The position numbers were made by a program, and so were the translations under genes. The notes under the pieces were generated by a model. That model was given only the letters and a program-made list of their open reading frames with translations, had not been told where the DNA came from and did not search any database. From Planctomycetota bacterium (lineage in GTDB: Bacteria > Planctomycetota > UBA1135 > JACQFD01): a DNA stretch of 64,000 nucleotides. Below are positions 1-64,000 of this stretch, piece by piece (the stretch's first letter is position 1; the number at the start of each line of letters is the position of its first letter). The stretch is from NCBI GenBank assembly GCA_016200225.1, contig JACQFD010000002.1, forward strand, positions 1 through 64,000. Direction: 5' to 3'.

Positions 1-101
1 GCGCAGCCACGCTTAAAGAAGGACTGCATCGTATTGTTAATAATTTACCCCCGGCATCCTCCCCGCGTCTCCGAGTAAATCAACCGCCTCGTATTCCATG
101 A
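1..101 (+). CDS. GxxExxY protein, C-terminal end (cut by window start)
   Basis: The open frame enters from the left edge (first full codon at base 3) and stops with TGA at 99-101. The encoded tail, including LKEGLHRIVNNLP and the ending QPPRIP, is nearly identical to the tail of the complete GxxExxY gene at 331-762. This is therefore the end of a tandem paralogue about 661 bp upstream. The last residues (SPRLRV) are encoded by a piece of the ccgcgtctccg repeat that fills the intergenic DNA, so the gene end merges into the repeat. Function as for the next gene. Only about 33 codons are visible. Confidence 0.8.
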   Translation, partial: AATLKEGLHRIVNNLPPASSPRLRVNQPPRIP

Positions 102-112
102 ATCAGATCTCG

Positions 113-325
113 TTTCCACGCGGAGCCGCGGAGAGTTCGCGCCGACACGCAACTCAATTGTAATATTTCAGAGCCGGAATTCCACGCGGAGACGCGGAGA
201 AAACCAGAACTTACAATTATATTTTTGGTTTTCTCCGCGTTCTCTCCGTCCTCCGCGTCTCCGCGTGGAACTCTGGTTCTGGCTCCGCGTCTCCTTCTCG
301 CTCCGCGTCTCCGCGTGAAACTCTC
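113..325. repeat. Long inverted-repeat block A (GxxExxY-associated)
   Basis: This gene-free stretch is filled with copies of ACGCGGAGACGCGGAG and its reverse complement CTCCGCGTCTCCGCGT. The best-defined unit is an 85-bp core at 183-267. It begins CACGCGGAGACGCGGAG and ends with the exact reverse complement, enclosing AAAACCA, then TTACAATTATA, then TGGTTTT, so it folds into a strong hairpin. Extra half-units follow up to base 325, directly before the ATG at 331. Blocks at 781-1118 and 20651-20820 carry the same core. Confidence 0.85.
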
Positions 326-330
326 ATACA

Positions 331-762
331 ATGAAAGAATTAGACGACATCACCGGTATTATTGTAGATGCGGCGGTGAAGATTCATAAAGAACTTGGTC
401 CAGGTCTTCTTGAATCGGTTTATGAAGTACTACTCGTTCGCGAATTGGAGCGTCGGGGTTTGCGCTTGGAGCGTCAAAAATGTATTCAAGTCGAATACGA
501 CGGAGTCGTATTCGAGGAAGGCTTCCGCGCGGATCTTATGGTTGAAGCGCTGGTCATCGTTGAAGTCAAGTCCGTCGAGCGCCTTGCACCGGTTCACGGC
601 AAACGACTATTAACTTATCTTAGAATTACGAAACTGCCTGTCGGTCTGCTTATTAATTTCGGCGCAGCCACGCTTAAAGAAGGACTGCATCGTATTGTTA
701 ATAATTTACCCGCCGCGTCTTCCCCGCGACTCCGGGTAAATCAACCGCCCCGTATTCCATGA
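331..762 (+). CDS. GxxExxY protein (PDDEXK_3 family, putative nuclease fold)
   Basis: 143 residues. The family signature GLLESVY (G-x-x-E-x-x-Y) lies at about residues 26-32, within ELGPGLLESVYE. A PD-(D/E)XK-like core follows: AD at about 71-72, then VEVKS near 80-84. The family is usually annotated as of unknown function with a restriction-endonuclease-like fold; nuclease activity here is inferred from the D...ExK pattern only. The ATG is preceded by repeat DNA without a Shine-Dalgarno motif. The gene is the second of a tandem pair and both sides are flanked by long inverted repeats. The C-terminal tail PRLRV is repeat-encoded, which suggests the 3' end was extended by, or evolved together with, the repeat. 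Confidence 0.9.
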   Translation: MKELDDITGIIVDAAVKIHKELGPGLLESVYEVLLVRELERRGLRLERQKCIQVEYDGVVFEEGFRADLMVEALVIVEVKSVERLAPVHGKRLLTYLRITKLPVGLLINFGAATLKEGLHRIVNNLPAASSPRLRVNQPPRIP

Positions 763-780
763 ATCAGAGAATATTGAACG

Positions 781-1118
781 CTGAGACGTGGAGACGCGGA
801 GAGCCGAGGCGACACGCCATGCAATTGTTACGTTCCGGAGCCAGCATTTCACGCGGAGACGCGGAGAGAAGACCTGCACGCGGAGACGCGGAGAAAACCA
901 GAACTTACAATTGTATTCTTGGTTTTCTCCGCGTTCTCTCTGTTCTCCGCGTCTCCGCGTGCAGTTCTCCTTCTGGCTCCGCGTCTCCGCGTGAATTTCT
1001 CGTTCTGGCTCCGCGTCTCCTTCTCGCTCCGCGTCTCCGCGTGAATTTCTCGTTCTGGCTCCGCGTCTCCGCGTGGAATTCTCGTTCTGCCTCCGCGTCT
1101 CGCTCTGGCTCCGCGTTC
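781..1118. repeat. Long inverted-repeat block B (GxxExxY-associated)
   Basis: This stretch of over 300 bp holds no credible gene. It contains the 85-bp hairpin core at 877-961, in the same orientation as block A, with an additional ACGCGGAGACGCGGAG half-unit on the left. On the right is a run of degenerate units of the type TTCTCGTTCTGGCTCCGCG up to about 1118. The left flank (about 800-850) is also homologous to the left flank of block A, so the tandem duplication covers gene plus repeats with a period of about 661 bp. Reading frames across it encode only Arg/Ser-rich low-complexity sequence and are not genes. Confidence 0.85.
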
Positions 1119-1121
1119 TCC

Positions 1122-1766
1122 CTAGCCGACCTTATTCGGCGTATCGCAATAATCGCATCGTACAACACCACCGCGGGGCGCTTCGTTGTGGGCGCCGCAG
1201 CCGCGGCAGGTGTAAACCATCGCCGCGCCCGCGCCGGCGGAGGAAACGACGGGCGGCTGGCCCGTGCCTCCGCCGATCTTAATGATTCTTCGCGTGTCGC
1301 GATCGAGACGGTATCCGGGGAGGAATCCCTGATCGATGATTTCCTGAATTTCGCGCTCGACATCCATAATATTACTATTCTTGAGCGCCGCGGCGATTTC
1401 GTCGACCGAATCGTACTTTTGATTTATGATTAAATTCATATAACGGCGCGTGGCGGCCGCTTTGCCGACGAGCTGGGTTCCTTTCAATCCCACGAACAGC
1501 GCTCCCAGAAACAACAGGAACACGAAGCCCATTCGCGGACCGGCCTCATACCTCGCGACCGAGATCGACGCAATTCCAAATAATATCGCGAATCCGAATC
1601 CGACGAATTGTAGTATACGTCCCGACGTGATGCGCTGCGAACGATCGCGGCTGAGCCGCAGAATCAACAATACCGCGCCGAGGGGCTGGCACAGAAAAAA
1701 TGCTATAATAATGATCGGCCAGCTGAGGCATCCCCACGACTGGCCCGCGTCCGGTCGATCCGACAT
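1122..1766 (-). CDS. Membrane protein with C-terminal zinc ribbon
   Basis: 214 residues, no recognised named family. Hydrophobic segments lie at about residues 15-35 (IIIIAFFLCQPLGAVLLIL), 50-68 and 78-92. A soluble helical region follows, then a C-terminal zinc ribbon at about 186-209 (CRGCGAHN ... CDYC, two CxxC knuckles). It is the last gene of a minus-strand set with the membrane protein at 1776-2519 (9-bp gap) and the SPFH/zinc-ribbon protein at 2576-3898. The shared zinc ribbons suggest the three form one membrane-associated complex, which is inference. The stop codon lies at the edge of repeat block B. Confidence 0.75.
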   Translation of the reverse strand: MSDRPDAGQSWGCLSWPIIIIAFFLCQPLGAVLLILRLSRDRSQRITSGRILQFVGFGFAILFGIASISVARYEAGPRMGFVFLLFLGALFVGLKGTQLVGKAAATRRYMNLIINQKYDSVDEIAAALKNSNIMDVEREIQEIIDQGFLPGYRLDRDTRRIIKIGGGTGQPPVVSSAGAGAAMVYTCRGCGAHNEAPRGGVVRCDYCDTPNKVG

Positions 1767-1775
1767 GCTATGGTT

Positions 1776-2519
1776 TTAGAACTGTTCGCGCCGCTTCAGC
1801 AGCTGCCGTATTTTCAGGACGTCGCTCGCGAGTTCATTCATTTTCGCCGAAAACGCGTCGGCGCTGCCGCGCTGCTTCGTTTCTTGCAATTCCTGCATTT
1901 TATTATTGAGTCCGTCGACCGCCGCCTTCATTTGAATATCCAAATCGAGCGACTCGGCGCGTCCGACGGCGCGCGCGTATCGCGCGTCGTCCTGCAGCAA
2001 TCGGAGCGCGTCGAGAAACGGCGACGACGATCCTTTACAAATCATGTCGGCCGAATCTTTAATGATAGCGATCTGATTGCGAAATTCGTTCAAACGCGAC
2101 CGCTCGCGCGCCGACTCTCCCGCGGCGTCCTGCACGCGCGATCCCATGATCGCGAGTCCGCCGATCGAGATCGCCGTCAGCAGGAATGCGATGATATGTA
2201 AAGTTATGAGTAGTTTGAGTCCGAAACCGATCAACGCGCACAGTGCGATGACGACGACGACGACCGCGTAAATCGCAATGATCGTGCCGACGCCCGCGCG
2301 CACGGGAGTTTGCTCGCCGCCGCGGCCTCCGGCGATCTGAACGAGGATCGGATATCCAAATGCTAACAATTCGGCCAGCGCGAGCGTCATCAAACTTAAC
2401 CAAAAGATGTCGCCGCGCGCGGAGACAGGCGTCCATAGGAACGCCACCGAAATAGTGGCGCCTATCGTTAACAAACCGAGCAACGCCAGGATGCCGGTGG
2501 TTTTCGCGGTGGAGGCCAT
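1776..2519 (-). CDS. Four-helix membrane protein with cytoplasmic coiled coil
   Basis: 247 residues, not recognised as a named family. Four hydrophobic segments occupy about residues 8-28, 38-62, 78-102 and 103-128. After these comes a charged, helix-prone C-terminal half (about 135-245) rich in Leu, Glu, Lys and Arg that looks like a coiled coil. It sits between the SPFH protein and the zinc-ribbon membrane protein on the same strand with short gaps, so co-transcription is likely. The general layout (membrane anchor plus helical tail beside a YdjI/virion-core-like SPFH gene) recalls XpaC/TelA-type neighbours of SPFH genes in Firmicutes, but sequence support for that link is weak. Confidence 0.7.
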   Translation of the reverse strand: MASTAKTTGILALLGLLTIGATISVAFLWTPVSARGDIFWLSLMTLALAELLAFGYPILVQIAGGRGGEQTPVRAGVGTIIAIYAVVVVVIALCALIGFGLKLLITLHIIAFLLTAISIGGLAIMGSRVQDAAGESARERSRLNEFRNQIAIIKDSADMICKGSSSPFLDALRLLQDDARYARAVGRAESLDLDIQMKAAVDGLNNKMQELQETKQRGSADAFSAKMNELASDVLKIRQLLKRREQF

Positions 2520-2575
2520 GGGTGTATTCTTTATTTGTTAGTTAATGATCGTGGATACAGGATCGATTGCCGCGG

Positions 2576-3898
2576 TCAAGGCGTGGTCGGCGTGTTTGGC
2601 AATGTCGGGGTGCCGCAAGACGGACAGAATTTACTTTGCGGCGGCAGCGGCGCGCTGCACTTGACGCATTTCGTCGTGAGGGGTTTGCCGCAATGAATAC
2701 AAAAATTCGAAACGCTTGGCGACGCGCCGCCGCAGGTTTTGCAAGTAATCGGCATCAGCGTCGAGCAGCGCTGGCACGCGATCGCGCCGCCCGGATTGTT
2801 GGATCCGCATCGCGGACAAATGTAAAATGTCGCCCCGCAACCTGCGCAGAATTTGGAATTGGGCGGCGACGACGCGGAACATTTATCACATTTAATCGCG
2901 GCCGGCGCGGCGGATTCGGGCGCGTCGAACAACCCTCCGCATTTCGAACAATATTTATTATCGGCGGGATTCGCCGTTCGACAGGCGGGACATGTTTTCG
3001 CGGCGCCGCCGCCGCCGACATTCATAACATCCGACGCCGACGCCATCGATTTGCCCACCGCGCCGCCGAGTCCGAGTCCCATGCCGAGTCCGATTCCCGC
3101 GCCCATGATCGGCGCGGCCGAACTCCCCTGATTGCCGGCGGCCTTTTCAAGTGTATTGAACGATCGCTCCTGTTGATATGTATATCCTACAATATCCATT
3201 TCGGCTTTTCGCGCGTAGGCGTCGCGCAGTTTGATGACGGCCGGATCGTCGTCGGGAACATTGATTGAATTAACAAAAAACCGGACGAGTTTCAGTCCGA
3301 ATTCCTCGAATTCGGCCGCCATGTCCTCCTGCAACGATTTCGAGATTTCCGAGAGGTTTGCCGCGACTTCGAGAATGGAAATTTGATCCTTAATGATCCG
3401 TTTTGCAATGATGTCCTTGGCGTTCGTCACCATGACGCCGCGGAAATATGAAATTAACTGATTCTTGTCGAAAGACGGCAGCGTGCCTACGAGTTTAATT
3501 AAAAACTTTTTCGTATCTTCGATCTGAACGCCGAATTGTCCGAACGCGCGCACCGGAATCATGACGCGCGACTTCGGATCTAACAATTGAATCGGATCCG
3601 CGGTGCCCCAGCGCACGTCGAGCGGAATGGTACGATTGACAAACCAGACCTCGGCCTTGAACGGCGATTTTCCGCCGAATGGGATCTTTACAATACTCGT
3701 GAGGAGCGGAATATTCTCGGTGGTGAGCGTGTGCCGGCCGGCCTTGAAGTGACCCAGAATTTCGCCGCCGCGGAATAATACAGCTTCCTGCGACTCGGAA
3801 ACGATCAGTTGCGTCCAAGTCGACAATTCATCCGAAGGATATTTCCACGCGTAAACATCCGCGGGCGCATTCCATTTAACCAGATCGATGACAGCCAT
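2576..3898 (-). CDS. SPFH (YdjI/virion-core-like) protein with five zinc ribbons
   Basis: 440 residues. The N-terminal two thirds match the SPFH-type 'virion core protein-like' family: WKYPSDELSTWTQLIVSESQEA near the start, RTIPLDVRWGTADPI, MIPVRAFGQFGVQI, then a helical region. A Gly/Met-rich linker at about 262-290 follows. The C-terminus carries five consecutive double-CxxC zinc ribbons, for example CPACRT...YCSKCG, CDKCSA...FCAGCG and CVKCSA...FCPSCG. SPFH proteins organise membrane microdomains; the ribbons probably mediate protein or nucleic-acid contacts (inference). It is the first gene of the three-gene minus-strand operon. Five ribbons is more than the one or two usual in relatives. 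Confidence 0.85.
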   Translation of the reverse strand: MAVIDLVKWNAPADVYAWKYPSDELSTWTQLIVSESQEAVLFRGGEILGHFKAGRHTLTTENIPLLTSIVKIPFGGKSPFKAEVWFVNRTIPLDVRWGTADPIQLLDPKSRVMIPVRAFGQFGVQIEDTKKFLIKLVGTLPSFDKNQLISYFRGVMVTNAKDIIAKRIIKDQISILEVAANLSEISKSLQEDMAAEFEEFGLKLVRFFVNSINVPDDDPAVIKLRDAYARKAEMDIVGYTYQQERSFNTLEKAAGNQGSSAAPIMGAGIGLGMGLGLGGAVGKSMASASDVMNVGGGGAAKTCPACRTANPADNKYCSKCGGLFDAPESAAPAAIKCDKCSASSPPNSKFCAGCGATFYICPRCGSNNPGGAIACQRCSTLMPITCKTCGGASPSVSNFCIHCGKPLTTKCVKCSAPLPPQSKFCPSCGTPTLPNTPTTP

Positions 3899-4097
3899 GG
3901 GTTTTGTTGAATTTTACGAATGCCAGGAACTACGAATGCTAGAAACGCCGTGTGGGGCTGTCAACCGTTGCGGGCGGCGGCAGCCATGGCAACCAGCGCA
4001 AGGTGTGTGCCGTCCGCACGGACAGAAACCGATCCCAAACCCTTGCGGCGCCGCAAGCGGCTCGTGCGGGATTCGCACGGTTGCGCGCCGCGCGGCC
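3899..4097. other. Intergenic, no feature seen
   Basis: This 199-bp gap lies between the end of the acyl-CoA ligase and the start of the SPFH gene, both on the minus strand. No tRNA, clear terminator hairpin or coding potential was found. The promoter of the SPFH operon is expected here but no convincing -35/-10 pair stands out. Confidence 0.5.
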
Positions 4098-6002
4098 TCA
4101 CCCATCTCGAAGCATCGCGGCGATCTCGGCGGCGAATCGCTCGGCGACAACGCGTCTTTTTAATTTTAAAGTCTGCGTGAGCATGCCGCTCGCGAGATCG
4201 ATCGGTTTTTTTAATATTACAAAACGAACGGGCCGCTCGTACGGACGGAAACCGGAAGCGGAACTTACGAGTCGGTCGATCTCCGCGCGAAAAATCAGAT
4301 TCGCGGCGTCGTTCCGCAGCCAGTCGCCGGAAGCGTCGATCGCTTCTTTACCTATCTTCGCTCCAAGGTGCTCGAGATTCGGCACGAGAATCGCGCCGAC
4401 GACTTTGGCGTCCTGGCCGACGAGGACTGCCTGCACGATGAACGGACTCGTGATCAGTTGTGTTTCCACGCGCTCGGGTTCGATTTTCTCGCCGCCGCGC
4501 AGCGCGATTGTATCTTTAACCCGGCCGACAATTGTAATATTACCGTTCCGGTCGACGCGCGCGAGGTCGCCGGTGTCGAACCAGCCTGGAACCGGAAACG
4601 CCTTTCGCGTCTGTTCGTCGTCGCGGTAATAGCCTCGCGTCACCTGCGGCCCGCGCACGCGAAGAACGCCAGTCTCGCCGGGTCTTGCGGGGTTGCCGTC
4701 GAGATCAAATAATTGTATTTCCGTGTCGTCGAGCGGCGTTCCGACGGTTCCCGCAATATTCGCTTCGAGCCGCCGAACGGCGATCACCGGCGACGTCTCC
4801 GTCAGTCCGTATCCGTTCAATATTGGAATTCCAATCGATAAGAAAAACTCGTCGAGCGCGAGCGGCAGCGAACCGCCGCCGGAGACGCAAACGTTAAAAT
4901 TTAATAGTCCGTATTGTTGTAAGCGCGGCTTGAATACCAATTTTGACGCGAGCGCCGCCGCGGGGGCGAGCGCCGCGCTCAATAATATATTTTCCTTCGC
5001 TCGCGCGCGCAGATGCGCGACCGTCACGCGCGACGCCAATGTAAAGATTCGCCGCTTCCACGGCGGCAGTTTCGCGACCGAGTCTCGAATGGCGTCGTGC
5101 AATGTTTCCCAAATGCGCGGAACGGTCGCCATGAGCCGCGGCCGCTCGCCCGCGAGATCGGCGCGCATGCGGCGCGCATCGGTATAAACTAAGATTCCAC
5201 CGCGATCGAGAACGGCGTATTCGACGAGCCGTTCGAACATGTGCCACGTCGGCAGAATCGACAACGCCACGTCGCCCGGCGACACGGGAATGCGTGCGCG
5301 AATATGATAAAAATTCGAAAGCACGTTGCGGTGCGAGAGCATGACGCCTTTCGGCGCGCCCGTCGTTCCCGATGTGTAAACGAGCGTTAACAAATCGTCG
5401 CTCTTGACTTCCGGCGCGCGGCGCGCGAAATCGTCGACGCCGTGGGCGAGCCGGTCGCGCCCGTGTTCTAACAATTCGTCGAAATAAATAAAACGAACCG
5501 GCGCGCGCCCCGTGGCGGGCGCCGGCCCGGCGGCGCCCCCGGCCGCCCCGTCCAATATTACAATAAATTCGAACGCCGGCAGATCGGAGCACGCGGCCGC
5601 GATCGCCTGCGCGCGCGCCGGCGTATCGACCACGGCTCCGCGCGCCCCCGAGTGCGCGAGAATCATGACAATTTCCACGTTCGGCGTGTCGGCGCCGCGC
5701 GGCACGTCGACCGCGCCCTGTCCCGTGATTGCTAAACTACTGATAATCCATTCGCGCCGATTATCGAATATAAGTCCGACGCGGTCGCCGGGATGGAGGC
5801 CGACCCACGCGAAGCCGGCCGCCGCCTCGCGGACGCTTTGATACAATTCCGCGTACGTCATCGGCGCCGTTTCCTTGCTGTTGCGGCGCCGGATCGCCTC
5901 GCGCGCCGCAAATGTGCGCGCGACGCGTTCGAACCAAAGTCCGAAATTGGGCTCGGGAAGCTCTGACAAGCGCGTGAGTCTATGGCGGCGGCGCTGACGC
6001 AT
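4098..6002 (-). CDS. Long-chain acyl-CoA synthetase (AMP-forming, FAA1 type)
   Basis: 634 residues, a usual length for the bacterial FAA1/FadD15 group. It activates a carboxylic acid with ATP and CoA through an acyl-adenylate. Motifs visible: the P-loop YTSGTTGAPKGV (about residue 210), NGYGLTETSPV (about 395), GYYRDDEQT, GWFDTGDLARVDRNG, and VGRVKDTIALRGGEKIEP with the hinge region. A catalytic C-terminal Lys is probably in LTQTLKLKR. The substrate is most likely a medium- or long-chain fatty acid. It is not a benzoate-CoA ligase by motif, although a box pathway lies 15 kb away. The first ATG (6002) is taken; a start a few codons downstream is possible. Confidence 0.92.
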   Translation of the reverse strand: MRQRRRHRLTRLSELPEPNFGLWFERVARTFAAREAIRRRNSKETAPMTYAELYQSVREAAAGFAWVGLHPGDRVGLIFDNRREWIISSLAITGQGAVDVPRGADTPNVEIVMILAHSGARGAVVDTPARAQAIAAACSDLPAFEFIVILDGAAGGAAGPAPATGRAPVRFIYFDELLEHGRDRLAHGVDDFARRAPEVKSDDLLTLVYTSGTTGAPKGVMLSHRNVLSNFYHIRARIPVSPGDVALSILPTWHMFERLVEYAVLDRGGILVYTDARRMRADLAGERPRLMATVPRIWETLHDAIRDSVAKLPPWKRRIFTLASRVTVAHLRARAKENILLSAALAPAAALASKLVFKPRLQQYGLLNFNVCVSGGGSLPLALDEFFLSIGIPILNGYGLTETSPVIAVRRLEANIAGTVGTPLDDTEIQLFDLDGNPARPGETGVLRVRGPQVTRGYYRDDEQTRKAFPVPGWFDTGDLARVDRNGNITIVGRVKDTIALRGGEKIEPERVETQLITSPFIVQAVLVGQDAKVVGAILVPNLEHLGAKIGKEAIDASGDWLRNDAANLIFRAEIDRLVSSASGFRPYERPVRFVILKKPIDLASGMLTQTLKLKRRVVAERFAAEIAAMLRDG

Positions 6003-6118
6003 CCAACACGGCCGCGACGCCCCTCCTTGCGACCCGCCCGCCGGGCGCGTAGCCTCCGCTCTGGACTCCTCACACCCGGTCGCGGCTCAACCGCGGCTCG
6101 CGCAAAAATCCATCAGGT

Positions 6119-6196
6119 CGGGGCGTGGCGCAGCTTGGCTAGCGCGCTTCCTTGGGGTGGAAGAGGTCGCAGGTTCAAATCCTGTCGCCCCGACCA
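6119..6196 (+). tRNA. tRNA-Pro (anticodon GGG)
   Basis: Complete cloverleaf. The acceptor stem CGGGGCG (6119-6125) pairs with CGCCCCG (6186-6192), followed by A and an encoded CCA (6194-6196). The anticodon arm is CTTCC-TTGGGGT-GGAAG with anticodon GGG. The T-arm contains GGTTCAAATCC. It reads CCC codons. It lies alone between the acyl-CoA ligase and the beta-lactamase-like gene. Confidence 0.96.
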
Positions 6197-6257
6197 ATTT
6201 TGTATATGAACCGCGGGCGTGGCAACTCGGTCAATTTGCGCCGCGTTCTCAAAGCAC

Positions 6258-8027
6258 ATGCGCACGTCCGACACCGCACTTTTATTAATAATTTCCTGCA
6301 CGGCCTGCGCGCGCGCGCGGGAACTCGATCGTTTACAATCCGCTCCCGACGAAACGACGGATGACGGGCGGATTGCGGCGCGCGTCGACGCGTTTTTGAA
6401 CGCGTCGGGCGTCCGCGGCGGAATTCTGGTCGCCAAAAACGGAAAAGTTATATTAAGCAACGGCTACGGATGGGCGGACGGGAAGCATACGATTCCGATA
6501 TCGACGGAGACGGTCTTCGACATCGGGTCCATTACAAAACAATTCACCGCCGCGGCGATTCTGAAATTGCAGGAGGAGGGAAAGTTAAGAGTAACGGATT
6601 CTATTACAAAGTTCTTTGGAAACGTCCCGCCCGACAAACAAACGATAACCGTGCGACAGTTGCTCACGCACACGGGCGGGTTCGCGCACGACGCCGCCGA
6701 GCCCTCGGAGATTCTGACGCGGGACGCGGCCGCCGACAGAATATTAAATTCGAAATTATTATTAAAACCCGGCGAGCGCTATGGATATTCGAACGCCGGA
6801 TACGCCCTGCTCGCGATCATCGTCGAAATCGCGTCGGGCGCACCCTACGAGAATTATCTGTATTATAAACTCTGGAAACCCTCGGGAATGCTCAAGACCG
6901 GATTCGCGTTTCCGAACTCGACGGATCGCGAAATCGCGCACGGATTTGATATTTCCGGCGACCTCGGATCCCCGCGCCAACGCTGGGGAAACGACGGCCC
7001 GTCCTGGGGCGGACGCGGTGCCGGAGGCGTTTTGTCGACGCTCGAGGATCTTTACAAATGGCATCGCGCGCTGGAGGGCGGCGAAATACTTACAAACGAA
7101 TCCAAGGCCGAAATGTTCACGCCGCGCGTTCCGGAGAACGACCAACATAGTTCATATTATGGTTATGGCTGGGCGATTTTTACGACGCCGCGCAACACGC
7201 GACTCATTACACATGACGGAAGCAACGGAACGTTCTTCGCCGACTTTCGCCGCTACGTCGACGAGAACGTCGTTATTATTTACTTTACGAGCGAGCGCAA
7301 TTCGGTCTCCAGAAGTCTTATCAGTTCCGTGCCCGACGCGTTTTTCGGCGCAGAAGTGCCGGACGTCCCGCGACCGACCGCCGAAATCGAATTGTCGAAA
7401 TTGGAGAATTACACCGGCACGTACCGGCTGCCGTCCGGCGCGAGTTTCGCGCTTGAATTGTGTAATCATCAACTCTCGACCGCGGCCGCGACGCCGGGCG
7501 CGTGCAAGTTGTTAACGACGTTTCCCAAATTGGAGAATTCCGCGCGCGTTCGCGAGGCGGAATCCGCGTCGACAAAATTGATAACATCCATTCTGAACGG
7601 CGAACTCGACTCCGTCCGCGAAATGCTTCAATTCGATGGCGCGTTCGAGGAAGAGGCGGCCTACTGGAGCCGGACGCGCGCGGAGTGGACGAAGCGATTC
7701 GGGCAGTTCGCGGCACCCGAAATTCTCGGAACCGCGATCGAAAAAAATCTTTTAATAACGTATGTGCTTTTACAATTCGAACGCGGAACGACGATCGTAC
7801 AGTTGCGCCAGGAAGTAAATAAAAAGTACTTCGTCGGAACTGGCAATAATTTGTTGCCCGGAGATTATCGTTTCATCCGCCGGTCGGATGCCGAATTTAT
7901 TGTATATAATCATTCCCTCCGCACGTCCACGCGCGTGCGCTTCGACGTGCGGGGAAAAAACGGCGATGGCGGAATGACGATTTTCCATGCGGACGGAGAG
8001 ACGCGCGCCGAAAAGACATCGCGGTGA
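6258..8027 (+). CDS. Serine beta-lactamase-family hydrolase, lipoprotein
   Basis: 589 residues from the ATG at 6258, preferred over the in-frame ATG at 6219 because it gives a clean signal (MRTSDTALLLIISCTACARA) with a lipobox-like Cys. The N-terminal 330 residues are a class C beta-lactamase/PBP-like domain. The catalytic SxxK is SITK within DIGSITKQFTAAA, the second motif is the YSN of YGYSNAGY, and a later HDGSNGTFF is at the third-motif position. Such proteins act on the cell surface as peptidases or esterases; true beta-lactamase activity is not implied. The C-terminal 200 residues resemble the lipocalin-like or DUF3471-like extension often found after this domain (ENYTGTYRLPSG) but are only weakly recognisable. 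Confidence 0.88.
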   Translation: MRTSDTALLLIISCTACARARELDRLQSAPDETTDDGRIAARVDAFLNASGVRGGILVAKNGKVILSNGYGWADGKHTIPISTETVFDIGSITKQFTAAAILKLQEEGKLRVTDSITKFFGNVPPDKQTITVRQLLTHTGGFAHDAAEPSEILTRDAAADRILNSKLLLKPGERYGYSNAGYALLAIIVEIASGAPYENYLYYKLWKPSGMLKTGFAFPNSTDREIAHGFDISGDLGSPRQRWGNDGPSWGGRGAGGVLSTLEDLYKWHRALEGGEILTNESKAEMFTPRVPENDQHSSYYGYGWAIFTTPRNTRLITHDGSNGTFFADFRRYVDENVVIIYFTSERNSVSRSLISSVPDAFFGAEVPDVPRPTAEIELSKLENYTGTYRLPSGASFALELCNHQLSTAAATPGACKLLTTFPKLENSARVREAESASTKLITSILNGELDSVREMLQFDGAFEEEAAYWSRTRAEWTKRFGQFAAPEILGTAIEKNLLITYVLLQFERGTTIVQLRQEVNKKYFVGTGNNLLPGDYRFIRRSDAEFIVYNHSLRTSTRVRFDVRGKNGDGGMTIFHADGETRAEKTSR

Positions 8028-8081
8028 CTCGGGATTTGTTTACAATGTAAAGAAGGGGCGGAATATTATTGATCGCGAACG

Positions 8082-9866
8082 TCACCGCGAACGCGATAAT
8101 ACAATTTTCTTCGCCAGTTCGTCCACGCCGAAAATCGGAGATGAACAACGATGGGTCGAACATACAAATGCGGCGGCGCGGTCGAGCTCGGGATATTCGA
8201 TATCTTTGTTGCGCAATCCGCCCTCGGCGCGATCGTACCATTCGACGCGTCGATAGGTCGAAAACCCCGCCAGCGCCGTTCGATACAATTGCCGGGCGGC
8301 CGCGTCGCGCTTCGAACCGACAATGGTAATATGCAAAGGATCGGCGCCGAGTTCGCGTTCGGCGAGAAGCGCGGCCGCGGTTGGAAACTGTCCCGCGATC
8401 GCCGGACTCGCGAGCCATCGCATCGCGCGTTTCGCGCGCTCCCCATGGACGGAATCGCCCGTGTGCCGCCAAAGTAAATTCTCGAATCGTACAATATTAA
8501 GATTTTCGTCGCGCTGCGGCGGCTGCGGCGCGATGTTCGTTTTATTATCATCGGAGGAATTCGCGACCGTCCGGTAGCCGGCGTCGCCGGCGAATTGTTC
8601 ATTCATAAAACGCGACGCGTCGACCGCGCAGTCGAGCCACGCCGTGTCTGCCGTCGATTCATACAATGCAAGAAACGCCTGGCCCATCGCCAGCGTGTCG
8701 CCGAGATAGGGCCCGAACGGATCGGCCGCGTCGTGCGAAAATCCGCCGTTCTTTAACATTCGAAATTTTAGAATCCAGTCCGCCGCGCGCTTCGCGTCGG
8801 CGAGCGCTCTTTCGTCGCCCGTGCATGAGTAAAATTGACAAAGCGCGCGGATAAACCAGCCGTTTTCGCGCGAATAGATATGTTTATCGACGCGGGGAAT
8901 TCCGCGCGCGCGCCGGCCGGCGTCGTCGAGGGCGAAATATTCGCCCGAATGCTCGCCTTGCACGAGATCGGCGTCCTGGCTTGTATAAAACGCGCCGTCG
9001 GGCCCCGTCAGAAAATTGTGAATATACTTTTGAATCGCGCGGGCCGCGTCGAGATGTTTTTGCGATTTCCACGCCGCGTACGCGAGCGAGTAAATTCTTA
9101 AGTTCTCCGATTGTACAGATGCGATTTTCTCGAAATGCGGCTCCGTCCAGACGCCGCCCGTGGAATATTGATAGATACCACCCCAAGCCGGATCGAGCAG
9201 CGCGAGGCCCGCGTCGAGCGTCTGGCGCGCCTTCGCCTCCGCGGCCGCGTCGCCGTCGAACCCGGCCGCGATCGCGTATTCGGTATTGGTTGGATTCAGA
9301 TATTTGTGAGAAAAGCCCCAGCCGCCGTGCGCCGAATCATAACTGTTCTCGAAACCGGCGATCAGTTGCGTCCACAGTTCGCGCGAAATCGTAGTATCGG
9401 ACGCGATCTTTACATTTTCCGCGCCGACGACCGACGGCCCCGGCGTCGGATCCTTAATGATCGCCTCCAGCATGGATCGCATCGGCCCGGGCGGAATATA
9501 ACCGGAGCGTTTTACGACTTCGCCGCCGTTTTCGTTAAATACGATCGTCGCGGGCCATCCGTAATCTTCATAACGATTCGACAGATCGGGACGCGCGTCC
9601 TGATCGACGCGGACACAAATATAATTTTTTTGTAATAAATCGACGACCGCCGGGTCGCGGTACGTCGTTTCGGACATGACGTGGCACCAGTGGCACCACA
9701 CCGCCTCCAGATCGAGTATTACAAAACGATGTTCGGCTCGCGCGCGCGCGAACACGTCGGCCGACCAGTCCGTCCAGCGGAGCGACGCCGCGCGCTCGGG
9801 CGCGGGCGGTGCCGAACACGCTCCCGCGCCGAACGCGATCGCGAAAAGTAATAATTTCTCTCGCAT
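8082..9866 (-). CDS. DUF255 (YyaL/spermatogenesis-20-like) thioredoxin-domain lipoprotein
   Basis: 594 residues from the ATG at 9866, chosen because it yields MREKLLLFAIAFGAGACS, a lipoprotein signal; an upstream ATG at 9923 would bury it. The N-terminal DUF255 thioredoxin-like domain has the family's CxxC as AVWCHWCHVM, then RVDQDARPDL and GWPATIVF. The rest is an alpha/alpha toroid-like region like that of N-acylglucosamine 2-epimerases, with WILKFRMLKNGGFSHD and LYESTADTAWL. The family is widespread and its enzymatic role is not settled. A secreted or lipid-anchored version suggests envelope redox or carbohydrate work (inference). Confidence 0.88.
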   Translation of the reverse strand: MREKLLLFAIAFGAGACSAPPAPERAASLRWTDWSADVFARARAEHRFVILDLEAVWCHWCHVMSETTYRDPAVVDLLQKNYICVRVDQDARPDLSNRYEDYGWPATIVFNENGGEVVKRSGYIPPGPMRSMLEAIIKDPTPGPSVVGAENVKIASDTTISRELWTQLIAGFENSYDSAHGGWGFSHKYLNPTNTEYAIAAGFDGDAAAEAKARQTLDAGLALLDPAWGGIYQYSTGGVWTEPHFEKIASVQSENLRIYSLAYAAWKSQKHLDAARAIQKYIHNFLTGPDGAFYTSQDADLVQGEHSGEYFALDDAGRRARGIPRVDKHIYSRENGWFIRALCQFYSCTGDERALADAKRAADWILKFRMLKNGGFSHDAADPFGPYLGDTLAMGQAFLALYESTADTAWLDCAVDASRFMNEQFAGDAGYRTVANSSDDNKTNIAPQPPQRDENLNIVRFENLLWRHTGDSVHGERAKRAMRWLASPAIAGQFPTAAALLAERELGADPLHITIVGSKRDAAARQLYRTALAGFSTYRRVEWYDRAEGGLRNKDIEYPELDRAAAFVCSTHRCSSPIFGVDELAKKIVLSRSR

Positions 9867-9905
9867 GTCGGTTTCATGCGCGCGACGGACTTGGATTCGA
9901 CCGAC

Positions 9906-9944
9906 CGAACGCGCGCGCCGCAAGTATACGCCGCGGCGCGTTCG
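9906..9944 (-). terminator. Hairpin downstream of surface-protein gene
   Basis: CGAACGCG..GCCGC pairs imperfectly with GCGGCGCGTTCG around AAGTATAC. It lies 16 bp past the stop of the minus-strand gene at 9961-11427 and resembles the stronger terminator after its paralogue (11563-11598). No T-tract follows on the minus strand, so it may be a degraded or Rho-type signal. Confidence 0.45.
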
Positions 9945-9960
9945 ACTAGAGTTCTCGAGT

Positions 9961-11427
9961 TTATTGAATTGTAAATTCCAAGCCGTTCGTTGTACTCAAA
10001 TTGAGCGGCGGCAGCGAACAGGTCGTCCAGTACCAGACGCCCTGACCGTAGAATGTCTGGCCGGCCATCGAAGCGGGAATCGCAATCGGATTCGTCGCCG
10101 CGTGGCCCGTCGAATCACTATAGATATCGAACGGCATGAGCTGCGTCGAATTGATTAGATCGAGGTAGAGAATGACTCCAATTCCCAGGACATCGTTGCC
10201 GATGAAGTCGGGCACGTCGGAGACGAGGACGAGACCAAGACTGTTCGCCGGCGCGTTCGATCCTACAAATCGGAAACTCGTCGTTCCGGCCTTCGGCGAA
10301 CTCATGCCGGCGATGGTCTCCGGTCCCGTGCAACCGGAAGATCCTGCGCCGTATGCTAAATATCCGGAATTGCCATAATCGATTGTCGTTATATATGTGA
10401 TCTCGGCGCTGCCGCCGACGCCCGAAACCTTCGGATCGGAGGTGTCCGGAGTAAATACAATTCCTGATCCGGGACCGGAATCCACCTGTCCCTCGTAGAA
10501 CATTCTTATATTATCATAAAACGTATCGAGGACCAGCTCGCATTGGTAAATTTGCGAATAGGTTCCCGTGGACGTCGCGAGATTGTCCGTCGCGGCAAGA
10601 CTGCTAAAGCCAAGAGTCGCCGGATCGACGAGTATCACGCGCGTTTGAATTCCAGAGGCAATTGTATTCAATGATACGGCAATTTTGTCTCCCGGTCCGC
10701 GCGAAACACCCGACGGAGAAGGAGACCCGATGCACATTGCCTGGGAAATGACACTTCCGACCACTTGGGAGCCGTCTGGCGTAAGTGAAATCCTATCAAC
10801 CCAGAGGGAGTTTCCGTAACTTCCGCACGGGCCGATCGGACCGGCGTAAAATTCAAGAATACTATTTGTGCCGGCATCATAATAATAGTATGCCCGGCCG
10901 TTGCTCGGCGCCGTCACGTGCTGGTTGCCTGTTCCCGCGGCGTTCAGCAAACCATGGAGCGTATTGCCAGAATCTAAATAATAAAGCTCGGTCCATGCGC
11001 CATTATTGAATGCGAGGTAAACATTACCGTTCCCCGCCGAGAAGACCGCATAAGGAAGAAACGGAAGCGGAATTTTTGTAAGCGTTCCAGCGGCGTCGCA
11101 AGTGTAGAGTCCGTTGACATAGGGCGTGAAACTGAGCTCCATCGCCATCATCAGCCGGTCGCGGAACGGATCATAAGTAATATTACTATAAATCGCGCCA
11201 ACTTGCGTTACAAACGAAGTTGCGCCGGTGATCCCATCGACGCGAATGAGGCCCTGAAACGACATGTTCGGCGGCTGGCTGCTGATCTGCAGAGAGGAAC
11301 TCCACACGTAGGCATCGCCCAGTTGAAATCCGCCGGTCGGCACTTGCGCGACGGCTGTAGTGGAAACGAGGAGTGCGGCTGCGAGCGATGCGAGCCACGA
11401 GCATTTTTTTTGAGTGTTCAGGTTCAT
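9961..11427 (-). CDS. Secreted propeller-like surface protein, paralogue 1
   Basis: 488 residues from the ATG at 11427 (MNLNTQKKCSWLASLAAAL..., cleavage likely after VAQ). No enzyme motif is visible. Residues of about 30-345 look like a beta-propeller: repeated short strands, YDPFRDRLMM, SAGNGNVYLAFN, GPGDKIAVSLN. The C-terminal 142 residues, starting TTIDYGNSGYL, form a domain with SGCTGPETIAG, GLVLVSDVPD, QTFYGQGVWYW and the final LEFTIQ. The same domain type ends the proteins at 11618, 13223, 15568 and 35629. This 142-residue stretch is identical to that of the next gene although the N-terminal halves differ clearly. Likely exported; role unknown. Confidence 0.8.
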   Translation of the reverse strand: MNLNTQKKCSWLASLAAALLVSTTAVAQVPTGGFQLGDAYVWSSSLQISSQPPNMSFQGLIRVDGITGATSFVTQVGAIYSNITYDPFRDRLMMAMELSFTPYVNGLYTCDAAGTLTKIPLPFLPYAVFSAGNGNVYLAFNNGAWTELYYLDSGNTLHGLLNAAGTGNQHVTAPSNGRAYYYYDAGTNSILEFYAGPIGPCGSYGNSLWVDRISLTPDGSQVVGSVISQAMCIGSPSPSGVSRGPGDKIAVSLNTIASGIQTRVILVDPATLGFSSLAATDNLATSTGTYSQIYQCELVLDTFYDNIRMFYEGQVDSGPGSGIVFTPDTSDPKVSGVGGSAEITYITTIDYGNSGYLAYGAGSSGCTGPETIAGMSSPKAGTTSFRFVGSNAPANSLGLVLVSDVPDFIGNDVLGIGVILYLDLINSTQLMPFDIYSDSTGHAATNPIAIPASMAGQTFYGQGVWYWTTCSLPPLNLSTTNGLEFTIQ

Positions 11428-11562
11428 GGGAGGTTGTGCGATTTGGTATCGCACCGCATTCATCAACGTCCGGGCGGCGATGTGGCAGGCAAAATCCGTT
11501 CATCTCCGGTCTTGTTCCATGAAACCGCGGGAGTGGCGGCGAACCACTCCGATCCATTTTAA

Positions 11563-11598
11563 ACAAAAACGCGCCGCGGTGTTGATGCCGCGGCGCGT
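11563..11598 (-). terminator. Rho-independent terminator
   Basis: Read on the minus strand: ACGCGCCGCGG, an 8-nt loop, CCGCGGCGCGT (perfect 11-bp stem), then TTTTTGTTT. It begins 20 bp after the stop of the gene at 11618-13087 and would end its transcript before the paralogue at 9961-11427. Confidence 0.9.
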
Positions 11599-11617
11599 TC
11601 GAGGAGAGTTCTCGCGT

Positions 11618-13087
11618 TTATTGAATTGTAAACTCCAAACCGTTCGTTGTACTCAAATTGAGCGGCGGCAACGAACAGGTGGTCCAGTACCAGACGCCCT
11701 GACCGTAGAATGTCTGGCCGGCCATCGAAGCGGGTATTGCAATTGGATTCGTCGCCGCGTGGCCCGTCGAATCACTATAGATATCGAACGGCATGAGCTG
11801 CGTCGAATTGATCAGATCGAGGTAAAGAATGACTCCAATTCCCAGAACGTCGTTGCCGATGAAGTCGGGCACGTCGGAGACAAGGACGAGACCGAGACTG
11901 TTCGCCGGCGCGTTCGATCCTACAAATCGGAAACTTGTCGTTCCGGCCTTCGGCGAACTCATGCCGGCGATGGTCTCCGGTCCGGTGCAACCGGAAGATC
12001 CGGCGCCGTATGCCAAATATCCGGAATTGCCATAATCAATTGTTGTCATAAATACGATCTCGGCGCTGCCGCCCGGGGACGAGACCATCGGATCGGAGGT
12101 ATTCGGCGTGAATATAATTCCGGAACCGACACCCGCGTCCGTCTGTCCCGGATGGAACATTCTTATATTATCAAAAAACGTGTCGAGCATCAGCGCGCTT
12201 TGATAAATTTGCGAATAGGTTCCCGCGGAAGTTGCAAGATAGTCCGTGGCGGCGAAACTATCGATGCCAAGCGTCACGGGGTCGACGAGTACCACGCGCC
12301 GCTGGATTCCAGAGCTAATTGTATTCAAACACAATGCAATCTTATCCCCGGGGCCGCGCGAAACGCCCGCGATGGCCGACGAGGGTCCCGTACACAGCGG
12401 CTGGGAAGTCACGGCGCCGATTACCTGACCGCCGTTCGGCGTGAGCGAAATTCTATCAACCCACGCCGTGACTCCCGGACCGCCGCACGCGGTGCTCGAG
12501 CCTATGCCGAATACGAGTATACTATTCGTGCCGGCGTCATAATAATAATTCCAGCGGCCGCTGTTCGGCGCCGTCACGTGTTGATTTCCCGTTCCGGCGG
12601 CGTTCAGCAGGCCGTGAAGCGTGTTGCTGGAATCTAAATAATAAAGCTCGGTCCATGCTCCATTATTGAAGGTGAGGTAAACATTACCATTACCCGCCGA
12701 AAAGACCGCAAAAGGAAGAAACGGCAGCGGAATCTTCGTTAAGTTTCCGGCGGCGTCGCATGTGAAAAGTCCGTTGAGATAGGGCGTATAAGTGAGTTCC
12801 ATCGACATCATCAAACGGTCGCGAAACGGATCATACGTAATATTACTATAAATCCCGCCGACCTGTTTCACGAGCGATGTCGCGCCCGTGATTCCGTCGA
12901 CGCGAACGAGGCCCTGAAACGCGGCGCCGGTCGGCTGGGAACTCATGTGCATGCTGGAGCTCCAAATGTAGGCGTCGCCCAGTTGGAAACCGCCGGTCGG
13001 CACCTGCGCGACGGCCGTAGTGGAAACGAGGAGTGCGGCTGCGAGCGATGCGAGCCAGGAGCATTTTTTTTGGTTTTTCAGGGTCAT
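11618..13087 (-). CDS. Secreted propeller-like surface protein, paralogue 2
   Basis: 489 residues from the ATG at 13087 (MTLKNQKKCSWLASLAAAL); longer in-frame starts (to 13192) precede the signal peptide and are rejected. Tandem duplicate of the gene at 9961-11427: same signal sequence, same propeller-like N-terminal part (about two thirds to three quarters identical by eye) and an identical final 142 residues. The DNA of that final part carries scattered differences that are silent, so the protein sequence is being held constant. A strong terminator separates it from its paralogue. Function unknown; surface exposure is inferred from the signal peptide. Confidence 0.8.
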   Translation of the reverse strand: MTLKNQKKCSWLASLAAALLVSTTAVAQVPTGGFQLGDAYIWSSSMHMSSQPTGAAFQGLVRVDGITGATSLVKQVGGIYSNITYDPFRDRLMMSMELTYTPYLNGLFTCDAAGNLTKIPLPFLPFAVFSAGNGNVYLTFNNGAWTELYYLDSSNTLHGLLNAAGTGNQHVTAPNSGRWNYYYDAGTNSILVFGIGSSTACGGPGVTAWVDRISLTPNGGQVIGAVTSQPLCTGPSSAIAGVSRGPGDKIALCLNTISSGIQRRVVLVDPVTLGIDSFAATDYLATSAGTYSQIYQSALMLDTFFDNIRMFHPGQTDAGVGSGIIFTPNTSDPMVSSPGGSAEIVFMTTIDYGNSGYLAYGAGSSGCTGPETIAGMSSPKAGTTSFRFVGSNAPANSLGLVLVSDVPDFIGNDVLGIGVILYLDLINSTQLMPFDIYSDSTGHAATNPIAIPASMAGQTFYGQGVWYWTTCSLPPLNLSTTNGLEFTIQ

Positions 13088-13222
13088 GGATGGAGGCGCG
13101 ATGATGTGCGCATAGCCTTCATCCGCGCCCGCGCGGCGGCGTGGCAAACAAAATCGAACCGCCGTCCGAAATCGCAGCCCCGGGGTCGCCAACGCGCTCG
13201 AATTGTATTTTGCGTCCTCCGT

Positions 13223-15391
13223 TCAATACCCGAGGCGAAGGTCTATCGCATTGCTAAACTCCGCGCGGATCTGTGTACTAAAATCGACGAGCAAGCCTTG
13301 TGTATAAAACGTGTGTCCGGCGAGCATCGGATCGTTGGGCAAAAAAACCGCGAACTCCACGGGGTGCGCCGGACCGCCCCAGGACTTGGGGCCGAGTTGG
13401 GCCGCGAGCTGATTGTAATCAATTAATAGTTCGGCTAGGCCCGTCGTCGATTCCACCAATTGCAATTCGGTGCCGCACGGATAATTAGGATCCGGCGCTG
13501 CCGCCGCGAACCAGTATCCGAATAGTTGAAAACTCGGCGGCCAGAAACCGAGGTTCTGCGGATCGTCGAGCGACATGACGAGCGTCGTACCGAGCAGCGG
13601 CTCCGTTAAATTTACTAATTTCGCCTGTGCCGCCCACGGATTGCATGGATTTCGAACTGCGGATTTGAAGTATTTACCGTTGTCGACGCGCGCCGCGAAC
13701 GTCGCGCCCTGTCCGATTTTGTACTGTCCGCCGACGCCCGCGACTTCGCAGGCCGCGCTCGAATCCACCGCCGAGATACTTCCGGAATCGACGGAAGGAA
13801 ACGTCTCGACTTCGCTCCACGCGGCTCCGTCGAAATGATAGATACTCTGGCCGTAAGTATAAATATCGTTCGAAGCGAACGCGCGAAACGTCGCCGCCGA
13901 CGGCGGCGCGGAAAGCTGGGTCCATGTCCCGCCGTTCCAGTGGATCATAAATAAATGATTCCCCGTATTATCGAAATAATCGCCCATCGCGTACACGTCG
14001 TTCGCCGCGAGCGCATGCACCGCGAACGTCCGCTGGTACCAACCGAAAAGCGGCCCCGGTACGTGGCTCCACGCCGATCCGTTCCAATGCACGATGACGG
14101 ATTGATTTATATAATTATTACCGAATCCGCCGCCGACGGCCCAGACGTCGTTGGTCGAAACCGCGGACAACGAATCGAACGTCAGTCCTCCCGGATCGAT
14201 CGCGGGCACTTGCGAAATACTAAAACTACTCCCGTTCCAATGCATCAGAAGTCCCGGTTGGCTCGTCGTTCCCGACGGCTGCACATCGATCCACAGTCCG
14301 GAAAACCAGATGTCATTTGTAGCGATTGCCGCGATATCGCTAACATACGCGCCGGAGGCTCCGTAGCCGACCGCGCTCAGCGGATCGGGAGTGTTCATAA
14401 CATTCCATTGCGCGCCGTCCCAATGCATAACTAATAATTGCTGTCCCGTCCACCCGCCCGCGAGAGACTTGACCTGCGTGCCCGCGGCCCATACATCATT
14501 TGTAGTAATTGCGTCGACCGCATACAACGCGTCATTTACGAGCGACGGAACCGGTGCGGGGTTGGGAGTGGGAACGGCCGTCCAGTTATTTCCGTCGAAA
14601 TGCGCCGCAAATGTACTAAAACCCGTCGACGTCGGCTTGAGCGCGCCCGACGCGGTCCCGACCGCCCACATATTGTGCGAATTTAACATTTTGATGTCCG
14701 AAAATCCGCAGGAGTCCGCATTCGAAGGATTTGGAGTATCCATGGGGACCCACGGTCCGCACGGATCCGAGCCGACCGTCGGCGAACTATCAAATCCCCA
14801 GAGCGCGATGGACAGGTCCGCGCTGAGCGGTCCCACGACTGTACTGAGCGGTTTCCACCCGCCGCCCGCGAGATTGTCGCGCATGCGTCCGGAGGAAAGT
14901 TTGGGAGCGCCCAAATCGGCCACCCACCACGACCAGTATCCGCCGCCGTTGAACTCGACCTGAATGGAAATGTAATGTTTTCCCGTCGCCGTGAACGGCG
15001 TCGGAAGTGTTACATCGATCACTCCAAAATTCGTCGGAATATAAGCAAACTTCGAATCGCCGGCGAGAAGATGCGCTTCGTATTGTAATGTTCCCGGCTT
15101 GGCCGCGGTCCAGGAGTAAAATCGCACATATACACCCGCCACCGACGGAGCGGCGCAGTTGAAACAAGGGTTCGCGTACGCAACCACGCGCGTAATCGTG
15201 CCGACGACATCGAAATCGTCGGCCAACTCTACATTCTTCGGAGGACTCGACCAGATCACGCTGTCGATCGCCGCGTAGGTCGATGCGTCGGTCGTCCAGA
15301 TTTTTTCGGGCAACAGCGTTTGCGCGCCCGCGATGGGCGATAATGCACAGATCAGAACACTAACAAAGAGTGGCGGCAGGATTCGTAACAT
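13223..15391 (-). CDS. Secreted NDVWAVG-repeat beta-propeller protein
   Basis: 722 residues from the ATG at 15391 (MLRILPPLFVSVLICALSPIAGA, signal peptide). Residues of about 40-190 form a jelly-roll-like module (VYVRFYSWTAAKPG, YISIQVEFNGGGYWSWW). About 230-580 hold at least six repeats of the form NDVWAVG ... HWNGSAW, a propeller family known from large secreted bacterial proteins. The C-terminal 130 residues resemble the domain shared with neighbouring surface proteins (AGHTFYTQGLLVD, ending AIDLRLGY). The first ATG upstream (15466) would place 25 residues before the signal and is not used. Probably adhesive or structural; no catalytic motif. Confidence 0.8.
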   Translation of the reverse strand: MLRILPPLFVSVLICALSPIAGAQTLLPEKIWTTDASTYAAIDSVIWSSPPKNVELADDFDVVGTITRVVAYANPCFNCAAPSVAGVYVRFYSWTAAKPGTLQYEAHLLAGDSKFAYIPTNFGVIDVTLPTPFTATGKHYISIQVEFNGGGYWSWWVADLGAPKLSSGRMRDNLAGGGWKPLSTVVGPLSADLSIALWGFDSSPTVGSDPCGPWVPMDTPNPSNADSCGFSDIKMLNSHNMWAVGTASGALKPTSTGFSTFAAHFDGNNWTAVPTPNPAPVPSLVNDALYAVDAITTNDVWAAGTQVKSLAGGWTGQQLLVMHWDGAQWNVMNTPDPLSAVGYGASGAYVSDIAAIATNDIWFSGLWIDVQPSGTTSQPGLLMHWNGSSFSISQVPAIDPGGLTFDSLSAVSTNDVWAVGGGFGNNYINQSVIVHWNGSAWSHVPGPLFGWYQRTFAVHALAANDVYAMGDYFDNTGNHLFMIHWNGGTWTQLSAPPSAATFRAFASNDIYTYGQSIYHFDGAAWSEVETFPSVDSGSISAVDSSAACEVAGVGGQYKIGQGATFAARVDNGKYFKSAVRNPCNPWAAQAKLVNLTEPLLGTTLVMSLDDPQNLGFWPPSFQLFGYWFAAAAPDPNYPCGTELQLVESTTGLAELLIDYNQLAAQLGPKSWGGPAHPVEFAVFLPNDPMLAGHTFYTQGLLVDFSTQIRAEFSNAIDLRLGY

Positions 15392-15567
15392 GTGAGTCTC
15401 GGGGCCTCGACTGCGACCGAAGGATCCATTGTGGACCCTGTCCGGAAGTCCCGCGGAACGGAACAACTTCCGTACCGATATTCGCTTTCAATTCTCGCCG
15501 CCGGCGCGGCGAATTGATATTTGTTAATTGATATTCAAGGAGGGCGTCACTCCGCGGCGCGGGAATT

Positions 15568-17784
15568 TTACGGATGAATCGTTAGTTTGCCGCCGCCCGA
15601 CGTCGAGAACATCTGCCCGCATCCGCCGTCGGCGACGATGAACTGGAAATAGTAATTACTACCGATCAGCGAGGGCGTGTTGGGAATCACGGCAGGCGTC
15701 GACATCGTACCCGACGGGTCGCACGTGGCGTCGAACGCATACGCATCGGTTGCATTTAATAAATCCGCCCAGATGGGTAGTCCCAAATTGAACTCATCCT
15801 GGCCGCTGCCAAGACTGTTGGACACGAGACAAAGTTGTAGTGTGTTCGGCGGACCGCCGGTGCAGAGCATCTGAAATTCGGGATTATTCATCGTCGGACA
15901 GGAATTCACGCTGAGGTTCATCGCGCCGTGACAGCCCGGCACCGAAGTTCCGAATGTTGAAAATCCCTGCTGCGTAACCGTGAATGACTTCGTCTGCGAA
16001 ACGCCCGTGTTCCCCGCGCGATCCGAAATGCGGACGCCATAAGTAATCGTTCCAACCCAATAGCCGGGAATGGTCGTCGTCCAGCCGTTCGCGCCGGAAT
16101 AGTAGGCGGGGCGCTGCGAGGTATGCCCGTTCGCGGTGAATTGTAATGTTCCAACCGCGTGGATGAAATGCTCCTGATTCGAGTTGTCGAACCCGCGAAT
16201 GACAATGATGCGCGGCGCGGACTGGGGCGTCGTGTTGGCCAACTGTTGGATGTCGACGCGCGGCGCCCACACGTCCTTCGCGCCGTTGTTTTGTAATAAC
16301 ACTTCGCTAAGGCCGGCGTCCTCGCCGCAAATGATGTCGGGATCGCCGTCATTATCAAAATCGCCGATATCCGTTCCCAGCGTGCGCGAACCGTTGACGG
16401 CGCCCGTCGTCGACAGCGTAAAGTTTACATTACCCGTCTCCATGAACTGATTCTTATATAACTTATCCGTCGCTTGGAACGCGGAAATGAACGCGTCGAC
16501 GTCGCCGTCGTTGTCATGATCGATCCAGTCGATTTCGTTATCGTCGTTGCCCGAACTCGTTACCACGGTGCCGGCGCCCATCGTGCCGGTGCCGTCGTTC
16601 AATCGCCATTCGTCGTCCGATGTGCCGCTATAATTTACAAAATATCCGTCGGCGTCGCCGTCGTTGTCGATATCGTTAAGATCGGCGTCGTAATTGGTGC
16701 CCATTTCCGTAACAATGCCGTTCGCGCCCCAGTTCGACGTCACGTCGCGAAAGAGCCGCGTCGTCGTGCCGTTTCCTTTGTTTCCGCCGTTTTCGTAAAA
16801 ACGGCATTGATAAAATCGCGAAACCGTGTCGCGCGAATTTGCAAATATATCAAAATCGAAGTCGCCGTCGAGATCGCTGAAATCCGCGTCAAGCGCCGTA
16901 TTGGTAATATCGTGCGTCGCGCCGGTCGCGTCGGTCGTGTCGCTGAGTTGCGTTCCCTCGAGAAATCCGGCGCCGCTGCCGCTCGGAAGCGAAGGATTGT
17001 TCGAAAAACCGTTCGAAGGGTTGTATTCGCGAAAAAAGCCAAGTGTATAAAGCGCGCCCGACGCTCCGTATTCATTAATAAAAAGCCGTGTCATCACCGA
17101 CGAGTCGAAATTCGGGCCGTACGACGTATGTAACAAATCCCAGTCGCCGTCGATGTCGACATCCGCGAAATCGCACTGGCAGCTCCAATCCACGAATCCA
17201 CCCGCGAAATTCCCCGACGTGATTTTCTGCGCGAGCGGCACGGACGACGAACCGGACACGCCGATGCCGACCCAGCGATTCATGTCGAGAAGAAATTTTC
17301 CGGCCGTTCCGCCCTGCGCCATCCCCTGATTGATAAACCAAGTATTCGATTGATTACTAATCATCGAATGATTCGACATGTAAAAATCGATGTCGCCGTC
17401 ATTATCGATATCCGCGAGTTCGACGTCGCGCGACGATTGCGTCATCACGGACGTTCCCGCATTCTTAAGAAACTTGACCGCCGTGACATCTGTAAATGTA
17501 CTGTGCCCCCCGCCGCCGATCAATTCATTTTGTATCAATTTGCTCTGCTGATTCCCCGCATCGCCGCCGTTCGCCCACACGATATCGAGATCGCCGTCCA
17601 GATCGAAGTCGCCGAATTTGACCGACTCGGTGCTGAGTCCAAGCTGCGGAATCGTCGCCGCACTCACATTTGTAAATTGAGCATTCGCGCGATCCGCCAG
17701 GATTCCCACGGATCCCATCGCAAAAATAATATTAGAAAAAACGAAACGACGCGATACGGAATAAGTCACTGCCGGATGAATCAT
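15568..17784 (-). CDS. Secreted FG-GAP/VCBS calcium-binding repeat protein
   Basis: 738 residues from the ATG at 17784 (MIHPAVTYSVSRRFVFSNII, signal ending near ANAQ). Many repeats carry the Ca2+-binding pattern DxDxDGDxD: DFDLDGDLDIVW, DIDNDGDIDFYMSN, DVDIDGDWDLLHT, DLDGDFDFDIFAN, DIDNDGDADGYFV, DHDNDGDVDAFIS, DFDNDGDPDIICG. These are FG-GAP/VCBS blades of an integrin-alpha-like propeller. After a beta-rich linker, the C-terminus (VPGCHGAMNLSVNSCP ... YYFQFIVAD) matches the shared surface-protein domain. Probably a surface protein; ligand unknown. Confidence 0.87.
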   Translation of the reverse strand: MIHPAVTYSVSRRFVFSNIIFAMGSVGILADRANAQFTNVSAATIPQLGLSTESVKFGDFDLDGDLDIVWANGGDAGNQQSKLIQNELIGGGGHSTFTDVTAVKFLKNAGTSVMTQSSRDVELADIDNDGDIDFYMSNHSMISNQSNTWFINQGMAQGGTAGKFLLDMNRWVGIGVSGSSSVPLAQKITSGNFAGGFVDWSCQCDFADVDIDGDWDLLHTSYGPNFDSSVMTRLFINEYGASGALYTLGFFREYNPSNGFSNNPSLPSGSGAGFLEGTQLSDTTDATGATHDITNTALDADFSDLDGDFDFDIFANSRDTVSRFYQCRFYENGGNKGNGTTTRLFRDVTSNWGANGIVTEMGTNYDADLNDIDNDGDADGYFVNYSGTSDDEWRLNDGTGTMGAGTVVTSSGNDDNEIDWIDHDNDGDVDAFISAFQATDKLYKNQFMETGNVNFTLSTTGAVNGSRTLGTDIGDFDNDGDPDIICGEDAGLSEVLLQNNGAKDVWAPRVDIQQLANTTPQSAPRIIVIRGFDNSNQEHFIHAVGTLQFTANGHTSQRPAYYSGANGWTTTIPGYWVGTITYGVRISDRAGNTGVSQTKSFTVTQQGFSTFGTSVPGCHGAMNLSVNSCPTMNNPEFQMLCTGGPPNTLQLCLVSNSLGSGQDEFNLGLPIWADLLNATDAYAFDATCDPSGTMSTPAVIPNTPSLIGSNYYFQFIVADGGCGQMFSTSGGGKLTIHP

Positions 17785-17815
17785 GTTGGAGTTCCAGAGG
17801 TGCGAAAGCGCGGCG

Positions 17816-17849
17816 CGGAAAAACTGAAGGGCGCCCGCTGCGGGCGCCC
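17816..17849 (-). terminator. Rho-independent terminator
   Basis: On the minus strand, CGGGCGCCCGCAGCGGGCGC forms a perfect 9-bp stem (17829-17837 with 17841-17849) and is followed by TTCAGTTTTT. It lies about 120 bp past the stop of the glycosyltransferase gene at 17970-19649 and just before the FG-GAP gene's start. Confidence 0.85.
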
Positions 17850-17969
17850 GTTGAAGACGAATAAACAATACCCCTACGAATCGGTTCTTGCGGCGCCCTT
17901 CGGATTCGTATGGTTCCGACGCGCGCCCCCTCCCTTTGGGGCCCTTGCGCGTTTTTTGATTCTAGAAAT

Positions 17970-19649
17970 CTATGGCGTCCGCTCGAGCTCCGGCCAATCG
18001 AGCCGGCCGAGCGCATCGACCGCCCTCGGATTTCGGACCCAGACGATGAATGTCGGGCCGCAGCGCGTCACAACCCACAAATCGGGAACTAAATAATCCG
18101 GAACGTCCGGCAGATAGCCCTCGCCGGGGATGCCGCCTTTCACAATTCCATATTGTTTATATTTCATTTCTCGCAACTTGTCCCTGATTTCACCCGCGCT
18201 CTTGGGATTGCAGTCGTCGATGAAGACATCGGGGCGCAGTCTCTCCAGTGTCCCGGGCGGCGTTTCCGTTCCAAACGGCGGCCAGATCTTGAAATTGCTT
18301 CCCGGCGGGAAACTGTTCACTCTTCGGGGCAGATCCGCGCGCGTCGTTAATAATGAATCGGAAATAGATACATTCAATCCGGTTTCGTCGAACGAATGCA
18401 GATGTTCGCGCAGGATCAGCGTCGTGTGTTCGCCCGAAATTAAATTTAAGTATCGGCCCGTCAACGCCGCGGGCACCGCCACGGCCGCGGTCAGCAGCAG
18501 GACTCTCGCGATTACGTTGCGAATTTGGCAGAAGGCGAGCATGGAGAGAATGGACAAGAACGGCAACACCGAAAGCGAATATCGCGACGAAGTGTAGGTT
18601 GTTCCAAGAAGCAGAAAAACGACGGCGGGATAGCCCGCGAATATTAATAAATTTCTCCCGCGAAAACGGCCGAGCAAGAATAGTAATATACTGAAGACCG
18701 TGCCCGCCGCGATCATGGGCGCGGTAGCGGCGAAATGGAATATGAATTCCGGAATTCTTATCAAATAATCGGCGGGGCCGCCGCGGAACGTCGTGTCCGG
18801 CACCCCGAAAACCGTGTGAACGCTGAACGGAGATTCGTGGACCGGTTTCAGGACGATGCCCGCCGGATGCGTTGCCAAATGCAATATTCCGTAGACGGCA
18901 AGCGCCGTCGACGCGAACAGGAACGCATGCCGCGCGCGATCCCTCCATGTCCGTCGTCCGAGGAGAAGCAGAACGCCGCCCCAAAATGATATAAACAAAC
19001 TTAATTGTATAAATGCGGCGGCGATGCCGCACGACACGCCTGCGAGCACGACATAGGTTAGCGACCTGTCTTTCTTTAACATTTTCGCGACAACGACGGC
19101 CGCGAACGTTATCATAACAACTCCCGGCGCGTGGATCCGCGCCTGATGACTATAAATCACGTGCGCGGGAGCGAAACACATGATCGCGGCCGCCGCGACG
19201 GCGAGTTTTCTGGAAAAACAGACGCGCGCGAGCCGATATGTAGCAAAGACGATGCACGCGCCGAAAATCGCCGTGTAAATCCGCGCGATCGAGTGACGGA
19301 GCGCCGGATCGCTCCGGTCGGTGAGTCGATCGAAATACGCTCCGGAATTTTCCCACCAGCCGAAGCATTTGCCGATCGGATACGCGGCGAAATCGGCCGC
19401 GATGGTTCCATACGTGTTGAGCAGCGGATACGGAGCGCCGTCGGTCAATTGTCCTTTTGTAAAGAACTCCGTCGCTTGCAACAATTGCCCCGCGTCCGAA
19501 TGGAGCACGCGCGGCAAAAACGCATCATATCGAAAGACCCTTACGAATAATGCCAATATAAATAAAACGAACACACAAATCGCCGCGGTTGCGCGGCGAA
19601 TATCGTTTGACTTGTACTGACTTGAACGCGACTCGGGGGCGTCGAACAT
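17970..19649 (-). CDS. GT39/PMT-like membrane glycosyltransferase
   Basis: 559 residues with about 11 hydrophobic segments, the first at 22-42 (AAICVFVLFILALFVRVF). The loop after helix 1 has HSDAGQLLQATEFFTKG, in the place where GT-C enzymes of the ArnT/PMT kind carry acidic catalytic residues. Other landmarks are YSHQARIHAPGVVM and a soluble C-terminal region of about 140 residues. It probably transfers a sugar from a polyprenyl-phosphate donor to a lipid or protein on the outer face of the membrane. Substrate unknown. It stands alone, with a terminator downstream. Confidence 0.75.
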   Translation of the reverse strand: MFDAPESRSSQYKSNDIRRATAAICVFVLFILALFVRVFRYDAFLPRVLHSDAGQLLQATEFFTKGQLTDGAPYPLLNTYGTIAADFAAYPIGKCFGWWENSGAYFDRLTDRSDPALRHSIARIYTAIFGACIVFATYRLARVCFSRKLAVAAAAIMCFAPAHVIYSHQARIHAPGVVMITFAAVVVAKMLKKDRSLTYVVLAGVSCGIAAAFIQLSLFISFWGGVLLLLGRRTWRDRARHAFLFASTALAVYGILHLATHPAGIVLKPVHESPFSVHTVFGVPDTTFRGGPADYLIRIPEFIFHFAATAPMIAAGTVFSILLFLLGRFRGRNLLIFAGYPAVVFLLLGTTYTSSRYSLSVLPFLSILSMLAFCQIRNVIARVLLLTAAVAVPAALTGRYLNLISGEHTTLILREHLHSFDETGLNVSISDSLLTTRADLPRRVNSFPPGSNFKIWPPFGTETPPGTLERLRPDVFIDDCNPKSAGEIRDKLREMKYKQYGIVKGGIPGEGYLPDVPDYLVPDLWVVTRCGPTFIVWVRNPRAVDALGRLDWPELERTP

Positions 19650-19826
19650 TCAGAACGCGGCCGGGGGAAACCGCGAATCAACGGGGTGCCAATCCGACGC
19701 AGTCTAGCGCCGGCCGGGTTCCCTGCCGCTTTATTCAATTTCGGTGACGGCCTTCCCTGAAACGACTCGCGTGGATGGATGCGCCGGTCCGCGGATCAAG
19801 CCGCGAATCCGGCGCAATTTCAATGT

Positions 19827-20510
19827 TTACTTATCCTTGTCGCCGTCCTTTTCATCATCGTCGTCGTCGTCGTCGCCATCCTCGTCTTTCTCGTCGTCCT
19901 TGCTCTTCATTTTGGCGTTTTTCTGTGACTTCTCCGATCGATTCGCAGAGTCCCCTTCGATTTGGACCTGTTGGGTCTTCTCGCCAACGACGCATTTCGC
20001 CGAGCCGACAGCACGGTTACCGGATTTTGTTATCGAAGCGTCGATGACGACGCCATTCGTCGACTTTTCCGCGACCGCCACAATCTCCGCGAGAGGCATG
20101 TGCTTCATCGACAGCACTGCCGCCAACTGGTGGAGTTCCTCGATCTCCTTCGCGCTGTCTTCCACTACATTCTTAAGAATCCGACCATTATTTGCATCCA
20201 CTTGAACTGTACAAATCGACGGATCCTTGGTAATTATGGTAATATCATAATAAACGCCCGTCGCGCCGTTCTCCAGCTCGGCCTCGGCCGCCTCTCCGCT
20301 CCGCGCCGCAACCGCCTTCGCGATCGCGTCGCGCATGTTGATTTTTGCGTGCGCAGCCATTTCCCTCGAACTCATTTTCGCATTCGCGGACTTGCCTTCT
20401 CGCGCCGCGACCGCTTGCGTATTCGCATCGTGCCCCCTGGACGCGCAAGCGAATGTAATTATTAACGATGAAAGTAGTAGGATCGGGACTATTCGTCGCA
20501 TTGGGTTCAT
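19827..20510 (-). CDS. PepSY-domain lipoprotein with polyanionic tail
   Basis: 227 residues. An N-terminal signal with a lipobox-like Cys (LLLSSLIITFACAS). Residues of about 57-112 form a PepSY-like domain (MRDAIAKAVAARSGE, then VDANNGRIL). A second, weaker copy lies at about 128-178 (MPLAEIVAVAEKSTNG). The C-terminal 40 residues are almost only Asp, Glu and Lys, ending in a run of Asp followed by EKDGDKDK. PepSY domains often act as inhibitors or chaperones of secreted peptidases or as metal-linked modules. The acidic tail could bind cations. Isolated gene. Confidence 0.75.
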   Translation of the reverse strand: MNPMRRIVPILLLSSLIITFACASRGHDANTQAVAAREGKSANAKMSSREMAAHAKINMRDAIAKAVAARSGEAAEAELENGATGVYYDITIITKDPSICTVQVDANNGRILKNVVEDSAKEIEELHQLAAVLSMKHMPLAEIVAVAEKSTNGVVIDASITKSGNRAVGSAKCVVGEKTQQVQIEGDSANRSEKSQKNAKMKSKDDEKDEDGDDDDDDDEKDGDKDK

Positions 20511-20650
20511 GCTCTTGAAAGAGAGAGAGTTTCCGCGGCCAAAATACTCGTAAAAGCTGAACGCAAGCTGAATGATGCAAAAATGGGAAAAATGGCGACA
20601 GGACGAATGAAGCTAGCGCGTGGCACATTCCCGACGCGGCCTTTCAGAGT

Positions 20651-20820
20651 TTTACGCGGAGACGCGGAGCGAGAACGAGACGCGGAGCCAGAACGGAGAT
20701 TCCACGCGGAGACGCGGAGGCCAGAGAGAACGCGGAGAGAACCAAAAATACAATTGTAAGTTCTGGTTTTCTCCGCGTCTCCGCGTGCAGGTCTTCTCTC
20801 CGCGTCTCCGCGTGAAATTC
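20651..20820. repeat. Orphan long inverted repeat, block C (opposite orientation)
   Basis: The same 85-bp hairpin core as in blocks A and B lies at 20703-20787 but inverted, with about four differences from the core at 877-961 by eye. Half-units GCGGAGACGCGGAG flank it on the left and CTCCGCGTCTCCGCG on the right. No GxxExxY gene adjoins it: the neighbours are the PepSY lipoprotein and the zinc dehydrogenase. The gene-free stretch 20511-20868 holds nothing else. Confidence 0.85.
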
Positions 20821-20868
20821 CGAGGAAGAGCCGGGGGCTGGCCACCCGCCGAATCTTTATCTAATTAA

Positions 20869-21900
20869 TTATCCAATCTCAATCACAACTTTACCGAATA
20901 CTGCCCGCTCCGCGACGCGGCGATGTGCGTCGCGAATTGAATCCAAAGAAAATACCGAGTCGATGACAGGAGCGATTCTCGCGTCTTTAATTAACTTCGC
21001 GACTTCGTGCAATTCACCCAATGATCCCATGGTCGATCCGAGAATCGAAAGGCTCTTGAAGTATACGAGCCGAAAATCGGTTTTCATTTCGTAACCGCCT
21101 GTCGCGCCGCAGGTGACGAGGCGGCCGCCTTTTGTTAATATACGCATGTCCGATTCGAATGTTTTCGCGCCGACGTGATTTACGATAACGTCGACGCCGC
21201 GTTTATTTGTTATTTTTCGGACTTCGATCGAGAAATCGCCTTTTTCGTAATTGATAACGTGCGCCGCGCCGAGTTCGCGCGCCCGCGAGCATTTTTCGTC
21301 GCTGCCGGCCGTCGCGATCACCGTGGCGCCGAGCAGATTGGCCATTTGTATCGCGGCCGTCGAAACGCCCGACCCGGCGGCGTGCACGAGCACCGTTTCG
21401 CCGGGGCGCAGCATCGCGCGTCTCGTTAACATATGCCACGCCGTCAGAAACGTGAGCGGCCATGCCGCGGCGGTTTTGTAGTCTTGTCCCTTTGGTATTT
21501 GTAAACAATTGCGCGCGGGAACCGCAATAAATTCCGCGCACGTGCCGTCGCGCATTTCGCCGAGAATGCCATAGTTCCGGCAAAGTTGATCCTGTCCGAT
21601 TGTACACATTTCGCACGCGCCGCAACTGTATCCGGGAGCGAGGACGACACTGTCGCCAATTCGTACATTCGAAACGCCGGGGCCGATCGCGTCGACCACG
21701 CCCGCGCCGTCGCAACCCGGCGTGAGCGGCAGCGGAAACGAATGTCCCGGAACGCCGCGCCGCAGCCAAAGATCCAAATGATTCAGCGCCGCCGCGCGCA
21801 GTTGGACGCGAACTTCGCCGGGCGCGGGCACGGGCGCCGGCCGCTCTTCGAATAATAAACGATCCACATCTCCGTGCTCGCGGACGACGACGGCTTTCAT
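20869..21900 (-). CDS. Zinc-binding alcohol dehydrogenase / quinone oxidoreductase (MDR family)
   Basis: 343 residues, normal for the medium-chain dehydrogenase family. GroES-like N-terminus with LTPGCDGAGVVDAIGPGV. The structural zinc lobe is CGACEMCTIGQDQLC (about 96-110). Rossmann domain with VLVHAAGSGVSTAAIQMANLLG and TAGSDEKCSRARELGA. It oxidises or reduces an alcohol/aldehyde or enone with NAD(P). It is the last gene of the minus-strand set regulator, enoyl-CoA hydratase, dehydrogenase, so it may act in ring-cleavage product processing of the box pathway; that is inferred from position. No BoxD aldehyde dehydrogenase is visible in the window. Confidence 0.87.
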   Translation of the reverse strand: MKAVVVREHGDVDRLLFEERPAPVPAPGEVRVQLRAAALNHLDLWLRRGVPGHSFPLPLTPGCDGAGVVDAIGPGVSNVRIGDSVVLAPGYSCGACEMCTIGQDQLCRNYGILGEMRDGTCAEFIAVPARNCLQIPKGQDYKTAAAWPLTFLTAWHMLTRRAMLRPGETVLVHAAGSGVSTAAIQMANLLGATVIATAGSDEKCSRARELGAAHVINYEKGDFSIEVRKITNKRGVDVIVNHVGAKTFESDMRILTKGGRLVTCGATGGYEMKTDFRLVYFKSLSILGSTMGSLGELHEVAKLIKDARIAPVIDSVFSLDSIRDAHRRVAERAVFGKVVIEIG

Positions 21901-21951
21901 GATAATATAAGACTATTGGATAATATAATAAATTGAATGAGATAATTACAA

Positions 21952-22764
21952 TCAGGCTCCGCCGAACGACGCCGGGCGTTTTTCGATATATGCCGCGAGC
22001 CCTTCGCGCGCGTCGGCCGACGCGAAAAGACGCGCTTGCAATTCGCGTTCGAGCGCGAGTCCGTATTCGAGCGGCACTTCGGTCCCCGACTGGACGGCGC
22101 GCTTGATATGTCCGACGGCCTTTGCGGCCCGGCGCGGAGTGCAAAATTCGTAACTGTAGTCTAATATTTTCTCGAACCACGCGCCGCGATCCGCGGCGTC
22201 GACGATCTCGTTTATTAAATGTTGCGATTTGGCCTCGTCCAATGTTAATAATCGTCCCGTCGCCATCCATTCGATCGCGAGCGATTTTCCGACAGCGCGC
22301 GCGAGGCGCTGCGTGCCGCCCGTTCCCGGCAGGACGCCGAGACTCACTTCCGGCAGACCCGTCCGGCCGCAATCTTTACCATTCTCGCGCCGCGCGACGC
22401 GCAGGTCGCACGCGAGCGCGATTTCGAGGCCGCCGCCGACAAAATTACCGTTCAACGCGGCGATCGCGAGCTTCGGCGTCTGCTCGAGCCGCGAAATCGT
22501 TTCGTTAGCATGTAAACAAAACGAATTCTTAAAATTCGGCGTCATTCTTTGCAATTCGCCGATGTTCGCGCCGACGCAGAAATGTTTATCTCCGGCGCCC
22601 GTCACGACAATCACTTCGACGCGGTCGTCGAATCGCGCGCGAAGGATCGCGTCGTCGAACGCGCGCATCATCGCGTGCGTGTAGCCGTTCAGCGGCGGGT
22701 CGTCGAGCGTCAGCACGGCAATCTTGCCGTCGCGCTCGGTGCGAAAGGTTACGAGTTCGGTCAT
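21952..22764 (-). CDS. Enoyl-CoA hydratase/isomerase (crotonase family)
   Basis: 270 residues. Crotonase landmarks: CVGANIGELQ (oxyanion hole region), ALNGNFVGGGLEIALACDLRVA, then GLPEVSLGVLPGTGGTQRLARAVG carrying the catalytic Glu positions. It probably hydrates an enoyl-CoA intermediate downstream of BoxC ring cleavage, judging from its place 37 bp after the BoxR-like regulator gene. It sits between the regulator and the dehydrogenase on one strand. The leader is AT-rich with no Shine-Dalgarno motif. Confidence 0.88.
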   Translation of the reverse strand: MTELVTFRTERDGKIAVLTLDDPPLNGYTHAMMRAFDDAILRARFDDRVEVIVVTGAGDKHFCVGANIGELQRMTPNFKNSFCLHANETISRLEQTPKLAIAALNGNFVGGGLEIALACDLRVARRENGKDCGRTGLPEVSLGVLPGTGGTQRLARAVGKSLAIEWMATGRLLTLDEAKSQHLINEIVDAADRGAWFEKILDYSYEFCTPRRAAKAVGHIKRAVQSGTEVPLEYGLALERELQARLFASADAREGLAAYIEKRPASFGGA

Positions 22765-22801
22765 GGGTATTTTTTATAATAAAGTCGGAGTCGCTGCAAC
22801 A

Positions 22802-23539
22802 TTAACGTTTCTTTTTCAGCCACGCGGCGATTTCGGCGACCACGGCGGCGACGCTCTTTCCGCTCGTGTCGATCGTCGCGTCGGCGCGCGCGTACAACGG
22901 CGCGCGTTCCGCGAGCAGCGCGCGCAGGCGATCCATCGCGAGCGGATCGTTCTGCATCGGCCGGTGGTCGCCCTGTTCGACGACGCGGCTCCAGTGGTCG
23001 CCGGGATCGGCTCTTAACCAAATCGTCGTGGCGTGCGCACGCAACAGATCGAACGTTTCGCGATTTGTAACAATTCCGCCGCTTGCGGCGATCACGACCG
23101 AATCCTCGCGCGGAAATAACTTTTCGACTTCGCGGCGCTCGAGTTCGCGATAATAATCCTCGCCGTGTAATATAAAAATTTCCTGAAGCGCGAGACCCGC
23201 CGACTCCTCGATCCGCTGGTCGAGTTCAATGAAAGGCTGGCGAAGTTTCTTAGCAAGTTCGACGCCGACGCTGCTCTTGCCGGCGCCGCGCAGACCGAGC
23301 AGCGCCACGGCGCGGCTCCGCGGCGGAGCAGCCAGCAATTCCGATGCGCTCGTGTCGAGTGCGCGCGCGATTTGTAACAAACTCGCCACCGAAGGGTTTG
23401 CCTCCCCCGTCTCGATTTGCGCGAGAAATCGCTCCGAAAGCGACGTGCGTTGCGCCAGTACGCGGCGGCTCCATCCGTGTTCGTCGCGCAGCGCGCGAAT
23501 GCGGCCGCCAAGGGTCCGGAGAAGAGGTTCGACGCGCAT
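22802..23539 (-). CDS. boxR: BoxR/BzdR-type regulator: XRE HTH fused to shikimate-kinase-like domain
   Basis: 245 residues. An XRE-type HTH at about 8-64 (LAQRTSLSERFLAQIETGEANPS region) is followed by a shikimate-kinase-like domain from about 78, with the P-loop LLGLRGAGKSSVG and ELDQRIEESAGL. In the known BzdR/BoxR regulators the kinase-like half is a benzoyl-CoA sensor and the HTH half represses the catabolic promoters. The gene diverges from boxC, with a dyad of near-identical motifs in between. Its start codon lies only 2 bp from the first motif, which suggests autoregulation and perhaps a leaderless transcript or a slightly later real start. Confidence 0.88.
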   Translation of the reverse strand: MRVEPLLRTLGGRIRALRDEHGWSRRVLAQRTSLSERFLAQIETGEANPSVASLLQIARALDTSASELLAAPPRSRAVALLGLRGAGKSSVGVELAKKLRQPFIELDQRIEESAGLALQEIFILHGEDYYRELERREVEKLFPREDSVVIAASGGIVTNRETFDLLRAHATTIWLRADPGDHWSRVVEQGDHRPMQNDPLAMDRLRALLAERAPLYARADATIDTSGKSVAAVVAEIAAWLKKKR

Positions 23540-23541
23540 TT

Positions 23542-23600
23542 AAGCATTATAGTACCGAACTGCGCCCAACGGAGTCAAGCAGTCTGTAACTATAGTGCTT
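23542..23600. promoter_or_regulatory. Probable BoxR operator dyad in divergent promoter region
   Basis: Two copies of an 11-13-bp motif face each other: AAGCATTATAGTA at 23542-23554 and AACTATAGTGCTT at 23588-23600, the second being the near-exact reverse complement of the first (shared core CTATARTGCTT). Centre spacing is about 46 bp. They lie in the 100-bp gap between the regulator and boxC. Known BzdR/BoxR operators are also short paired motifs in this position. Binding is inferred. Confidence 0.65.
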
Positions 23601-23639
23601 GCGCGGCGTCATGCGCGCGGCTACCTTCGTTGCGCACAA

Positions 23640-25283
23640 ATGACGAATTTCGAAACCAACCCGGACCGTTACGCTCACTGGAAACTAACGTTCGACGGCG
23701 CCGTCGCCCGCCTCGCGATGAACGTGCAGGAAGACAAACCGTTCCGCGACGGCTATCGTTTAAAACTGAATAGTTATGATCTCGGCGTCGACATCGAACT
23801 CTGCGACGCCATCGAACGCATCCGTTTCGAACATCCCGAAGTCAACGTGGTCGTCCTGACGAGCGAGAATCCCCGGATTTTCTGCGCCGGCGCGAATATA
23901 CAAATGCTCGGGTCGTCGTCGCATCCGTTCAAGGTCAATTTTTGTAAATATACAAATGAAACCCGCTGCTCGATCGAGAACGCGTCGGCGCATTCGGGCA
24001 TCAAGTTCATCGCCGCGCTGAACGGCACGGCGTCGGGCGGCGGTTACGAAGTCGCGGCCGCGTGCGACGAAATCTATCTCGTCGACGACGGCAACTCGGC
24101 GGTTTCCCTGCCCGAAGTTCCGCTCCTCGGCGTCCTCCCGGGAACGGGCGGGCTCACTCGATTAGTAGATAAACGAAAAATCCGGCGCGATCTCGCCGAC
24201 GTATTTGCTACAAAAGCCGAGGGGCTCAAGGCGAAGCGCGCGAAGGAATGGGGCCTGATCGACGGATATTTTTCGCGGAGCCGATTCGACGAAGGTATCA
24301 AAAAACGCGCGGCCGAACTCGCGGCGCGGCCGAAGATTCTAAATAAAACCGGCGCGAAAGGAATTGTATTGACGCCGATCGCGCCGTCGGTGAACGCCGA
24401 CGCGAGCGAATTGAAATATAAGCATGTGACCTTGAAGATCGATCGCGCGCAGCGCCTCGCGGAACTCACTATTTTCGGCCCCGCGGAAATGCCGTCGACC
24501 GATCCGGCCGTCATGCGCGAACTCGGCGCCGAATTCTGGCCGTTCCGCGCTTATCGCGAAGTCAACGACGCGCTCTGCCGCCTCCGGCACGACGAGGAGA
24601 CGGTCGGTCTCGTTTTATTAAAAACGCGCGGAAAAATCGAACATCTGCTCGCCGGTTCGCGCGCGCTCGCGGCGAATCGTAACGATTGGTTCGCGAACGA
24701 AATCATACTATTCCTCGGAAGGATGCTCCGTCGCCTCGACGTCACCGGAAAGAGTTTTTTCAGTATCATCGACGAGGACAGCGCGTGCGCCGGCTCGCTG
24801 CTCGAAGTGGCGCTCGCGGCCGATCGCATTTATATGAAAAACGACGCCGGCGGAAAGACACAGCTGGCGATCGGACCGCTGTCGACGGGATTATTACCGA
24901 TGTCGAACGGGCTCACGCGCCTGCAGTCGCGATTCTTAAAGAACCCCGAGCACGCCGAATCGCTTGCGAAGTCGCTGCCGCGCATGAAAACGAGCGAAGC
25001 GCTCGCCGCCGGACTTGTAACATTCGCGCCCGACGAACTCGACTGGTCGGACGAAATCCGCCTCGCGATCGAGGAACGGCTGTCGCTTTCTCCCGACGCG
25101 CTCACGGGCATGGAAGCATCGTTAAGATTCGGCGGACCCGAAGCGCACGACAGTAAAATTTACGGCCGCCTTTCCGCGTGGCAAAACTGGATTTTCACGC
25201 GACCGAACGCGACCGGCAAAGAGGGCGCGCTCGTGTTGTTCGGCCAGCCCGAACGGCCAAAATTCGACTGGCGCCGGACGTAA
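23640..25283 (+). CDS. boxC: Benzoyl-CoA-dihydrodiol lyase BoxC
   Basis: 547 residues from the ATG at 23640, which begins MTNFETNPDRYAHWKLTFDG as in the family; the ATG at 23595 would add 15 residues overlapping the operator. BoxC performs ring cleavage of 2,3-epoxybenzoyl-CoA with water, giving a didehydroadipyl-CoA semialdehyde and formate. It has two crotonase halves: the first with FCAGANIQMLG and ALNGTASGGGYEVAAACDE, then LPEVPLLGVLPGTGGLTRLVDKR; the second with DEDSACAGSLLEVALAADR and QLAIGPLSTGLLPMSNGL. The length is typical. It is followed 59 bp later by boxB on the same strand. Confidence 0.95.
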   Translation: MTNFETNPDRYAHWKLTFDGAVARLAMNVQEDKPFRDGYRLKLNSYDLGVDIELCDAIERIRFEHPEVNVVVLTSENPRIFCAGANIQMLGSSSHPFKVNFCKYTNETRCSIENASAHSGIKFIAALNGTASGGGYEVAAACDEIYLVDDGNSAVSLPEVPLLGVLPGTGGLTRLVDKRKIRRDLADVFATKAEGLKAKRAKEWGLIDGYFSRSRFDEGIKKRAAELAARPKILNKTGAKGIVLTPIAPSVNADASELKYKHVTLKIDRAQRLAELTIFGPAEMPSTDPAVMRELGAEFWPFRAYREVNDALCRLRHDEETVGLVLLKTRGKIEHLLAGSRALAANRNDWFANEIILFLGRMLRRLDVTGKSFFSIIDEDSACAGSLLEVALAADRIYMKNDAGGKTQLAIGPLSTGLLPMSNGLTRLQSRFLKNPEHAESLAKSLPRMKTSEALAAGLVTFAPDELDWSDEIRLAIEERLSLSPDALTGMEASLRFGGPEAHDSKIYGRLSAWQNWIFTRPNATGKEGALVLFGQPERPKFDWRRT

Positions 25284-25342
25284 TAATTATATTAATAATA
25301 TTTATTGATAATTCTGTGTTTTTCATTCATTAACGAACGAAC

Positions 25343-26767
25343 ATGACTTCTTTTGTCGATCTGGAAGCTAAAATTCCGAACAACGTCGGCCTGAAAGACG
25401 ACCCCGTCATCCGCCGCGCGCTCGAAACGTGGCAGCCGGCTTATCTCGAATGGTGGCGCGACATGGGCCCGTCGGATTTCAAACAGGACGATATTTACTT
25501 AAGAACCGCGGTCGGCGTCGGCCGCGGCGGCTGGGCCAATTTTGGACATGTTAAAATGCCCGACTATCGATGGGGCATTTTCCTTGCGGATCCGGAGACG
25601 GAAGGCGAGCGGAAAATTAAGTTTGGCGACGCGATGGGACAACCCGTCTGGATGCAAATTCCGGGAGAGATGCGAGCCCGCGCCCGCCGGTTAATTGTAA
25701 CACAGGCCGATACCGAACCCGCGTCGGTCGAGCAGCAGCGGCTGCTCGGACACACCGCGCCTTCGATTTATGATATGAGGAATTTATTTCAAGTGAACGT
25801 CGAGGAAGGCCGTCATTTGTGGGCGATGGTTTATCTGTTACATAAATATTTCGGATCCGAGGGCCGCGACGAAGCCGAGGAATTGTTACGTCGCCGCTCG
25901 GGCGATCCCGACAATCCCCGCGTATTGCAGGCTTTTAACAAACCGATCCGCGACTGGATGGCGTTCTTCTGTTTTACGACATTTACCGACCGCGACGGAA
26001 AATATCAATTGGCCGCGCTCGCCGAAAGCGGTTTCGATCCGCTCGCGCGCACGACGCAGTTCATGCTCACCGAGGAGGCGCATCATTTACAAGTGGGCGA
26101 GAACGGCATCGCGCGCATTATCGAGCGCACGGCTCAATTGATGAAAGAAGGCGTCGACCCGCGCAAAGTCGGAGCCATGCCGCTCGATCTGATTCAGCGT
26201 TATATTAACGAATGGTCTTCGGCGAGTTACGATCTATTCGGTGGCGAGGATTCCTCGAACGCGGCCGAAGCGTTCGCGACGAGCCTGAAAGGCCGCTATC
26301 GAGAAGGGGACGGACTTTATAAGGATCCGCTCGCGCTCAATCAGAATTATGAAACGGAAATATTCGAAAACGGCGTCGAAAAGAAAGTGCAAATTCCGCT
26401 GCGCCGCGCGATGAACGCGTTATTATTAGAAGCGTACCACGCCGACGCAACGCGCATCGTCGCGCGCTGGAACCGCGTTCTCGAACAATATCAATTGTCC
26501 GAGCGCGTTTATCTGCCGACCCTGCGCTTCAACCGGCAGATCGGACTCTACGGTGGACTCTGGTTCAATCCCCAAGGCGAACAGATCAGTAAAGAAGCGT
26601 TCGAACGCAAACGAACGGAGTGGCTGCCGGTCGACGCCGATTATCAATATGTAAAGAACTGCATGATCAAAGTGTGGGATCGCGGAAAGTTCGCGAATTG
26701 GATCGCGCCGCCGCCCGTTGGAATCAACAATCAACCGGTCGATTTCGAATACGTCAAATTTCATTAA
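25343..26767 (+). CDS. boxB: Benzoyl-CoA 2,3-epoxidase oxygenase subunit BoxB
   Basis: 474 residues, the usual BoxB length. A diiron enzyme that epoxidises benzoyl-CoA with O2. Visible iron-ligand motifs: NVEEGRHLW (E154/E155, H158) and LTEEAHHLQVG (E244/E245, H247/H248). Other family landmarks include YLRTAVGVGRGGWANFG, YIEWSSASYDLFGGE-like text near 290, and NRQIGLYGG. BoxB needs a reductase, normally BoxA; none is encoded here, but a thioredoxin-like [2Fe-2S] ferredoxin follows 19 bp later. The leader is AT-rich (25284-25342) without a Shine-Dalgarno motif. Confidence 0.95.
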   Translation: MTSFVDLEAKIPNNVGLKDDPVIRRALETWQPAYLEWWRDMGPSDFKQDDIYLRTAVGVGRGGWANFGHVKMPDYRWGIFLADPETEGERKIKFGDAMGQPVWMQIPGEMRARARRLIVTQADTEPASVEQQRLLGHTAPSIYDMRNLFQVNVEEGRHLWAMVYLLHKYFGSEGRDEAEELLRRRSGDPDNPRVLQAFNKPIRDWMAFFCFTTFTDRDGKYQLAALAESGFDPLARTTQFMLTEEAHHLQVGENGIARIIERTAQLMKEGVDPRKVGAMPLDLIQRYINEWSSASYDLFGGEDSSNAAEAFATSLKGRYREGDGLYKDPLALNQNYETEIFENGVEKKVQIPLRRAMNALLLEAYHADATRIVARWNRVLEQYQLSERVYLPTLRFNRQIGLYGGLWFNPQGEQISKEAFERKRTEWLPVDADYQYVKNCMIKVWDRGKFANWIAPPPVGINNQPVDFEYVKFH

Positions 26768-26786
26768 TAAATCCGAATCTCATAAA

Positions 26787-27131
26787 ATGTCCGACGGCCC
26801 GCGACTCGTTTACGTTTGCGAAGGCGGCGATTGCAGCGAAAAAGGCTCCGTGGAGCTTTTTGAGGAATTGCGCGCGCAGATCCATGACAAAGATTCCGGG
26901 AATAAAAGTAATATTCGCGTGCGCAAATTCCCCTGCTTCGGCGGCTGCGCCCACGGCATCAATGTCGTCGTCTACCCCGACCGCTGTTTTTATAGTAAAG
27001 TGACGGCGGCGGACATCCCGGAAGTTGTTGCATCGCTCCTCGAAAACGGAAAGAAAATCGAGCGCCTTTCCGGCAAAGTCGAAAAAGACGTCGAACAGAT
27101 CACGTTCGATTTGTTAACGACGGGGTTCTAG
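26787..27131 (+). CDS. Thioredoxin-like [2Fe-2S] ferredoxin (NuoE-like cluster motif)
   Basis: 114 residues from the ATG at 26787, preferred to 26718 because the latter lies inside boxB and adds a non-homologous leader. The four cluster ligands are C11-x4-C16 and C50-x3-C54 (VCEGGDCSEKG and PCFGGCAHG), the spacing seen in NuoE/TRX-like ferredoxins. A further Cys is in DRCFYSKV. It probably carries one electron at a time. Its position directly behind boxB suggests it feeds BoxB in place of a BoxA ferredoxin domain (inference). The orphan NuoF-like protein at 30510 would be a natural partner. Confidence 0.85.
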   Translation: MSDGPRLVYVCEGGDCSEKGSVELFEELRAQIHDKDSGNKSNIRVRKFPCFGGCAHGINVVVYPDRCFYSKVTAADIPEVVASLLENGKKIERLSGKVEKDVEQITFDLLTTGF

Positions 27132-27147
27132 CAAATATAGTTCGCCC

Positions 27148-27750
27148 ATGACCCGCACGCTCGACGACGAAACGGCGGCGTCCGACCCGGGGCATGTGCG
27201 ACTCTCGCACAAAAAACTGCGCGCCCTGCGGCCGGATTTGTATGGAGTCAAATATTTTTTTTCGTGGCTTTTCATCAAGGCCGTCCGGAGCACGCGGCAG
27301 AAACTCTATATTGAGGAAGCTCTCTACAACGGCGACAGCCGCGGCGCGGTCGTCGTGTCGACGAGTCCGCTACTTGTCGCGGCCTATTCGGAAGATATAG
27401 ACTGCGTCGCGATATTACACTTTCCAGATTTCTTCGTCGACGAATATAAATTATCCATCGGATCGCAACTGCTGACTGTAAATACGTACGGCGGCGGCGG
27501 CGCGTATTCCGAGGACTTGATCGTCGGCCCCGGCTGTACAGGAGACTGGACGCGTTTCCATCCGATCATCGCGGAATTTGTATCCGACGATGCCGATCGC
27601 ATCGAGCGGCGCAAACGCGAAATCGGCGAACCGGAGTGGAGACGGACGCTTCAACTGGGACAATCGTATCTTCAACAAAAACCGGGAATCGCGCGGAGCG
27701 GAAGACCTTTCTATTCAATGTTCCCGGCGGAGCCAATCAAACATAGTTAA
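27148..27750 (+). CDS. Hypothetical protein downstream of box genes
   Basis: 200 residues, not recognised. Starts 16 bp after the ferredoxin stop, so it is probably co-transcribed with boxC-boxB-ferredoxin. No signal peptide or clear membrane segment; moderately hydrophobic stretch KYFFSWLFIKAV near residue 34. Looks like a single mixed alpha/beta domain with a Gly-rich loop NTYGGGGAYSEDL near 113. The local pattern (AVVVSTSPLLVAAYSEDIDC) suggests a cytosolic protein. Function unknown. Confidence 0.75.
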   Translation: MTRTLDDETAASDPGHVRLSHKKLRALRPDLYGVKYFFSWLFIKAVRSTRQKLYIEEALYNGDSRGAVVVSTSPLLVAAYSEDIDCVAILHFPDFFVDEYKLSIGSQLLTVNTYGGGGAYSEDLIVGPGCTGDWTRFHPIIAEFVSDDADRIERRKREIGEPEWRRTLQLGQSYLQQKPGIARSGRPFYSMFPAEPIKHS

Positions 27751-27754
27751 TATT

Positions 27755-27900
27755 TTGATTCGTAGGAGCAAGTTTACCGACGAACAGATCATTAACTTCC
27801 TAAAGAACGCCGACGCAGGCACGACGGTCACGAAGGTTTGCCGTCGCCTCGGCGTCAGCGTTCCAATTTTTTACATTTTGGAAACACACGTTCTCCGGGC
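27755..27900 (+). pseudogene. IS3-family transposase OrfA remnant
   Basis: The frame reads RRSKFTDEQIINFLKNADAG, then TVTKVCRRLGVSVPIFY, the N-terminal helix-turn-helix of IS3-type OrfA proteins. The similarity stops abruptly after FY and no start codon or OrfB follows, so this is a fragment. The next 70 bp contain only short debris. Confidence 0.75.
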
Positions 27901-27970
27901 TCGAATTCGTCCGATCGAAGCGCGTCTACCGGCGCTCATACGCATCTATTGCACGGCGCCCGCGGGCACC

Positions 27971-28035
27971 CGACGAAATTCCGATTGACCTGAATTTCGT
28001 CGCGCCTAAAATCCGATAGACCTGAAAATCGTCGG
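27971..28035. promoter_or_regulatory. Inverted repeat upstream of AAA_14 ATPase gene
   Basis: A perfect 10-bp inverted repeat, CGACGAAATT (27971-27980) and AATTTCGTCG (27993-28002), with a 12-bp spacer. A related half unit follows at 28011-28033 (CCGATAGACCTGAAAATCG), so the element CCGATxGACCTGAAxxTCG occurs twice. It ends at the ATG at 28036. Possible operator. Confidence 0.5.
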
Positions 28036-29169
28036 ATGACCCCAACCACACGCTATCTCGAGCCGAGCGTACGAAAGGACCTGAAAAACAAGATGGTCTT
28101 CGTCGGAGGCCCCAGGCAGGTCGGCAAGACCACGCTTGCACTTCACATTCTCGGCGCGCCGGGCGTGGAGCATCCGGGATATCTCAACTGGGATTTCATA
28201 CAACACAAAGACCAAATTTTACGCGGCGACATTACCGCCGCATCGCGCACGATCGTTTATGACGAGATTCATAAGTACCCGAAGTGGAGAAATCTACTAA
28301 AAGGCGTCTTCGATCGATATCGTGCGACGAAACAGATCCTCGTCACCGGCTCGGCGAGACTCGACCATTACCGCCGCGGCGGCGATTCGCTGCAGGGTCG
28401 GTATCATTATTATCGACTCCACCCGTTTTCGGCGGGCGAATTGCTCGGGAAATGTACACTTGACGAATTATTAAAATTCGGCGGATTTCCCGAGCCGCTT
28501 TTCGCGCAAAATGAACAAACGTGGCGGCGCTGGCAGCGCGAACATCGCGCCCGCGTCGTCCACGAGGACATCGTTTCGCTCGAGCGCATTTCTGAAGTAT
28601 CGAGAATCGATCTGCTGGTATCGTTACTTCCCGAGCGCGTGGGTTCGCCGGTATCGCTCGCGAACTTGTCGCGCGATTTGCAAGTCTCTCACGAAACAGT
28701 AGCGAGATGGATCAGTATACTCGAGTCGCTTTATGTTTGTTTTCGACTCTCGCCGCACGGATTCTCGAAGACGCAGAGCGTCAAGAAAGAACAAAAACTC
28801 TATTTGTGGGATTGGTCGCTATGCGCGGACCCGGGATCTCGATTCGAGAACATGACGGCGTGCGCCCTTCTTAAATATTGTCATTTCATCGAGGATACGG
28901 AGGGGTATTCGATGGATCTGCGCTATTTGAGGCATCGCGAAGGCAAGGAAGTCGACTTCATCGTGCTGCGCGACAAGAAAATCGAATGCATCGTCGAGTG
29001 CAAGCTGGGCGAAACGCGCGTCGCGCCTCAACTTTTGTATTTTCGAAAACACTTTCCGACGGCGCCGATGTTTCAAGTACATACGTCGTCCGAGGATTAT
29101 GAATCGACGGAGTCGCGCATCCGCGTCACGCCATTTGTAAAGTTTGTTGGGGAATGGAATCTTCCGTAA
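28036..29169 (+). CDS. AAA_14/DUF4143 ATPase (copy 1)
   Basis: 377 residues. Walker A GGPRQVGKTTL at about 24-34, Walker B-like TIVYDEIHK at about 73-81, sensor-like ILVTGSARLD. A winged-helix-like segment lies in the middle (SLANLSRDLQVSHETVARWI). The C-terminal DUF4143 part has the PD-(D/E)XK-like GKEVDFIVLRDKKIECIVECK. The family is widespread and of unsettled function, often in many copies per genome. Two relatives lie at 32251 and 47548. The inverted repeat just upstream may be an operator. Confidence 0.88.
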   Translation: MTPTTRYLEPSVRKDLKNKMVFVGGPRQVGKTTLALHILGAPGVEHPGYLNWDFIQHKDQILRGDITAASRTIVYDEIHKYPKWRNLLKGVFDRYRATKQILVTGSARLDHYRRGGDSLQGRYHYYRLHPFSAGELLGKCTLDELLKFGGFPEPLFAQNEQTWRRWQREHRARVVHEDIVSLERISEVSRIDLLVSLLPERVGSPVSLANLSRDLQVSHETVARWISILESLYVCFRLSPHGFSKTQSVKKEQKLYLWDWSLCADPGSRFENMTACALLKYCHFIEDTEGYSMDLRYLRHREGKEVDFIVLRDKKIECIVECKLGETRVAPQLLYFRKHFPTAPMFQVHTSSEDYESTESRIRVTPFVKFVGEWNLP

Positions 29170-29174
29170 ATAAG

Positions 29175-30431
29175 CTAACTACGAATCATCTGTTGCTTCC
29201 ACTGACCGTACAATTCGCTTCTCGACGCGAGGCGCTCCAGCCGCCGAACGATTCCCGCGTCGATTGTCGCGGGCGCGGCCGCGCGCCAGGGAGTGCCCGG
29301 GAGCGGCATGAACGCGTGCGCGTGGATGCGCGCGCCGAGCGATGTTAATTTTTCGGCGAGGTCGATCGAGGCGGCCGCGTCGTCCGCGGTCTCGCCGGGA
29401 AAGCCAAAGATAAAATCGACATTGGCCTTGAATCCGAATTCATTACAAATCCGAACCGCGCGCTCGATGCAGGCGGCGTCGTGTCCGCGGGAACTCGATT
29501 GTAACATTCGTTCCGAGCCGGATTGCCCGCCGATGACTAAATTATCATTTGAGACGTAATTCTTTAGTATCGCTAGCGCGGGCGGCGACACGTGTTCCGG
29601 CCGAAGTTCCGACGGAAACGTCCCGAAGAAAATCCTGCCGCCGGGGCCGATCGCCTCCTTCGCGCGCGCGAGCAATTCCTCGATTTTCATTAAATTTACG
29701 CTTTCGTCCTGCGATCCATACGAAAGCGACGTCGGCGTGAGAAACCGGACGTCCGCGAGTCCGGCCCTGCGCATCGCCGAAATGTGCATCGTTATATTTT
29801 CAACCGACCGGTGTCGGAACCGCGCCTTGAACATGAACGGCGTCTGGCAGAATTTACAAGCATAAATGCAGCCGCGCGTGATTTCGATCGCGTTGAAGCG
29901 TTCCCGCGCGGCGCAAAACGGCGGATGGTCGTCGAGTTCGACGCGCTCGCCGTGGCCCGAGCCGGCGACCGCGCCGTTTTGTAAATATCGTATTCCGGAA
30001 ATTCCCTTCAAATCGCCGCCGCCTCGAATCGCGCTGACGATTTGTAATATTAACTGTTCTCCTTCGCCGAGCGCGGCGGCGTCGAATCCCATTTGTAATG
30101 TTTGGAGCGGTTCCGCGGTCGCGTGCACGCCGCCGGCGACGTGGACCGCGGGTCGCAGCTCCGCGGCGCGTTCCCATTGCCGCCAGCGTGCGAGTTCCGC
30201 CGCCGCCGCGCCCGCGTCGCTCGAATAAAACGACCAGAATACGAGGACGCGCGCTTCGCCGCGCGCGGCCTGCGCAAGAACTTCCTCCGCATCGCGCGCG
30301 CCGCGCGAAATATACACATCCGTCTCCGCGCCCCACGCCCCCGCCGCCTCGGCCGACCCCAACAACACATTCATCGCGACGGCGCTCGTACGGCGAATGT
30401 TAAAAACAAATGAAACGCGTTCGCGGTCCAC
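29175..30431 (-). CDS. B12-binding radical SAM protein (MJ_1487-like)
   Basis: 418 residues if the GTG at 30431 is used, which gives VDRERVSFVFNIRR as the start, close to the family pattern; ATGs at 30521 and 30374 are the alternatives. Residues of about 20-130 form a cobalamin-binding-like flavodoxin fold (HVAGGVHATAEPLQTL). The radical SAM cluster motif is CIYACKFC (CxxxCxxC) within ITRGCIYACKFCQTPF. Later GGQSGSERML and FIFGFPGETADDA are typical. Substrate unknown. It converges on the ATPase gene at its 3' end (5-bp gap) and diverges from the NuoF-like gene. Confidence 0.82.
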   Translation of the reverse strand: MDRERVSFVFNIRRTSAVAMNVLLGSAEAAGAWGAETDVYISRGARDAEEVLAQAARGEARVLVFWSFYSSDAGAAAAELARWRQWERAAELRPAVHVAGGVHATAEPLQTLQMGFDAAALGEGEQLILQIVSAIRGGGDLKGISGIRYLQNGAVAGSGHGERVELDDHPPFCAARERFNAIEITRGCIYACKFCQTPFMFKARFRHRSVENITMHISAMRRAGLADVRFLTPTSLSYGSQDESVNLMKIEELLARAKEAIGPGGRIFFGTFPSELRPEHVSPPALAILKNYVSNDNLVIGGQSGSERMLQSSSRGHDAACIERAVRICNEFGFKANVDFIFGFPGETADDAAASIDLAEKLTSLGARIHAHAFMPLPGTPWRAAAPATIDAGIVRRLERLASRSELYGQWKQQMIRS

Positions 30432-30509
30432 GGTCCTCGAATCATAGCGGCCGCGCCCTCCCCCCGCCGCCCCCTTTTGCCTCTCCAAAAATTGTGGCAA
30501 AGTGCGCGC

Positions 30510-31757
30510 GTGATCCCCCAAAGCCTTCTGCTCACGCGCGCTCCCGAGGCCGGCGTCGAGGACTTGCAGACGTACCGCGACGCGGGCGGTTATGACGCGC
30601 TCAAAACATCGTTAGCATCGTTGACGCCGCCGAATATTATACAAATTCTGGCGGCCGCCGAACTGCGGGGCCGCGGGGGCGCGGCGTTTCCGGTTTCGCG
30701 AAAGTGGGAACTCGCGCGCGCCGCGGAATCCGATGTTAAATATGTCGTCGCGAACGGCGGCGAACACGAGCCGGGCAGCCGAAAAGACCGTTTGTTAATA
30801 TCTCAATTTCCGCACAAAGTGATCGAAGGCCTCGCGATCGCGGCCTTCGCGACGGGCGCGCACGCCGGTTATCTTTATATTATCGAAGACATGGCCGACG
30901 CGCTCGCGAGCGCCCAGCGCGCCATCGCCGACGCGCGCGCGGCCGGATTTCTTGGAAGTAATATTCTCGGTTCCGGTTTTTCTTTTGATATCGAAATCGC
31001 TCTCGCGCCGCCAACGTACGTCGCGGGCGAGGAGACGGCGGCGCTCGAAGTAATCGAAGGCCGCAAAGCGTGGCCGCGCAAGAAACCCCCCTATCCCGGC
31101 CAGTCTGGATTATTTGGAAAGCCGACGACGATTAATAATGTCGAAACGCTGGCGGCCGTGCCCGCGATTTTGCGCCACGGTCCCGATTATTATAAATCGC
31201 TCGGCGTGCGCGGCGGCGCCGGAACATTCTTAGTAACGCTCGACGAGCGCGTCGCGCGCCCCGGCGTTTATGAGATTCCCGTCGGCACGCCGTTTCGCGA
31301 AGCGATCGAACGATTCGGCGCGGGCGTCAAGAGCGGACGGCCGATCAAAGCAATACTTCCGGCGCTTTCGTCGCGCTTTTTGCCCGCCGCCGCGCTCGAC
31401 ACGCCGATGACGCCCGACGCCGTCCGCGCCGCCGGTTCCGGTCTCGGCTGCGCCGGTATTAGTTTTATTGAAGAAGGCGAGTCGATCGTTCCGCGCGTAT
31501 TGCAAATATCACAATTCTTCATGAAGGAACAGTGCGGCCAGTGTTCCGCGTGCCGGATGGAGACGAACACGCTCGCAATGGTGATGAAAAACGTCGCGGC
31601 GGGCAACGGCGGCGAGTACGCGGCGCAAATCGATAAAATTATCAATTTCGCGAAGGGCAAAGGTTATTGTAGTTTAATCGAAATGGCGGCCGCGCCCGTC
31701 CAGAGTGCGCTCGCCCTGTTTCCGGAGGATTTCGCGGCGGCGGCGGCGGGCCGGTGA
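30510..31757 (+). CDS. Orphan NuoF-like NADH:acceptor flavoprotein
   Basis: 415 residues from the GTG at 30510 (VIPQSLLLTRAPEAG); an ATG at 30477 is possible but falls closer to the divergent gene. FMN/NADH site motifs: LRGRGGAAFPVSRKW, NGGEHEPGSRKDR, YVAGEETAALEVIEG, PPYPGQSGLFGKPTTINNVET. An SLBB-like region follows. The [4Fe-4S] motif is CGQCSACRMETN plus a distal Cys (YCSLIE). It resembles the 51-kDa subunit of complex I or soluble NuoEF-type diaphorases. No other nuo genes are near. It could reduce the thioredoxin-like ferredoxin encoded after boxB. Confidence 0.87.
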   Translation: MIPQSLLLTRAPEAGVEDLQTYRDAGGYDALKTSLASLTPPNIIQILAAAELRGRGGAAFPVSRKWELARAAESDVKYVVANGGEHEPGSRKDRLLISQFPHKVIEGLAIAAFATGAHAGYLYIIEDMADALASAQRAIADARAAGFLGSNILGSGFSFDIEIALAPPTYVAGEETAALEVIEGRKAWPRKKPPYPGQSGLFGKPTTINNVETLAAVPAILRHGPDYYKSLGVRGGAGTFLVTLDERVARPGVYEIPVGTPFREAIERFGAGVKSGRPIKAILPALSSRFLPAAALDTPMTPDAVRAAGSGLGCAGISFIEEGESIVPRVLQISQFFMKEQCGQCSACRMETNTLAMVMKNVAAGNGGEYAAQIDKIINFAKGKGYCSLIEMAAAPVQSALALFPEDFAAAAAGR

Positions 31758-31805
31758 TCCCGCTTGTCCGTGCCGTTGATTGATTAGTATATAAACGAAA
31801 CGACC

Positions 31806-32219
31806 ATGGCCCTCAAAAAATCGAAAAATATAAATATTTCCGAAACGGCGGACGTCGACGCGTTCATAAAGAATCTCGACCATCCGCTCAAGGCGGAATT
31901 GGAACTCGTGCGCTCCGTCATTCTCGGCGCCGATCCGCGGATCCGCGAAGGTATCAAATGGAATTCGCCGAGTTTCCACGTCGACGAATACTTCGCGACG
32001 ATAAATATTCGCAAGGACGTCGTATTGATTATATTACATCTGGGCGCGAAAGTTAAAGACAACAGCACGGCCGGTCTCGCGATTCCCGACCCGGACGGCC
32101 TGCTCGAGTGGCTCGCGAAGGACCGGGCCGCCGTCAGGTTCGCCGACATGGAATCTATCAAAAAACACAGGGGCGCGCTCGAGAAGATCGTGCGCGGTTG
32201 GATTCGATACTTATCGTAA
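31806..32219 (+). CDS. DUF1801 protein
   Basis: 137 residues. Matches the DUF1801 pattern: DVDAFIKNLDHPLKAELELV, then REGIKWNSPSFHVDEYFAT, and ILHLGAKVKD. These are small single-domain cytosolic proteins of unknown function. Starts 48 bp after the NuoF-like stop with an AT-rich leader lacking a Shine-Dalgarno motif. Confidence 0.85.
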   Translation: MALKKSKNINISETADVDAFIKNLDHPLKAELELVRSVILGADPRIREGIKWNSPSFHVDEYFATINIRKDVVLIILHLGAKVKDNSTAGLAIPDPDGLLEWLAKDRAAVRFADMESIKKHRGALEKIVRGWIRYLS

Positions 32220-32250
32220 ACGGACGCGGTTGCCTGTCCCCGCATGCGTG

Positions 32251-33426
32251 TCAGAGGTTTTTTAACAAATCCTCGATTCCAACGGCTTCCACGCCGGGAG
32301 CCAGAGCCGTCGTCCGGTTTTCTTTGCCTGTCGGCTGATGTACAACCACCATTCTTACAGATGCGCGGTCTGCTCTTTTTCTCTTGAACGCTTCCGCGAT
32401 CCGTAACATCGGAGACGCCATCGCGGGCCAGACCGTCCGGCCGCTCTTGCACTCAACCAAGCTGATCGCTCCACCGCGGCCGGGGACCAGAAAATCGACG
32501 TCAGTTCCCTGCTCGTCGCGGAATGTATACAATTCGCGCCGCGATCCCCGATTGATCTGTTGCTTGGCGATTTCGGAAGCGACGAAGCCTTCGAAAATCG
32601 CTCCGGAAAAGGGCGACTTCGCGAGTTCCAGTGCTGTGTCGATTCCGAGCAAATGGCATGCGAGACCCGGATCAGCGATGTAGACTTTTGGCGATTTGAT
32701 AATTCGTTTTCCCAAGTTTTCATAAAACGGAGGAATAATTAGTATCTGCGCGGTAATCTCAAGCACGTTCAGCCACTGTGTAATTGTTGGAACGCTCACA
32801 CCGATTGGTGCCGCAAGATCGGTCTTGTTCAATACTTGTCCATGGCGACTCGCAAGTAATGCAATAAAGCGACGAAACGTCGCGAGATCTTTCACGCTTG
32901 TGACGGCCCGCACGTCGCGCTCAAGATAGCTCTGCAAGTAGGAGTTGAACCACATTCTTGCATTCGAAGGATGAGCGATGACTTCCGGATAGCCGCCGCG
33001 AAGTATTGTAACTTTTGGCGATTCCATAACACTAAGAGGCAGTAGTTGCAGCACGGCGGCGCGACCCGCCATGGACTCCGTCACGTGCTGCATGAGGGGC
33101 GCTTCTTGCGAGCCGGTGACGAACCACTGTCCGGCCCGACGCGGCGCGCGATCGATTCGGGCGCGCAAATAGTTAAAAACCTCGGGAACGTGCTGAATTT
33201 CGTCGAGGATCATCGGTGGTTTCGCATGATCGAAGAAACCCTGCGGATCGGAACGAAGGCGCGCGACGAAATCGGGATCTTCGGCAAGAATGTAACTTGC
33301 CTTTGGAAATAGTTTGCGGAGCAGAGACGTTTTTCCCGCGCGGCGCGGCCCCGTCAGAACAATTGCGGGAAAGCGTGTCGCGGCCTGCAGAATCTGGGGT
33401 TCAAGCGCTCGAAGAATGTAACGCAT
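32251..33426 (-). CDS. AAA_14/DUF4143 ATPase (copy 2)
   Basis: 391 residues. Walker A LTGPRRAGKTSLLRK at about 25-39, Walker B-like PPMILDEIQHV at about 90-100, QWFVTGSQEAP sensor region. Middle winged-helix-like segment (LNKTDLAAPIGVSVPTITQWL). C-terminal PD-(D/E)XK-like DEQGTDVDFLVPGRGGAISLVECKSG. Same family as copies at 28036 and 47548 but clearly diverged from both. A 27-bp palindrome lies 7 bp before its start codon. It faces the DUF1801 gene tail to tail. Confidence 0.9.
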   Translation of the reverse strand: MRYILRALEPQILQAATRFPAIVLTGPRRAGKTSLLRKLFPKASYILAEDPDFVARLRSDPQGFFDHAKPPMILDEIQHVPEVFNYLRARIDRAPRRAGQWFVTGSQEAPLMQHVTESMAGRAAVLQLLPLSVMESPKVTILRGGYPEVIAHPSNARMWFNSYLQSYLERDVRAVTSVKDLATFRRFIALLASRHGQVLNKTDLAAPIGVSVPTITQWLNVLEITAQILIIPPFYENLGKRIIKSPKVYIADPGLACHLLGIDTALELAKSPFSGAIFEGFVASEIAKQQINRGSRRELYTFRDEQGTDVDFLVPGRGGAISLVECKSGRTVWPAMASPMLRIAEAFKRKRADRASVRMVVVHQPTGKENRTTALAPGVEAVGIEDLLKNL

Positions 33427-33432
33427 CGTTGA

Positions 33433-33459
33433 GTTTCCTAAAGTGGCACTTTAGAAAAC
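33433..33459. promoter_or_regulatory. 27-bp palindrome at ATPase start (probable operator)
   Basis: GTTTCCTAAAGTG (33433-33445), central G, CACTTTAGAAAAC (33447-33459): 12 of 13 positions pair. It is placed 7 bp upstream of the minus-strand ATG at 33426. A near-perfect dyad at this spot is best explained as a repressor site. The remaining stretch to 33675 shows no gene. Confidence 0.65.
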
Positions 33460-33675
33460 CCATGGTATTTATGCAATACCCAGCGTCATCCCAAATTGGA
33501 CCGGGTCCAGGCCGCGCCAGGCCGCGGGCGCTGTCCGGGACGCGTCGCGGGCGTGGAACCGGTCGGCCGCAACCGTGCGCCGCTGAGGAGACGGTTCTCC
33601 CCCATTGACGCCGCCGCGTCCGCGAACGAAATTTGTCGCCCCACATAACCAGGGCCCAAACAAAAAGTGTGAACC

Positions 33676-34380
33676 ATGTCTCATCCTTCCGACTCCGAAT
33701 GTAACCAATATCCGAATTGTGTCATGTTGACCGTGCGCGACATGAAGAAAACTGTAGCGTTCTATCGCGACACGCTCGGATTTGAATTAAAAGAAGCGTT
33801 CCCCGATAAAGAGAATCCTCTCTGGGCGAATTTCGTTATGGATCGTCAATCGATCATGATGGGCGGCGTTCCCGATCCGGAGAGAGCGAGCGAAATGGGC
33901 TGCGGCGCCGAAGATCTTGAGTATTGGCGCAAGTCGCGCGCGCTCTTCGAAAAGAACGCGCCGGGCGTCGGCATTTCTGTATATATTACAGTTCCAGACA
34001 TCGATAAATATCATGCCGATGTTAAGAAACGCGGCGGCAAACCGCTCGGCGAACCGAAGACCCAATTTTATGGATTGCGCGATTTCCGGATCGAGGACCC
34101 GACCGGCTACACGCTCGATATCTATTCTCCAGTAAAATTAGCGTCGTGTCAGTCGTGCGCGATGCCGCTCGCGGACGCGAAACCGGGGCAAATGTATTGT
34201 CAATATTGCGCGCAGCCCGACGGCAATTTGAAACCGTATGAAGTAATCTTCGAGGGCACGGTCACCGGTTTCTTCATGGGCATGCAAAAAATGAACAGGC
34301 AGGACGCGGAGAAGGCCGCGCGCGAACATCTCGCAAAGCAACCTGCATGGGCGAGCAAGGCGTTCGCGAAGAAGAGATGA
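33676..34380 (+). CDS. VOC (glyoxalase-like) domain fused to zinc-ribbon domain
   Basis: 234 residues. Residues of about 12-152 form a VOC fold (CVMLTVRDMKKTVAFYRDTLG, then DFRIEDPTGYTLDIYSP with the metal/edge-strand pattern). Residues of about 158-230 match the putative zinc ribbon found alone in many bacteria (CQSCAMPLADAKPG, MYCQYCAQPDG, then a helical tail). VOC proteins are metal-dependent isomerases, dioxygenases or resistance proteins; the substrate is not evident. The fusion suggests the ribbon regulates or docks the VOC unit (inference). Confidence 0.85.
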   Translation: MSHPSDSECNQYPNCVMLTVRDMKKTVAFYRDTLGFELKEAFPDKENPLWANFVMDRQSIMMGGVPDPERASEMGCGAEDLEYWRKSRALFEKNAPGVGISVYITVPDIDKYHADVKKRGGKPLGEPKTQFYGLRDFRIEDPTGYTLDIYSPVKLASCQSCAMPLADAKPGQMYCQYCAQPDGNLKPYEVIFEGTVTGFFMGMQKMNRQDAEKAAREHLAKQPAWASKAFAKKR

Positions 34381-34438
34381 ATTGTTGATCTAGTATTATT
34401 ATGAAGCGGTTGTGACTTGCGCACGGACGTGAGGTGGC

Positions 34439-34586
34439 GGGACTGGCGCGCGGGCTTTTGTGCCGAAGGCGGGACTGGCGCGCGGGCTTTTGTGCCGAAG
34501 GCACAAAAACCCGGGTGCCTGTCCCGTTGGCGTCAGAGGGACTGGCACCTGATTTTGGCCTTCGGCCAAAATCACGCGCCAGTCCC
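34439..34586. repeat. REP/BIME cluster 1 (three hairpin units)
   Basis: Unit A (34439-34470) is a truncated copy. Unit B (34471-34525) begins GGGACTGGCGCGCGGGC, has the hairpin TTTTGTGCCGAAGGCACAAAA and ends GGTGCCTGTCCC. Unit C (34538-34586) is the inverted version around TTTTGGCCTTCGGCCAAAA and ends GCGCCAGTCCC. B and C are head to head with a 12-bp spacer, as in BIMEs. The stretch 34381-34925 has no gene. Confidence 0.85.
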
Positions 34587-34650
34587 TACAAGTTTAGGTT
34601 GGTCAATCAAATCACACTGCGCGCGTGAAATTTGTTCTTTTCGCTGCTCG

Positions 34651-34758
34651 GTATTTCCTGGCGATTACAAAGATTCACCTCCACCAGCCCTTTCAGTTAT
34701 ATTAGTATTTCCTGGCGATTACAAAGATTCACCTCCACCAGCCCTTTCAGTTATATTA
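34651..34758. repeat. Exact 54-bp tandem direct repeat, two copies
   Basis: Copies at 34651-34704 and 34705-34758 are identical; each starts GTATTTCCTGGCGATTACAA and ends TCAGTTATATTA. The period is a multiple of 3, so a frame crosses it, but no start signal or flanking homology supports a gene. It lies between REP units C and D. Confidence 0.85.
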
Positions 34759-34815
34759 CCAACGATCTGTGCGTCCTGGCATCCGCCAAAGTCAAGAAGG
34801 ACGGTGAAATAAGGC

Positions 34816-34864
34816 GGGACTGGCACCTGATTTTGGCCTTCGGCCAAAATCACGCGCCAGTCCC
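34816..34864. repeat. Single REP unit D
   Basis: 49 bp, identical or nearly so to unit C at 34538-34586: GGGACTGGCACCTG, TTTTGGCCTTCGGCCAAAA hairpin, ACGCGCCAGTCCC. It lies about 60 bp past the stop of the RAYT gene on the minus strand. Confidence 0.85.
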
Positions 34865-34925
34865 TACAAAACCACGCGGCGGATAGCCCCCTGACTATTG
34901 GTTATGTTGATTGATTTACAATTAA

Positions 34926-35486
34926 TCATAGTGAGCTGGTGAGCTCGTCTTCAGTGCGAGCATCATTTACAAAATCTTTCCAGTTCGCGGGGATGGGTAC
35001 GGGCCATGTATCAACCAAGGATGCCGCCGACGAATTTGAAGATGCCCGCCGCCACGCGCTTGACCAGCGCCAGTCTTCCGCTCGCAAGACCAGGCCAGCT
35101 TTTACAGGGTTACGTTCGACGTACCGGCATACCAGATAGAATTGCCGATCGGTCGAGACGGGAATTGATTTGAAACGTCCCTGATAGATGGGCCCCCCGC
35201 CATAACAATTGTGATTCGCGCGCCATCGGAGGGAGTGGGATCCCGTCAACCATTTCATAAATTCGGATAGCTCTCCGTCCTTCGAGGGCGCCACGACGAG
35301 ATGCCAGTGATTTGGCATAATACAATATGCGAGGACTCGGGTACCAAGTCGATTGCGAGCTTGAAACAGTAATGATTCAAATGCCGCGTAATCGAGGTCG
35401 GTCTTGAACAGAGTTTCGCGATCGACGGCGCGATTCAACACATGCTGAATCGTGCCGCCGGTCGCAATGCGGGAGACGCGAGGCAT
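34926..35486 (-). CDS. REP-associated tyrosine transposase (RAYT, IS200-like Y1)
   Basis: 186 residues from the ATG at 35486 (MPRVSRIATGGTIQHVLNRA), the normal RAYT beginning; longer in-frame extensions are unsupported. HUH motif as HWHL (MPNHWHLVV, about residue 62) and the catalytic-Tyr region YVERNPVKAGLV. RAYTs are single-copy domesticated relatives of IS200/IS605 enzymes that nick and move REP palindromes. Fitting that, four REP-like units lie directly downstream (34439-34864) and two more at 46968-47083. It is shorter than many, and the ends are complete. Confidence 0.9.
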   Translation of the reverse strand: MPRVSRIATGGTIQHVLNRAVDRETLFKTDLDYAAFESLLFQARNRLGTRVLAYCIMPNHWHLVVAPSKDGELSEFMKWLTGSHSLRWRANHNCYGGGPIYQGRFKSIPVSTDRQFYLVCRYVERNPVKAGLVLRAEDWRWSSAWRRASSNSSAASLVDTWPVPIPANWKDFVNDARTEDELTSSL

Positions 35487-35628
35487 TATGGTCCTGGAAA
35501 TAGCGCGCGAAACCCATATATGTGGCCGGGGCCATGCCACTCGGTGACAAGAGTGTCGCATTTCACCGCGACAGTTCTTGTAGGGACCGTCGCGGCGAAT
35601 CACACGACCCCGGATTTGCTTACTTACA

Positions 35629-37077
35629 TTACTGAACGGTGATCGCAAGACCGGGGCTGGAGCTCAGACCGGAACTTGAAGGCGAACAGCTCGTCCAATA
35701 CCAGAGCGCTTGCGCATAGTAAGTATTGCCGACGATGGCCGGTGAAAGCGCGAGATCCGTCGGAGAACTCCCGTAACCGAGGGGATTGCTATCCAGGTCG
35801 AAAGCATACAATTCCGTGGAATTGAATAAATCGACATGTGTAAGAATCCCGAGGTAGAGCGGGTCGCTGCCGAAGACGTCCGGGACGTTGCCGACAAGCA
35901 ACAGACCGAGCGAGGACGGCGGCGCATTCGTGCACGTGATGCGGAAACCGGGAACATTAGCAATCGGAGCCTTGGTGGCGCCGATCACGTGCGGGCCCGC
36001 GCAGCCCGGCGTGCCGGTGCCGTAAACGTTGAGGCTTGTACCTGTAGTATTCACGTGAATTTCTATTAATTTCGCCGTGTCGCCCGAACCGGTGTCGGAG
36101 GACACACCCTGCGCGAATTCGACGCCCATTCCCGTCTCGCCAAAACCGAATGCGCGCAGTTCGTTCGCAAACGTATCGAGAATGACTCCGCGGCCGAGCG
36201 CCTTACTGTAACATCCGGCGTTGGTCGCGGCCGCGCCGATGTACGGTCCGTTCTGCGCATAGACGCTCGAAACTAACGTTACCGGATCGATCAGCGCCAT
36301 GCGGCAGAATTGTGAATTTGAATTATCGTCCATTGTTAAGAAAAGTTTGCCGCCCGGCCCCGCGGAAAGCGAATCGGCGTTGAAATCGATTCCATTTTCG
36401 GGGTGCGCGATCGGCAGACACACGGGCGCCGTCTGCACGGCGCCGGAAATTTGCATTCCGTTCGCGGCGAGCGGAATCTTAACGATCGACGGCATGGTGC
36501 CGGATGTCCAACCGCAATCCGTGGCAAAGGTCCATTGCATAAAGAACAATGAATTCGTTCCCGAATCATAATATAAATCGTCGGCGCTCGAGTTGAACAC
36601 GGGCCCGCCGAGCGCGAACGGCGCGGAGCCGCTCGAATCTAACAAATCCGAAATCGCGCCCGACGCGTCGACCACGTGAAGTCTCCGCGAAATGGCGTCC
36701 AAACAATAGATGCGTCCGTCGCCGCTCGCCGCGATCTGAAACGCCTGCGAATTATTAAGACCACCATAAGTAGCATTACCGTCCGAATCGACGAAGTAAA
36801 GGCCGCTTTGATTGTTCACCGTGCAATTCATCGCGAGACGGTCGCGGAACGGATCATAAGCAACCGAACGCGTCACGCCTTGAAACGATTTCACGAGCGC
36901 CGCGCTGCCGTCGAACGGGCTGATGCGCATGAGGCCCTGTTGTGAAAATCCAGTTCCAAGCGGGAGCGCCTGGCTCACAAGATACATATCGCCGTCGGAA
37001 AAACCCTGCGCCGTCGCGGATGCGGGAACCAATGCGGGAGCCGTCAAGAAAAGTAAGATAGGGAGTGTGTTTTTCAT
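35629..37077 (-). CDS. Secreted propeller-like surface protein, paralogue 3
   Basis: 482 residues with a signal peptide (MKNTLPILLFLTAPALVPAS). Same architecture as 9961 and 11618: propeller-like repeats (YDPFRDRLAM, ASGDGRIYCLDA, AGPGGKLFLTMDD), then the shared C-terminal domain (TGTPGCAGPHVIG, GLLLVGNVPDVFGSD, NTYYAQALWYW, final LAITVQ). Divergent paralogue at 24 kb distance. Role unknown; surface or periplasmic location inferred from the signal peptide. Confidence 0.8.
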   Translation of the reverse strand: MKNTLPILLFLTAPALVPASATAQGFSDGDMYLVSQALPLGTGFSQQGLMRISPFDGSAALVKSFQGVTRSVAYDPFRDRLAMNCTVNNQSGLYFVDSDGNATYGGLNNSQAFQIAASGDGRIYCLDAISRRLHVVDASGAISDLLDSSGSAPFALGGPVFNSSADDLYYDSGTNSLFFMQWTFATDCGWTSGTMPSIVKIPLAANGMQISGAVQTAPVCLPIAHPENGIDFNADSLSAGPGGKLFLTMDDNSNSQFCRMALIDPVTLVSSVYAQNGPYIGAAATNAGCYSKALGRGVILDTFANELRAFGFGETGMGVEFAQGVSSDTGSGDTAKLIEIHVNTTGTSLNVYGTGTPGCAGPHVIGATKAPIANVPGFRITCTNAPPSSLGLLLVGNVPDVFGSDPLYLGILTHVDLFNSTELYAFDLDSNPLGYGSSPTDLALSPAIVGNTYYAQALWYWTSCSPSSSGLSSSPGLAITVQ

Positions 37078-37218
37078 AATATATCGAATTCCGCATTCGC
37101 ACCATGCGAAGCGGTTCTCCCCACGTAACTCCGGCCCCGTCCGTTTTGTGGCGGAGAACTTTTTCCCCTATGAAAACCGCGAAAATCCGGTCCGGGGCCG
37201 ACACTCCCCGGCCGCCGC

Positions 37219-40200
37219 TCATCGCGCGGGTTCGGCTGCGATCGTTTTTTCCACTTCCTCGACAAACGCGGCCTTTATTAAACTCTGGGATACCGGCGAA
37301 GATTTGTATAATTCCCGGAACTTCGCGAATTCGGCGCGCGCTTCGTCGGTTCGTGCGAGCGCATGCAGCGTCAATGCGAGAAATGGCAATCCCATGGCGC
37401 GACGGCGCGACGGCGCCGCGGGATCGTTTAGATTCGCGCGCTTCAAGGATTCGAGCGCATCTGTATACTTTCCAAGCCGGAACAGCGCCGCTCCGAGAAT
37501 ACCATTATAATAATCCACGCCCGGCCTCAATTCGCCGGACTTCGCCGCGCGGCGCCGCGCGAGTTCGAGTTGCTCGCGCGTCGCGTCGCGCGAAAGAATC
37601 GTTTCCCAGGCCTGCCTCGCGAGTTCGCTCGGAAAATCAACATTCGTCGAAAGTAACAAAAGAGCGGCATCGCGGACCTCGGGCGAGATCCCCGAGTCGT
37701 TTTGAATCCGTTCGCGCGCCTCCTCCGTCGTCGCGCACTGTTTTATTGATATATCTAATAGTTGACGCGCGCTCGTCAGCGTTTCGGGAGCGCCGACTTC
37801 ATAATGAATTCGTTCGTCGATCGTGAGCGCGCGCGGCGCGCGCCGGAGAGCGGCGGCCATCGGATCGATTGGCCAGACGTCGACGTCGCCGGATTGCGTA
37901 ATCGTAGAAATCGTCGACGAGGCCCGGTTGTAGTATGCCATTTTAATGATCGTATCGGGCAATTCATAACGAACCAGCTCCTCGCCCGTGCGCGCGTCCC
38001 AAAGGCGCGCCGTGCCCTCCGTCGAACAAGTAATAATTCGTTGATCGTCGTCGCTGAACACGGCGTCCACCGCCCAGTCGCGGTGGCCGATCAGCGTCGC
38101 GATGGTTTCGCCAGTATTACAATCGAAGACGCGCGCCGTGCGATCCCAATTCGCTGAAACTACTTTCGTGCCGTCGTGGCTGAAGCGTACGGTACTCACA
38201 TGGTCGGTGTGTCCTTCGAGAGAATGAACAATTTCACCTGTCGCGCTATCCCAAATATAGATGACACCGTTGCGCGCGGCGGTGACCACCTGTTTTCCAT
38301 CGGGCGAAAATTCACAATAATCGACGACGCTCGTGTGTCCCACGAGCCGCATGATTTCAAGATGTGTGTTTCGATCCCAGATGCGCGAGATACCGTCGGC
38401 GCCGGAACTAACAATTCGCCCGCCGTCGGGGCTGAAACCGATTTGATTGATTGGGGCCGCGTGTCCTTCCATGACCGCTTCCGGCTGTTCCGAGTCTGTC
38501 CGGTAGAGTCGGAGTTTCTTATCCATGCCGCCGGTTGCGATCCATGCGTCGTCGCGACTCAGTGCGGCTGTATGAATCCACTGCGAACTTCCGATGTAGG
38601 TTTTGATGAGGTGGCCGCTCGCGGTGTCCCACAGTCGCGCAGTGTTGTCGCGCGACGCGCTCGTAAATCGAGTGCCATCTTCGTTCCACTGCATCTTCTC
38701 GATTTTCTGAGTGTGCCCGAGCCACGGTTCCAACTCGCGAGTACTCGCGGCGCGCCAGAGTTTGACGTCCGTGGTGAGTGTTGCGACTCTCGGTTCGCCT
38801 GCGCTTAGTGCGACACGAAATATCGAATCATCCTGCCCGCGAATGATGGCAATGACGCGGCCGGTATTCGGTTCCCAAAGCCGCGCGGATTGATCGTCGC
38901 TACAAGTAGCAATCTGACGGCCGTCGGGGCTGAAGACGGCGTCCCGAATGATCCGAGTGTGGCCGCGCAATTGATACTTTTCAGCGCCCGTCCGCGCATC
39001 CCAAATGCGTACTGTGTGGTCGTAGGATCCGGTGGCGACGAGTGTGCCATCCGTGTTGAAGCGTCCGGACGTCACGACATCCGCATGTCCGAGGAGAGTC
39101 ACGCGCTCTTCGGGATTCTTAACATTCCAAATATTTGAATTATTGTCGTCGCCGCCGGCGACGACGCGAGTACCGTCGGGACTGAAACGCGCGTACCGGA
39201 TGGATTTGGTATAACCCTTCAGGACGGCCCGCACGGTTCCCGCGGTCGCATCCCAGAGGCGCACGAGACTCTCTGTCGAATGGCTGAGTACGGTTTCGCC
39301 GTCGGCCGAAAGACTCGCATCATAAGTAAGATTCGGCCCGGGCGACATGCTCTTTAATAATGCGCCCGACTTCGCATCCCATAATTCGAGCGGCCCCCTT
39401 TGGCTGAATGTTAATATTCGCGACGCGGACGCGTCGAAGCACGCGCCGTTCAAGCCCTCCGGTTGCGCACGGATTGTAAGTATGTTCGCGGCAGTTGTAA
39501 CGTTCCAAATGCGCGCCGTTCCGTCGGCGGAAGCCGTCAGTACTGTTGTCCCGTCCTGCGAAAACACCGCGCTCACAACCGGTCCCTCATGTCCGACAAG
39601 TGTTGCGATCGGGTGGCCGTCCTCGGAATTCCAAATTCTGGCGGTCTCGTCGTTGGATGCCGTTAAGAATAACTTTCCGTCCGGACCGAATTGTATGGAA
39701 TTCACGCGGCCGGCGTGCTCGGAGAGTGTGCGCACTTCGCGACACGCGTGCAGAGCTTGAACGAGCGCGTTATTGGATAGAATTCCCGGCGAACGCTGCG
39801 CGGCTTCGATCGCGAGGCCGATCGCGAGGCCCGGATCTGTAGAGATCGCGCTGAGCGCCGTCGCCGTCAAACGCAGTCCATCCGCGTGGCGGCGCAATTC
39901 CTTTTCGCGTTTGAGTGTTGTGAGAGCGATCTCCGTTCGAGTACTCTCTTCATACGCGATGACGCTTGGAAGACCTACTACAAGCAGACTGCCGAGAATG
40001 ATTCCGACAGCGCTCGCGGGGTTGCGCCGCGTCCACTTTTGAAATCGAATGAAAGCACTGGGACGCTTGGCTTCAATCGGGCGGTGTTGTAGTACATTTT
40101 CGATGTCGCGGCCAAAGTCGGCGGCGGTGACATACCGTCGGCCGCGTTCGCATTCCATCGCTTTTGCACATACCGTTTCCGCTTCCCAAGACACTGTTTC

Positions 40201-41268
40201 ATTAATATCTCGGATGCGCGGCATGTGGCCCACTTCGATCAATCGCATCGTCTGCTCGGGCGTTTCGCCCACATAGGGCATCCGATGAGTTAACAGTTCA
40301 AAAAGAGTCACGCCAAGTCCATAGACATCCGTGCGTGCATCCAGTTCCGCAGTCTTGCCGCGGACTTGTTCGGACGCGAAGTAGGGCAGTGAACCCAACC
40401 GTGCGCCACTGTGTGTTATGCGCTCGTCGCCCCCTGTACTTGCAAGACCGAAATCGACCAACATCACGCGGCCGGCGGGTGTGATCATTAAGTTTCCCGG
40501 TTTCACATCGCGGTGAATCACGCCGCGACGATGTGCATGTTCGAGCGCATCCGCGACCTGCTGGACTATTCTTAAACAAACCTCCGTCCAACTACCTTCG
40601 AACATGTACCCGGTGGAAACATCCGCCGCGTGGCCTGCGCGCTTCGCAATAGCGCCCGCAAGATCGCGTCCGGTGAGATCTGTTACATTTCTCCCCTCGA
40701 GATCGCGCAGCGCTTCGCCAAGACTACATCCAATGACTCGCTCCATCGCAAAGTAGGGTACACCCCCGTCTTCGCCGACGGCGTAGATAGGTACTATTCC
40801 TGGATGTTGAAGGCGCGCAACGGCCTCTACTTCCCTCTTGAAACGCTCGCGTGCTCCGGTGAATCCAAGATGCCACGGCCGAACGAATTTCAACGCGACC
40901 ATCCGCTTCAGCGAGACTTGCTCCGCCAGGTAGACAACGCCCATGCCCCCTTCGCCAAGTTTTTCAAGAATCGCAAAGTCGCCGAGTTGCTTTGGAATCT
41001 CGACCGGTGCCACCGGGTTTTGTTCATTTAGAAAACCGAGCCGGCGCAAGTGTTCAATTCGCCGGCGAATCGCCGACTCCTGCTCGGGATGCTCAAGGCA
41101 GAATGCTTGTATTCCGCGCGGTCCTTCGACCTCCATTCGAGCAAGGCACTGGACGACGAGTTCGCCGAGATCGCTCGCGTCTCTCAGTTTCTTTTCGCGG
41201 AGATCAATGTCGCCTCGGCGGATCTGCGGATCCGATGCATGCGGTGCATCATCGTTCGGGGGAACCAT
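37219..41268 (-). CDS. Giant Ser/Thr protein kinase with membrane helix, 14 WD40 repeats and TPR-like tail
   Basis: 1349 residues from the ATG at 41268 (MVPPNDDAPHASD); an upstream ATG at 41448 would overlap the divergent gene. Kinase domain at about 95-395: GEGGMGVVYLA, VALKFV (catalytic Lys), HRDVKPGNL, DFGLAS, SLPYFASEQ. One transmembrane helix near 425-445 (AVGIILGSLLVVGLPSVIAY). Then about 14 WD40 units, for example GHEGPVVSAVFSQDG ... ARIWN and GHTDHVSTVRFSHDG, probably two seven-bladed propellers outside the membrane or as a scaffold. The C-terminal 160 residues look like TPR-type helices. Such kinases are typical of Planctomycetota. Confidence 0.93.
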   Translation of the reverse strand: MVPPNDDAPHASDPQIRRGDIDLREKKLRDASDLGELVVQCLARMEVEGPRGIQAFCLEHPEQESAIRRRIEHLRRLGFLNEQNPVAPVEIPKQLGDFAILEKLGEGGMGVVYLAEQVSLKRMVALKFVRPWHLGFTGARERFKREVEAVARLQHPGIVPIYAVGEDGGVPYFAMERVIGCSLGEALRDLEGRNVTDLTGRDLAGAIAKRAGHAADVSTGYMFEGSWTEVCLRIVQQVADALEHAHRRGVIHRDVKPGNLMITPAGRVMLVDFGLASTGGDERITHSGARLGSLPYFASEQVRGKTAELDARTDVYGLGVTLFELLTHRMPYVGETPEQTMRLIEVGHMPRIRDINETVSWEAETVCAKAMECERGRRYVTAADFGRDIENVLQHRPIEAKRPSAFIRFQKWTRRNPASAVGIILGSLLVVGLPSVIAYEESTRTEIALTTLKREKELRRHADGLRLTATALSAISTDPGLAIGLAIEAAQRSPGILSNNALVQALHACREVRTLSEHAGRVNSIQFGPDGKLFLTASNDETARIWNSEDGHPIATLVGHEGPVVSAVFSQDGTTVLTASADGTARIWNVTTAANILTIRAQPEGLNGACFDASASRILTFSQRGPLELWDAKSGALLKSMSPGPNLTYDASLSADGETVLSHSTESLVRLWDATAGTVRAVLKGYTKSIRYARFSPDGTRVVAGGDDNNSNIWNVKNPEERVTLLGHADVVTSGRFNTDGTLVATGSYDHTVRIWDARTGAEKYQLRGHTRIIRDAVFSPDGRQIATCSDDQSARLWEPNTGRVIAIIRGQDDSIFRVALSAGEPRVATLTTDVKLWRAASTRELEPWLGHTQKIEKMQWNEDGTRFTSASRDNTARLWDTASGHLIKTYIGSSQWIHTAALSRDDAWIATGGMDKKLRLYRTDSEQPEAVMEGHAAPINQIGFSPDGGRIVSSGADGISRIWDRNTHLEIMRLVGHTSVVDYCEFSPDGKQVVTAARNGVIYIWDSATGEIVHSLEGHTDHVSTVRFSHDGTKVVSANWDRTARVFDCNTGETIATLIGHRDWAVDAVFSDDDQRIITCSTEGTARLWDARTGEELVRYELPDTIIKMAYYNRASSTISTITQSGDVDVWPIDPMAAALRRAPRALTIDERIHYEVGAPETLTSARQLLDISIKQCATTEEARERIQNDSGISPEVRDAALLLLSTNVDFPSELARQAWETILSRDATREQLELARRRAAKSGELRPGVDYYNGILGAALFRLGKYTDALESLKRANLNDPAAPSRRRAMGLPFLALTLHALARTDEARAEFAKFRELYKSSPVSQSLIKAAFVEEVEKTIAAEPAR

Positions 41269-41379
41269 TCGCGAGTTCGCAGGATACGCCACACGGAATC
41301 CATTGTGGTAGTATTGCCACGCGTGATCTCCCGCCGCCGTCGATTGCGACGCGGTTTTCAATCTTGGAATCCAACAAAT

Positions 41380-42633
41380 ATGAGACGCATCGAACGCACT
41401 TTCATGTCCTTCGCGCTGTTCGTTTTCGCGGGCTGCGCCGCGACCCACGCGACGCCCGTCCCAACCACGACGCCGGTCGAATCGCCGGCGACGCGGCTCG
41501 CGGCCGTCACGGCCGAATTCGCCAAGGCCGAGTCCGATTATTGGGATGCTTTTGATAAATTAAAATTAAAGGACGACGAAACCACGAAATATTTAAAAGA
41601 CCATCCGGCGCCGACGCCCGATAATTGTCTAAAATCCGTCTGGGACATTGTTAATAATAACGAAAAACAATCCGTGGCCATGACGGGGCTCGTGTGGATC
41701 CTAAATCATGGATACGCCAATCCCGAGAATCGTAAGAAGTCGCTCGCCTTGCTCCGGCGCGATTTCATCGCGAGCGGTGACATTTCCCCGGTTTGTCAAC
41801 TGTTGTCGCGCGACGCGACTCCGGCCGCGCGCGAGTTTTTGGAAGCCGCGCTCGATAAGAATCCCGACCGCCAGGTCAAGGGTTCGGCTTGTTATGCGCT
41901 CGCGAAAAATCACGCCTCGATCGCGCAAATGATCAATAACTTAAAGGGCGCCGACGCCGCGGCGCGCGACCGATATTTAAAATCCATGGGCGAATCCGAG
42001 TTCGACCGTATTACGAAACTCGACCCCGCGGAATTGACGAAGAATGCCGAGAAACTGTACGATCGCATCCTCGATTCGTTCGCGGATGTTAAGTATGGAA
42101 AACAAACGCTCGGGGACGTCGTTCGCGCCGAAATGTTCGAGGCCCGTTCATTAGTGATCGGCAAACCGGCGCCCGAAATCGAGGCGGAGGATCTCGACGG
42201 AGTTCGATTTAAACTAAGCGACTACCGCGGAAAAATTGTAGTCTTGGACTTTTGGGGAAATTGGTGAGGCCCCTGCCGGGCCATGTACCCGCACGAGCGG
42301 TCGCTCGTCAAGCGAATGGAAGGTAAACCGTTTGCGCTTCTCGGCATCAATAGCGATAAGGATCGCACGGAATTAAAGAAAGCCATGGCTAAAGAAAACA
42401 TCACGTGGCGTTCGTTTTGGAACGGCGGATCCACGAGCGGGCCGATCTCCACTGCGTGGAACGTCCACGGCTGGCCCACGATTTATGTACTCGACGGCAC
42501 CGGCGTGATTCGCTACAAAAACGTCCGGGGCGAAGCGATGGACAAGGCGGTCAACACGCTCCTCGCCGAAATGGGAATCGAGCCTCCGGTAAATGCTAAC
42601 GAATCGACCGAGGGAAAGGCGGCGCGCAAATAA
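41380..42633 (+). CDS. TlpA-like thioredoxin-fold lipoprotein, probable selenoprotein (UxxC)
   Basis: 417 residues when the TGA at 42265-42267 is read as selenocysteine (U296). It starts at the ATG at 41380 (MRRIERTFMSFALFVFAGC, lipobox Cys); an ATG at 41404 is the alternative. Residues of about 25-255 are helical. From about 262 there is a redoxin/TlpA domain: GKPAPEIEAEDLDG, LSDYRGKIVVLDFWGNW, then U-GPC-RAMYPHE, and later GWPTIYVLDGTGVIRY with the cis-Pro. Family members have CxxC exactly where UGPC stands. The frame continues uninterrupted for 122 codons after the TGA, and a SECIS-like hairpin follows. It probably acts as a periplasmic or outer-leaflet thiol/disulfide reductase or peroxidase. 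Alternative: a one-base nonsense mutation. Confidence 0.82.
42268..42308 (+). promoter_or_regulatory. Candidate bacterial SECIS element
   Basis: Immediately after the UGA is a small hairpin GGCCC-CTGCC-GGGCC (42268-42282). Then at 42293-42308 a perfect 6-bp stem ACGAGC/GCTCGT is capped by the tetraloop GGTC. The loop is about 31 nt after the UGA, within the 16-37 nt window of bacterial SECIS elements. The apical GGUC equals the loop core of the E. coli fdhF element. SelB binding is inferred. Confidence 0.75.
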
Positions 42634-42655
42634 ACAAACACACCTCCATGCGATT

Positions 42656-43105
42656 ATGAGATCCATGATACTAACACTCAATGGAATTCACAATTCGCGA
42701 TCGCTTCGAATCGATTATCCGATCGTATTTCGGTGTCAGGCATTTATTAGCTTACTCGGGGTCGGCACGATCCTCGGCATCGTGTTTACGCTACTTCGAG
42801 CTCGATGGGACTTCGGACACTGGCCAACCACCGCGTCGCCCGCATTTGGACTTCCGCCCTTCGACCCGCCGCCGACAATCTATCCAATCGCATCCACGCT
42901 CGCGAGTTTTCTTTATATAACACTCGTGGTTGCCACGCCGTTTGTAATCATTTTGAATTTCGTTTCGATCGTATGCATTCTAGCCGAACGCAAGCTCCGC
43001 GATCCGCTGACGCTTTGGGTTGCCGTCTGCGTTTTCATTTATGTACTATTATACATCCCGCTTTTCGTACAAGTCCCCGATTCGATCGGGTGGCTCCTGG
43101 GGTAG
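42656..43105 (+). CDS. Small three-helix membrane protein
   Basis: 149 residues, not recognised. Starts 22 bp after the selenoprotein stop (ATG at 42656, or 42665). Hydrophobic segments at about 28-47 (AFISLLGVGTILGIVFTLL), 83-110 (FLYITLVVATPFVIILNFVSIV) and 120-138 (LWVAVCVFIYVLLYIPLFV). A Pro-rich loop lies between helix 1 and 2. Probably co-transcribed with the selenoprotein; no known family. Confidence 0.65.
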   Translation: MRSMILTLNGIHNSRSLRIDYPIVFRCQAFISLLGVGTILGIVFTLLRARWDFGHWPTTASPAFGLPPFDPPPTIYPIASTLASFLYITLVVATPFVIILNFVSIVCILAERKLRDPLTLWVAVCVFIYVLLYIPLFVQVPDSIGWLLG

Positions 43106-43187
43106 CGCTCTGGCGCCGCTGGGCGCTTTTCGCTCGCGCCGCTGGGCGCTTGCGCTGCGCGCGACGCGTGCCCTACGCGGGCGGCGA

Positions 43188-43321
43188 GCTGTGCGCTCGA
43201 CAGGTTGGGTCGGCGGCTCAGACAAGTGCTCGGCAATAGTAAGAATGTCGGCCGCGACGCGGCCCACATTCTTACTATTGCCTGCGCAACTCGCCGCGAC
43301 CCAACCCATCGAGCGCACAGC
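43188..43321. repeat. 134-bp long inverted repeat (near-perfect hairpin)
   Basis: The arms start GCTGTGCGCTCGA and end TCGAGCGCACAGC. Inner blocks GGTTGGGTCG/CGACCCAACC and GGCAATAGTAAGAATGT/ACATTCTTACTATTGCC pair, around a GGCC..GGCC centre. It lies about 80 bp after the membrane-protein stop. It resembles a MITE or a large transcript-stabilising hairpin. No ORF of note. Confidence 0.85.
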
Positions 43322-43610
43322 GGGTGGATTATAAATATTACTGAAAGCGGGGTGTTTGTGGCTGGTGGCCGGGATCACTGACCGCGAGGCGGTCGCGCGA
43401 CACGCGTGTGGCCGCGTTTGCGCGGGCACGCGCGCGCCGCGACGGCCGAGCAGCCGCGCTTTTATTAGTGTAGTGCTATCGTTAGTACTGGCGGGCGGCG
43501 GGTCCGTGGCGCTAGACAGCGGCGGCGAAGGCGACGCCCCGTCGCGTCGAGCGTGTGCCACGCGCTGGCGTGCGGGTCGCGACAGGGCGTGGCCGGAGCA
43601 TCGCCGCTGC

Positions 43611-43718
43611 GCCGCGCCGCGGAGCCCGCCGCACGCTTTGAGCTAATTGTATCACTCTTAATCGATAACAATACTGTCTCACGAGTTCGGCGAGCGCGCC
43701 GCGGAGCCCGCCGCACGC
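43611..43718. repeat. 24-bp direct repeat pair in gene-free GC-rich stretch
   Basis: CGCGCCGCGGAGCCCGCCGC plus ACGC occurs at 43611-43634 and again at 43695-43718, enclosing about 60 bp of AT-richer DNA. The surrounding stretch 43322-43751 has no credible gene: its open frames are short, Arg/Ala-rich and without starts or homology. It may be decayed coding DNA. Confidence 0.7.
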
Positions 43719-43751
43719 AATGCCCTATTTGATATTACTCTAAAGGATGTT

Positions 43752-45194
43752 TTAGAAGTGATTCCAAAGATACTGATTCGTCACTTCGTGATGAAATTGT
43801 ACTTCGCCGGCCTTGACCATGGTGCCGAGAGCTTTCGGACTGCGCTCCGCCGATGCCAATTTTAGTTCCGCGAATTTCTCGTGGACGCCTTCACCCAAAA
43901 CCTGCTTTGCCCACTCGCTTTGTTTGAATAGCCGAATTGCATCGAAGATGTTGTCCGGCAGAAAACGTGTCCTTGCGCGCTTCGCATCGTCCTTCGCGTC
44001 GCTCGCGGGACCCTCGAAACCGGTGCGGAAAAGTGTGTACAATGTCATATAAATATTCGTGTCGGGGCCGACGGAGCGCACTTCGATGCGCGCGGTCTTT
44101 TCGTTGCCGAGCGGGATACGAATCATCGAACCGCGATCGATCGGCGACACTTTAATTTGATTCGGCGCCTCGAAGTGCGGGTCCAGCCGGCGATACGCGT
44201 TCACGCTGGAATTGAGTACAAGACAGATGTCGGAACCGGCGTTCAAGATGCGATCGATAAATTCCCACGCGAGTTTCGACACGCCGTCCTGTCCGCCCTT
44301 TTCATAAAATAAATTATGTCCGCCGCGACCGACCGAAATATTAGTATGTGCGCCGCTACCGTTGATGCCGACGACCGGTTTCGGCAGGAACGACGCCGTC
44401 ATGTCCATGCGCGCGGCAATCTGTCGGCACAGCAATTTGTAAATTTGAAATTGATCCGCCGCGATGAGCGCCTCCGCGTAGGAAAAGTTCATTTCGAATT
44501 GCGACGGCGCCACTTCGGGGTGGTCTTTTTCATTCGAGAAACCCATGGCGCGCTGCGCCTCCGCGGCGGCGTCGATGAAGAGACGCAACGGGTCGCTCGG
44601 CAGCGAATGGTAGTATCCGCCAGTTGATACATATTCGAACTTGCCGGTCTCGGGGAAGTGGCGCTCCGCGTCGCGTCCCTTGAAGATGAATCCCTCGATT
44701 TCATTCGCGGCGAAACAGACCGATCCGTCCTTTTTATACAATTTTTCAAGGTAGTGCTTCAGTTGGCCGCGCATGTCGGCGCCATACGGATTGCCGTCGC
44801 GATCGAGTACTTCGCCGAACACGAGTACTTTCCCAGACCCGAACACATCCGACGGAAGCCAATAAAACGCAGCCCAGTCAACACCGAGCCGCAGGTCGCT
44901 TTCCGACTGTACCGAAAACCCGCGGATTGAACTGCCGTCGAACGTTAAATTGTCATGCGACTTTAACAAAAACTTTTTATCATAATCGAGCATCTGCATG
45001 CGACCCTCAAGATCGGTGAAGCACACGGTCACTGCCTTGATCCGGGTCTCCGAATCCAAGTACTTTATCCGCTCCGCGCGAAGCTTCACCGGATCCATCC
45101 GATCAAAGCGTTGCTGTTTCGCCTCAAGGTTCATTTTCTCGAGTTGGTCATAGGGAACATCCAGAAACGTTCGGATGGGGACGACTTTTTCCAT
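43752..45194 (-). CDS. glnA: Glutamine synthetase (type I family)
   Basis: 480 residues. Visible motifs: FDGSSIRGF (about 88-96), metal-ligand ANEIEGFIF, VGINGSGAHTNISVG (ATP/metal site), SPIDRGSMIRIPLG, RIEVRSVGPDTNIYMTLY. It makes glutamine from glutamate, ammonia and ATP. Some positions differ from the classical enterobacterial enzyme (NGSGAHTNIS for NGSGMHVHQS; IDRGSMIRIP for NRSASIRIP). No adenylylation-site NLYDLP is visible, so it may be a divergent GS-I or gamma-glutamyl ligase; GlnA is the simplest call. Monocistronic. Confidence 0.85.
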   Translation of the reverse strand: MEKVVPIRTFLDVPYDQLEKMNLEAKQQRFDRMDPVKLRAERIKYLDSETRIKAVTVCFTDLEGRMQMLDYDKKFLLKSHDNLTFDGSSIRGFSVQSESDLRLGVDWAAFYWLPSDVFGSGKVLVFGEVLDRDGNPYGADMRGQLKHYLEKLYKKDGSVCFAANEIEGFIFKGRDAERHFPETGKFEYVSTGGYYHSLPSDPLRLFIDAAAEAQRAMGFSNEKDHPEVAPSQFEMNFSYAEALIAADQFQIYKLLCRQIAARMDMTASFLPKPVVGINGSGAHTNISVGRGGHNLFYEKGGQDGVSKLAWEFIDRILNAGSDICLVLNSSVNAYRRLDPHFEAPNQIKVSPIDRGSMIRIPLGNEKTARIEVRSVGPDTNIYMTLYTLFRTGFEGPASDAKDDAKRARTRFLPDNIFDAIRLFKQSEWAKQVLGEGVHEKFAELKLASAERSPKALGTMVKAGEVQFHHEVTNQYLWNHF

Positions 45195-45389
45195 TGGGTT
45201 CTCTTGGATCGGCGTTGAATTGATTTAAGGTCGTGCCTTTTAGGCTAAATTCGATGTTGTGAAACATATCCTCAGCGACTTTTAAGGCAAGCGAATTACT
45301 TTTCTGGGAGTTCGACGCCGCCAGCGACCCCGTTGGCGCGCGTCCTCGTCATCGGAATCGCGCCGATCCTTCCCGCTATACTCGGCAAC

Positions 45390-46954
45390 ATGGCGGATGC
45401 ATCCGAACAACAACGTCAAGATGACGATTCAGAATTGTTAGGAAGGCTCGCGGCCGGTTTGCCGCGGCACACACGCTACAAATTACAAGGCGAAGTCGCG
45501 CGCGGAGGCATGGGCGCGATTATTAAGGTTTGGGACGAGGAGATTCGCCGTACGCTGGCGATGAAAGTAATATTAGGAAAAGGCAACGACAACGAAAGCA
45601 GCGCGGAATTTAAGAATTGGGTTTTGCGCGAGATAGGTCTGGTCACTGTCGTTGTCGTTACAATCGTGTTGAGCATCGCGGGATTCTTTATTGTTGCAGT
45701 TTTGAACAGACAATTGCGGACAGCCAACATGAATTACGAGCGGATGGCCGATGTGCACCTCCTTGCGGAACTCAACGCAATTGGCAGGGGAATCTTAAGA
45801 ATTATCAATCTTCGCGCGCGGAACTTGAGAAGTGGATTTCCGATTCAGAACAACTCGCAGGACACCTCGGCGGCCATCAGACTCGGCTGTCTGAACTCGA
45901 TACAATGATAACGGAGGGCGAATCCGACACGAAAACGTTGTGGCAACGGGAAGTCCTGAAAGACTTGGTTTCCGGCTTGACCGAATTATCGAATTCTGAA
46001 GATCCTTCAAGTGTCGCGTCGCGGATTCATAAGAAATTTCAGCTGTGGAATATAACAAGCACACCCAGCCAGGAGTGGATCTCTGCAATAGAATCAATTG
46101 CGAGCGTTAAAGATTTCCCGGCCTACGTGGGCCCACAGATCAAACCCCAATTCGGCCTTGTGCCGATTGGTAAAGATCCAAAGTCGGGGTTCTTCGAATT
46201 TGTAAATCTCGACACTGGCATTGCGCCGAAACGCGATTCCGATGGAAAGATTGTAATCAAGGATGACATGGGTTTGGTCATGGTCTTGGTTCCCGGAGGC
46301 AAATTCTGGATGGGTGCACAGAAGAAAAACCCTGCATCGCCAAACTATGATCCGAAGGCCTTTGAAATCGAATCGCCGGTGCATGAAGTCACACTCGCGC
46401 CATTCTTTATTTCCAAATATGAAATGTTTGAATTCCAGTGGAGTAGGCTGGCAACCGCCAATTCGCGCAATCATGATGAACAAGACCGGGTCGCGAATCT
46501 GCCCATCGATAATATTAGTTGGGACGACTGTTCAGAATGTCTCCCGGCGGCGGGACTCCAACTCCCGACCGAATCGCAATGGGAGTATGCGGCGCGAGGC
46601 GGGACATCAACGCCTTGGTGGACTGGAAGCGACGAAAAGTTGATAGAGAAAGGGGGCAACGTCTTGCGGCCAAACGCACATAGGATCGGATCATTCTTAG
46701 GAAACCCCTTCGGTCTTCATGACACAATTGGAAACGTATTTGAATGGTGTCAGGACGGAGAAACTACATATGAGACTGTCGTGCGCGCCGGCGACGGATT
46801 GCGTGCGACTGCGCGATCCGACCACCGCGTGATCCGTGGCTGTTCGTTCTTGAGTGGCGTCGGAAACGCGCGATCGGCGCTACGCAGCTTCGACCGGCCC
46901 ACACACCGCATCAACCAACTCGGCGTCCGCCCCGCGCGCGCGATTACACAATAA
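45390..46954 (+). pseudogene. Decayed Ser/Thr kinase–FGE-sulfatase fusion
   Basis: From the ATG at 45390 the frame reads the start of a kinase (YKLQGEVARGGMGAIIKVWDE, then LAMKVILGKG), then jumps directly to a membrane helix (VTVVVVTIVLSIAGFFIVAVL). The whole middle of the kinase (HRD, DFG) is missing. Near 45780-45800 the frame shifts; the continuing frame encodes a coiled coil (SSRAELEKWISDSEQL) and a formylglycine-generating-enzyme domain (MVLVPGGKFWMG, LPTESQWEYAARGG, GNVFEWCQDG). So at least one internal deletion and one frameshift. Intact versions are common in Planctomycetota. A sequencing error could explain the frameshift but not the deletion. Confidence 0.8.
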
Positions 46955-46967
46955 AAATCAATGAGGA

Positions 46968-47083
46968 GGGACTGGCGCGCGAGTATTTGTGCCGAAGGCA
47001 CAAATACTCGGGTGCCTGTCCCTCTGGCGCAAAAGGGACAGGCACCTGATTTTGGCCTTCGGCCAGAATCACGCGCCAGTCCC
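46968..47083. repeat. BIME 2: two head-to-head REP units
   Basis: Unit E (46968-47022) begins GGGACTGGCGCGCGAG, with a hairpin around GTGCCGAAGGCAC, and ends GGTGCCTGTCCC. Unit F (47035-47083) begins GGGACAGGCACCTG, with the TTTTGGCCTTCGGCC hairpin, and ends GCGCCAGTCCC. The 12-bp spacer matches that of units B-C at 34526-34537. The adjacent stretch 47084-47266 shows no gene. Confidence 0.85.
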
Positions 47084-47266
47084 TCTCCAGGTTCACCCGC
47101 CGATTCTACCCGCGGATCGGGTTGGCGGTGAGAGTATGATTAAATTTAACAAACACTTCATGTGCGCGTGAAGTCATTACATAATCACACACGCGTGCCG
47201 CTTTTTCTTAAATATACAAATAACAGTTCTTCCTGCATGAAGTTTCAAAGCCTGCGACGACCATCC

Positions 47267-47367
47267 ATCGGACCATTTTCGCGTGCATCGCAAAACGGTC
47301 CCGGACCAATTTACGATGGGTTTCAAAACGCTCCCGACGCCGTCGGCGCCCGCGGCCAAATCGAAGT
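47267..47367 (+). repeat. 101-bp direct repeat, left copy
   Basis: Begins ATCGGACCATTTTCGCGTGC and ends GCGGCCAAATCGAAGT. A roughly 85-90% identical copy lies at 48761-48860 in the same orientation. The pair brackets the FGE fragment and the ATPase gene at 47548-48681. Confidence 0.8.
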
Positions 47368-47370
47368 ATG

Positions 47371-47506
47371 GCGCCACCGCGTGATCCGTGGCGGTTCGTA
47401 CTTGAGTGGCGTCGGAAACGCGCGGGCGGCGCTACGCAGCTTCGACCGGCCCACACACCGCATTTACCTTCTCGGCGTCCGCCCCGCGCGCGCGATTACA
47501 CAATAA
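47371..47506 (+). pseudogene. Duplicated FGE-sulfatase C-terminal fragment
   Basis: About 130 bp nearly identical to 46828-46954, encoding HRVIRGGSYLSGVGNARAAL and the ending GVRPARAITQ. It keeps the canonical RGGSY where the upstream pseudogene has RGCSF. No upstream FGE sequence is present, so this is a fragment left by duplication or by deletion of a second gene. Confidence 0.8.
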
Positions 47507-47547
47507 TATTATCAATTACATCAGATACGCAGACGCCGGCGCGCCAC

Positions 47548-48681
47548 TTATTTTTGTACATATTCGGCAAATGGAATCGCAACAATTCCCTTCGCCAATA
47601 CATACCGGCGCGTTCCGGGATAAATGACATTCAATTGTTCCAACTTCAAATCGGCAAACGCGATCTGCATGGATGGAGTGAGTCGCGGTGCGTCGACGCG
47701 TTTGCACTCGACGCCGATGCGGCGACCCTTGATGAACATTAGCAAATCGAGTTCGGCGCCTCCATGGGTCGCCCAGAAGTACGCCTGCTCGGGACGGTGA
47801 AACTTTAGTATTTCCTCGATTGCATAACCCTCCCACGACCCCCCGATCTTGGGATGTAGCTCCAAGTCTCGTTTACTAATGATTCCGAACAGCGCATGTA
47901 AAATACCGCTGTCGCGAATATATGTTTTTGGGGCCTTCACCTGCCGTTTTTGTATATTTTCAAACCAAGGTTGCAGTTGTCGAATCATGAACACGTCGGA
48001 CATCAGGTCGAGATATCGTCGCACGGTCGACTGTCCAATGGATAGAGAGGACGCAATCTCCGCGCCATTCCAGATTTGTCCGTGGTAGTGGGCAACCATG
48101 TTCCAAAAGCGATGTAGTTGAACCGCTGGAATCGTGATTCCCAACTGTGGCATGTCGCGTTCCAGAAATGTTTGAACGAACTGCCGCCGCCAACTGTATG
48201 AATCCGCATCGTTTCGCGCGATGTATGAGAGAGGAAACCCTCCTCGCATCCAATGGCGGTGGAGCGCGACCGGGCCGAGATCGGACAGGCGAACGCCTTC
48301 GAGTTGTACACTCTCGAGTCTGCCGGCAAGCGATTCGGACGAATTCTTAATCAAGGCCAGCGCTGCACTTCCAAGTATTAGGAACCGCGCGGGAAGAGGC
48401 TTGCGATCGGAGAGTACTCTTAACAAGGGAAATAATTCCGGACGGCGTTGAATCTCGTCGATGACCACGACACCCTTGAGTGGTCGCAGTGCCGTCTCGG
48501 GTTGATCGAGGCGGGCCAGACTTGCGGGATCCTCCAAATCGAAATAATTAACGGAATCGAATGACACGATCTGTCGCGCGATTGTGGTCTTTCCACACTG
48601 GCGCGGACCAAGAAGGGCCACAATTCGACTGCGCTTCAAAGCCGCGCGGACGAATTCCAATTCCTGCATTCTAAGAATCAT
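47548..48681 (-). CDS. AAA_14/DUF4143 ATPase (copy 3)
   Basis: 377 residues. Walker A ALLGPRQCGKTTIARQ at about 22-37, Walker B-like GVVVIDEIQRRPE at about 71-83, FLILGSAALALI sensor region. A winged-helix-like part (IASSLSIGQSTVRRYLDLM) and a PD-(D/E)XK-like C-terminal part (GAELDLLMFIKGRRIGVECKRV). Same family as 28036 and 32251. The gene is bracketed by 101-bp direct repeats and preceded by an inverted repeat. It uses two ATGs close together (48681, 48669). Confidence 0.9.
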   Translation of the reverse strand: MILRMQELEFVRAALKRSRIVALLGPRQCGKTTIARQIVSFDSVNYFDLEDPASLARLDQPETALRPLKGVVVIDEIQRRPELFPLLRVLSDRKPLPARFLILGSAALALIKNSSESLAGRLESVQLEGVRLSDLGPVALHRHWMRGGFPLSYIARNDADSYSWRRQFVQTFLERDMPQLGITIPAVQLHRFWNMVAHYHGQIWNGAEIASSLSIGQSTVRRYLDLMSDVFMIRQLQPWFENIQKRQVKAPKTYIRDSGILHALFGIISKRDLELHPKIGGSWEGYAIEEILKFHRPEQAYFWATHGGAELDLLMFIKGRRIGVECKRVDAPRLTPSMQIAFADLKLEQLNVIYPGTRRYVLAKGIVAIPFAEYVQK

Positions 48682-48694
48682 GACGTAAGTATCG

Positions 48695-48733
48695 ACCTTG
48701 AAATTCCACCGGTCAATGGCATAACTTCAAGGT
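48695..48733. promoter_or_regulatory. Inverted repeat upstream of ATPase copy 3
   Basis: ACCTTGAA (48695-48702) and TTCAAGGT (48726-48733), a perfect 8-bp dyad with a 23-bp spacer, lying 13-52 bp upstream of the minus-strand ATG at 48681. Possible operator; weaker than the palindrome before copy 2. Confidence 0.4.
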
Positions 48734-48760
48734 AACTCTTCGCAGGCCCTTCCATAAAGA

Positions 48761-48860
48761 ATCGGACCATTTTCGCGTGCATCGTAAAACAGTCCAGACC
48801 AATTTACGATCCACGTCAAAACGGTCCCGACGCCGTCGACCCGCGCGGCCAAATCGAAGT
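48761..48860 (+). repeat. 101-bp direct repeat, right copy
   Basis: Same sequence type and orientation as 47267-47367 (ATCGGACCATTTTCGCGTGC ... GCGGCCAAATCGAAGT), with a scatter of substitutions. Lies between the ATPase promoter region and the first MuiA-like gene. Confidence 0.8.
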
Positions 48861-48930
48861 GAAGCGCCGGCGCTGGAGATTTCCGGCTAAGATTCCCGCC
48901 GTTCGCCCGTCCACGTTCAAGAGGACCGAC

Positions 48931-50643
48931 ATGATTCAACCGATTGCCAGCGCATTATTATTTATAATTCCACAAAGCGATCCGGCAGTCGCGCCGCCCG
49001 CCGCGCCTGCCGTTGCGACGGCGATTCGCGACGTGACTGTCTATCCGACGGAGGCGCTCGTTACGCGCGCCGGAAAAGTAGCAACCACCGCGAAGCAGAC
49101 GCGTTTTGAGGTCGCCGAACTGCCGAACGAGCTTCGCGACGAATCGATTCGCGTGCGCGCCATCGGCGGCGCCAACAAAAGCGTCGTCGTCGGCGTCGAC
49201 GTTATTACAAAAACGCGCGCCGCGTCGGGAGCGGCTTCGGTCGAGGAACTGCGCAAACGCCGCGCGGAACAGGAACGCGAACGCGCCGGACTCGCCGACC
49301 AAATCGCGGCGAACGCGAGTTTACAACAATTCATCGACTCGCTGCGCACGGCGACGCCGAAAGCCATCGGACAATCGCTAACGAACGGCGGCTCGGGGCC
49401 TTCGCCCGACGCGATCTATCAATTCGTTTCGGAGCGATTGCCGAAAGTGCTCGGCGAATTGCGCAAACTCCGCGACCGCGACGCGCAAGTCGCCGCCGAA
49501 ATGGCGCAGGTCGACGCGAAATTATCGCAATTGCAATCGGGGCGCGTCGTGCCGGTGAAGAGCGTATTTGTAGATTTACTATCCGCGAATCCCGGCGACG
49601 TCGAGTTCGAACTGAGTTATCTGATCGGCGGCGCGGGCTGGTCGCCGTCGTACGACATTCGCGCGAACGAAAACTTAAAATCCGCCGATTTATTAATGTA
49701 CGGCGTCGTCGCGCAGCGCACGGGCGAGGACTGGAAACAGATACAATTAACATTTTCCACGTCGAAACCCGAGCGCGGCGCGCAGGCGCCCGTCGCGCAG
49801 CCGGATTATTTATCCGCCGTGGAACGCGAGCCCGCGATCGGCCGGGCCTACGCCGCGAAATCGGAAGTCCGCGCCGACGCCCGGCACGCGACAAAGGAAA
49901 AGGCTAAAGATGGAAAGGATTTGGACAAATTTAGCGACGAAGCAGCCCCCGCCGAGAGCCCGGCGCCCGTCATCGACGCCACGATCGCCTCGAGCGGACT
50001 CGCAACACAACTAAAAGTTCCGCGCAACGAAGACGTGCCGGCCGACGGCCGCCCGCACCGCGTCCACATCACTGAAATTAAATTACAATTGGAACCGTTA
50101 TATACAACGATTCCAAAATTAATGACCCGCGCGTTCGTTCGCGCGAAACCGAAGAACATCGCGGGATTTCCGATTCTCGCGGGGACCGCGCAGGTCTTCG
50201 CGGGATCGGATTTCGTGGGACGCTCGTCGCTCGCGGAGACGCAAATCGGCGAGCCCATCGATCTCTCGCTCGGCGCGGATCCCGGCATCACGATCGAGCG
50301 AATTAAAGATAAAGGCGACCGCGAGGCGCCCGGGTTTTTCGGTTCGCGCGTGACTTGGACATTTACATATCGCGTGATTCTTAAGAATACGTCCGCCGCG
50401 ACGGGAATCGCGAATATTGAAGTAACCGAAACGGTGCCCGTTTCGCGCGACGATCGCATCAAAGTCGACATCGCGAATTCCGATCCGCCCTTCGCGCGCG
50501 GCGAAAAAGAGGACAAGGACCGCGAGTCGAAGGGGCAGGTTAAATGGAATCTCGCTCTCGCGCGCGGCGAATCGAAAACGATTATCTATACATACACCGT
50601 CTCCGCGCCCGAGAATATCAATATCGACGGCGTCGAAAAATAA
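48931..50643 (+). CDS. MuiA-family (DUF4140/DUF4139) protein, copy 1
   Basis: 570 residues from the ATG at 48931 (MIQPIASALLFIIPQ, short signal-like start); an ATG at 48859 would lie in repeat DNA. The N-terminal DUF4140 part has TIRDVTVYPTEALVTRAGKV-like sequence and ELPNELRDESIRVRA, then a coiled coil at about 110-220. The DUF4139 part begins near 225 (VELSYLIGGAGWSPSYDIRA) and includes GEDWKQIQLTFSTSKPERG and ETVPVSRDDRIKVD. Mucoidy-inhibitor A homologues are envelope proteins of unclear function. Tandem with a paralogue 26 bp downstream. Confidence 0.88.
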   Translation: MIQPIASALLFIIPQSDPAVAPPAAPAVATAIRDVTVYPTEALVTRAGKVATTAKQTRFEVAELPNELRDESIRVRAIGGANKSVVVGVDVITKTRAASGAASVEELRKRRAEQERERAGLADQIAANASLQQFIDSLRTATPKAIGQSLTNGGSGPSPDAIYQFVSERLPKVLGELRKLRDRDAQVAAEMAQVDAKLSQLQSGRVVPVKSVFVDLLSANPGDVEFELSYLIGGAGWSPSYDIRANENLKSADLLMYGVVAQRTGEDWKQIQLTFSTSKPERGAQAPVAQPDYLSAVEREPAIGRAYAAKSEVRADARHATKEKAKDGKDLDKFSDEAAPAESPAPVIDATIASSGLATQLKVPRNEDVPADGRPHRVHITEIKLQLEPLYTTIPKLMTRAFVRAKPKNIAGFPILAGTAQVFAGSDFVGRSSLAETQIGEPIDLSLGADPGITIERIKDKGDREAPGFFGSRVTWTFTYRVILKNTSAATGIANIEVTETVPVSRDDRIKVDIANSDPPFARGEKEDKDRESKGQVKWNLALARGESKTIIYTYTVSAPENINIDGVEK

Positions 50644-50669
50644 ATATTAACTATCAATAAACGAATAAC

Positions 50670-52379
50670 ATGTATCACCTGTCCGCATTATTCATTTTCA
50701 CCGGAATATTACAAAACGATCCGGCCGTCGCCCGCGTCGCCACGACGATTCGCGAAGTGACCGTGTATCCGTCGCAGGCGCTCGTGACGCGCGCCGGAAA
50801 AGTAAATATACAACAAACGCAGACGCGCTTCGAATTCGCCGAATTGCCGAATGCGCTGCGCGACGATTCCATTCGAGTGCGCGCGTCGAAGGGAGCCGTC
50901 GTCGGCGTCGAAGTCGTCGCGACGCAGCGCACGCAGACGTCGTCGGCGTCGGTCGACGCATTGCGCGACGAGCGCAATGTAAAACAAAATCAACGCGCCG
51001 CGCTGGCCGACGAAATCGCCGCGCAGGCGAGTTTACAACAATTCATCGACGCGCTGCGCGCCGAGGCGCCGACGAGCGTTCTTAATAATTCCACGCCGGG
51101 CCAGGCCGGCGCCCCCGCGCAATCCGCCGCCACGATCTATCAATTCATTTCCGACCGTCTGCCGGGCGTTCTCGCGGAATTGCGAAAACTGCGGGATCAG
51201 GACGCTCAACTCGCGGCCGAAATCACCGCGCTCGTCGCGAAGTTATCGCAATTACAGGAGGGACGCGTCGTGCCCGCGAAAAGCGTCTTCATCGACGTCG
51301 TCGCGCAACCCGGCGAAACGGAATTAGATATTAGTTATCTGATCGACGGCGCGGGGTGGGCTCCGTCGTACGATTTGCGAACCGCCGAAAACTTAAAATC
51401 GGCGAATTTACTGATGTACGGCGTCGTCGCGCAGCGTACGGGCGAGGATTGGAAACAGGTACAATTAACATTGTCGACCGCCAAACCCGAGCACGGCGCG
51501 CAGGCGCCCGTCGCGGAGACGAATTATCTCGCGGTCGCAACCGCCGACTACAGAGCCGCCGCTGGCTACTTTTCCGGCGTCAACGGCGCGGGCGCTCGCG
51601 GATTTGCGGGCGAAGATGAAAAAGAGCGGCGAAAGAATGAATTGCGCGACGAATCAAAGGGATTCGGAATTACTAATTTCGGCTTCGCGGACCTTAAGGA
51701 AACGGAAACCGACGCATTTGTAGCATCGAGCGGAATTTCGACGCAGCTCAAAGTGCCGCGCAACGAAGACGTCCCCGCCGACGGCCGCCCGCACCGCGTT
51801 CGCGTCACCGAAGTCACGCTTCCGCTCGAACCGATCCACACGGCGGTGCCAAAATTAACATCGCGCGCGTTTGTGCAGGCGAAGCCTAAGAATACCGCCG
51901 GTTTCCCGATTCTCGCGGGCCCGGCGCAGGTATTTGTAGGATCCGATTTCGTCGGCCGCTCCAATCTCGCCGAAGTCCCGGCGGGCGAACCGATCGAACT
52001 CTCGCTCGGCGCCGATCCGGGAATCACGGTCGAGAGAATTAAAGATAAAGCCGACCGCGAGGCGCCGGGTTTCCTCGGTTCGCGCGTCAAATGGACATTT
52101 AAATATCGGATTATCGTTAAGAATGTCGCCGCCGCCACCGAGGCCGCGAATGTTGAAATTAGCGAAACCATTCCCGTTTCGCGCGACGACAGGATCAAAG
52201 TCGATATTGCCAATTCCGATCCGCCTCATTTACGCGGCGAAAAGGAAGATAAAGATCGCGAATCGAAGGGAATCTTAAAATGGCGCCTTCCCCTCGCGCG
52301 CGGCGAATCGAAGACAATTACGATTAGTTACACCGTGTCGGTTCCCGAAAAACTCGAAGTCGCCGGATTGGAGAAATAG
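50670..52379 (+). CDS. MuiA-family (DUF4140/DUF4139) protein, copy 2
   Basis: 569 residues. Paralogue of the preceding gene over its full length: TIREVTVYPSQALVTRAGKV, ELPNALRDDSIRVRA, coiled coil, LDISYLIDGAGWAPSYDLR, GEDWKQVQLTLSTAKPEHG, ETIPVSRDDRIKVD. The central linker (about 285-345) differs, with a Gly/Ala segment and a charged stretch. The 26-bp gap and the same strand indicate one operon. An AT-rich leader (TATCAATAAACGAATAAC) precedes the ATG with no Shine-Dalgarno motif. Confidence 0.88.
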   Translation: MYHLSALFIFTGILQNDPAVARVATTIREVTVYPSQALVTRAGKVNIQQTQTRFEFAELPNALRDDSIRVRASKGAVVGVEVVATQRTQTSSASVDALRDERNVKQNQRAALADEIAAQASLQQFIDALRAEAPTSVLNNSTPGQAGAPAQSAATIYQFISDRLPGVLAELRKLRDQDAQLAAEITALVAKLSQLQEGRVVPAKSVFIDVVAQPGETELDISYLIDGAGWAPSYDLRTAENLKSANLLMYGVVAQRTGEDWKQVQLTLSTAKPEHGAQAPVAETNYLAVATADYRAAAGYFSGVNGAGARGFAGEDEKERRKNELRDESKGFGITNFGFADLKETETDAFVASSGISTQLKVPRNEDVPADGRPHRVRVTEVTLPLEPIHTAVPKLTSRAFVQAKPKNTAGFPILAGPAQVFVGSDFVGRSNLAEVPAGEPIELSLGADPGITVERIKDKADREAPGFLGSRVKWTFKYRIIVKNVAAATEAANVEISETIPVSRDDRIKVDIANSDPPHLRGEKEDKDRESKGILKWRLPLARGESKTITISYTVSVPEKLEVAGLEK

Positions 52380-52499
52380 CATCTGACGCGGCCGCCTCGT
52401 CCGAGAAAGAAGACACAATTGGCGCCCAACGCGCCCAAGTACTTGTCCGCGCCGAAGGCTCGCGATGTTGGCCCGCCCCTTGCGAATAGGCACGGCATC

Positions 52500-52742
52500 A
52501 TGTCTACACTCACTCGCTTCCTTCGCTATGCAGTTGTGGGCTCGATCCTCCTCGGCAGCGTGTCGTGCGTCTGCGTCGACCGCTACGGTTACAGGGGTTA
52601 CGTCGCTGTGGGCGCGTGCGCACCCTGCGCGCCGACCTATGCGGTCGTCCACGAAACCGTGTGCGCGCAGGTTTGCGCGCCCGCCCCGGTCGTCGTCGTC
52701 GAACGCGTCCACGTCGTGCCGCGGTACCGTCGACATTACTAA
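52500..52742 (+). CDS. Small Cys-rich lipoprotein-like protein
   Basis: 80 residues from the ATG at 52500 (MSTLTRFLRYAVVGSILLGS, then VSCVCVD as lipobox). The mature part is short and rich in Cys, Tyr, Val and Pro (GACAPCAPTYAVVHE, ending VVPRYRRHY). No family recognised. In-frame upstream sequence to 52419 lacks the signal and is not used. Confidence 0.6.
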   Translation: MSTLTRFLRYAVVGSILLGSVSCVCVDRYGYRGYVAVGACAPCAPTYAVVHETVCAQVCAPAPVVVVERVHVVPRYRRHY

Positions 52743-52796
52743 TAAATAGAATCTTCACGCGCGCGGGCGGGGCGGCCGCACTAAAATTCGCCCCCC

Positions 52797-54533
52797 ATGA
52801 ACACCGCGCGCAATCGAATTGTTGCTTTCTTCGCCTCGGCGGCCCTCGTCTTATGTTTTCTTGCCGGGCGCGGCGCCGGAGCGTCCGGCGACGAAGTCGT
52901 TAAATTTGTTATTCTGCATTCGAACGACCTCCACGGCCAGTTGCTCCCGCGGCCCGCGCGCGGGCGGGCCAATGAACAAATGGGCGGCGCCGCGGCAATC
53001 GACGCCGCCGTCCGGCGCGAACGCGCCGAAGCGGAAAAGGCCGGCGCGCGATTGTTACTGATCGATTCGGGCGATTGGTATCAAGGGACGCCCGAGGGCA
53101 ATTTTGTCAAAGACGGCGTCACAGGCGCGCTCATGGTCGAATGGATGAATCGCGCGGGCTACGACGCCGCCGTGATCGGCAATCATGATTTCGATTTCGG
53201 CGTCGCGAACTTGATGGCGCTGATGGCGAAAGCTAAATTTACTGTTCTTGGCGCGAATATATTAAATCCCGTGGCGGGCGGGCCGAAAACCGCGGATGGG
53301 CATTCCGGCTCGGATGGCGCCGAATCGAAACCGGTCGCGCTCGCGCCCATCGCGAAACCGTACGCAATCTACGAATTCAAGGGCGTGAAACTTGCCGTGA
53401 TCGGATTATTAACAGCCGACACGCCGCGCATGGTGGCCGAGGGGCGCCTCGGTAATATTACGATTCCCGACGAGATCGCCGAGGCGCGCAAATGGGTCGA
53501 CCGCGCTTCGAAGGAGGCCGATATTGTAATCTTAGCGACCCACTGCGGCGCCGACATTGATAAAAGACTCGCGGAAGCGGTGCCCGAGGTGCCGGTGATT
53601 CTCGGCGGCCACTCGCACACGTTTATCCGGCAGCCGAGCGCCGTCGAGCACGAGCCCGCGGCGTTGAAAAATAACGAATGGAAACCCGGGCACGCGGCGA
53701 AAACGTATATTGTACAATCGGGCTCGAAGGCCGAAAACCTCGACCGGATCGAAATCGCGATCGATCCCAAAGATAAAAAAATCGACCGAATCGATACCCG
53801 CAACCTTGAATTGTATATTAAAGAATACGGCGAATACGCGGAGACGAAGCAATGGATCGCCTCCGAAACCGCGGCCGTCGCGAAGGAAATGGACGCGGTC
53901 GTCGCGGAGATCCGCGAACCCGAATCGGACGCGCCCAAAGGCTGGCGCACCGATCCGACGTGGAATCTCGCGACCGAATCGATACTCTGGCGAGCGCGGA
54001 GAATCGACAAGAACGTTTCGATGGCGTTTAATAATAGTACCGGAATCCGTACGAAAATTGCCGTCGGGAAACTTACAAAACGCCAGATATATGAAATTCT
54101 GCCGTTCGACAACACGATCGTGATATTTACAGTTACCGGCGGCGAACTGCTCGCCCTGCTCGACGAAATCAAGGGCAATCCAGTCGTCGCCGGACTCGAA
54201 GGCGAGGCCCGCCGGGGTCCCGACGGCAGACTCTTCGCGTCGGGGCTGCGCGTCGGCGGCCAGGTGTTCGAGGCAAAAGCTACTTATCGCATCGCCGCGA
54301 ATTCGTTCATCGCCGCCGGCAAGGGCGGTTTCACGCCGTTTGAAAAGGGACGCGACAGAAACGACACTGGAATTGTGATGCGCGACGCGCTGCTCGATTA
54401 CGCGGCGCAATTGAAAACGATACAGATGGACGATCGGCTCCGAGTGAAAGTCGAACATTCCGCCGCCGGACGCGCGAACGAACCGGAGCCCGCCACGCCG
54501 GGCGCCGGAGACGGAAAGAAAAATAAAGAGTAG
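52797..54533 (+). CDS. 5'-nucleotidase / UDP-sugar hydrolase-type metallophosphatase, secreted
   Basis: 578 residues with a signal peptide (IVAFFASAALVLCFLAGRGAGA). Metallophosphatase motifs in order: ILHSNDLHGQLLP, LLIDSGDWYQGTP, VIGNHDFDFG, ILATHCGADID, VILGGHSHTF. The C-terminal 5_nucleotid_C domain starts near 330 (AFNNSTGIRTKI, EILPFDNTIVIFTVTGGELL). It releases phosphate from nucleotides or UDP-sugars in the periplasm. A Pro/Ala/Gly/Lys tail ends the protein. The next gene starts 3 bp after its stop. Confidence 0.9.
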   Translation: MNTARNRIVAFFASAALVLCFLAGRGAGASGDEVVKFVILHSNDLHGQLLPRPARGRANEQMGGAAAIDAAVRRERAEAEKAGARLLLIDSGDWYQGTPEGNFVKDGVTGALMVEWMNRAGYDAAVIGNHDFDFGVANLMALMAKAKFTVLGANILNPVAGGPKTADGHSGSDGAESKPVALAPIAKPYAIYEFKGVKLAVIGLLTADTPRMVAEGRLGNITIPDEIAEARKWVDRASKEADIVILATHCGADIDKRLAEAVPEVPVILGGHSHTFIRQPSAVEHEPAALKNNEWKPGHAAKTYIVQSGSKAENLDRIEIAIDPKDKKIDRIDTRNLELYIKEYGEYAETKQWIASETAAVAKEMDAVVAEIREPESDAPKGWRTDPTWNLATESILWRARRIDKNVSMAFNNSTGIRTKIAVGKLTKRQIYEILPFDNTIVIFTVTGGELLALLDEIKGNPVVAGLEGEARRGPDGRLFASGLRVGGQVFEAKATYRIAANSFIAAGKGGFTPFEKGRDRNDTGIVMRDALLDYAAQLKTIQMDDRLRVKVEHSAAGRANEPEPATPGAGDGKKNKE

Positions 54534-54536
54534 TCT

Positions 54537-56093
54537 TTGGAAATGGAACGCCATTTTCGAATTGCGATTTTACTTCTCCTGGCTGCGCGGGTCGCGGGCA
54601 CCGCGGCCGACGCCTCTCTGAAGGCGGACGATGTCGCGATGCTCGCCGAACGTTTAAAATCGCCGAATGATAAAGAAAAAGTTTCCGCGCTTTATGATGC
54701 ATCCAAAAACGGCGCCGCGCCGGCGCTGCGGCTGATTCTTCCGTTTATAACGAATTCCAACAGTTATATTAGCGATCGCGCGATCGCGGCGTTTTCGCAA
54801 ACGAAGGACGAGGCCGCGTTTCTGGCCGTCGCGAAGGAGGCGCTCGCGTCGCAGGACGTTAAAATAAAGAAAGGCGCGCTCGAAGCGCTCGCGCGGTCGT
54901 GGTTGAAAATTCCCGCGGAGGCCGCCGCCGCATTTCTAAACGATTCCGACGAGGAGACGGCGCTCCTCGCGCTCGAAGTGTATATTCAACACCCGCCGTC
55001 GAAGGCGCCCGCGGAATTGTTAAAACTCGCCGCGTCCGCGAAAGCGCCGGCGCGCGCGCGCGGCAACGCGCTGCTCGCGCTCGCGAAGTGCGACCCATCG
55101 GCGGCGGGCGCTGCCGTCGCGGCCGCTTCCAAAGATAAAGATCCGCTCGTGCGCGTCGGCGCGCTCGTCGCGGGTGAATCGTCGAACGGCAATCCGGATG
55201 CGGCCGTCGCGGCGCTCGACGACACCGACCGGCGCGTGCGCATCGCGGCGCTCGAATGGCTACAAAAGGCCTGTCCCGGCGCCGCCGTACCGAAGCTAAT
55301 ATTACATTTGGACAAAGAGGCCGGCCGATTGAAGGCGATGTCGGTTCAAACATTAAAAATCATCACGCTCCGCGATTTCGGCGCCGACGCCGCGGCATGG
55401 AAGAATTGGTATGATCAGGCCGGACCTAACTATTCGCCGCCTGCCGCCGATCCCGCGAAAGCCGGCAAAAAACCCGACGCCGCGCCCGATCCCGAGGAAA
55501 CGCGCGCCGCGGGACCCCGATATTACGATTTTATCGTGCAAAGCGACCGCGTCGCGTTCGTCGTCGACGTTTCGGGATCGATGCGCGAAAAGTATCTTTC
55601 GCCGGGCGCCACGAGCGCGGGCTCCGGCGGCGACAAAAGTAAACTCGAACACGCGGCGGAGGCGCTGCGCGACGTTTTGAAACAATTGCCGAAGGGCACG
55701 CGCGTATCGATCATTATATTTAACACCGAACCGCTTCGCTATCAAAAAGGAAGCAAACAGAATACCGCCCGTTCGATCGAATCGTCGCCCGAACTCGCCG
55801 ACGAAGTATACAAATTCGTGATCGCGACAGGCGCGAAAAACAAAACGAATGTTAACGATTCGCTCGAACTCGTGCTCGACGATTCCGAGATCGACACGGT
55901 TTATCTATTAACAGACGGCGCGCCGAGCGCGGGCCGCCGCAATCTCGGTTCGCGCATCACGGAGTGGGCGACGCGCGTCGCTCGGCTCTCGAAAACGCAG
56001 GTCAACACGATCGGTTTCGCCGCGAAGAACAAGGACGCGGAATTCCTGAAGAATCTTGCGGAGGCCACCGGAGGACGCTACGATTCGAAATAG
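54537..56093 (+). CDS. HEAT-repeat plus von Willebrand A domain protein, secreted
   Basis: 518 residues; signal peptide (FRIAILLLLAARVAGTAA). Residues of about 30-280 form HEAT-like alpha repeats (LVRVGALVAGESSNG, RRVRIAALEWLQKA). After a Pro/Ala linker, about 325-515 is a vWA domain with an intact MIDAS: DVSGSM, then Thr/Asp positions and VYLLTDGAPSAGRR. Such proteins bind partners through a metal ion in the periplasm or on the surface. Start ATG at 54537 or 54543. Almost overlapping the nucleotidase gene, so translationally coupled. Confidence 0.85.
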   Translation: MEMERHFRIAILLLLAARVAGTAADASLKADDVAMLAERLKSPNDKEKVSALYDASKNGAAPALRLILPFITNSNSYISDRAIAAFSQTKDEAAFLAVAKEALASQDVKIKKGALEALARSWLKIPAEAAAAFLNDSDEETALLALEVYIQHPPSKAPAELLKLAASAKAPARARGNALLALAKCDPSAAGAAVAAASKDKDPLVRVGALVAGESSNGNPDAAVAALDDTDRRVRIAALEWLQKACPGAAVPKLILHLDKEAGRLKAMSVQTLKIITLRDFGADAAAWKNWYDQAGPNYSPPAADPAKAGKKPDAAPDPEETRAAGPRYYDFIVQSDRVAFVVDVSGSMREKYLSPGATSAGSGGDKSKLEHAAEALRDVLKQLPKGTRVSIIIFNTEPLRYQKGSKQNTARSIESSPELADEVYKFVIATGAKNKTNVNDSLELVLDDSEIDTVYLLTDGAPSAGRRNLGSRITEWATRVARLSKTQVNTIGFAAKNKDAEFLKNLAEATGGRYDSK

Positions 56094-56120
56094 TAATTTA
56101 ACTTTTCGACGATTATCCAA

Positions 56121-56870
56121 ATGAATCCCCAAATCCGTCCGCGGCGCGTCGCGCTCATTCCGGGCGGCGCGCGCGGAATCGGCCGCGCGATCGGCCTCGA
56201 CCTCGCTTCCCACGGCTGGGACGTCGCGATCGCGTACCGCAAGAGCGCCGACGACGCGGCGAGTTTTGTACGTTTGGCCGGCGACACCGGCGCGCGAACA
56301 TTAGCAATGTGCGCCGACGTATCGGATGCGAACGCGGCGGAGGCGCTCGCGCGCGCGACGGCCGACGCCTTCGGCCGCGTCGACGCGCTGATTCATGCCG
56401 CCGGCCCCTACCACCGCGTCGATTTATTGAATGAAACGCCCGAGCGCTGGCGCGAAATGTTCGATCATAATTTACATTCGCTTTTTTATGTTGCAAAGGC
56501 CGTCGCGCCGGGAATGCAAGAAAGACGCTTCGGTCGAATTGTTGCATTTTCGATGGCGACGGCCGACCGCGTCTCGGCGCAGCCCGGAGTCACGGCGCAT
56601 TTTATTGCCAAAATGGGAGTCCAGGTTTTGATGAAATCGCTCGCGAAAACGCTCGCTCCCTACGGCGTCACGGCGAATACGATTTCACCCGGTTTTCTCG
56701 ATTCCGGAAGCGCCGAAGCCGACGAGCTTGCGAAAATGTTAAAATTCATTCCCGCCGGTTCGATCGGTAAACTCGACGACGCCGTCGCCGCCGCGCGGTT
56801 TCTCCTCTCGGACGAAGCCTCGTATGTCAACGGCGCAAACATACAATTGAGCGGCGCCTGGGGAATATAG
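56121..56870 (+). CDS. SDR-family oxidoreductase with His in place of catalytic Tyr
   Basis: 249 residues. Rossmann motif LIPGGARGIGRAIGLDLA at about 11-28, HAAGPYHRV at the NAG position, then RIVAFSMATADRV with the catalytic Ser position. The YxxxK motif reads HFIAK within GVTAHFIAKMGVQVL (about 156-170), followed by ANTISPGFLDSG. Normal FabG-type proteins have Tyr four residues before the Lys; here that residue is His (codon CAT). Activity may be altered or lost. In a run of plus-strand genes, 27 bp after the vWA gene. Confidence 0.82.
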   Translation: MNPQIRPRRVALIPGGARGIGRAIGLDLASHGWDVAIAYRKSADDAASFVRLAGDTGARTLAMCADVSDANAAEALARATADAFGRVDALIHAAGPYHRVDLLNETPERWREMFDHNLHSLFYVAKAVAPGMQERRFGRIVAFSMATADRVSAQPGVTAHFIAKMGVQVLMKSLAKTLAPYGVTANTISPGFLDSGSAEADELAKMLKFIPAGSIGKLDDAVAAARFLLSDEASYVNGANIQLSGAWGI

Positions 56871-56886
56871 CAATAATAATTCGTCC

Positions 56887-57339
56887 ATGTCGACCTTTGA
56901 TTTTATATTACTATTCTGCTGCGCGATCGCGGCGGGCGTCGCGGTGACGATCCAGCCGGCGCTGAACGCGGCGCTCGCGACGAAGACGGCGCTGCCCCAT
57001 GCGCTGATCGTCAACACGATGGTCGTGCTCGCTTGCACGATTTGTTATTATATCTATTACAAACTCGGCGGCGGCGGCGGCGCTTTTTTTCCGGGCAACG
57101 CGGCCTGGTATCTGTATATCGGCGGCGTCGGCGGATTTATTGTTATCTTGACGACCGCGTACGTGTTTCCGCGCATCGGCGTCGCGTACGCGATCGCGCT
57201 GCTCGTTCTCGGCCAGGGGGTCGCGGCGCTCGCCGTCGATCATTATGGTTTCCTCGGCATGGCGCGCCGTGAATTCTCACCCGCGCGCGCCGCGGGCATC
57301 GCGCTCGTGGCCGGCGGAATTGTATTATTAAGAAAATAA
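56887..57339 (+). CDS. YdcZ/DUF606-type membrane transporter, short DMT
   Basis: 150 residues, five hydrophobic segments: about 5-24, 38-58, 72-90, 95-118 and 132-148. Family landmarks GVAVTIQPALNAALATKT, VLGQGVAALAVDHYGFLG, and the GIALVAGGIVLLRK ending. Small multidrug-like membrane proteins that probably act as dimers; substrate unknown. Starts 16 bp after the SDR stop and ends 10 bp before the hexosaminidase start. Confidence 0.85.
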   Translation: MSTFDFILLFCCAIAAGVAVTIQPALNAALATKTALPHALIVNTMVVLACTICYYIYYKLGGGGGAFFPGNAAWYLYIGGVGGFIVILTTAYVFPRIGVAYAIALLVLGQGVAALAVDHYGFLGMARREFSPARAAGIALVAGGIVLLRK

Positions 57340-57349
57340 ACACCGCCCA

Positions 57350-59188
57350 ATGACAAGATTCAACTTCGCCGCGCGCCTGCTGCTTCCGAGCGCGATCGCC
57401 GCGATGGGGCTCGCTACAATATTCGCCGCGCCGCGTCAGGTGCCGGTTACGGCGCCGGTTCCGAATCCCGTGAACTATCGGCCGGACACCGCAAGCATTC
57501 CGCTCCCGCCGAAAGCCAGGCTCATTATAAATAATCCGAAACTCAAGCCGCTCGCGGAAGTGCTCAACGGAGAAATTGCGCTGCTGATCGGCGCGCGCCT
57601 CGAATTGAGCGACGGCCCGTCGCGGCCGGGAGATATTATAATCTCGATCGTTTCGCCGGATATGGCGGCCAGGCAGGCCGTCGTCGTCAACGATCGGGCG
57701 AATGTTTATGGATTCGATTACAATTCGTGCGCGCGCGCGTCGGCGTATTTATTACAATTGATCACGCCTTGGATCACCGACAAGCGCACGCCGAATTCTC
57801 CGCGGGATTCCACCTTCATATCGAGCGCCTCGTTCGCGCCGCCGGCGCTCCCCGCTTATTCAGGACTACTCATCGACGTCGCGCGAAAATATCATAGTAT
57901 TTCGACGCTGAAACAATTGGTGGAATTGTGCCGGATTTATCAGGTTCGATATTTACAATTACACCTGACGGACGATCAGGCGTTTACGTTTCCGAGCGCG
58001 GCCTATCCTAAGTTAACGACGCGCAACGAACACGGCGGCCCCGCGTACACGCTCGAAGAATTGAGAGATCTCGAGTCCTACGCCCGCGACCGCGCCGTCG
58101 CCATCGTGCCCGAATTCGAAGTCCCGGGACACGGCGCCGCGATGAATCGAACGATGCCCGAATTGTTTAAGATCACCGGGACAAAACCGTACGATCACCA
58201 CGCGACGATCAATTTTGTTAATGATAATGTTCTGAAGGCGCTCGACGCGATCGTCGGCGAAATGTGCGATGTATTTCAGACGTCGCCCTATTTTCACATC
58301 GGCGGCGACGAGGCCGACATCGCGCTCGTCGACCAACATTCGGATTTCAAGAAAGCGTTCGAAAAATATAAATTAAAAGGAAAGGCGCAGCAGGAGCTTT
58401 ATCGAAATTTCTTGAACCAAATGAACGACATCGTTAAGAAACACAAGAAACAAACGATCGTATGGGAGGGATTCGGCAGGGATCCGAATACAAAATTCCC
58501 CGTTTCGAAGGAAATCGTCGTGATGGGCTTCGAATCGTCTTATTATTTACCCGAGAATCTCGCGGAGGACGGATATCGGGTCATCAACGCGGCGTGGACG
58601 CCGTTATATATAGTGAACGAACACGCGTGGGATCTTTCGAAACTTTATGATTGGAATCCCCTTTCGTTCGGGACGTTTTCTGAATTATATTCAAAAACCA
58701 ACTGGCATAAAGTAAAGAAAGCGCCGCTCGTCATGGGCGCGCAGATGTGTTCGTGGGAGCAGCCGCAAGCCGTGGAAGTCGAAAGTTTACAATATCGCCT
58801 CGGCGCCATGATGGAACGCCTCGCGTCGCCCGACAAACCGAGGCCGTTCGAGGCATTCTGGCATTCGCTTCCAGGCTCCGCGATTCGACGGCTGCTCGAA
58901 CTGCCCGTGCGCATCGGCGCCGAGACATTGGTAAAAAGGGGTCCGGACGAATATGATACTCCGCATTTTGTAGATTCCGCTGTCGTCACGCTCGCCGCGG
59001 ATGCGAACATCGCCGGCGACGAGATTCGTTACACGATCGGCGGCGACGAGCCGACGGCCGGGTCGCTTTTGTATCAATCTCCGTTTACGATCAAGGAGAC
59101 GTCCATCGCTTACGCGGGAATGTTTCGAAACGGCACGCGCATCGGCAATTGTTCGGGAAATATTTTTTATAAAGTCCGGAAAAAATAA
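57350..59188 (+). CDS. GH20 beta-N-acetylhexosaminidase, secreted
   Basis: 612 residues with a signal peptide (LLPSAIAAMGLATIFAA). GH20b-like N-terminal domain to about 165, then the catalytic barrel: GLLIDVARKYHSISTLKQLV, LQLHLTDDQAF, IVPEFEVPGHGAA, and the catalytic Asp-Glu pair in HIGGDEADIA, later WTPLYIVN. A C-terminal chitobiase-like beta domain (GDEIRYTIGGDEPTAGSLLY). It removes terminal GlcNAc or GalNAc from chitin fragments, murein or glycans. Neighbouring YdcZ-type transporter and SDR may be co-transcribed. Confidence 0.92.
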   Translation: MTRFNFAARLLLPSAIAAMGLATIFAAPRQVPVTAPVPNPVNYRPDTASIPLPPKARLIINNPKLKPLAEVLNGEIALLIGARLELSDGPSRPGDIIISIVSPDMAARQAVVVNDRANVYGFDYNSCARASAYLLQLITPWITDKRTPNSPRDSTFISSASFAPPALPAYSGLLIDVARKYHSISTLKQLVELCRIYQVRYLQLHLTDDQAFTFPSAAYPKLTTRNEHGGPAYTLEELRDLESYARDRAVAIVPEFEVPGHGAAMNRTMPELFKITGTKPYDHHATINFVNDNVLKALDAIVGEMCDVFQTSPYFHIGGDEADIALVDQHSDFKKAFEKYKLKGKAQQELYRNFLNQMNDIVKKHKKQTIVWEGFGRDPNTKFPVSKEIVVMGFESSYYLPENLAEDGYRVINAAWTPLYIVNEHAWDLSKLYDWNPLSFGTFSELYSKTNWHKVKKAPLVMGAQMCSWEQPQAVEVESLQYRLGAMMERLASPDKPRPFEAFWHSLPGSAIRRLLELPVRIGAETLVKRGPDEYDTPHFVDSAVVTLAADANIAGDEIRYTIGGDEPTAGSLLYQSPFTIKETSIAYAGMFRNGTRIGNCSGNIFYKVRKK

Positions 59189-59194
59189 TATCGC

Positions 59195-59998
59195 GTGGAA
59201 TCCAATCGCCCGATCGCTCTCGTCACCGGCGCCTCCGCGGGAATCGGCCGCGATTTCGCGGAGTTGCTCGCGCGCGATCATTATGATTTGGTCCTCGTCG
59301 CGCGCGACGAGGCGCGGTTGCGCGCGCTCGCGGCGGAACTCGAATCGCGCCACGGCGTGAACGCGTTCGTGATTGCGAGCGATCTCAGCGCCGCCGGCGA
59401 ACCGGCGCGGATTTTTGAATTGTTACGATCGAAATCCATACAAATCGGCGTATTGATCAATAACGCCGGATTTGGAACATTCGGTTTATTTGTAGAATCC
59501 GACGCGGCGGCGCAGACGCGCATGATCGATCTGAACGTCCGCGCGCTCACGGAATTGACGCGGCTGTTTCTGCCCGACATGGTCGCGCGGCGGAACGGCA
59601 GACTTCTCCACGTCGCCTCGACGGCCGCGTTCCAACCCGGACCGACGATGGCCGTTTATTATGCTACAAAAGCGTATGTGTTATCTTTTTCCGAAGCATT
59701 ATGCAACGAGCTCGAAGGCACCGGCGTGACCTCGACCGTGATCTGCCCGGGACCGACCGACACCGAATTCCAATCGCGCGCGAACATGGACGTTTCAAGT
59801 GTAAAGAACAGCGGCTGGATGATGACTTCGCGCGCCGTCGCAGAAGCCGGCCTCCGCGGCATGCGGCGCGGCAAACGCCTCGTGATTCCCGGATTCATTA
59901 ATTTACTTATCGCCGAATCCGTCCGATTCGCGCCGCGCGCCTTCGTCCTGCGCGTGGCGCGAATGTTACAGAATCAGGTGAAGGAGAAGGCAAGATGA
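59195..59998 (+). CDS. SDR-family oxidoreductase (DltE-like)
   Basis: 267 residues from a GTG at 59195. Rossmann motif LVTGASAGIGRDFAELLA, NNAGFGTFG, catalytic Ser in LLHVASTAAFQPG, YYATK (YxxxK) and CPGPTDTEF. Classical SDR with all catalytic residues, in contrast to the one at 56121. A C-terminal extension of about 50 residues has a hydrophobic stretch (LVIPGFINLLIAES). Six bp after the hexosaminidase stop, so coupled. Substrate unknown. Confidence 0.88.
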   Translation: MESNRPIALVTGASAGIGRDFAELLARDHYDLVLVARDEARLRALAAELESRHGVNAFVIASDLSAAGEPARIFELLRSKSIQIGVLINNAGFGTFGLFVESDAAAQTRMIDLNVRALTELTRLFLPDMVARRNGRLLHVASTAAFQPGPTMAVYYATKAYVLSFSEALCNELEGTGVTSTVICPGPTDTEFQSRANMDVSSVKNSGWMMTSRAVAEAGLRGMRRGKRLVIPGFINLLIAESVRFAPRAFVLRVARMLQNQVKEKAR

Positions 59999-60068
59999 CC
60001 GGAATTCGCGCGATTGCCCACGGTCGGGATGGGAAGTGAAGGTAGGCATCGAATTAAACTTTCGCGGT

Positions 60069-62105
60069 TCACGGTTTCGATTTTAACTTTTCGAGAAACG
60101 CGAGCGCGGCGTCGCCGCCGAGTTGTTGTAACGCGGCCGAAAGCGCCGATTGCAGTTTTTTGCGCGGTTTTGCCGGATCCTGTCCGGCGCGCGGCTCGGC
60201 GTCGACTTTGATATCTCCGAAATATATCCCCTCGCCCGCGCATGTAACAATATCGGGAACGGCCGCCGCGTCGCCGATCGCGCCGAGCGCCGAAACGAGC
60301 GACGCCGCGAGATTGCAACATTTCTCGTAATCTGTATATTCCATTCCGTTCGTTCCGATGATCTTGCTTTTCGCGAATTCGCGCGCGGCTTTTAACGATT
60401 CGCGCAGCGCCGGCGCCGTTTTCTTATCTTTGATCGCGCCGAGCGCGTCCGCGCACGCGATCGTTAACAAATAATCGCCCTCTTTCGCCGCTTTCGAGAG
60501 CGGCGCGGCCGCCTCGGGCGCCTCGAGTTTGCCGAGCGCTTTCGCGGCCGCGCAGCGCGCGTCGCGCGCCTCCTTGCCGTCGTTCAGAATCGTTAATATA
60601 AGTTTCGGCGCCGCCGGATCCTTCAATTCGACGATTTTCGCGACGGCCGCGTCGGCGGCGCCGCCGCCTTTCTTCAAATCCGCGACGAGGGCTTGCAGCG
60701 ATTCGGCGCCCGCGGCGGCTTTGAGCGGATCCCCGAAATATTCACGTTCCGCATCGTTTACTTTGCGCTCGAACGACGGAAATGGCGTTCTGGTTATTTC
60801 ATATTTACCTTTCGGAGAGCGATCGGGCGTCGCGTGGAGCCGGTGCCAGTCGAAATAATCGAAACATTCGTCGATGATGTCGGGCGGACATTCGTGTCCT
60901 GTGTTCGGAAGCTCCGTATAAATAAAATCCATTCCATCTTTTCGCATTTCTTCGCCCGTGCGATGCGAATCGCCGAAACCGACGACTTTGTCGTCGGCGC
61001 CGTGATATAAATATATTCCCATGCCGATTTCGCGCATCCGCGCGAGTTCCTTGTTGCCGCCCATTCCCGACATCGGCGCGAACGCGGCCCACAGATGCGC
61101 CCATTTCGGACCGAAATGCCAGGTCCCGAAACCGCCCATCGAGTGGCCCGTCAAATAAACTCTATTTTCGTCAATATTATAAAGTAGCTCAACCTCCTCC
61201 ATGACGGCCGCGAGCAGCGCGTCGTTCGCGGGCGCCTGCCACGGCGCGGCGAGCGCGGTCGGACATGCTACAATACAACCGTGGCGCTCCGCCTGATTTT
61301 GATAAAAATTCATCGCTTCCAATCCGCTGCCAACGACGTCCTTGCCGTCTTTTCCGCCTTTGCCGCCGCCGTGGAGCGCGAGCACGAACGGAGTCGGCGC
61401 CATCGGATCGTAGGAGGCCGGAACGTAAAGAGTATAAACGCCCTTCACGTCCTTCGATTTTAACGTTAGTTTTCGATTTTCCTGGCGGCCGGTTTTTTGT
61501 TGTTTCGAACGGATGACGCGCTCGAGATACAATTGGGAATGCGGATAATTATAATTATGAACGAGCCATTCGTGCGCTTTTTTCCGGTCCGCCAGATTCG
61601 CGATCGTAAAATACTCGTCGAGTTTCGTTTTTAACTCCGCGTTGAGCCGCGGGTCGCTTTTTTCGGCTTTCTTCCATTCCGCGTCGCCGACGGCCTTCGC
61701 CGGCGCCGGATTATTAGGATCCGCCGCGTGGGCGCGGATGAACTCCTCGCGCGCCAATTCTTTGAATCCACCGTCTTTTAATATATTACCGAGCGCGAGC
61801 CGGCCCGCCGCGTCGTCGCGCTTCGTGTTGCGCGCGAGTTCGGCGTAGCGGAGTAGCGCATTTTTGTTATCTTCGATTTTCTGTACTTTCGCGGACGGAA
61901 TCCGCTCGACGCCGAGCGTCATTCGTTTGTTTCGCGAATTGAAAGTATTAACGATCAATTCGTCGGCGCCCTCGTCGCTGACGACGCGTCCCGCGACGGG
62001 CGAGGCCCCTTTAACATTTACAACCTGCGGCGCGAACGCGCTCGGGGCGTCGCCGCCCGGCAGCGCGGCGAGCGCGAAAAACGCGGCGATCGCGTGCAAT
62101 CTCAT
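60069..62105 (-). CDS. Secreted esterase (alpha/beta hydrolase) with HEAT-like C-terminus
   Basis: 678 residues from the ATG at 62105 (MRLHAIAAFFALAALPGGDA, signal peptide); a longer start at 62132 is possible. Residues of about 25-205 hold a TPR-like helical region. About 230-450 is an alpha/beta hydrolase of the PHB-depolymerase/LpqC type: PFVLALHGGGKGG, the nucleophile elbow TGHSMGGFG (GxSxG), LYHGADDKVVGF (acid) and NTGHECPP (His). From about 490 to the end are HEAT-like repeats (AAPKLILTILND, ACADALGAIKDK). It probably hydrolyses esters outside the cytoplasm, with the repeats as a binding arm. Confidence 0.85.
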   Translation of the reverse strand: MRLHAIAAFFALAALPGGDAPSAFAPQVVNVKGASPVAGRVVSDEGADELIVNTFNSRNKRMTLGVERIPSAKVQKIEDNKNALLRYAELARNTKRDDAAGRLALGNILKDGGFKELAREEFIRAHAADPNNPAPAKAVGDAEWKKAEKSDPRLNAELKTKLDEYFTIANLADRKKAHEWLVHNYNYPHSQLYLERVIRSKQQKTGRQENRKLTLKSKDVKGVYTLYVPASYDPMAPTPFVLALHGGGKGGKDGKDVVGSGLEAMNFYQNQAERHGCIVACPTALAAPWQAPANDALLAAVMEEVELLYNIDENRVYLTGHSMGGFGTWHFGPKWAHLWAAFAPMSGMGGNKELARMREIGMGIYLYHGADDKVVGFGDSHRTGEEMRKDGMDFIYTELPNTGHECPPDIIDECFDYFDWHRLHATPDRSPKGKYEITRTPFPSFERKVNDAEREYFGDPLKAAAGAESLQALVADLKKGGGAADAAVAKIVELKDPAAPKLILTILNDGKEARDARCAAAKALGKLEAPEAAAPLSKAAKEGDYLLTIACADALGAIKDKKTAPALRESLKAAREFAKSKIIGTNGMEYTDYEKCCNLAASLVSALGAIGDAAAVPDIVTCAGEGIYFGDIKVDAEPRAGQDPAKPRKKLQSALSAALQQLGGDAALAFLEKLKSKP

Positions 62106-62249
62106 GCGCCCATCGTGCCATCCGCGGTCCACGCGTCAACGGGCGGCACCGTTGGACGGCACCGATTGGCGCGCGCGCCCCTCGGAATGCTTGCTACATC
62201 CAACGGCGGGCGCGGATTGAGCGGAGTGTCCCTGCAATCTCGAATCGCC

Positions 62250-64000
62250 ATGCATTACAAAAACACGCTCCGCACTCTCGCCGTTTTTTCACTGCTCGCC
62301 TGCGCAACGATCGGCGCCGCGCAGGCCCAGTCGCAAATCATGTCCGGGGCGGGCACGGCCTCCGGCGGAAACTTCGGATTCGCCGTCGCGAGCGTCGGAG
62401 ATATTGATAATGACGGATACGACGACGTCGCCGTGGGCTCGCCGCTCGATGATACAAAAGGCTTGAACGCCGGAAAAGTAAATATCATATCCGGAAAAAC
62501 CGGCGCGATATTAATTACAAAATACGGCGACGCTCCCGGACAGCAGCTCGGCTTCAGCGTGAGCGGACTCAACGGCGACGCGAGCGGCGACGGACTCGCC
62601 GATTTCATGGCGGGCGCGCCCTACGCGAGCACGGCCGGCGCGTCGGCGGGAATGGTGCGCGTGTACAGCGGAACCGGCGCGACCATGGCTACAATAAACG
62701 GCGCGGCCGCCGGCGATCGATTCGGATACTCCTGCGCGTTCGCCGGATTCACAGGTTCCACCAGAATTATCATCGGCGCGCCCTATCGCAACCACGCGCA
62801 ATCCGACGCGGGCAGCGCATATTTGTATTTTTACGGCGGAAGTTATATTACAGAACTCCAGGGTTCGCAGGCGTCCGAACATTTCGGATGGTCGGTCGGC
62901 GGCGGTTATAGTATTTATAGCGACGCCAACCCCGAGGTCGTCGTCGGCCGCCCCGATTATATTTATAACGGCGGCCAGGTCGGCATGGTTAGTATTTATC
63001 AGGCGGTTTCACCGTACACCAACTGGGCGTCGATTCCCGGTCCGTTCGGCATCGGCGCGCGATATGGAACTTCCGTCGCGGTTCTAAAGGATGTGAACGG
63101 CGACGGCGCCGCGGATGTGTTGATCGGCGCGCCCGAGTATTCGAGCGCGCGCGGCGCGGCCGAGGTGCGCGCGGGCGCCACCGGCGCGAGTCTTTATCAA
63201 ATAATCGGAACGTCCGCGGGCGACCATTGCGGCTGGTCGGTGGCGTCGTGCGGCGACGTCAACGCCGACGGAAAAACGGAATTCGCGGTCGGTTCGCCCG
63301 ACGCCGTGCCGTTCGCCGGCGTGACGGGAAAAGTCGTTATATACAATTCGACGGGATCTGTATATAAAACGTTCAACGGCGCGTTCTCCGACGAGAGATT
63401 CGGATATTCCGTCTCGGGCGGAGGCGATTTCAATAACGATAACAAACCCGACGTCGTCATGGGCGCGCCATATATGTATGATTGGGGAACCGACGCGGGC
63501 GTCGCGCGATTGTATTCGTTGACGACGGGTTCGATCATTCAAAGCGTCCCGGGTCCGACGTCGGGCGACGCCTACGGCTCGGCGGTCCGCATCGTCGGCG
63601 ACGTGAACGGCGACGGCTTCGCCGACTTTGCGGTCGGCGCGCCGTTCGCGGATCATAAATATTACATCAGCGTGGTTCTCGTCACGGTCAACAACGCGGG
63701 AAGCGTGCAAATCCGCTCCGGAAAAGATAATACTTTATTGTATACAGTCTGGGGCACGGCCGAGGGCGACAATCTCGGAACGTCGGTGGCCGCATGCGGC
63801 GATTTAAACGGCGACGGAATTTCGGATTTCATCGCCGGCGCGCCGCAGTCGGGCGCGACGAGCGCGTCGCCGGGTTACGCGAGAGTGTATTCGGGCGCGA
63901 ACGGATCTATAATATATACACTGGCGAGCGTTATTAACAATGAGGCGTTCGGATATTCCGTCGACGGCGCGAGCGATCTAAACAATGACGGATGGAACGA
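62250..64000 (+). CDS. FG-GAP repeat (integrin-alpha-like) secreted protein, continues past window
   Basis: Starts at the ATG at 62250 (MHYKNTLRTLAVFSLLACA, signal peptide ending near AQA) and is open to the window end, 583 codons or more. It contains at least eight FG-GAP blades with the pattern FGxSVxxxGDxNxDGxxDxxxGAP, for example VGDIDNDGYDDVAVGSP, KDVNGDGAADVLIGAP, GDLNGDGISDFIAGAP. These bind Ca2+ and fold as a propeller. It diverges from the esterase gene at 62105 with a 144-bp gap. The C-terminus, where the shared surface domain would be, is outside the window. Confidence 0.88.
   Translation, partial: MHYKNTLRTLAVFSLLACATIGAAQAQSQIMSGAGTASGGNFGFAVASVGDIDNDGYDDVAVGSPLDDTKGLNAGKVNIISGKTGAILITKYGDAPGQQLGFSVSGLNGDASGDGLADFMAGAPYASTAGASAGMVRVYSGTGATMATINGAAAGDRFGYSCAFAGFTGSTRIIIGAPYRNHAQSDAGSAYLYFYGGSYITELQGSQASEHFGWSVGGGYSIYSDANPEVVVGRPDYIYNGGQVGMVSIYQAVSPYTNWASIPGPFGIGARYGTSVAVLKDVNGDGAADVLIGAPEYSSARGAAEVRAGATGASLYQIIGTSAGDHCGWSVASCGDVNADGKTEFAVGSPDAVPFAGVTGKVVIYNSTGSVYKTFNGAFSDERFGYSVSGGGDFNNDNKPDVVMGAPYMYDWGTDAGVARLYSLTTGSIIQSVPGPTSGDAYGSAVRIVGDVNGDGFADFAVGAPFADHKYYISVVLVTVNNAGSVQIRSGKDNTLLYTVWGTAEGDNLGTSVAACGDLNGDGISDFIAGAPQSGATSASPGYARVYSGANGSIIYTLASVINNEAFGYSVDGASDLNNDGWN

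Follow-up and report, generated by a model that had tools for sequence, protein, structure and literature searches.

Genes for GxxExxY proteins lie, in many lineages, between inverted short-period repeat arms, and in the genome studied here arms of the same family recur in dispersed hairpins, most of which adjoin no such gene. We analysed a 64,000-nucleotide stretch of DNA from a Planctomycetota bacterium (the window), together with its own genome and relatives of its GxxExxY gene elsewhere. Comparison of these sequences indicates that the tie between GxxExxY and the hairpins is real, and broader than a sequence-only reading of the window had proposed. We give a probability of roughly 0.55 to the reading that hairpins spread because the GxxExxY protein recognises the arms and cuts them, in an organisation like that of RAYT transposases and REP sequences but with an unrelated enzyme. 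The findings suggest that bacterial chromosomes harbour a partnership of enzyme and repeat that has gone unrecognised. To our knowledge no function has been assigned to GxxExxY proteins, although they occur in many phyla, and most of the common short-period intergenic repeats lack an explanation; the link would provide a testable role for the protein and a candidate maker for the repeats. No earlier report of it was found in the open-access literature, subscription papers and preprints lying largely outside that search.

Hairpins and the GxxExxY gene of the window

The window holds three hairpin cores (Table 1), each of which starts with CACGCGGAGACGCGGAG, ends with the reverse complement of CACGCGGAGACGCGGAG and includes the common inner sequence AACCAGAACTTACAATT (at 202, 896 and, on the minus strand, 20752). 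The sequence-only reading had given these positions, ends and inner text, and all are confirmed by the coordinates. A 17-mer sought with at most two mismatches occurs 15 times in the window against a mean of 0.05 in shuffled sequence, and single-strand folding of the three cores gives z values of -8.1, -8.2 and -6.8; the hairpins are far above chance expectation. Rfam gives no match at the hairpins and no rRNA match within window positions 1-21500. Because about 12 genomic copies, including 877-961 and 20703-20787, have a longer left side in common (CACGCGGAGACGCGGAG plus AGAAGACCTG), the 85 bp are the conserved inner portion of the repeat unit and not its boundary. A tRNA gene lies at 6119-6193 (+).

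Table 1. Positions of GxxExxY genes, hairpin cores and single arms in the window
Feature	Position	Strand	Remark
3' end of second GxxExxY copy	1..101	+	truncated by contig start
Hairpin core, copy 1	183..267	+	exactly 85 bp
Single arm 5' of GxxExxY gene	301..317	-	
Intact GxxExxY (PDDEXK_3) gene	331..762	+	143 aa
Degenerate right-hand arm inside ORF 3' end	712..741	+	
Extra left arm plus AGAAGACCTG	850..876	+	belongs to longer repeat unit 850-961
Hairpin core, copy 2	877..961	+	exactly 85 bp
Three more arms after copy 2	977-993, 1027-1043, 1059-1075	-	within 977..1075
Arm flanking copy 3	20653..20669	+	
Hairpin core, copy 3	20703..20787	-	exactly 85 bp; intergenic, no GxxExxY gene adjoining
Arm flanking copy 3	20798..20814	-	

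The protein encoded by the intact gene matches TIGR04256 (E=5.5e-40), and its best Pfam match is PDDEXK_3 (PF13366, E=8e-39); PF01797, the Y1 tyrosine transposase domain, is not among its Pfam matches. In the alignment, conservation or near-conservation is seen at residues E28, D68, E78 and K80, whose positions fit a PD-(D/E)XK site, and the AlphaFold2 model (pLDDT 89) has the PD-(D/E)XK arrangement. Foldseek matches of the model include PD-(D/E)XK enzymes; the best in the PDB, all of them weak (best E=6e-3), are to SSO0001, splicing endonucleases and exonucleases, and searching the PDB by sequence yielded no relative. GxxExxY is thus a member of the PD-(D/E)XK superfamily, to which family match, active-site residues and predicted fold all fit. 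Among plasmid records only six contained GxxExxY relatives, and none was found in phage records or IMG/VR contigs.

Window positions 1-101 equal 662-762 apart from the region of the degenerate arm, and a search of the window's own genome found that another contig (C11) starts with the head of a GxxExxY gene. With a tail at one contig start and a head at another, the assembly therefore breaks within a tandem array. The genome's GxxExxY complement is one intact gene plus one copy that is interrupted. In relatives such as L040, CTCCGCGTCTCCGCGCCTCCGCGTGA stands at the position of the degenerate arm. Flanking of the gene by inverted palindromic repeats holds for the family, the window gene's own right arm being degenerate.

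The motif ACGCGGAGACGCGGAG was counted 80 times in the 5.3-Mb genome, distributed over about 31 sites. Searching with the core gave 39 raw matches, of which some overlap or are partial, and these amount to about 28 related hairpins. The 18 full cores at separate sites are 95% identical by column, and the 85-bp copies are too alike for covariation to inform. The sequence-only reading had described two of the three cores as alternating with tandem GxxExxY genes and had spoken of a repeated pairing; in this genome the pairing is not regular, copy 3 having no such gene beside it and only 3 of the roughly 28 hairpins adjoining GxxExxY. The more general link that it drew between palindrome and gene is borne out elsewhere, by bracketing arms across phyla and, in Sphingomonas, by co-occurrence, empty sites and the association of arm with protein. 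Nor are the hairpins without enrichment at GxxExxY genes, because the gene's own arms belong to the hairpin family. Own-genome hairpins (among L012-L035) often adjoin the intergenic repeat GCGTCGAGCGTGTGCCACGCGCTGGCGTGT and one like AATTGGACCGGCCCCTTTTTT.

The co-occurrence of repeat and gene is weak in the window's own order. One genome of this order (G048) has 57 octad motifs and no GxxExxY gene found in an assembly 91% complete, the gene being either lost or absent from the assembly. Three GxxExxY carriers of the order (G006, G039 and G056) have none of this motif, and their arms are different or unclear.

Inverted arms around GxxExxY genes across phyla

Eighty relatives of the gene were taken from a scan of genome contigs; they include Verrucomicrobiota, Sphingomonas, Geobacter, Chloroflexi, a cyanobacterium and one Methanoculleus (archaeal) assembly. 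In many of them one arm directly precedes the start codon, with the reverse-complement arm inside the ORF's 3' end or just past it. Of 77 loci, 73% have an inverted repeat scoring at least 18 around the gene, against 0 of 400 random places of the same length at these loci. Across 95 distinct loci the median score of a gene's own arms is 23, against 9 when arms are swapped between loci, and a score of at least 14 is reached by 85 of 95 own pairs and 22% of swapped ones, a conservative comparison because swapped pairs include loci of the same spelling. The arms have a period of 8 in 62 of 85 loci and of 9 in 12, with no such peak in shuffled sequence. Their spellings vary widely (CGCGGAG, CGCAGAG, CGCGAAG, CGCGACG, CACGAAG, ACAGGATT, CGTGGTG, CCAAGCGA); as judged from these comparisons, arms differ between lineages yet match each other within a locus.

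Gene presence, hairpin number and cassettes in Sphingomonas

Evidence that hairpin number follows gene presence comes mostly from a single genus. Among 121 Sphingomonas genomes, 65 with and 56 without GxxExxY, the median number of octad motifs is 74 where the gene is present and 2.5 where it is absent (p=1e-17), and at least 20 motifs are found in 53/65 carriers and 3/56 non-carriers (p=8e-19), although the genomes are related and these tests are not fully independent. For this reason the nearest carrier and non-carrier genomes were compared: the non-carrier has fewer motifs in 29 of 30 nearest pairs, with one tie, and in all six independent close pairs. A reversed motif pattern also matches octad arrays and was left out as a null. 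Twelve carriers have fewer than 20 motifs, and of the three motif-rich non-carriers two (G107 with 67 motifs, G166 with 28) keep arms and gene remnants at the fabD-fabG junction, where a remnant is also kept in G088.

GxxExxY is usually single-copy in a Sphingomonas genome, and 50 of 53 genes lie between fabD and fabG in those genomes whose fabD-fabG place was listed. The sequence-only reading had suggested that empty sites be sought in related strains, and they are seen here: the spacing between fabD and fabG is 10-42 bp where empty and about 455-515 bp where occupied, and empty sites lack the hairpin. No target-site duplication was identified between empty and occupied junctions, where the intergenic sequence is too variable to fix the ends to the base. 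Nested hairpins are present in the genus. Hairpins standing alone were compared at glyQ-glyS, because the stretches of G061/G081 and G141/G101/G128 had too few hairpins for a comparison by synteny; gene-less hairpins occur at 14 of 28 carrier and 0 of 22 non-carrier junctions (Fisher p 6e-5), a value not to be taken at face value because the sample is not random, the junctions having been chosen partly for having gaps. At five Sphingomonas glyQ-glyS junctions (L364, L365, L369, L373 and L376) the space is filled by another palindromic repeat, CCTCCCCG..CGGGGAGGGGGACC.

In 59 cassettes at the same site, fabD-fabG, own arms score 27.2 and swapped arms 20.6, the best of 2000 permutations reaching 22.4. 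The arm type of 56 cassettes was assigned from the right arm, six of them by reading where automatic assignment had overlooked the arm or got its type wrong (L188, L203, L219, L200, L076 and L185). Arm type is correlated with GxxExxY distance when host distance is controlled (partial Mantel r=0.33, 0 of 5000 permutations) and not with host (r=-0.03); by these measures it is the protein, not the host, that arm type follows. Conservation of GxxExxY falls below that of FabG in 98% of pairs and below that of FabD in 80%. The hosts of L202 and L206 differ by 2.1% in FabG/FabD fragments and by 29% in GxxExxY, and their arm types differ too; similar pairs likewise combine near-identical hosts, differing cassettes and conserved flanks. 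We read such differing cassettes between conserved flanks as probable exchange of the whole cassette. With carriers, non-carriers and cases of gene loss at one site, Sphingomonas offers a directly testable system.

Proposed mechanism, related systems and alternatives

In the reading that we favour, a GxxExxY nuclease resident in the genome, whose gene sits between two inverted arms of 8- or 9-base units, has the hairpins as its dispersed partners lacking the gene. The PD-(D/E)XK protein would recognise the arm repeats as duplex, or as an extruded or single-stranded hairpin, and cleave at or near the arm ends; repair or copying would then put new hairpins between genes. The gene itself would rarely be mobile, and the whole cassette of gene plus arms would be exchangeable at an occupied site. 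Binding, cutting, the route of copying and the role of GxxExxY as agent are all inferred from sequence comparison. Against this mechanism count the weakness of the pattern in the window's order and the failure to identify a target-site duplication, and gene conversion without a nuclease could also keep arms near-identical.

The closest parallel is with RAYTs, Y1 (IS200/IS605-like) tyrosine transposases that are flanked by inverted REPs, whose abundance correlates with presence of the gene, and that occur as single copies, evolve faster than their neighbours and coevolve with their repeats (PMC2817692, PMC3116915). GxxExxY resembles the RAYT/REP and REPIN arrangement in having a gene between two inverted palindromic repeats with many dispersed copies, and the RAYT/REP systems in repeats associated with protein type; in Sphingomonas, though not demonstrably in the window's order, repeat abundance also tracks the gene, and the Sphingomonas gene is likewise a single copy at a fixed site that changes faster than its neighbours. 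GxxExxY differs in being a PD-(D/E)XK protein rather than a Y1 transposase, and in arms built of tandem 8- or 9-base units whose spelling varies between lineages. Because the defining Y1 domain is absent, it works like RAYT/REP without being a member, and a nuclease of unrelated origin may have given rise to an arrangement thought specific to tyrosine transposases. MITEs of DNA transposons are similar in that they are short, carry no gene, have inverted ends and occur both dispersed and nested, but here no DDE transposase was identified and target-site duplication was not seen.

A second parallel is the 23S rRNA intervening sequence, a unit of about 430 nt with inverted terminal repeats (a 28-bp stem in Coxiella) and one small S23 ORF (PMC4990558). 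Unit size, inverted terminal repeats and the single small ORF are alike, whereas the protein is different and the location is rRNA rather than the junctions of protein genes. Outside rRNA, S23 (TIGR02436) genes (L300-L329) also lie between inverted arms, for example AGTTGAGAGTTGAG or AAGTCAAAAGTCAAA; 13 of 26 such loci score at least 18, against 0.3% with swapped arms, and the arms have a period of 7 in 12 of 14 examined. S23 shares the layout, so it cannot serve as a negative control, and GxxExxY is not alone in having the arrangement. A search for S23 (TIGR02436) in the window's own genome gave no match, and control genomes gave none either. In Beggiatoaceae and cyanobacteria, intergenic repeats of the heptanucleotide TAACTGA are of unexplained origin, a mobile origin or a repeat-binding protein having been suggested (PMC4679880). 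They resemble GxxExxY arms in being short-period and intergenic, differ in their period of 7, and may belong to the S23-type arms. Tentatively, and with the balance of our judgement against it, period-8/9 GxxExxY and period-7 S23 cassettes could form one unrecognised class in which the protein reads the period of the repeat and not its sequence. Many of the short-period intergenic repeats that are so far unexplained in bacteria and archaea would then have an origin in this class.

The S23 layout also bears on an unlikely but serious alternative, in which the element acts at the RNA level as do 23S rRNA intervening sequences: the arms would form a transcript stem with the ORF in its loop, the protein would act on or protect the RNA, and dispersal would have some other cause. 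The four-helix-bundle S23 family of rRNA intervening sequences (PMC4990558) has the same layout with period-7 arms, the gene stands within its stem in operons such as fabD-fabG, some GxxExxY genes lie (by reading) between restriction genes, the weak structural matches include splicing endonucleases, and arms lack stop codons in all six frames. A pure RNA role does not predict gene-less hairpins that are intergenic and vary with gene presence between species, and the silence of Rfam at the hairpins also counts against it. It is less likely still that GxxExxY is a homing-type hitchhiker, inserting into octad hairpins that had spread otherwise, cutting empty or divergent sites and replacing alleles. 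Hairpins and gene cassettes do have common termini, and replacement of cassettes at one site between conserved flanks is compatible with homing; but non-carriers have almost no hairpins, and the hairpin is absent from empty fabD-fabG sites. That the association reflects only shared ancestry or composition, without function, is the least probable of the alternatives: the sampled genomes are indeed related, but 0/400 random places match, phylum after phylum shows the pattern in other sequences, and arm type tracks the protein rather than the host.

Mobilisation of the hairpins by another enzyme, a RAYT or IS transposase, with GxxExxY as a passenger, is already disfavoured and very improbable. 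The window does have one Y1 transposase domain, at 35109-35444 (-), but this lies 14 kb from the nearest octad with other palindromes beside it, and a PF01797 match was found in only 3 of 40 hairpin-rich Sphingomonas genomes tested; RAYT presence does not account for the repeats. The palindrome ATTTTGGCCTTCGGCCAAAAT adjoins this RAYT-like domain near 34832, and matching CAGTCCCTAC / GTAGGGACCG stretches also lie beside it; these are perhaps the domain's own REPs. Window positions ~34650-34760 are occupied by direct repeats in tandem, with a unit of about 54 bp (TATTTCCTGGCGATTACAAAGATTCACC...).

Follow-up and report, generated by a model that had tools for sequence, protein, structure and literature searches.

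An in-frame UGA codon, probably read as selenocysteine, in a multi-copy subfamily of ResA/TlpA-like proteins from Planctomycetota

Introduction

The gene at positions 41380–42633 of the window most probably encodes a selenoprotein, in which the UGA codon at position 296 would be decoded as selenocysteine (Sec) by the SelB-dependent route, giving a UGPC active site in an exported ResA/TlpA-like reductase; we place the probability of this reading at about 0.93. The window is the whole stretch of DNA analyzed, namely bases 1–64000 of contig 29 from a Planctomycetota genome of 5.31 Mb that is 93.5% complete. A first-pass annotation of the window had proposed that selenocysteine is inserted here to yield a UxxC redox protein, and this proposal is now supported by the Sec machinery of the host genome, by homologues carrying the same TGA, and by the fixation of synonymous codons in a hairpin downstream of it. 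By sequence comparison, decoding of UGA-296 as Sec through the usual bacterial pathway is thereby strongly supported.

The Gene and Its In-Frame UGA Codon

The gene lies on the plus strand, as do all of its features given below. From the ATG at 41380, its frame meets only one stop codon before the TAA at 42631–42633, namely the TGA at 42265–42267, which stands where a thioredoxin-type CxxC motif would have its first Cys, in the context DFWGNW-U-GPCRAMYPHERSLV. The frame and the position of the TGA had thus been read correctly in the first-pass annotation, and the 122 codons that it counted after the TGA are in fact 121 sense codons. The gene appears complete, with 417 residues, Pfam matches above their cut-offs and full-length homologues that also carry TGA. 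The codon of Cys299, the presumed resolving residue of the UxxC motif (TGC, 42274–42276), is invariant in alignment A1, in which TGA was read as C, and is itself TGA in a UxxU subgroup. Further downstream, the GWPTIYVLD segment with its cis-Pro (42469–42495; P366 and T367 invariant in the same alignment) indicates that the thioredoxin fold continues past the UGA.

Judged by comparison of the homologous loci, the TGA at the active-site codon is not there by chance, since the same codon is TGA in about 140 homologous copies, and 116 of 141 have an identical GGTC loop after it. Over all of the loci collected, the active site is encoded by TGA in 141 and by TGC or TGT in 55.

Selenocysteine Machinery of the Host

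SelA (505.1 bits), SelB (309.7 bits over its cut-off), SelD and tRNA-Sec are all encoded in the host genome. The SelD gene (335.6 bits; C9:90537–91454) adjoins that of SelA and itself has a TGA in frame where SelD is known to carry Sec, in the GUxxK site. ARAGORN assigns the anticodon UCA to the tRNA-Sec, and Rfam concurs with a score of 73.2 bits. In addition, TGA serves as an ordinary stop in this genome, where it ends 12 of the 37 long ORFs of the window, which excludes a general reassignment of the codon.

The Hairpin Downstream of the UGA

A perfect 6-bp stem closed by a GGUC loop, which the first-pass annotation had placed about 31 nt past the UGA, was found at 42293–42308, with ACGAGC at 42293–42298, the GGTC loop at 42299–42302 and GCTCGT at 42303–42308. 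The published model of bacterial SECIS elements calls for a loop of 3–9 nt with a G in its first two positions, a stem of 4–16 bp, a spacing of 16–37 nt and an MFE at or below −7.5 (PMC13188914). The hairpin agrees with every one of these rules, having a 4-nt loop that starts with GG, a 6-bp stem, a distance of 31 nt from UGA to loop, and an MFE of −7.9 to −8.5 kcal/mol.

The clearest evidence that this element acts as RNA comes from codon choice. Among 112 nonredundant Sec copies encoding R-S-L at positions +11 to +13, a set conditioned on the amino acids only, Arg is CGG in 111, Ser is TCG in 112 and Leu is CTC in 112, whereas in pooled usage these codons account for about 15%, 20% and 50%, respectively. 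This fixation against usage implies that the nucleotides of the hairpin are selected independently of the protein. Moreover, the mean folding z-score relative to synonymous recoding is −1.62 for 113 hairpin-bearing Sec copies and −0.09 for 55 Cys copies; the corresponding test of the MFE is significant at 0.05 in only 41% of single sequences, and for this reason codon fixation was taken as the evidence at the RNA level. The same choice is imposed by covariation, none of which is demonstrable in the main hairpin because its stem is nearly invariant.

A covariance model built on the main hairpin and run against the host genome recovered four close paralogues and no other selenoproteins. The next match (C9:150565, 25.8 bits) was rejected, as it lies in a phospholipase C-like frame devoid of an in-frame TGA.

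About 23 TGA copies lack this hairpin and mostly read HEKxLV. These class B copies include L003 of the host genome along with L086, L092, L095, L097, L104, L109, L113, L125, L135 and others, and most of them have an alternative 7-bp stem with a 5-nt loop that starts 38 nt past the UGA, just beyond the published 16–37 nt range. A stem of at least 6 bp in this register occurs in 18 of 23 class B copies, in none of 48 Cys copies and in 2% of the copies with the first hairpin (class A), and its arms display compensatory variation (AGACGCU/AGCGUCU, AGGCGCU/AGCGCCU and AGGAGCU/AGCUCCU). Given that the register was picked after inspection and that the null probabilities for single sequences are modest, we regard the 7-bp hairpin as a likely, and not a firmly established, SECIS element in a second register. 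Three class B copies have GGUC again within the loop of this second stem.

Homologues, Paralogues and Cys Variants

Homologues were found at E ≤ 1e-20 in 111 of the 121 genomes of the host's order, the host included; single genomes have as many as six matches, nearly every match listed has a TGA inside it, and selA is present in 115 of the same 121 genomes. In a set of 294 Planctomycetota genomes, homologues at E ≤ 1e-25 were present in 79, and among the matches listed above 140 bits just four do not carry TGA. In named records, the homologues belong to Planctomycetota and Verrucomicrobiota. One Sec gene (L139, CAMAWP010000038.1) sits in a record titled Akkermansia muciniphila, whose species label may be wrong. 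A scan of viral contigs returned Cys thioredoxins only.

Copies with TGA at the same codon span about 70 genera, sister species among them, and their downstream domains are intact; at this codon other homologues have Cys, and these lack the hairpin. The pattern that the first-pass annotation had named as contrary to its reading, that is, no Sec machinery, or Cys in all sister species together with downstream decay in this gene, is therefore excluded.

Four more TGA paralogues occur in the host genome, located on C15, C14 and C37 and, for a distant TlpA-like gene, on the contig of the window itself (L009, C29:131584–132006), which reads UGPC with an in-frame TGA. The C37 paralogue (L004, C37:58838–59698) reads ULTU, its two TGA codons being 9 nt apart. 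Such UxxU sites (ULTU or ULGU) are shared with L138, L161 and L165 from three other genomes; all have the same GGUC hairpin and form one well-supported clade, and a diselenide active site is possible in these proteins. Two or three paralogues stand in tandem in G092 C4 (L113), G051 C90 (L095) and G157 C206, and in the L113 array two Sec copies are adjacent to one Cys copy.

A full-length Cys homologue is borne on a plasmid of Planctomyces sp. SH-PL62. The Cys copy L196 retains the HERSL peptide, encoded as CAC GAG CGT TCC CTG, which does not form the hairpin, and in this region L167, L168, L193 and the SH-PL62 protein have diverged further than L196. In a maximum likelihood tree built from 155 sequences, the subfamily forms a clade (99/97) composed mostly of Sec copies, with Cys copies nested inside it, most clearly L167 and L168 among Sec copies of Pirellulaceae (100/99). 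The topology suggests changes from Sec to Cys accompanied by loss of the SECIS element, a direction that we regard as inferred, since the bootstrap had not converged and some branches are long. By a narrow measure we favor a history in which Sec was ancestral and the paralogues multiplied as selenoproteins, several lineages then going back to Cys; HERSLV would have been kept mainly for the mRNA signal, and in a second branch a new SECIS register, with its loop 38 nt from the UGA, would have arisen together with the change from HERSLV to HEKxLV.

Protein Architecture and Probable Function

Both the sequence and the structural model point to an exported, two-domain thiol oxidoreductase. The N-terminus (41380–41454) reads as a signal for export and may include a lipobox (FVFAG-C19), so that the lipoprotein proposed by the first-pass annotation is plausible; lipobox-like sequences are also present in L033 and L041, but the feature is not conserved, and in L030, the nearest relative, the signal peptide shows no obvious lipobox Cys. 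An all-helical domain follows (about residues 36–257; 41485–42150), modeled by AlphaFold with pLDDT mostly above 85, for which Pfam gives no match. The C-terminal domain (42151–42570) is of the ResA/TlpA thioredoxin-fold type, with AhpC-TSA, Redoxin and Thioredoxin_8 above their Pfam cut-offs. Overall, the AlphaFold model (pLDDT 87) has a complete thioredoxin fold across the UGA, and its top Foldseek matches are thioredoxin-family thiol-disulfide oxidoreductases, ResA included (TMt 0.82–0.89). A TlpA/ResA-like assignment is thus backed by the AhpC-TSA/Redoxin domain, the UxxC motif, the cis-Pro and the ResA-type fold, while the NCBIfam models for ResA, DsbE, TlpA and the WAxxUGC motif protein all score below their curated cut-offs.

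In the mechanism that we propose, SelB carrying Sec-tRNA-Sec would bind the GGUC hairpin 31 nt past UGA-296, and the inserted selenocysteine would complete a UGPC active site in the thioredoxin domain behind the helical N-terminal domain. Going by fold and motif, the protein would be exported and would most likely be a thiol-disulfide reductase: the selenolate would attack a disulfide, and resolution would then fall to Cys299.

Alternative Explanations

The TGA might be a real stop, due to misassembly or to a nonsense mutation of recent date, with the downstream frame left as a remnant. The assembly is of the MAG type and TGA is a normal stop in this genome, but a recent accident accords neither with the same TGA in some 70 genera, with intact domains and invariant residues after it, nor with codon fixation in the hairpin, and we hold this explanation to be extremely improbable. 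Hardly better placed is a tRNA, reassigned or acting as a suppressor, that would decode UGA as Trp or Cys and not as Sec: a Cys here would suit the chemistry, yet TGA terminates other genes in the window, tRNA-Sec and SelA, SelB and SelD are present, and the hairpin tracks TGA rather than Cys.

A selenoprotein with another role, such as a peroxidase-like enzyme, a DsbA-like oxidase or a protein of selenium handling, is unlikely but deserves more weight than either of these. Pfam AhpC-TSA is common to peroxiredoxins, the N-terminal domain is uncharacterized, and the number of paralogues suggests several substrates; against this, UGPC and the cis-Pro match the ResA/TlpA/CcmG reductases, and Sec occupies the position of the attacking Cys in CxxC and not the TxxC site of peroxiredoxins. 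We therefore retain the reading of a Sec-containing ResA/TlpA-type reductase.

Relation to Known Selenoproteins

Extracytoplasmic reductases such as ResA, TlpA and CcmG (DsbE) share with this protein the fold, the CxxC site, the cis-Pro and export, and differ from it in having Cys in place of Sec and no extra N-terminal domain; its scores against the NCBIfam ResA and DsbE models are 65 against a cut-off of 170 and 46 against 123. NCBIfam NF041054, the ResA-like WAxxUGC motif protein, also has Sec within a ResA-like domain, but as UGC and not UxxC (score 32.7, cut-off 300). In E. coli fdhF, the SECIS hairpin lies in the coding region downstream of the UGA and has a GGUC apical loop; this loop is common to both elements, whereas the stem differs and the loop here is 31 nt from the UGA.

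PF00578/cd02966 selenoproteins with UxxC or UxxU are listed in reviews (PMC13188914, PMC9312934), and proteins of this type were detected in marine metagenomes (PMC1088965, PMC2398784). The present proteins agree with those listed as Prx-like thiol:disulfide oxidoreductase or Thiol-disulfide isomerase-like in superfamily, in having both UxxC and UxxU, and in Sec from an in-frame UGA; set apart on the basis of descriptions only, they add the helical N-terminal domain, the SECIS-bearing PHERSLV segment and many copies in Planctomycetota. Selenoproteins and Sec genes have been reported for three planctomycetes (PMC4807772). Planctomycetota are not mentioned in the prokaryotic selenoproteome reviews and surveys searched, and no description of the subfamily was found in the literature searched, which was mainly open-access. 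The first-pass claim of a new selenoprotein thus holds for the subfamily, which has neither an NCBIfam model nor a description that we found, but not for its kind, as UxxC proteins of the TlpA/Prx-like type are already listed (PMC13188914). We file it as a large, multi-copy, previously unmodelled subfamily of a known selenoprotein kind in Planctomycetota and some Verrucomicrobiota.

Other Features of the Window

Divergent to the selenoprotein gene, the minus strand (37219–41448) encodes a protein of 1409 aa that combines a Ser/Thr kinase domain with many WD40 repeats; its true start is probably further inside, because the listed GTG start overlaps the start of the selenoprotein gene. A 133-nt direct repeat, 94% identical (46822–46954 and 47374–47506), is apparently a partial duplicate in which the final part of a gene with an FGE-sulfatase domain (45617–46954) was copied downstream. 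The short frame at 45333–45908 resembles the beginning of a Ser/Thr kinase (ARGGMGAIIKVWDEE), followed by a transmembrane segment; Pfam gives no match for it, and it is perhaps a decayed kinase/FGE gene.

Significance

Nearly the whole of the host's order retains the Sec system and, along with it, several copies of a single Sec redox protein, and gene callers that terminate at UGA would truncate such genes at the active site. Moreover, the subfamily offers a natural experiment on the mutual constraint between protein sequence and SECIS element and on the exchange of Sec with Cys.
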